NCBI GenBank assembly: GCA_021158425.1
Contig: JAGGUR010000119.1
Coordinates: 1-10,720 of the forward strand
Source of the DNA: Candidatus Cloacimonadota bacterium
GTDB lineage: Bacteria; Cloacimonadota; Cloacimonadia; JGIOTU-2
Reading direction: 5' to 3'
Length of the DNA stretch: 10,720 nucleotides
Shown here: piece by piece, positions 1 to 10,720 of the stretch
Layout of the letters: each line of letters begins with the position of its first letter
How positions within the stretch are numbered: position 1 is the stretch's first letter
Position numbers and translations under genes: made by a program
Notes under the pieces: model-generated
The model's input: only the letters and a program-made list of their open reading frames with translations
What the model was told of the DNA's origin: nothing
Database searches by the model: none

Positions 1-158
1 ACGATGAATTAGTTTTTGAAGTAAAAACCTCACTTATTGATAAATACAAAAAAATAATTAAAACCGAAATGGAATCTGTTTTACCAATTGATTATGAAAA
101 CATTATACCTTTGATAGTTGATATAGGCTATGGCAAGAACTGGCTGGAAGCACATTGA
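1..158 (+). CDS. polA: DNA polymerase I, C-terminal fragment (5' end outside window)
   Basis: The open frame runs from base 3 (the first two bases complete a codon begun outside) to TGA at 156-158. The peptide opens DELVFEV, which with the preceding partial codon (probably His) matches motif C (VHDE) of family A DNA polymerases, the catalytic carboxylate region of the palm. It ends with an IPLIVDIGYGKNWLEAH tail, typical of the PolA C-terminus (PL-VD-G-G-NW-EAH). The enzyme fills gaps and removes primers during replication and repair in the cytoplasm. Only about 51 residues are present, so the 5'-nuclease and proofreading domains cannot be assessed. A degenerate tandem repeat follows the stop; I see no clear terminator. 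Confidence 0.87.
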   Translation, partial: DELVFEVKTSLIDKYKKIIKTEMESVLPIDYENIIPLIVDIGYGKNWLEAH

Positions 159-162
159 ATTG

Positions 163-226
163 GTGAACTTGTGAACTTGTAAACTGGTAAACTGGTAAAC
201 TTGTGAACTGGTAAACCGGTGAAAAT
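163..226 (+). repeat. Degenerate 8-bp tandem repeat (consensus GTRAACTK), about 8 units
   Basis: Eight consecutive octamers can be read: GTGAACTT, GTGAACTT, GTAAACTG, GTAAACTG, GTAAACTT, GTGAACTG, GTAAACCG, GTGAAAAT. The third base alternates A/G and the last is T or G, while the GT-AAC core is fixed until the final unit decays. The array starts four bases after the polA stop and has no reading frame or dyad symmetry of its own. The rest of the spacer to 318 holds nothing I can assign confidently. Confidence 0.85.
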
Positions 227-318
227 TGAATTTCCGCTTCTCCTCTGAAAATATTGACCTTATTACTAAATGAAATAGTACCTTGTAAAAATAATTCTAT
301 AAATTTGGTAAGTAAGTT

Positions 319-1584
319 ATGAATACAAAATTAAAATATGGCAAAGGTTATAAAGAGCTCAAAATATCTTCAGAAAACATTATTGATATATTAGAGATGA
401 AAGCAATACCAGCATGCAAAAATCCATATCAATTAATTAAACAGAAACTGAACTCCCCTATTGACACAGAATCTTTATCAAAACTTTTAGCAAAGAAGAT
501 GCCAGAAAATATTGTAGTTATTATTAGTGATATTACTCGTCCAGGACCTTTCAAAGAATTACTTAAACCATTGGTTGATGAAATATTAGCGACCAGAATA
601 AATATGAATAAGATACGATTTGTCATTGCCAATGGCACACATAGAAAAATGACTGATGCCGAGATGAGGTTTCAGTATGGTAATTGGATAGTTGATAATT
701 TTAGTATCCAAAATCATGACTGTCGGGCATCTAATTTGGTTTCTTACGGTAAGATGAAATCAGGAAATGAGTTATGGATTAACAAGACGGTGGCAAATAC
801 GGATTTCCTTATAACTACTGGAATCCTCAATACTCATTATTTTGCCGGATTTGGCGGCGGTAGAAAATCTATCTTGCCTGGTGTTTGCGGCTATGAAACA
901 ATTAGGAGAAATCACTCAAACATTATTCATGAATATGCAGGATTAGGAAGACTAAAAGGGAATTTGATTCATCTTGAGATGTGTGAAGCAGCTGAGAAAG
1001 TAGGCGTTGATTTCTGCATAAATATGCTTATAAATGCTAATAAGCAATTAGTGGATTGCTTTGCCGGTGATATTGATAAAGTTTTTCATACTGGAGCAAA
1101 GGCAATAAGAAATTTGTATTCTGTAAAATTCAGCAAATATGCCGATGTTGTTATTACCTCTGCTGGCGGATATCCAAAGGATATCAACTTTTATCAATCA
1201 CAAAAGGCATTAAATAATACCATTGATTTAGTTAAACAAGGAGGCACCATTGTCCTTATTGCAGACTGCAGTGAAGGTGTAGGTCAAGATGAAATGGAAA
1301 GAGTTCTGACATCTGCCAAAGATCTGGATGAACTCTTCTCTATAAAGCAGGAAGATATTCAGATAGGCGGGCATCGTGCTTTTGCAACAGGGAAGTTGTT
1401 GAAGAAAGCTGATATTTTGGTTATTAGCAGTATGAAACCAGAAAAAGTAAGAAAAATTCACTTCATACCTATGAAGTCATTTGACGATTGTATGGATTTT
1501 ATAATAAAAAAACATGGTAAGAATTTTAAATCATACATCGTTCCTAATGGCTCTATGTTCTTCCCAACAGCTGAGATAAACTAA
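319..1584 (+). CDS. larA: LarA/DUF2088-family nickel-pincer enzyme (lactate racemase or 2-hydroxyacid racemase homologue)
   Basis: A 421-residue protein, the usual length for LarA. LarA enzymes racemise or epimerise 2-hydroxyacids with a covalently bound nickel-pincer nucleotide cofactor. The key residues are visible: DITRPGP at 71-77; NGTHR with H108; HYFAGFGGGRKS with H173 and K183, the lysine that tethers the cofactor in the Lactobacillus plantarum enzyme; and RRNHS with H199, the nickel-ligand histidine position. The spacing matches L. plantarum LarA (H108, H174, K184, H200) within one residue. A family-typical PKDINFYQSQKA segment lies at 286-297. The substrate cannot be told, since many LarA homologues do not act on lactate, so the gene symbol marks the family only. 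The cofactor genes larB, larC and larE are not in this window. The ribosome binding site is weak; the ATG is chosen because the N-terminus aligns with the family. Confidence 0.88.
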   Translation: MNTKLKYGKGYKELKISSENIIDILEMKAIPACKNPYQLIKQKLNSPIDTESLSKLLAKKMPENIVVIISDITRPGPFKELLKPLVDEILATRINMNKIRFVIANGTHRKMTDAEMRFQYGNWIVDNFSIQNHDCRASNLVSYGKMKSGNELWINKTVANTDFLITTGILNTHYFAGFGGGRKSILPGVCGYETIRRNHSNIIHEYAGLGRLKGNLIHLEMCEAAEKVGVDFCINMLINANKQLVDCFAGDIDKVFHTGAKAIRNLYSVKFSKYADVVITSAGGYPKDINFYQSQKALNNTIDLVKQGGTIVLIADCSEGVGQDEMERVLTSAKDLDELFSIKQEDIQIGGHRAFATGKLLKKADILVISSMKPEKVRKIHFIPMKSFDDCMDFIIKKHGKNFKSYIVPNGSMFFPTAEIN

Positions 1585-1605
1585 TTGGTTTCTGTCCGTA
1601 AAAAT

Positions 1606-1628
1606 CCCCTCAATTAAATTGGGGGTTT
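1606..1628 (+). terminator. Hairpin after larA, possible weak terminator
   Basis: Twenty-one bases after the larA stop, a C-run and G-run flank an AT centre (CCCCTCAAT-TAA-ATTGGGGG). This forms an approximately 8-bp stem with one G-U pair and a 3-nt loop. Only three T residues follow, so it is a poor intrinsic terminator. Its shape resembles the inner hairpin of the palindromic element inside the next gene, so it may be a dispersed repeat that happens to end transcription. Confidence 0.4.
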
Positions 1629-1632
1629 GTAG

Positions 1633-1652
1633 AACGACCTTCCAGGGTCGTT
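1633..1652. repeat. Short palindrome (AACGACC/GGTCGTT)
   Basis: A 7-bp perfect stem, AACGACC at 1633-1639 and GGTCGTT at 1646-1652, encloses a 6-nt loop. It is one of several G+C-rich palindromes packed into the larA-DUF362 spacer, and its flank (GTAGAACGA) resembles the arm of the hairpin at 1748-1771. Confidence 0.6.
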
Positions 1653-1705
1653 ATGTGTATCATTAAAACAAGTTCATCCTTCGTTATGATTGAGTCGGGA
1701 CTACT

Positions 1706-1747
1706 CCTGTCCGCCGTCTCACGATTGCATCAGGATGGAAGGCGGGG
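1706..1747. repeat. Palindromic dispersed element, intergenic copy
   Basis: The left end CCTGTCCGCCGTC (1706-1718) and right end GGATGGAAGGCGGGG (1733-1747) are each identical to segments of the element inside the downstream gene (2225-2237 and 2265-2279). The ends are imperfectly complementary (CCGCC against GGCGG). The middle differs between copies: 14 nt here, 27 nt in the gene. This defines a small repeat family with conserved ends and a variable core. Confidence 0.8.
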
Positions 1748-1771
1748 AGAACGAGCTCTGAACCTCGTTCT
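1748..1771. repeat. Short palindrome (AGAACGAG/CTCGTTCT)
   Basis: An 8-bp perfect stem, AGAACGAG at 1748-1755 and CTCGTTCT at 1764-1771, has an 8-nt loop. It abuts the preceding element directly. The remaining bases to 1837 contain no further structure I can support. Confidence 0.65.
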
Positions 1772-1837
1772 ACATCCAGTGGCAGACACTAAGTAGTTTA
1801 CTATTCTAAAAATCGCTTTATCTATAGGATTTTATAA

Positions 1838-3052
1838 ATGCTAAAAGTAATAGTAAGAAGATGTAAGAATTACGACAGAGAAAAAATAAAACGAATCATA
1901 TATGAAATATTTTCTTCTCAAAAATTTTTAAATAGATTAAATAACCTTGATTCAGTTTTACTCAAACCAAATCTTTTGGGACCATACTCACCAGAAAAAG
2001 GTGTTACAACTCATCCAGAATTTATTGCAGCCTTAATTGAAATTTTGAAAGACTACAACATAAAAATTTCCTTATTAGATAATCCAGGTGGAACGGTAAA
2101 ATATGAGAAGGTTTTGCATGATACCGGGATGGAGGATTTATCAAAAAAATACGATATTGAAATCTTAAATTCCGCAATTTCTGGCATAAGAAAGTTCAGG
2201 AGATTTACTTCGGTCCGCCAGCTGCCTGTCCGCCGTCCCGATAATCCCCGATTTAATCGGGGAGGGATGGAAGGCGGGGCGGATGAAAATATAGAATACA
2301 TAATAAGCAAACCCGTTGTAGAATGTGAGGCTATTATCAATCTACCAAAGATGAAGACGCATACACTCACACTCTTTACTGGTGCGATAAAAAATTGTTA
2401 TGGAGTCGTGCCCGGTTTAGCCAAATCAAATTATCACCGCATTGCACCTAATCCAACGGAATTCGCAAAAATCGTGGTAGATATTTACAAAATAGTTAAA
2501 GATAAAATCGTATTTAATCTTATGGACGGAATTGTTGGTATGGATGGTGATGGACCCTCTTCTGGCGATACAAAGAATTTCGGTGTAATATTGGGCGGTA
2601 CGGACGCGGTTGCCCTGGATTTTTGTGCATCAAGAATGATGGGCTACAACCCAAAGAAGATACCAACTATTAAGTTTGCTGCAGACCAAACTCAAATCTC
2701 TTTGGATGATATAAGATTAATCGGAGATTTTAGTGAAAATTTTGTGCTTAAGAATATAAATATTAGAAAGAGTAAAATAACTAACTTAATTTTGAATAGT
2801 TTTTCTACACCTCTTAAAAATGTATTTCAAAAGTTATTTTGGGCTTATCCTGCCTATAATCCGGAAAAATGCACGAAATGTGGAATATGCGTAAAATCTT
2901 GTCCCACATCAGCACTTAAAATTTCAAAAGAGTCCCCTATCCCTCAGCTGAATAGAGACAAATGTATTCTATGCCTGTGCTGTATTGAAATGTGCCCCGA
3001 GAATGCGGCATATCTTGAAAAGAGCTTTATAGCTAAATATTTAATAAAATAA
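1838..3052 (+). CDS. DUF362 domain protein with C-terminal 2x[4Fe-4S] ferredoxin domain
   Basis: A 404-residue protein. Residues about 37-300 match DUF362: LLKPNL near 41-46, THPEF at 58-62, INLPKMKTHTLT at 167-178, TGAIKNCYGVVPG at 181-193, and LMDGIVGMDGDGPSSG at 228-243. The C-terminus carries two ferredoxin-type clusters: C345, C348, C351, C355 and C376, C379, C382, C386, each ending Cys-Pro. Proteins of this build are common in anaerobes and are presumed to be cytoplasmic iron-sulfur proteins; the reaction of the family is not established. Residues 126-148 are unusual: they are rich in Arg, Pro and Gly, encoded by a G+C-rich palindromic repeat, and placed where relatives normally run straight into the strand before INLPK. 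The reading frame is intact across it. A function shared with the upstream LarA homologue is possible but not shown; a 253-bp spacer with hairpins separates them. Confidence 0.88.
   Translation: MLKVIVRRCKNYDREKIKRIIYEIFSSQKFLNRLNNLDSVLLKPNLLGPYSPEKGVTTHPEFIAALIEILKDYNIKISLLDNPGGTVKYEKVLHDTGMEDLSKKYDIEILNSAISGIRKFRRFTSVRQLPVRRPDNPRFNRGGMEGGADENIEYIISKPVVECEAIINLPKMKTHTLTLFTGAIKNCYGVVPGLAKSNYHRIAPNPTEFAKIVVDIYKIVKDKIVFNLMDGIVGMDGDGPSSGDTKNFGVILGGTDAVALDFCASRMMGYNPKKIPTIKFAADQTQISLDDIRLIGDFSENFVLKNINIRKSKITNLILNSFSTPLKNVFQKLFWAYPAYNPEKCTKCGICVKSCPTSALKISKESPIPQLNRDKCILCLCCIEMCPENAAYLEKSFIAKYLIK
2213..2281. repeat. Palindromic element inserted in frame within the DUF362 gene (69 nt, 23 codons)
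   Basis: The segment is visibly G+C-rich in an AT-rich gene. It has nested inverted repeats: TCCGCC at 2214-2219 against GGCGGA at 2278-2283; a second TCCGCC at 2229 against GGCGGG at 2273; and an inner perfect 8-bp hairpin TCCCCGAT-TTA-ATCGGGGA. It shares 13-bp and 15-bp exact blocks with the intergenic element at 1706-1747. Removing 2213-2281 takes out exactly 23 codons and keeps the frame (Ser125 would join Asp149). Exact boundaries are uncertain by a few bases. The situation resembles Rickettsia palindromic elements that insert into protein genes. Confidence 0.85.
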
Positions 3053-3128
3053 CTTTTTATTGATTGTAAAAATTCGGATTTTATTTATCATTTGATTTTT
3101 AAAAAAATTTTATTCAAAGCATAAAAAT

Positions 3129-3160
3129 TTGACAATTTGTTAATAAAAAAAATTTCTTGC
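3129..3160 (+). promoter_or_regulatory. Possible promoter upstream of the 33-codon ORF
   Basis: A perfect TTGACA hexamer at 3129-3134 lies in very AT-rich sequence, 39 bases before the ATG at 3174. No good TATAAT-like hexamer follows at 16-18 nt, so the assignment rests on the -35-like box and on the gene-and-terminator unit immediately downstream. Confidence 0.3.
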
Positions 3161-3173
3161 ACTTAGAGGAAGA

Positions 3174-3275
3174 ATGAAAAGAATTTTTAGTTTTCTGAAG
3201 TTTTTATTATTTCCCGGCAAGTCTATAAACCAGTTAATAAAATACTGGTTTGTTATAGGCATCCTTTATTCATAA
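3174..3275 (+). CDS. Possible small hydrophobic protein (33 aa) or structured small RNA
   Basis: An ATG at 3174 follows a good Shine-Dalgarno sequence (GAGGA) at 5-nt spacing and opens a 33-codon frame ending TAA at 3273-3275. The peptide starts MKRIFSFLKFLLFPGKS and ends KYWFVIGILYS. It is basic at the N-terminus with two hydrophobic stretches, as for a membrane-associated microprotein. A TTGACA box lies 39 nt upstream and a strong terminator begins 8 nt after the stop, so it looks like a self-contained unit. Within the frame, 3221-3260 can form a 14-bp stem with a 3-nt bulge (GTCTATA-AACCAGT paired with ACTGGTT-TGT-TATAGGC). A non-coding RNA or leader RNA of about 150 nt is therefore an equal alternative. 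I do not recognise the peptide; it could also be the remnant N-terminus of a longer membrane protein. Confidence 0.45.
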   Translation: MKRIFSFLKFLLFPGKSINQLIKYWFVIGILYS

Positions 3276-3282
3276 TATTTGC

Positions 3283-3315
3283 GGCATTTATGTTTAAACA
3301 TAAATGCCTTTTTTT
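3283..3315 (+). terminator. Strong intrinsic terminator
   Basis: A perfect 26-bp palindrome at 3283-3308 (GGCATTTATGTTT and its exact complement) is followed directly by seven T residues at 3309-3315. It ends the short unit at 3174-3275 and insulates the zinc-ribbon gene at 3380 from upstream transcription. Confidence 0.92.
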
Positions 3316-3379
3316 CAGTTGGTAAAACTTATCAGTTAATTCTTAATATTTTGTTGTCTGAATTAGATAAGGAGCAATA

Positions 3380-4102
3380 ATGCTAAAAGAGATTGAGATT
3401 CTCTGTCAGTTACAGGTATTGGATAATAAAATCAGGGCGGCAAAAAAGGAAAAGGAAAGATTACCAAAAGAGATTGAAAAACTCGAAAACAAGTTTAATC
3501 TGGAACAAGAATCAGAGAAAAATATAAAGCAGAGACTTGAGCAGAACCTACAACGACAGAAGAAATTAGAACTTGATATTGCGGCTAATAATCAGGAGAT
3601 AAATAAGTATGAGAATCAACTGTTGATGGTAAAAACCAACAAAGAGTATAAAGCATTGAATTCTGAAATTACCCATCGTAAGGAAGGAAATAATAAAATT
3701 GAAGAGCAATTAATAGGATTGTTAGAAGCAGAATCTGCATTGGAAGAAGAAAAGAAACACATTCTTGAGTTATTGGCAAAAGATAAAAAAGCTTTAGAGA
3801 AAGAGAAAAAAAAGATAAATATTAAGATTGATGAATTAATCAAGGAGATAGCTCAACAAGAAAGAGAAAAAATAGAATTATCAAAGGAAATCCCTGATGT
3901 TTTATTTAGAAGGTATCAGCGTTTAATAGAGCATAAAGATGGAAAAGCGATAGCAACAATAGAAAATGGAGTATGTTCTGGTTGTCATTTTCGTGTTAGA
4001 CCCCAAATTATTGTTGAAGTTGCAAAGGGTGACTCAATAATTACTTGTGAAAATTGTTCCCGAATTTTAGTCGCACCCAGGAAATCTGCTAAGGGAGGTT
4101 GA
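3380..4102 (+). CDS. Coiled-coil protein with C4-type zinc ribbon (DUF164/CT398-like)
   Basis: A 240-residue protein. Residues about 8-175 are a long, highly charged Lys/Glu-rich coiled coil that probably folds back as a hairpin. Residues 198-227 form a C4 zinc ribbon with C199-x2-C202 and C223-x2-C226, preceded by RRYQRLIEHKDGKAIA, characteristic of the family. Relatives include Helicobacter HP0958 (FlgZ) and Chlamydia CT398, which act as adaptor proteins binding nucleic acid or other proteins. The role here is not known. A good ribosome binding site (AAGGAG) lies 5 nt before the ATG. The last two Gly codons and the stop fall inside repeat copy A, so the repeat supplies the protein's extreme C-terminus. 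From memory, members of this family often sit next to rnpB in other bacteria, as here; I could not verify that. Confidence 0.85.
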   Translation: MLKEIEILCQLQVLDNKIRAAKKEKERLPKEIEKLENKFNLEQESEKNIKQRLEQNLQRQKKLELDIAANNQEINKYENQLLMVKTNKEYKALNSEITHRKEGNNKIEEQLIGLLEAESALEEEKKHILELLAKDKKALEKEKKKINIKIDELIKEIAQQEREKIELSKEIPDVLFRRYQRLIEHKDGKAIATIENGVCSGCHFRVRPQIIVEVAKGDSIITCENCSRILVAPRKSAKGG

Positions 4103-4200
4103 ATAAGCTAAACTTTATTTCAATAACTCTAATATTGTTTAGTAACCCTTATTTATTCTTGTTAGTTTTCTTTATTCACCTGAACTTTATTCCACTCCCT
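4093..4200 (+). repeat. ~108-bp direct repeat flanking rnpB, copy A
   Basis: It is aligned without gaps at an offset of 690 bp to copy B (4783-4890). Only about 8 mismatches occur in the first 98 bp, with more divergence in the last 10. The ends are near-inverted (GGGAGGTTGAATAA at the left, TTATTCCACTCCCT at the right), giving a MITE-like outline. The interior contains a hairpin (CTAAAC with GTTTAG, and CAATA with TATTG) and several TTTATTC words. It overlaps the last codons of the zinc-ribbon gene and ends exactly where the RNase P RNA begins, so any proximal rnpB promoter must lie within it. Confidence 0.88.
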
Positions 4201-4782
4201 AAAGAGAATTAGACAATCGCCCAGCACCTATCTTTACTTAGTAAATTAGTTTAACACTTATATGTATTACGCAAAGATAGGTGCCGGGAGGAAAGTCCGA
4301 ACACCAGGAGCAAAATACTTCGTAACACGAAGTTCCCGTAAGGGAAAGATAGTGCCACAGAAAACAAACCGTCCCGATTTATCCTCCGAAGGGGGATTTA
4401 TCGGGATAAGGGTGAAAAGGTGGTGTAAGAGACCACCAGTTCTGATGGTGACATCAGAAGCTTGGTAAACCTTATTGGTGCAAGGTCAAATAGGAGAGAA
4501 TCTCCGAGATGTCTCGGGGAACGAATCGCTCCGTTCGTCATACTCTCGGGTAGACTGCAAAAATCAGTCATTGGAATGAACCGATGAATCCCGCACTTAT
4601 TTTTGAATAAATTAGAATATGAAGTATAGTAATTTGGTTATTACAAATATATCATATTATTGTTGTAAGTCATATTTCGGATTTAAAAATAGGTGCGGGA
4701 TGCGGTGACGCCTGATTCAGATAAATGATTGTCGTCCCGACTTCTTAAGTCGGGAAACAGAATTCGGCTTATTATTTTCTTT
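4201..4782 (+). ncRNA. rnpB: RNase P RNA, bacterial type A, enlarged (~582 nt)
   Basis: This is the catalytic RNA that cleaves 5' leaders from pre-tRNAs. The helices are legible. P1: AAAGAGAAT (4201) with ATTTTCTTT (4774). P2: GACAATC (4212) with GATTGTC (4727). P3: a perfect 12-bp stem, 4224-4235 with 4273-4284. P4 region: GAGGAAAGTCCGAA (4289) with ACAGAATTCGGCTT (4757-4770). P8, P9 and P12 follow; P13 is GGTGGT/ACCACC and P14 TTCTGAT/ATCAGAA. Conserved blocks ACAGAAAACAAACCG, GCAAGGTCAAATAGG and GGGTAGACTGC are present. P18 has a GUGA tetraloop and P19 is a 9-bp stem at 4735-4755. Typical bacterial RNAs are about 350-400 nt; here P18 holds a 134-nt insertion and P3 and P12 are long. The usual GGU that pairs with tRNA CCA is not visible in the P15-P17 loop (about 4493-4550). 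The short reading frame starting at 4262 is a chance ORF inside this RNA. The ends are inferred from P1 pairing. Confidence 0.93.
4568..4701 (+). other. 134-nt structured insertion in helix P18 of RNase P RNA
   Basis: Deleting these bases joins AATCAG (4562-4567) to GCGGTGACGCCTGATT (4702-4717), giving a perfect 9-bp P18 stem capped by a GUGA tetraloop. The insert folds on its own: a 7-bp hairpin (TCATTGG 4568-4574 with CCGATGA 4581-4587), then a 17-bp stem (4588-4604 with 4685-4701, one G-U pair) closing an AT-rich internal region. P18 would become a multi-helix junction, or the insert could be excised like an rRNA intervening sequence. Confidence 0.8.
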
Positions 4783-4890
4783 AGGAGGTGGAATAAGCTA
4801 AACTTTATTTCAATAAGTCTAATATTGTTTAGTAATCATTATTTATTCTTGTTACTTTTCTCTATTCAACTGAACTTTATTCTCAACCAC
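4783..4890 (+). repeat. ~108-bp direct repeat flanking rnpB, copy B
   Basis: It has the same orientation as copy A and starts at the base after the inferred 3' end of RNase P RNA. Left end AGGAGGTGGAATAA; right end TTATTCTCAACCACCT, running two bases past the aligned segment and nearly complementary to the left. No reading frame is conserved between the copies, which argues against coding function. It lies about 108 bp upstream of recJ, so it could carry a terminator for rnpB or a promoter for recJ, but neither is clear by eye. Confidence 0.87.
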
Positions 4891-4907
4891 CTTAGCAAAT
4901 TTTTTCT

Positions 4908-4978
4908 TAGAGCGAAGAATGTAGAGCAGGGCGCGAAGCACATATCGGCGTATGATTGGAATTACGCTTTTCGCTCTA
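4908..4978. repeat. Palindromic element upstream of recJ
   Basis: Terminal inverted repeats TAGAGCGAA (4908-4916) and TTCGCTCTA (4970-4978) are perfect over 9 bp. Inside are a second TAGAGC word at 4922 and an inner hairpin GCGTA/TACGC. The element occupies most of the spacer between repeat B and the recJ ribosome binding site, and it looks like another member of the dispersed palindromes found in this window. Confidence 0.7.
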
Positions 4979-4998
4979 CGAAAATAATTGGAGATTAG

Positions 4999-6717
4999 AT
5001 GAAAAAAAACTGGATTATTACTACTGAACAAACTAATGTAAGCCAAATTCAAAATTTACAAAATTCACTTTCTTGTCCTTATATTATAGCTAAATTACTT
5101 TTACAAAAGAATATCAGCTCTACTCAGGATGCTGAGGAATTTTTCCACCCAGATTTTAACAACTTGCATGACCCATATATTTTCAATGATATGGAAAAGG
5201 CTGTTAGACGAATAATGCAAGCCATTAAAAATCAGGAAAAAATTGTGATTTACGGTGACTATGATGTGGATGGCACAACAGCGACATCCTTACTGCTAAT
5301 TGGATTAAAAGAATTAGGAGCAGTAGTTGATTTTTATATCCCAAACAGAATGATTGAAGGTTATGGTTTATCAATGTTAGGAAATAAGGCTATACTTAGT
5401 AAAAAAGCTAAGGTTGTAATTACGGTTGACTGCGGGATAAATGCTGTTGATGAAATAAATTATCTGAATAAAGAAGGTGTTGATGTAATTGTTACTGACC
5501 ATCATACACCCAAGAAGATTTTGCCAGATGCCTTTGCCATTATTGACCCAAAGCTTAAGGACTCAAAATATCCCTATCAAGAGTTAGCTGGAGTTGGCAT
5601 TGCTTTAAAATTAATTACCGCTATTTATCGTAAATATAATCGTGATAATATAGAAAATGTTTCAACTTTTTTTGACCTGGCAGGACTGGGAACAATTGCA
5701 GACATAGTTCCGCTCACTGGAGAAAATAGAATTATCGCGAGTCTTGGCATAAAGAGGTTAGAAGAAAGAAAGAATTTAGGATTAAGTTATTTATTAAATC
5801 TGGCTGGTTTGAAAACCTGCAAATTAAAATCAAGTGATATTGTTTTTAGATTAGCCCCAAGAATAAATGCTGCAGGACGCTTAGGAAGTGCAGATAGAGC
5901 TGTGGATTTGATGACTACATCAAATTTAGAAGATGCAAAAAACTTAGCATTAGCAATACATAATGAGAATCAAAAGAGACAGCTAATTGACCAAACAACC
6001 TTTCGTGAAGCCTGTGATATGATTGAGTCAAAATATCAGGATTTAGATAAAACATTTTTTTTCGTCCTCGCAACAGACCATTGGCATCCAGGCGTTATTG
6101 GTATTGTTGCTTCTAAAATTGTTGAAAAATACAACCGACCTACAATACTAATTACTTTTGCAGAAGGTGAAGGTAGTGGCTCAGGTAGGAGTATCCATAA
6201 TTTCAATATATTTGAATGCCTATCCCATTTTGAGGAGTATTTGATAAGCTTTGGTGGACATAAATATGCTGCTGGTCTATCAATTTTGCCGGAATATATT
6301 GATATATTTGAAGAAAAGGTTAATGAATATGCTAAAAATAGACTAACTATAGAGGATATCCGTCCTCAAATCTATATCTCAGGTGAATTAAAACTGAATG
6401 AGATTGATGAGGATTTATTAGAATGGTTAAAACGGTTTGCACCATTTGGTCCCGGTAATATGAATCCTATCTTTCTCAGTAGAAAAGTAATGATTGTGGG
6501 TTATCCATATACTGTTGGAACGAATCATCTAAAACTCAAAACAATCCAGAATGACAAAACATTAGATTTGATAGGATTCAATATGGGAGAGATGTCTCCT
6601 TTCCTGAAGAAAGGCTCTTATGTTGATATTGCTTATTCATTGGAAGAAAATGTGTGGCAAAATGTGACTAAAATCCAGGGCAAACTAAAAGATATTCGTC
6701 CTTATGCATCTGAATAA
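4999..6717 (+). CDS. recJ: Single-stranded-DNA-specific 5'-3' exonuclease RecJ
   Basis: A full-length 572-residue RecJ, a cytoplasmic metal-dependent exonuclease that degrades 5'-ended single strands in recombination, mismatch repair and base-excision repair. DHH-domain motifs are present in order: IYGDYDVDGTTA (84-95) with the DYDVDG metal-binding core at 87-92; VDCG at 143-146; TDHHTP at 166-171; IIDPK at 181-185; ELAGVGIALKL at 195-205; and the IADIVPL/RINAAGRLGSADRAVDL region (233-305). The DHHA1 domain follows with GSGRS at 394-398 and FGGHKYAAG at 418-426. The last 120 or so residues form the OB-fold DNA-binding domain. The ATG at 4999 has GGAGA 5 nt upstream. The stop overlaps the next gene by 14 nt, indicating co-transcription with the downstream genes. 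No catalytic residue appears to be missing. Confidence 0.95.
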   Translation: MKKNWIITTEQTNVSQIQNLQNSLSCPYIIAKLLLQKNISSTQDAEEFFHPDFNNLHDPYIFNDMEKAVRRIMQAIKNQEKIVIYGDYDVDGTTATSLLLIGLKELGAVVDFYIPNRMIEGYGLSMLGNKAILSKKAKVVITVDCGINAVDEINYLNKEGVDVIVTDHHTPKKILPDAFAIIDPKLKDSKYPYQELAGVGIALKLITAIYRKYNRDNIENVSTFFDLAGLGTIADIVPLTGENRIIASLGIKRLEERKNLGLSYLLNLAGLKTCKLKSSDIVFRLAPRINAAGRLGSADRAVDLMTTSNLEDAKNLALAIHNENQKRQLIDQTTFREACDMIESKYQDLDKTFFFVLATDHWHPGVIGIVASKIVEKYNRPTILITFAEGEGSGSGRSIHNFNIFECLSHFEEYLISFGGHKYAAGLSILPEYIDIFEEKVNEYAKNRLTIEDIRPQIYISGELKLNEIDEDLLEWLKRFAPFGPGNMNPIFLSRKVMIVGYPYTVGTNHLKLKTIQNDKTLDLIGFNMGEMSPFLKKGSYVDIAYSLEENVWQNVTKIQGKLKDIRPYASE

Positions 6718-7606
6718 AAAAACAAATAAATTCTCTTTAGCATATCTACTTTATAAATACCAAACTATCTTTATAATTTTAATCATTTGCATTTCTTGTT
6801 CACAAATATCTATATTAGAAAATTCTCATATACCAAAGTCCATTTCATTCCAAAAATCAATAAAGTTACCCTTTATCCCTGATAAGATTTGTTACTGCTC
6901 ATTCTCAAATACATTTTTGTTATTAAACGCAAGTGAAAACCTTATCTATCGGATTGATTATAATGGCAAGGTATTGCAAAAAATTGGGGAGTTCGGTTTT
7001 GAAAGAGGCCAATTCGTAAGTATCGCGGATATTACTACAGATAATTTTGGGAATCTTTTCGTTGTAGATAAAGTAATAAATAAGGTTGTTGAATACGATG
7101 AAATGGGACAATTCATAAACAGTATCTCCTTTTCTGAACTTGCAGAACCTATATTAGTAGAATTTAAAGACAATGGAGATTTAATCCTTTATGACTCTCC
7201 TACAAATGAAATATATTGTTTTGATAACAGAAGAAAACTAAGGTATAATTTTGGTCAATTTATACTAAATCTCCCTATATCTCTTGTAAGCTCAAATAAT
7301 GTAAATTATGTTTTGGATAAAGGCAATAACAATATTATTGTGTTTGATAACTTTGGTGGTATTATCACAACAATTGAATCAAAAAATGAAATAATCAATA
7401 TAAGCACTAATAAAAATATATTGTATTATATTGACTCTGTTAGCAACATTTTTTGCTATAAAAATCAAGGCAGAATTAGATATAAATTAGCTTCATTAAA
7501 TGACTTTGTGCCTATCATTAGCCCCAAATTTATTATTACATATAAAAAAGTAATTGGAATTATTGACAAGAATAATCTTTATATATTCCAATTGACGACT
7601 AAATAG
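6704..7606 (+). CDS. Probable lipoprotein with NHL/6-bladed beta-propeller-like repeats
   Basis: A 300-residue protein whose first 32 residues look like a signal peptide: basic MHLNKKTNKF, a hydrophobic stretch about 20-30, then ICISC with C32 as the likely lipidated cysteine. The lipobox is imperfect (Cys at -3). The mature part consists of repeating beta-rich units of roughly 40 residues with NHL-like words (YNGKVLQKIGEFGFERGQF, NFGNLFVVDKVINKVVEYD, NNNIIVFDNFGG), as in six-bladed propellers. It is probably a periplasm-facing membrane-anchored binding or scaffold protein; no catalytic residues are evident and the ligand is unknown. The ATG overlaps the recJ 3' end by 14 nt and has no strong ribosome binding site, suggesting translational coupling. 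The gene sits directly upstream of lnt, whose product would acylate lipoproteins of this sort, though such neighbours need not be functionally linked. Confidence 0.7.
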   Translation: MHLNKKTNKFSLAYLLYKYQTIFIILIICISCSQISILENSHIPKSISFQKSIKLPFIPDKICYCSFSNTFLLLNASENLIYRIDYNGKVLQKIGEFGFERGQFVSIADITTDNFGNLFVVDKVINKVVEYDEMGQFINSISFSELAEPILVEFKDNGDLILYDSPTNEIYCFDNRRKLRYNFGQFILNLPISLVSSNNVNYVLDKGNNNIIVFDNFGGIITTIESKNEIINISTNKNILYYIDSVSNIFCYKNQGRIRYKLASLNDFVPIISPKFIITYKKVIGIIDKNNLYIFQLTTK

Positions 7607-7691
7607 CATATTGTAATAATTATATCAAGCAAAACTTTAAAGAGCTTAGAGATATTTTTTGTATTTTATTTTTCAAATAATATTTTAAAAA

Positions 7692-9209
7692 GTGAAAGAT
7701 AGGAAATTAGTTACTCACAGAAAGAACTACTTCTGGCTATCAATTATTTCAGGTGTACTTTTTGGATTATCTTTAATTGATATTGGACTTGGTTTTTTAT
7801 CATTTTTTGCATTCATCCCCTTCCTAGCATTTGTGATTAAATCAAATTCCAAACAATGCTTCTTATACGGTTTAATATTTGGATTTGTTTTAAGTTGTAT
7901 CACGCTTTATTCAATTATATTAGTTAAAGTTATTGCATTTATTGGACTTTTGATAATAATGCCATTGTATTTTGGCATTCTTACTTTTTTTATTAAAAAG
8001 ATTCAATTACAATTCACAAAATCCTTCCTCTATCTTTTCCCAATAGTATGGATAGGTTTTGAATACTTTATGACATTAGGACCTTTAAATTTCCCCTGGC
8101 ACAATATTGGATACTCTATTGCTAATTATTATTACTTGATTCAATTCGCAGATATATTTGGAGTTTATGGACTTTCTCTACTCATTCTAATAATAAACAT
8201 ACTAATTTACATACTTTTTTCCGGTAAATTTAAAGCACTATTTTTTATCATAATCATATTAATACTATGGTTTGGTTATGGAATTTATAAAGATAAAACA
8301 ATTAAACTTCAAAAAGAAGACCTAAAAGTTGGCATCATCCAATTGAGCATTTTACAAAAGGATAAATGGAACCCAGCGATTTTAGATTCCACTATAGAAG
8401 AATACGGGAAACAGCTTTCTGTACTTACACAAAATGACAGTGTTGATTTGGTTATACTTCCTGAATCTGCAATCACAACTTATCTCTTGCATGAAAGAGA
8501 ATACAAAAAAAGAATATCAGATATGGCAAAGGATAATGATGTAAATATTGTTGTCGGATTTCCAGATTATGAAATAAAATGGGTAGAGAAAAATCCGAAA
8601 TATTACTTTTTCAATAGTGCAACTATGGTTGACAAAGATGGAAATTTTCTACCAAAATATGATAAAATAAGACTTGTGCCTTTTGGTGAGAGAATTCCTT
8701 TATTAAGCAAATTTCCAATTTTAGAAAAACTGCAATTCGGACAGGCAAATTTTGAATATGGTAAAACCCCCAGACTTTATACCATTGATAATTTTTACTT
8801 TCCTATACTTATCTGTTTTGAAGGCGTTTTTCCAGAATTATCCAGACAATATATTGAAAAAGGTGCTGACTTCATAGTGGTCATCACAAATGATGGATGG
8901 TTCCAAAAAACTGCGTTCCCCAAAGAACATGCAAATAATACAAAAATTCGGGCTATTGAAAACCGTGTTTCCTTGTTTAGAGCTGCAAATACTGGCATCT
9001 CTTATATTGTAAATCCTAAAGGAAAAATAATTAAAAAGACGAAAATTTATGAGAAGAGTAATATTTCTGATTTTTTATTTACACCAAAAAATAATGTATC
9101 AATTTTTGTGAAAGTTGGATATATACTACCAATAATCTGTTTCTGGCTTTCAATTTTATTAATTATTTATGCAATATTTTCTAAATTATTACTCGTGAGG
9201 AAAAAATGA
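7692..9209 (+). CDS. lnt: Apolipoprotein N-acyltransferase
   Basis: A 505-residue inner-membrane enzyme that transfers the third acyl chain to the N-terminal cysteine of lipoproteins, a step characteristic of diderm bacteria. Residues about 12-200 are strongly hydrophobic with several membrane segments and include PWHNIGYS (135-142). The periplasmic nitrilase-type domain follows from about 211, starting KVGIIQLSI. The catalytic triad is visible: E258 in LPESA, K325 in KYDKIRLVPFGE, and C375 in ICFEGVFPE. TNDGWF (399-404) and the AIENRVSLFRAANTG block (421-435) are also family-typical. A last membrane segment lies near 475-500. GTG at 7692 is the earliest possible start, because an in-frame TAA lies at 7686-7688; no clear ribosome binding site precedes it. 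The stop overlaps the MerR gene start (ATGA), so the two are translationally coupled. Confidence 0.95.
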   Translation: MKDRKLVTHRKNYFWLSIISGVLFGLSLIDIGLGFLSFFAFIPFLAFVIKSNSKQCFLYGLIFGFVLSCITLYSIILVKVIAFIGLLIIMPLYFGILTFFIKKIQLQFTKSFLYLFPIVWIGFEYFMTLGPLNFPWHNIGYSIANYYYLIQFADIFGVYGLSLLILIINILIYILFSGKFKALFFIIIILILWFGYGIYKDKTIKLQKEDLKVGIIQLSILQKDKWNPAILDSTIEEYGKQLSVLTQNDSVDLVILPESAITTYLLHEREYKKRISDMAKDNDVNIVVGFPDYEIKWVEKNPKYYFFNSATMVDKDGNFLPKYDKIRLVPFGERIPLLSKFPILEKLQFGQANFEYGKTPRLYTIDNFYFPILICFEGVFPELSRQYIEKGADFIVVITNDGWFQKTAFPKEHANNTKIRAIENRVSLFRAANTGISYIVNPKGKIIKKTKIYEKSNISDFLFTPKNNVSIFVKVGYILPIICFWLSILLIIYAIFSKLLLVRKK

Positions 9210-9583
9210 TTAGAGAAATAAAATCAAAAACAAAGTATTATTACACAATGGGTGAGGTGTGCAATATAACTGGTCTTAAACCTCATGTGCTGCGATTTTG
9301 GGAAACACAATTCCCACAGTTACATCCTCGTAGAAAAGAACGCTCCAACAGACGATATACCTCAAAAGATATTGAAACAATCAAGAAAATAAAGTATCTC
9401 CTTTATGTAAAAGGTTTTAAAATTGAAGGTGCAAAAAAGAGCTTGAAAGGTTTTACTGACTTTGCCGAAATAGAAAAGCAAGAATCTCATCAACTTGATG
9501 AAGAACGGAAAAAGATTCTAAAAGATGTTCAAAAACAACTTAGAGAAATCAAAAAACTTACTGAAAAGTTAAAGGAAAAATAA
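9206..9583 (+). CDS. MerR-type DNA-binding regulator
   Basis: A 125-residue protein with an N-terminal winged helix-turn-helix of the MerR superfamily: YYTMGEVCNITGLKPHVLRF (12-31), then the WETQFPQLHP segment and the wing R-x-Y at 49-51 (NRRYTSKDIETI). The C-terminal third (about 88-125) is a charged coiled coil, probably for dimerisation. There is no effector-binding domain and no conserved metal-binding cysteine, so this is the short MerR type often found in operons with housekeeping genes. Its target is unknown. A Shine-Dalgarno-like GAGG lies within lnt, and ATGA overlap links it to lnt. The final codons (TEKLKEK and stop) are part of a sequence partly duplicated 139 bp downstream, in front of cas6. 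Confidence 0.88.
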   Translation: MIREIKSKTKYYYTMGEVCNITGLKPHVLRFWETQFPQLHPRRKERSNRRYTSKDIETIKKIKYLLYVKGFKIEGAKKSLKGFTDFAEIEKQESHQLDEERKKILKDVQKQLREIKKLTEKLKEK

Positions 9584-9605
9584 AAGATAAGCCAAGGAAA
9601 ATGAG
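9558..9605 (+). repeat. Imperfect ~48-bp direct repeat, copy 1 (MerR gene 3' end)
   Basis: It aligns gap-free with 9697-9744 at an offset of 139 bp, with about 8 mismatches that are all transitions. It includes the last codons and stop of the MerR gene and ends in an ATG (9601). That ATG starts a 36-codon frame ending at 9711; a second ATG at 9612 opens a 15-codon frame MPRKKSGRTIKYEEI. I do not recognise either peptide. Confidence 0.75.
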
Positions 9606-9661
9606 ACACTTATGCCCAGAAAAAAATCTGGACGCACCATTAAATATGAAGAAATTTAAGT

Positions 9662-9685
9662 TCGTCATGGAATGGTCCATGACGA
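9662..9685. repeat. Perfect palindrome between the two direct-repeat copies
   Basis: A 10-bp stem, TCGTCATGGA at 9662-9671 with TCCATGACGA at 9676-9685, and a 4-nt loop. It is not followed by a T-run, so it is not a typical terminator. It is similar in style to the palindromes at 1633-1652 and 1748-1771. It sits just after the 15-codon frame ends and may have interrupted an earlier gene. Confidence 0.7.
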
Positions 9686-9696
9686 CTCCTCTGAAT

Positions 9697-9744
9697 TTAC
9701 TAAAAAGTTAAAGGGGAAATAAAAAATAGGCTAAAGAAAATGAA
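9697..9744 (+). repeat. Imperfect ~48-bp direct repeat, copy 2 (cas6 leader)
   Basis: The second copy of the segment described at 9558-9605. The ATG at its end (9740-9742) is the start codon of cas6, so the duplication has placed a copy of the MerR gene's tail directly in front of cas6. The rest of the 9584-9739 spacer holds the palindrome at 9662 and no other recognisable gene. Confidence 0.75.
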
Positions 9745-10405
9745 AATAAAGGTATTAGAAATTATCTTCCTTTCTACTCATCTGCGAAAAGCTGACATCC
9801 CAAAATTTCGTGGTTTCCTTGCCAATAAATATCCAAATTACAATCTTATTCATAATCATCTTGAAAATGGGAAACTCCGCTATTCTTACCCACAAATACA
9901 ATTTAAAACAATAAACGGACATCCAGCAATTATCGGTATAAAAGAAGGAATTGCGGTTCTGAAACAAGTTTTTATGGAATCGAATAACATAAAAATTGGA
10001 AATAAAGAAGAAACAATTTATGAGAAGTCAATCTCATTAAAAGAGGAAGAATTTGGTATAGCAGATAAATATATTGATTATCAATTCTTATCTCCGTGGA
10101 TGGCATTGAATCAGGAGAATTATGATAAGTATAAAGTAATGAATCGCTTTGAACAAATGCAATTTCTAAAACATATTCTCCGTGAAAATCTTAAGACAAT
10201 CTCCAAAGGATTTGATTATACAATCCCGGATATTGAAGAAGTAAAAGTTGATGGAAATTTCATAAAAAAAGAGGTGAATTTTAAGAACTTGAAAATGATT
10301 TGTTTTATCGGTTCTTTCTTGACTAACTTTTATCTTCCAGATTTTCTTGGCATTGGCAAGCAGGTAGCAAGAGGGTTTGGAATGGTAAAAAGGATTGATG
10401 ATTGA
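9740..10405 (+). CDS. cas6: CRISPR-associated endoribonuclease Cas6 (Cas6b-like)
   Basis: A 221-residue protein of Cas6 size. Cas6 cleaves the CRISPR precursor transcript within repeats to give mature guide RNAs. The N-terminal part begins KVLEIIF and carries FRGFLA (23-28), IHNHLENGKLRYSYPQIQFK (37-56), PAIIGIKEG (62-70); this pattern, including the HNH at 38-40, matches the Cas6b group as I remember it. The C-terminus has the family's glycine-rich loop, LGIGKQVARGFGMVKRI (203-219). H38 or H40 is the likely catalytic histidine by analogy; I cannot prove which. The ribosome binding site is weak. It is followed after 107 bp by a probable cas8b gene, the usual order for type I-B loci. No repeat-spacer array is in the window. 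Confidence 0.82.
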   Translation: MKIKVLEIIFLSTHLRKADIPKFRGFLANKYPNYNLIHNHLENGKLRYSYPQIQFKTINGHPAIIGIKEGIAVLKQVFMESNNIKIGNKEETIYEKSISLKEEEFGIADKYIDYQFLSPWMALNQENYDKYKVMNRFEQMQFLKHILRENLKTISKGFDYTIPDIEEVKVDGNFIKKEVNFKNLKMICFIGSFLTNFYLPDFLGIGKQVARGFGMVKRIDD

Positions 10406-10512
10406 CGATTAATAATTTATGATTTATGATGAGGGATTGGTGATGATTAGTAATGTAGCTCAAGCATCTCGCTTGTGAATTAAATATTTCTTAATTCAAT
10501 TGGAGGACAATT
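10406..10512 (+). other. cas6-cas8b spacer with degenerate short repeats and two hairpins
   Basis: Just past the cas6 stop the sequence is built of near-repeats of GATTTATGAT/GATTGATGATT (about 10394-10450). Then come two small hairpins: CAAGC/GCTTG (10461-10475) and GAATTAA/TTAATTC (10477-10497, perfect 7 bp). Neither has a T-run. The next gene's ribosome binding site follows at 10502. Confidence 0.6.
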
Positions 10513-10720
10513 ATGATAAATGCAATAGCAGATTTGGGAAAGTATGTTAAGAAAAAGAATCCAGAAATGGATATTTTGGACATAATCTTAGATGATATTT
10601 ATGAAACTAAAAAAGATAAAAAGACAGGGAAAGAAATACCAAATTATCCATATATTATTTTAATTTCTTTAGAAAAAATTAATGAATCTAATTGGAGATA
10701 TAAAGGAATAGATATAAAAG
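10513..10720 (+). CDS. cas8b: Probable Cas8b (TM1802/Csh1-like) large subunit, N-terminal fragment
   Basis: An ATG at 10513 is preceded by a strong ribosome binding site (GGAGGA) 5 nt upstream, and the frame is open to the window's end (69 codons). The peptide begins MINAIADLGKYVKKKNPEMD and continues through ILDIILDDIY to YPYIILISLEK and WRYKGIDI. That opening (M-x-AI-x-x-x-GKY, an acidic helix, then a YIILI strand and a YKG segment) resembles the N-terminus of TM1802/Csh1-type Cas8b, the large subunit of type I-B Cascade that helps recognise the PAM and hold target DNA. Position right after cas6 supports this. The call is from partial sequence and memory of the family; another CRISPR-associated large protein is possible. 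Confidence 0.6.
   Translation, partial: MINAIADLGKYVKKKNPEMDILDIILDDIYETKKDKKTGKEIPNYPYIILISLEKINESNWRYKGIDIK

Follow-up and report, generated by a model that had tools for sequence, protein, structure and literature searches.

Two side arms within helix P18 of the RNase P RNA of many Cloacimonadota: a likely four-way junction

The rnpB locus and the architecture of P18

The window examined here is a 10,720-nt stretch of DNA (contig JAGGUR010000119.1 of the Candidatus Cloacimonadota bacterium assembly GCA_021158425.1). Positions 4201-4786 of its forward strand encode a class A RNase P RNA that matches the whole Rfam model RF00010 (model positions 1-367) with 222.6 bits and an E-value of 1e-71, the gathering score of the model being 100 bits. 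The match includes P8. The largest stretch that the model leaves out, 142 nt, falls in P18, and a further insertion of ~45 nt falls in P3. A first-pass annotation of this DNA had proposed that positions 4568-4701 interrupt P18, and the alignment to RF00010 bears this out. The features of the gene are listed below.

4201..4786, + strand: class A RNase P RNA (rnpB), whole-model match to RF00010
4224..4284, + strand: extended P3 tip with ends GCACCTATCTTT / AAAGATAGGTGC similar to those of the arm 2 tip, from a search for shared ends
4562 with 4717, + strand: possible outer A-U pair at the base of P18
4563..4567, + strand: basal half of P18, 5' strand (AUCAG), placed by its constant distance to the GGGTAG anchor; all five pairs formed
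4568..4587, + strand: side arm 1, a 7-bp hairpin with an AAUGAA loop (4568-4574 with 4581-4587), from pairing, folding and covariation across the phylum
4588..4701, + strand: side arm 2, a 21-bp stem (4588-4608/4681-4701, G-U pairs included) with an AT-rich inner rod
4593..4696, + strand: window-specific palindromic tip of arm 2 with ends GCACTTATTTTT / AAAAATAGGTGC, missing at the same place in G001, G002 and G003
4702..4711, + strand: apical half of P18, GCG / GUGA tetraloop / CGC, at a fixed offset from the 3' anchor; 3/3 pairs and a GNRA loop
4712..4716, + strand: basal half of P18, 3' strand (CUGAU), pairing with 4563-4567

In the window P18 thus reads AUCAG, then 134 nt, then GCG-GUGA-CGC and CUGAU. 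The usual 8-bp helix with its GNRA loop is present as 5 + 3 bp across the junction, 4563-4567 and 4702-4704 being paired with 4709-4711 and 4712-4716, and the loop is GUGA. When 4568-4701 is removed the letters read AATCAGGCG/GTGA/CGCCTGATT, which agrees with the earlier claim of a restored 9-bp P18 (the 8 bp of the usual layout and the outer pair 4562-4717). The 7-bp hairpin described within the insert is likewise present. The long stem has 21 consecutive pairs, G-U included, rather than 17. The predicted fold of 4562-4718 (-55.3 kcal/mol, z -8.55, with 0/200 shuffles as good) is a four-way junction with zero unpaired bases that joins the P18 base, arm 1, arm 2 and the P18 cap. The expanded arm 2 folds with a z of -5.9.

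Several other elements were observed in the window. A 99-nt direct repeat, 93% identical between its copies, brackets rnpB at 4094-4192 and 4784-4882. It has inverted ends of approximately AGGGGGTGGAATA...TATTCCACCCCCT and, by eye, possible TAA/TTA target duplications, and it looks like a small transposable repeat. Related copies lie on contigs C96 and C105 of the same assembly (G000; L134, L135), and a search of the three other genomes of the genus gave no match at E <= 0.001. A tandem 8-nt repeat of the form AACTNGTR precedes the first long ORF (150-221), and a 50-nt direct repeat (84% identical, 9555-9604 and 9694-9743) lies at the end of a MerR-type gene and the start of cas6b. The Cas6b gene itself (9740-10405, Pfam Cas6b_N and Cas6b_C) is near the contig end and presumably belongs to a CRISPR-Cas locus. 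The Pfam scan, the PDB comparison of a neighbouring protein and the promoter/terminator scan had no bearing on P18.

Distribution and geometry of P18 across the Cloacimonadota

P18 was compared in a sample of 124 Cloacimonadota genomes, the window's own included and none further from it than the class. RF00010 matches 109 of these, and P18 was read in 108, as the match in G073 ends before P18. The positions of the basal strands, cap and loop were set by constant distances to anchors on either side, the shortest anchor pair being used; six genomes were re-anchored, and seven needed looser anchors or a manual reading. Of the 108 genomes, 65 carry extra sequence between base pairs 5 and 6 of the 8-bp P18 and 43 have a plain P18. 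The numbers with and without the insert in each family are 14/2 in f1 (the window's family), 4/39 in f3, 35/0 in f4, 1/0 in f5, 2/0 in f6, 3/0 in f7, 1/0 in f8, 1/0 in f9, 1/0 in f10, 0/1 in f11, 3/0 in f12 and 0/1 in f13. One assembly, G079, has two RNase P RNA loci (C124 and C60; L201 and L202), which may reflect a duplication or a mixed bin.

The geometry of the split helix is nearly constant. At least four of the five basal pairs are formed in 64 of the 65 carriers, all three apical pairs in 64 and a GNRA loop in 64, the window among them. The sole misfit, G007 (L044), has 3/5 basal pairs, 1/3 apical pairs and no GNRA loop at the expected place. Since the strands, cap and loop are kept at fixed offsets, the insertion point lies between pairs 5 and 6 and P18 keeps its length; the insert lies exactly at this site, with the apical 3 bp and the GNRA loop kept, in 64/65 carriers including the window. 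Plain P18s have the standard 26-nt layout in 39 of 43 genomes, the remaining four differing by 1-2 nt in length. All 39 standard ones have a GNRA loop and 34 have all eight pairs standard; G051 has a plain P18 without a GNRA loop in the layout used. In L001, a relative with a plain P18, the helix is drawn by the model with 8 bp closed by a 4-nt loop.

A 134-nt insertion peculiar to the window RNA is not supported, since the three other genomes of the genus (G001, G002 and G003) carry two hairpins at the same place, with both arms together measuring 39, 39 and 26 nt and arm 2 being an 18-nt hairpin (ATCCCGATACATCGGGAT in G001 and G003). What is peculiar to the window is the outermost part of arm 2, ~100 nt long; the two arms themselves are not. 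An assembly artefact in the window is scarcely credible: the assembly is 61.6% complete and in 173 contigs, but the same site is occupied in 64 further genomes and the expanded arm folds with a z of -5.9.

Cloacimonadota, a little-studied phylum, belong to the FCB group. A pattern scan for RNase P flanks with a long P18 gap, which is limited to RNAs having consensus flanks and an insert of ~12-42 nt, returned 37 stretches from a collection of 84,980 species. Twenty-eight are from Cloacimonadota, including the genera Tenebribacter and Zophobacter (placed there by taxonomy), and five of the other nine hold an RNase P RNA. P18 is a plain hairpin in L095 and L104 and a longer, unbranched one in L129 (by eye). 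An extra hairpin was seen by eye before P18 in L113 and L122 (Rhodocyclales).

Outside the phylum we read 80 RNase P RNAs from genomes of the same domain, picked among the score-sorted matches listed with long ones preferred; 49 were read by anchors, the gap being 25-29 nt, and the other 31 by eye, one of these after a false anchor. None of the 80, among the matches listed, has an insert inside P18. Two of the outside RNAs, L280 and L286, have a long insert directly before P18. The refuting case named in the first-pass annotation, helices shared by the RNase P RNAs of the clade, applies within the Cloacimonadota, as the genus mates show; as far as searched it applies in this phylum only, these helices being absent from the Rfam consensus and from the 80 outside RNAs.

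Pairing and covariation in the two arms

The arm analysis left a single choice to pairing, namely the boundary between arm 1 and arm 2. Both arms have at least 2 pairs, with no unpaired junction base, in 56 of the 65 carriers (window included) and both have at least 3 pairs in 50. The mean number of arm pairs is 8.1, compared with 4.4 in shuffles given the same freedom. Taken row by row, no more than 10 of 200 shuffles equalled the two-arm fit in 47 rows, and more than 10 did so in the other 18. Of the 64 carriers other than G007, 8 have one or both arms weak or missing, four f3 genomes among them. The four f3 genomes (L052, L198, L199 and L196) hold a P18 insert of another kind at this site.

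Two covariation tests were carried out. The first covered the phylum with 61 distinct rows (57 for the arms) and 2000 shuffles: all 15 tested pairs change on both sides and 13 were never reached, the exceptions being basal bp 3 (reached in 74 shuffles) and arm 2 bp 4 (in 25). The second used 41 chosen loci aligned with a covariance model; 37 of these are distinct and four are second records of the same genomes, and the window's family f1 was left out. In this alignment, which leans towards structure, 99.1% of 554 cells are paired and double changes occur in 14/15 pairs. Its covariation score is 0.607 compared with 0.235 when shuffled (0/500) and 0.034-0.095 when the partners are slid; slid partners are 22-41% paired. 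A measure of further pair types was matched by 119/500 shuffles. The shuffle tests are inflated by the relatedness of the sequences, which the slid control keeps. All four helices of the junction covary in both tests.

With the split helix kept, two hairpins lying flush at the break and four covarying helices, P18 of the carriers most likely forms a four-way junction in which the 8-bp strut and its GNRA loop are preserved. The earlier proposal that P18 had become a multi-way junction with its tetraloop kept is supported by the phylum-wide covariation and fixed geometry. It is very improbable that the extra sequence is instead an unstructured or single-hairpin extension: a single hairpin with 5-6 unpaired bases does fit three f3 genomes (G024, G064 and G065), but both arms covary and the slid controls fall from 99.1% to 22-41% paired.

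We also considered whether arm 2 is an intervening sequence, its 21-bp stem being cut by RNase III to leave a ribozyme of two base-paired fragments. The stem has 21 consecutive pairs, a length that RNase III could take, and rRNA intervening sequences look like such an arm. Arm 2 has only 4-7 pairs in 52 of the 65 carriers, which is too short for RNase III, and it covaries; the feature as such is therefore a structural arm, and we regard cleavage of the window's RNA in this way as improbable. Positions 4568-4701 are very probably the two side arms of a P18 built as a four-way junction, as in the RNase P RNAs of many Cloacimonadota.

The arm 2 tip of the window and its link to P3

Arm 2 is 114 nt long in the window, and the inserts of all other carriers among the 65 are at most 55 nt; the difference is the AT-rich palindrome of ~100 nt at its tip. 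For the 12-nt ends of this tip there are matches at the P3 tip, both in the same RNA and in a sister species. In the window's own genome there are five exact matches of GCACYTATYTTT, four of which are the strands of the P3 and arm 2 tips. The P3 tip of G001, 101 nt long, has the same ends with one mismatch to the pattern, and its first 19 nt agree with the arm 2 tip of the window at 18/19 positions. Rfam puts the 5' end of the G001 RNA inside this 101-nt extension (L141 1501-1601; 196.6 bits). The P3 and arm 2 tips resemble each other at their ends only; between the ends their similarity does not exceed that of shuffles.

The ~100-nt palindrome would have been added to arm 2 in the lineage of the window, most simply by copying between two hairpin tips (P3 and arm 2) of one gene, and we infer such copying within rnpB as its source. 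It is possible, though less likely, that both tips are instead copies of a small and rare mobile palindromic element. The similar 12-nt ends around unlike interiors favour this, as does the presence of another short repeat with inverted ends, which has four matches in the genome, two of them bracketing rnpB. On the other side, exact paired ends at the P3 spacing occur at 1 place in 124 genomes of the class and at the arm 2 spacing at 1 place in 17 family genomes, in both cases rnpB, and no target-site duplication is evident at arm 2. With two mismatches per end allowed, a search of 30 loci gave further pairs in L140 (a 24-nt hairpin), L151 and L164, which are chance-like. Positions 4560-4720, searched against the window's genome, gave the self match and 21 weak matches (best E 0.02), in an assembly of 61.6% completeness and 173 contigs from which copies could be missing. 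A dispersed mobile element with several copies is not supported, as exact paired ends were found only in rnpB in the genomes searched.

Gain and loss of the arms

A tree was made from the rest of the RNA with 104 of the 108 rows (G019, G027, G119 and G074 were dropped because the end anchor was not found). The state with or without the arms changes at least seven times on this tree, in which gain and loss are not told apart and deep branches are weak. In the window's family the two plain genomes, G005 and G008, sit among carriers, and G005 groups with the carrier G003 with 99/92 support. A model built on seven f4 sequences and biased towards sequence (R1) was run on 386 relatives; it has hits in 49 of them at E <= 1e-5, and every one of these belongs to the window's class. 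R1 recovers only 2/17 genomes of the window's own family at E <= 0.01, and its failures are therefore no proof of absence.

A broader reading is that the site between base pairs 5 and 6 is tolerated in such a way that the module has been repeatedly gained and lost with the strut undisturbed, the arms serving a clade-specific partner or contact and the tips of P3 and arm 2 exchanging sequence. We think this combination unlikely.

Proposed arrangement of the junction and its meaning

P18 docks in P8 by an A-minor contact and in this way joins the two domains of the RNA, according to the parts of PMC12974513 consulted. Disruption of the P8/P18 contact is reported to affect the activity of the E. 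coli and Thermus RNAs in the portion of PMC5839562 consulted. We propose that the basal and apical halves of P18 are stacked coaxially across the fully paired four-way junction; the GNRA loop would therefore stay at its normal distance and dock in P8. Arms 1 and 2 would stack on each other and point into solvent, and the branched RNA would work as an ordinary class A RNase P. Judged from sequence, a junction that leaves all 8 bp of P18 and its GNRA loop in place would fit selection for docking in P8. A scan for covariation between the P18 loop (L18) and P8 was noisy, as the search pattern often matched something other than P8. The likeliest role of the arms is a peripheral one, in which they are tolerated and stabilise the junction; they may possibly have a binding partner.

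RNase P RNA, the ribozyme that trims tRNAs, is a reference case for the growth of large RNAs by added branches. In the present case the new branch sits within a short helix, the length and loop of which are important for connecting the two domains, and both features are kept, apparently by the use of a fully paired junction. There are natural pairs with and without the arms in one family (for example, G003 with and G005 without), and the effect on folding, docking and tRNA cleavage is therefore directly testable. As 65 of the 108 genomes read carry the arms, the standard RNase P model misses the P18 of much of the phylum.

Comparison with known systems

Bacterial rRNA intervening sequences are long imperfect hairpins that replace a hairpin tip. 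The arm 2 of the window is likewise a long hairpin at a tip, but its counterparts in related genomes are short and occupy a conserved position. Rickettsia palindromic elements insert a palindrome with common ends at hairpin tips in structural RNA genes; the window tip differs from them in having no exact paired copies outside rnpB in the genomes searched.

Changes of P18 are known in other lineages. RNase P RNAs without P18 have been reported (PMC4227106, consulted in part), and diverged forms in CPR bacteria lack P12, P13, P14 and P18, lack most of P15, or have an extended P15 (PMC8172020, consulted in part). The part of PMC4919922 consulted holds nothing on branches of P18. The main text of PMC12974513 describes P18 and P18.0 and does not contain the string 'cloaci', and a literature search on repeats in rnpB gave nothing relevant. 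As no report of a branch inside P18 was found in the literature searched, which was seen in part and covered few subscription journals, the branched P18 is, as far as searched, a new structural variant of a known ribozyme.

Another element to compare is ES2.1.1 (P18.0), the helix once called P15.1 that lies before P18. In the parts of PMC12974513 consulted it is a lineage-specific branch of the Bacilli-Mollicute lineage attached to the P18 element. The arms described here were not assigned to this type B element, as they lie inside P18, bounded by its own pairs; the Cloacimonadota branch thus differs from ES2.1.1 in its position, in its form as two arms and in leaving the length of P18 unchanged. 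With the class A RNase P RNA of RF00010 the window RNA shares the whole-model match, the 8-bp P18 with its GNRA loop and P8. The consensus P18 of that model is an unbranched 8-bp hairpin with a 4-nt loop, whereas P18 of the window has two side arms at base pairs 5/6.
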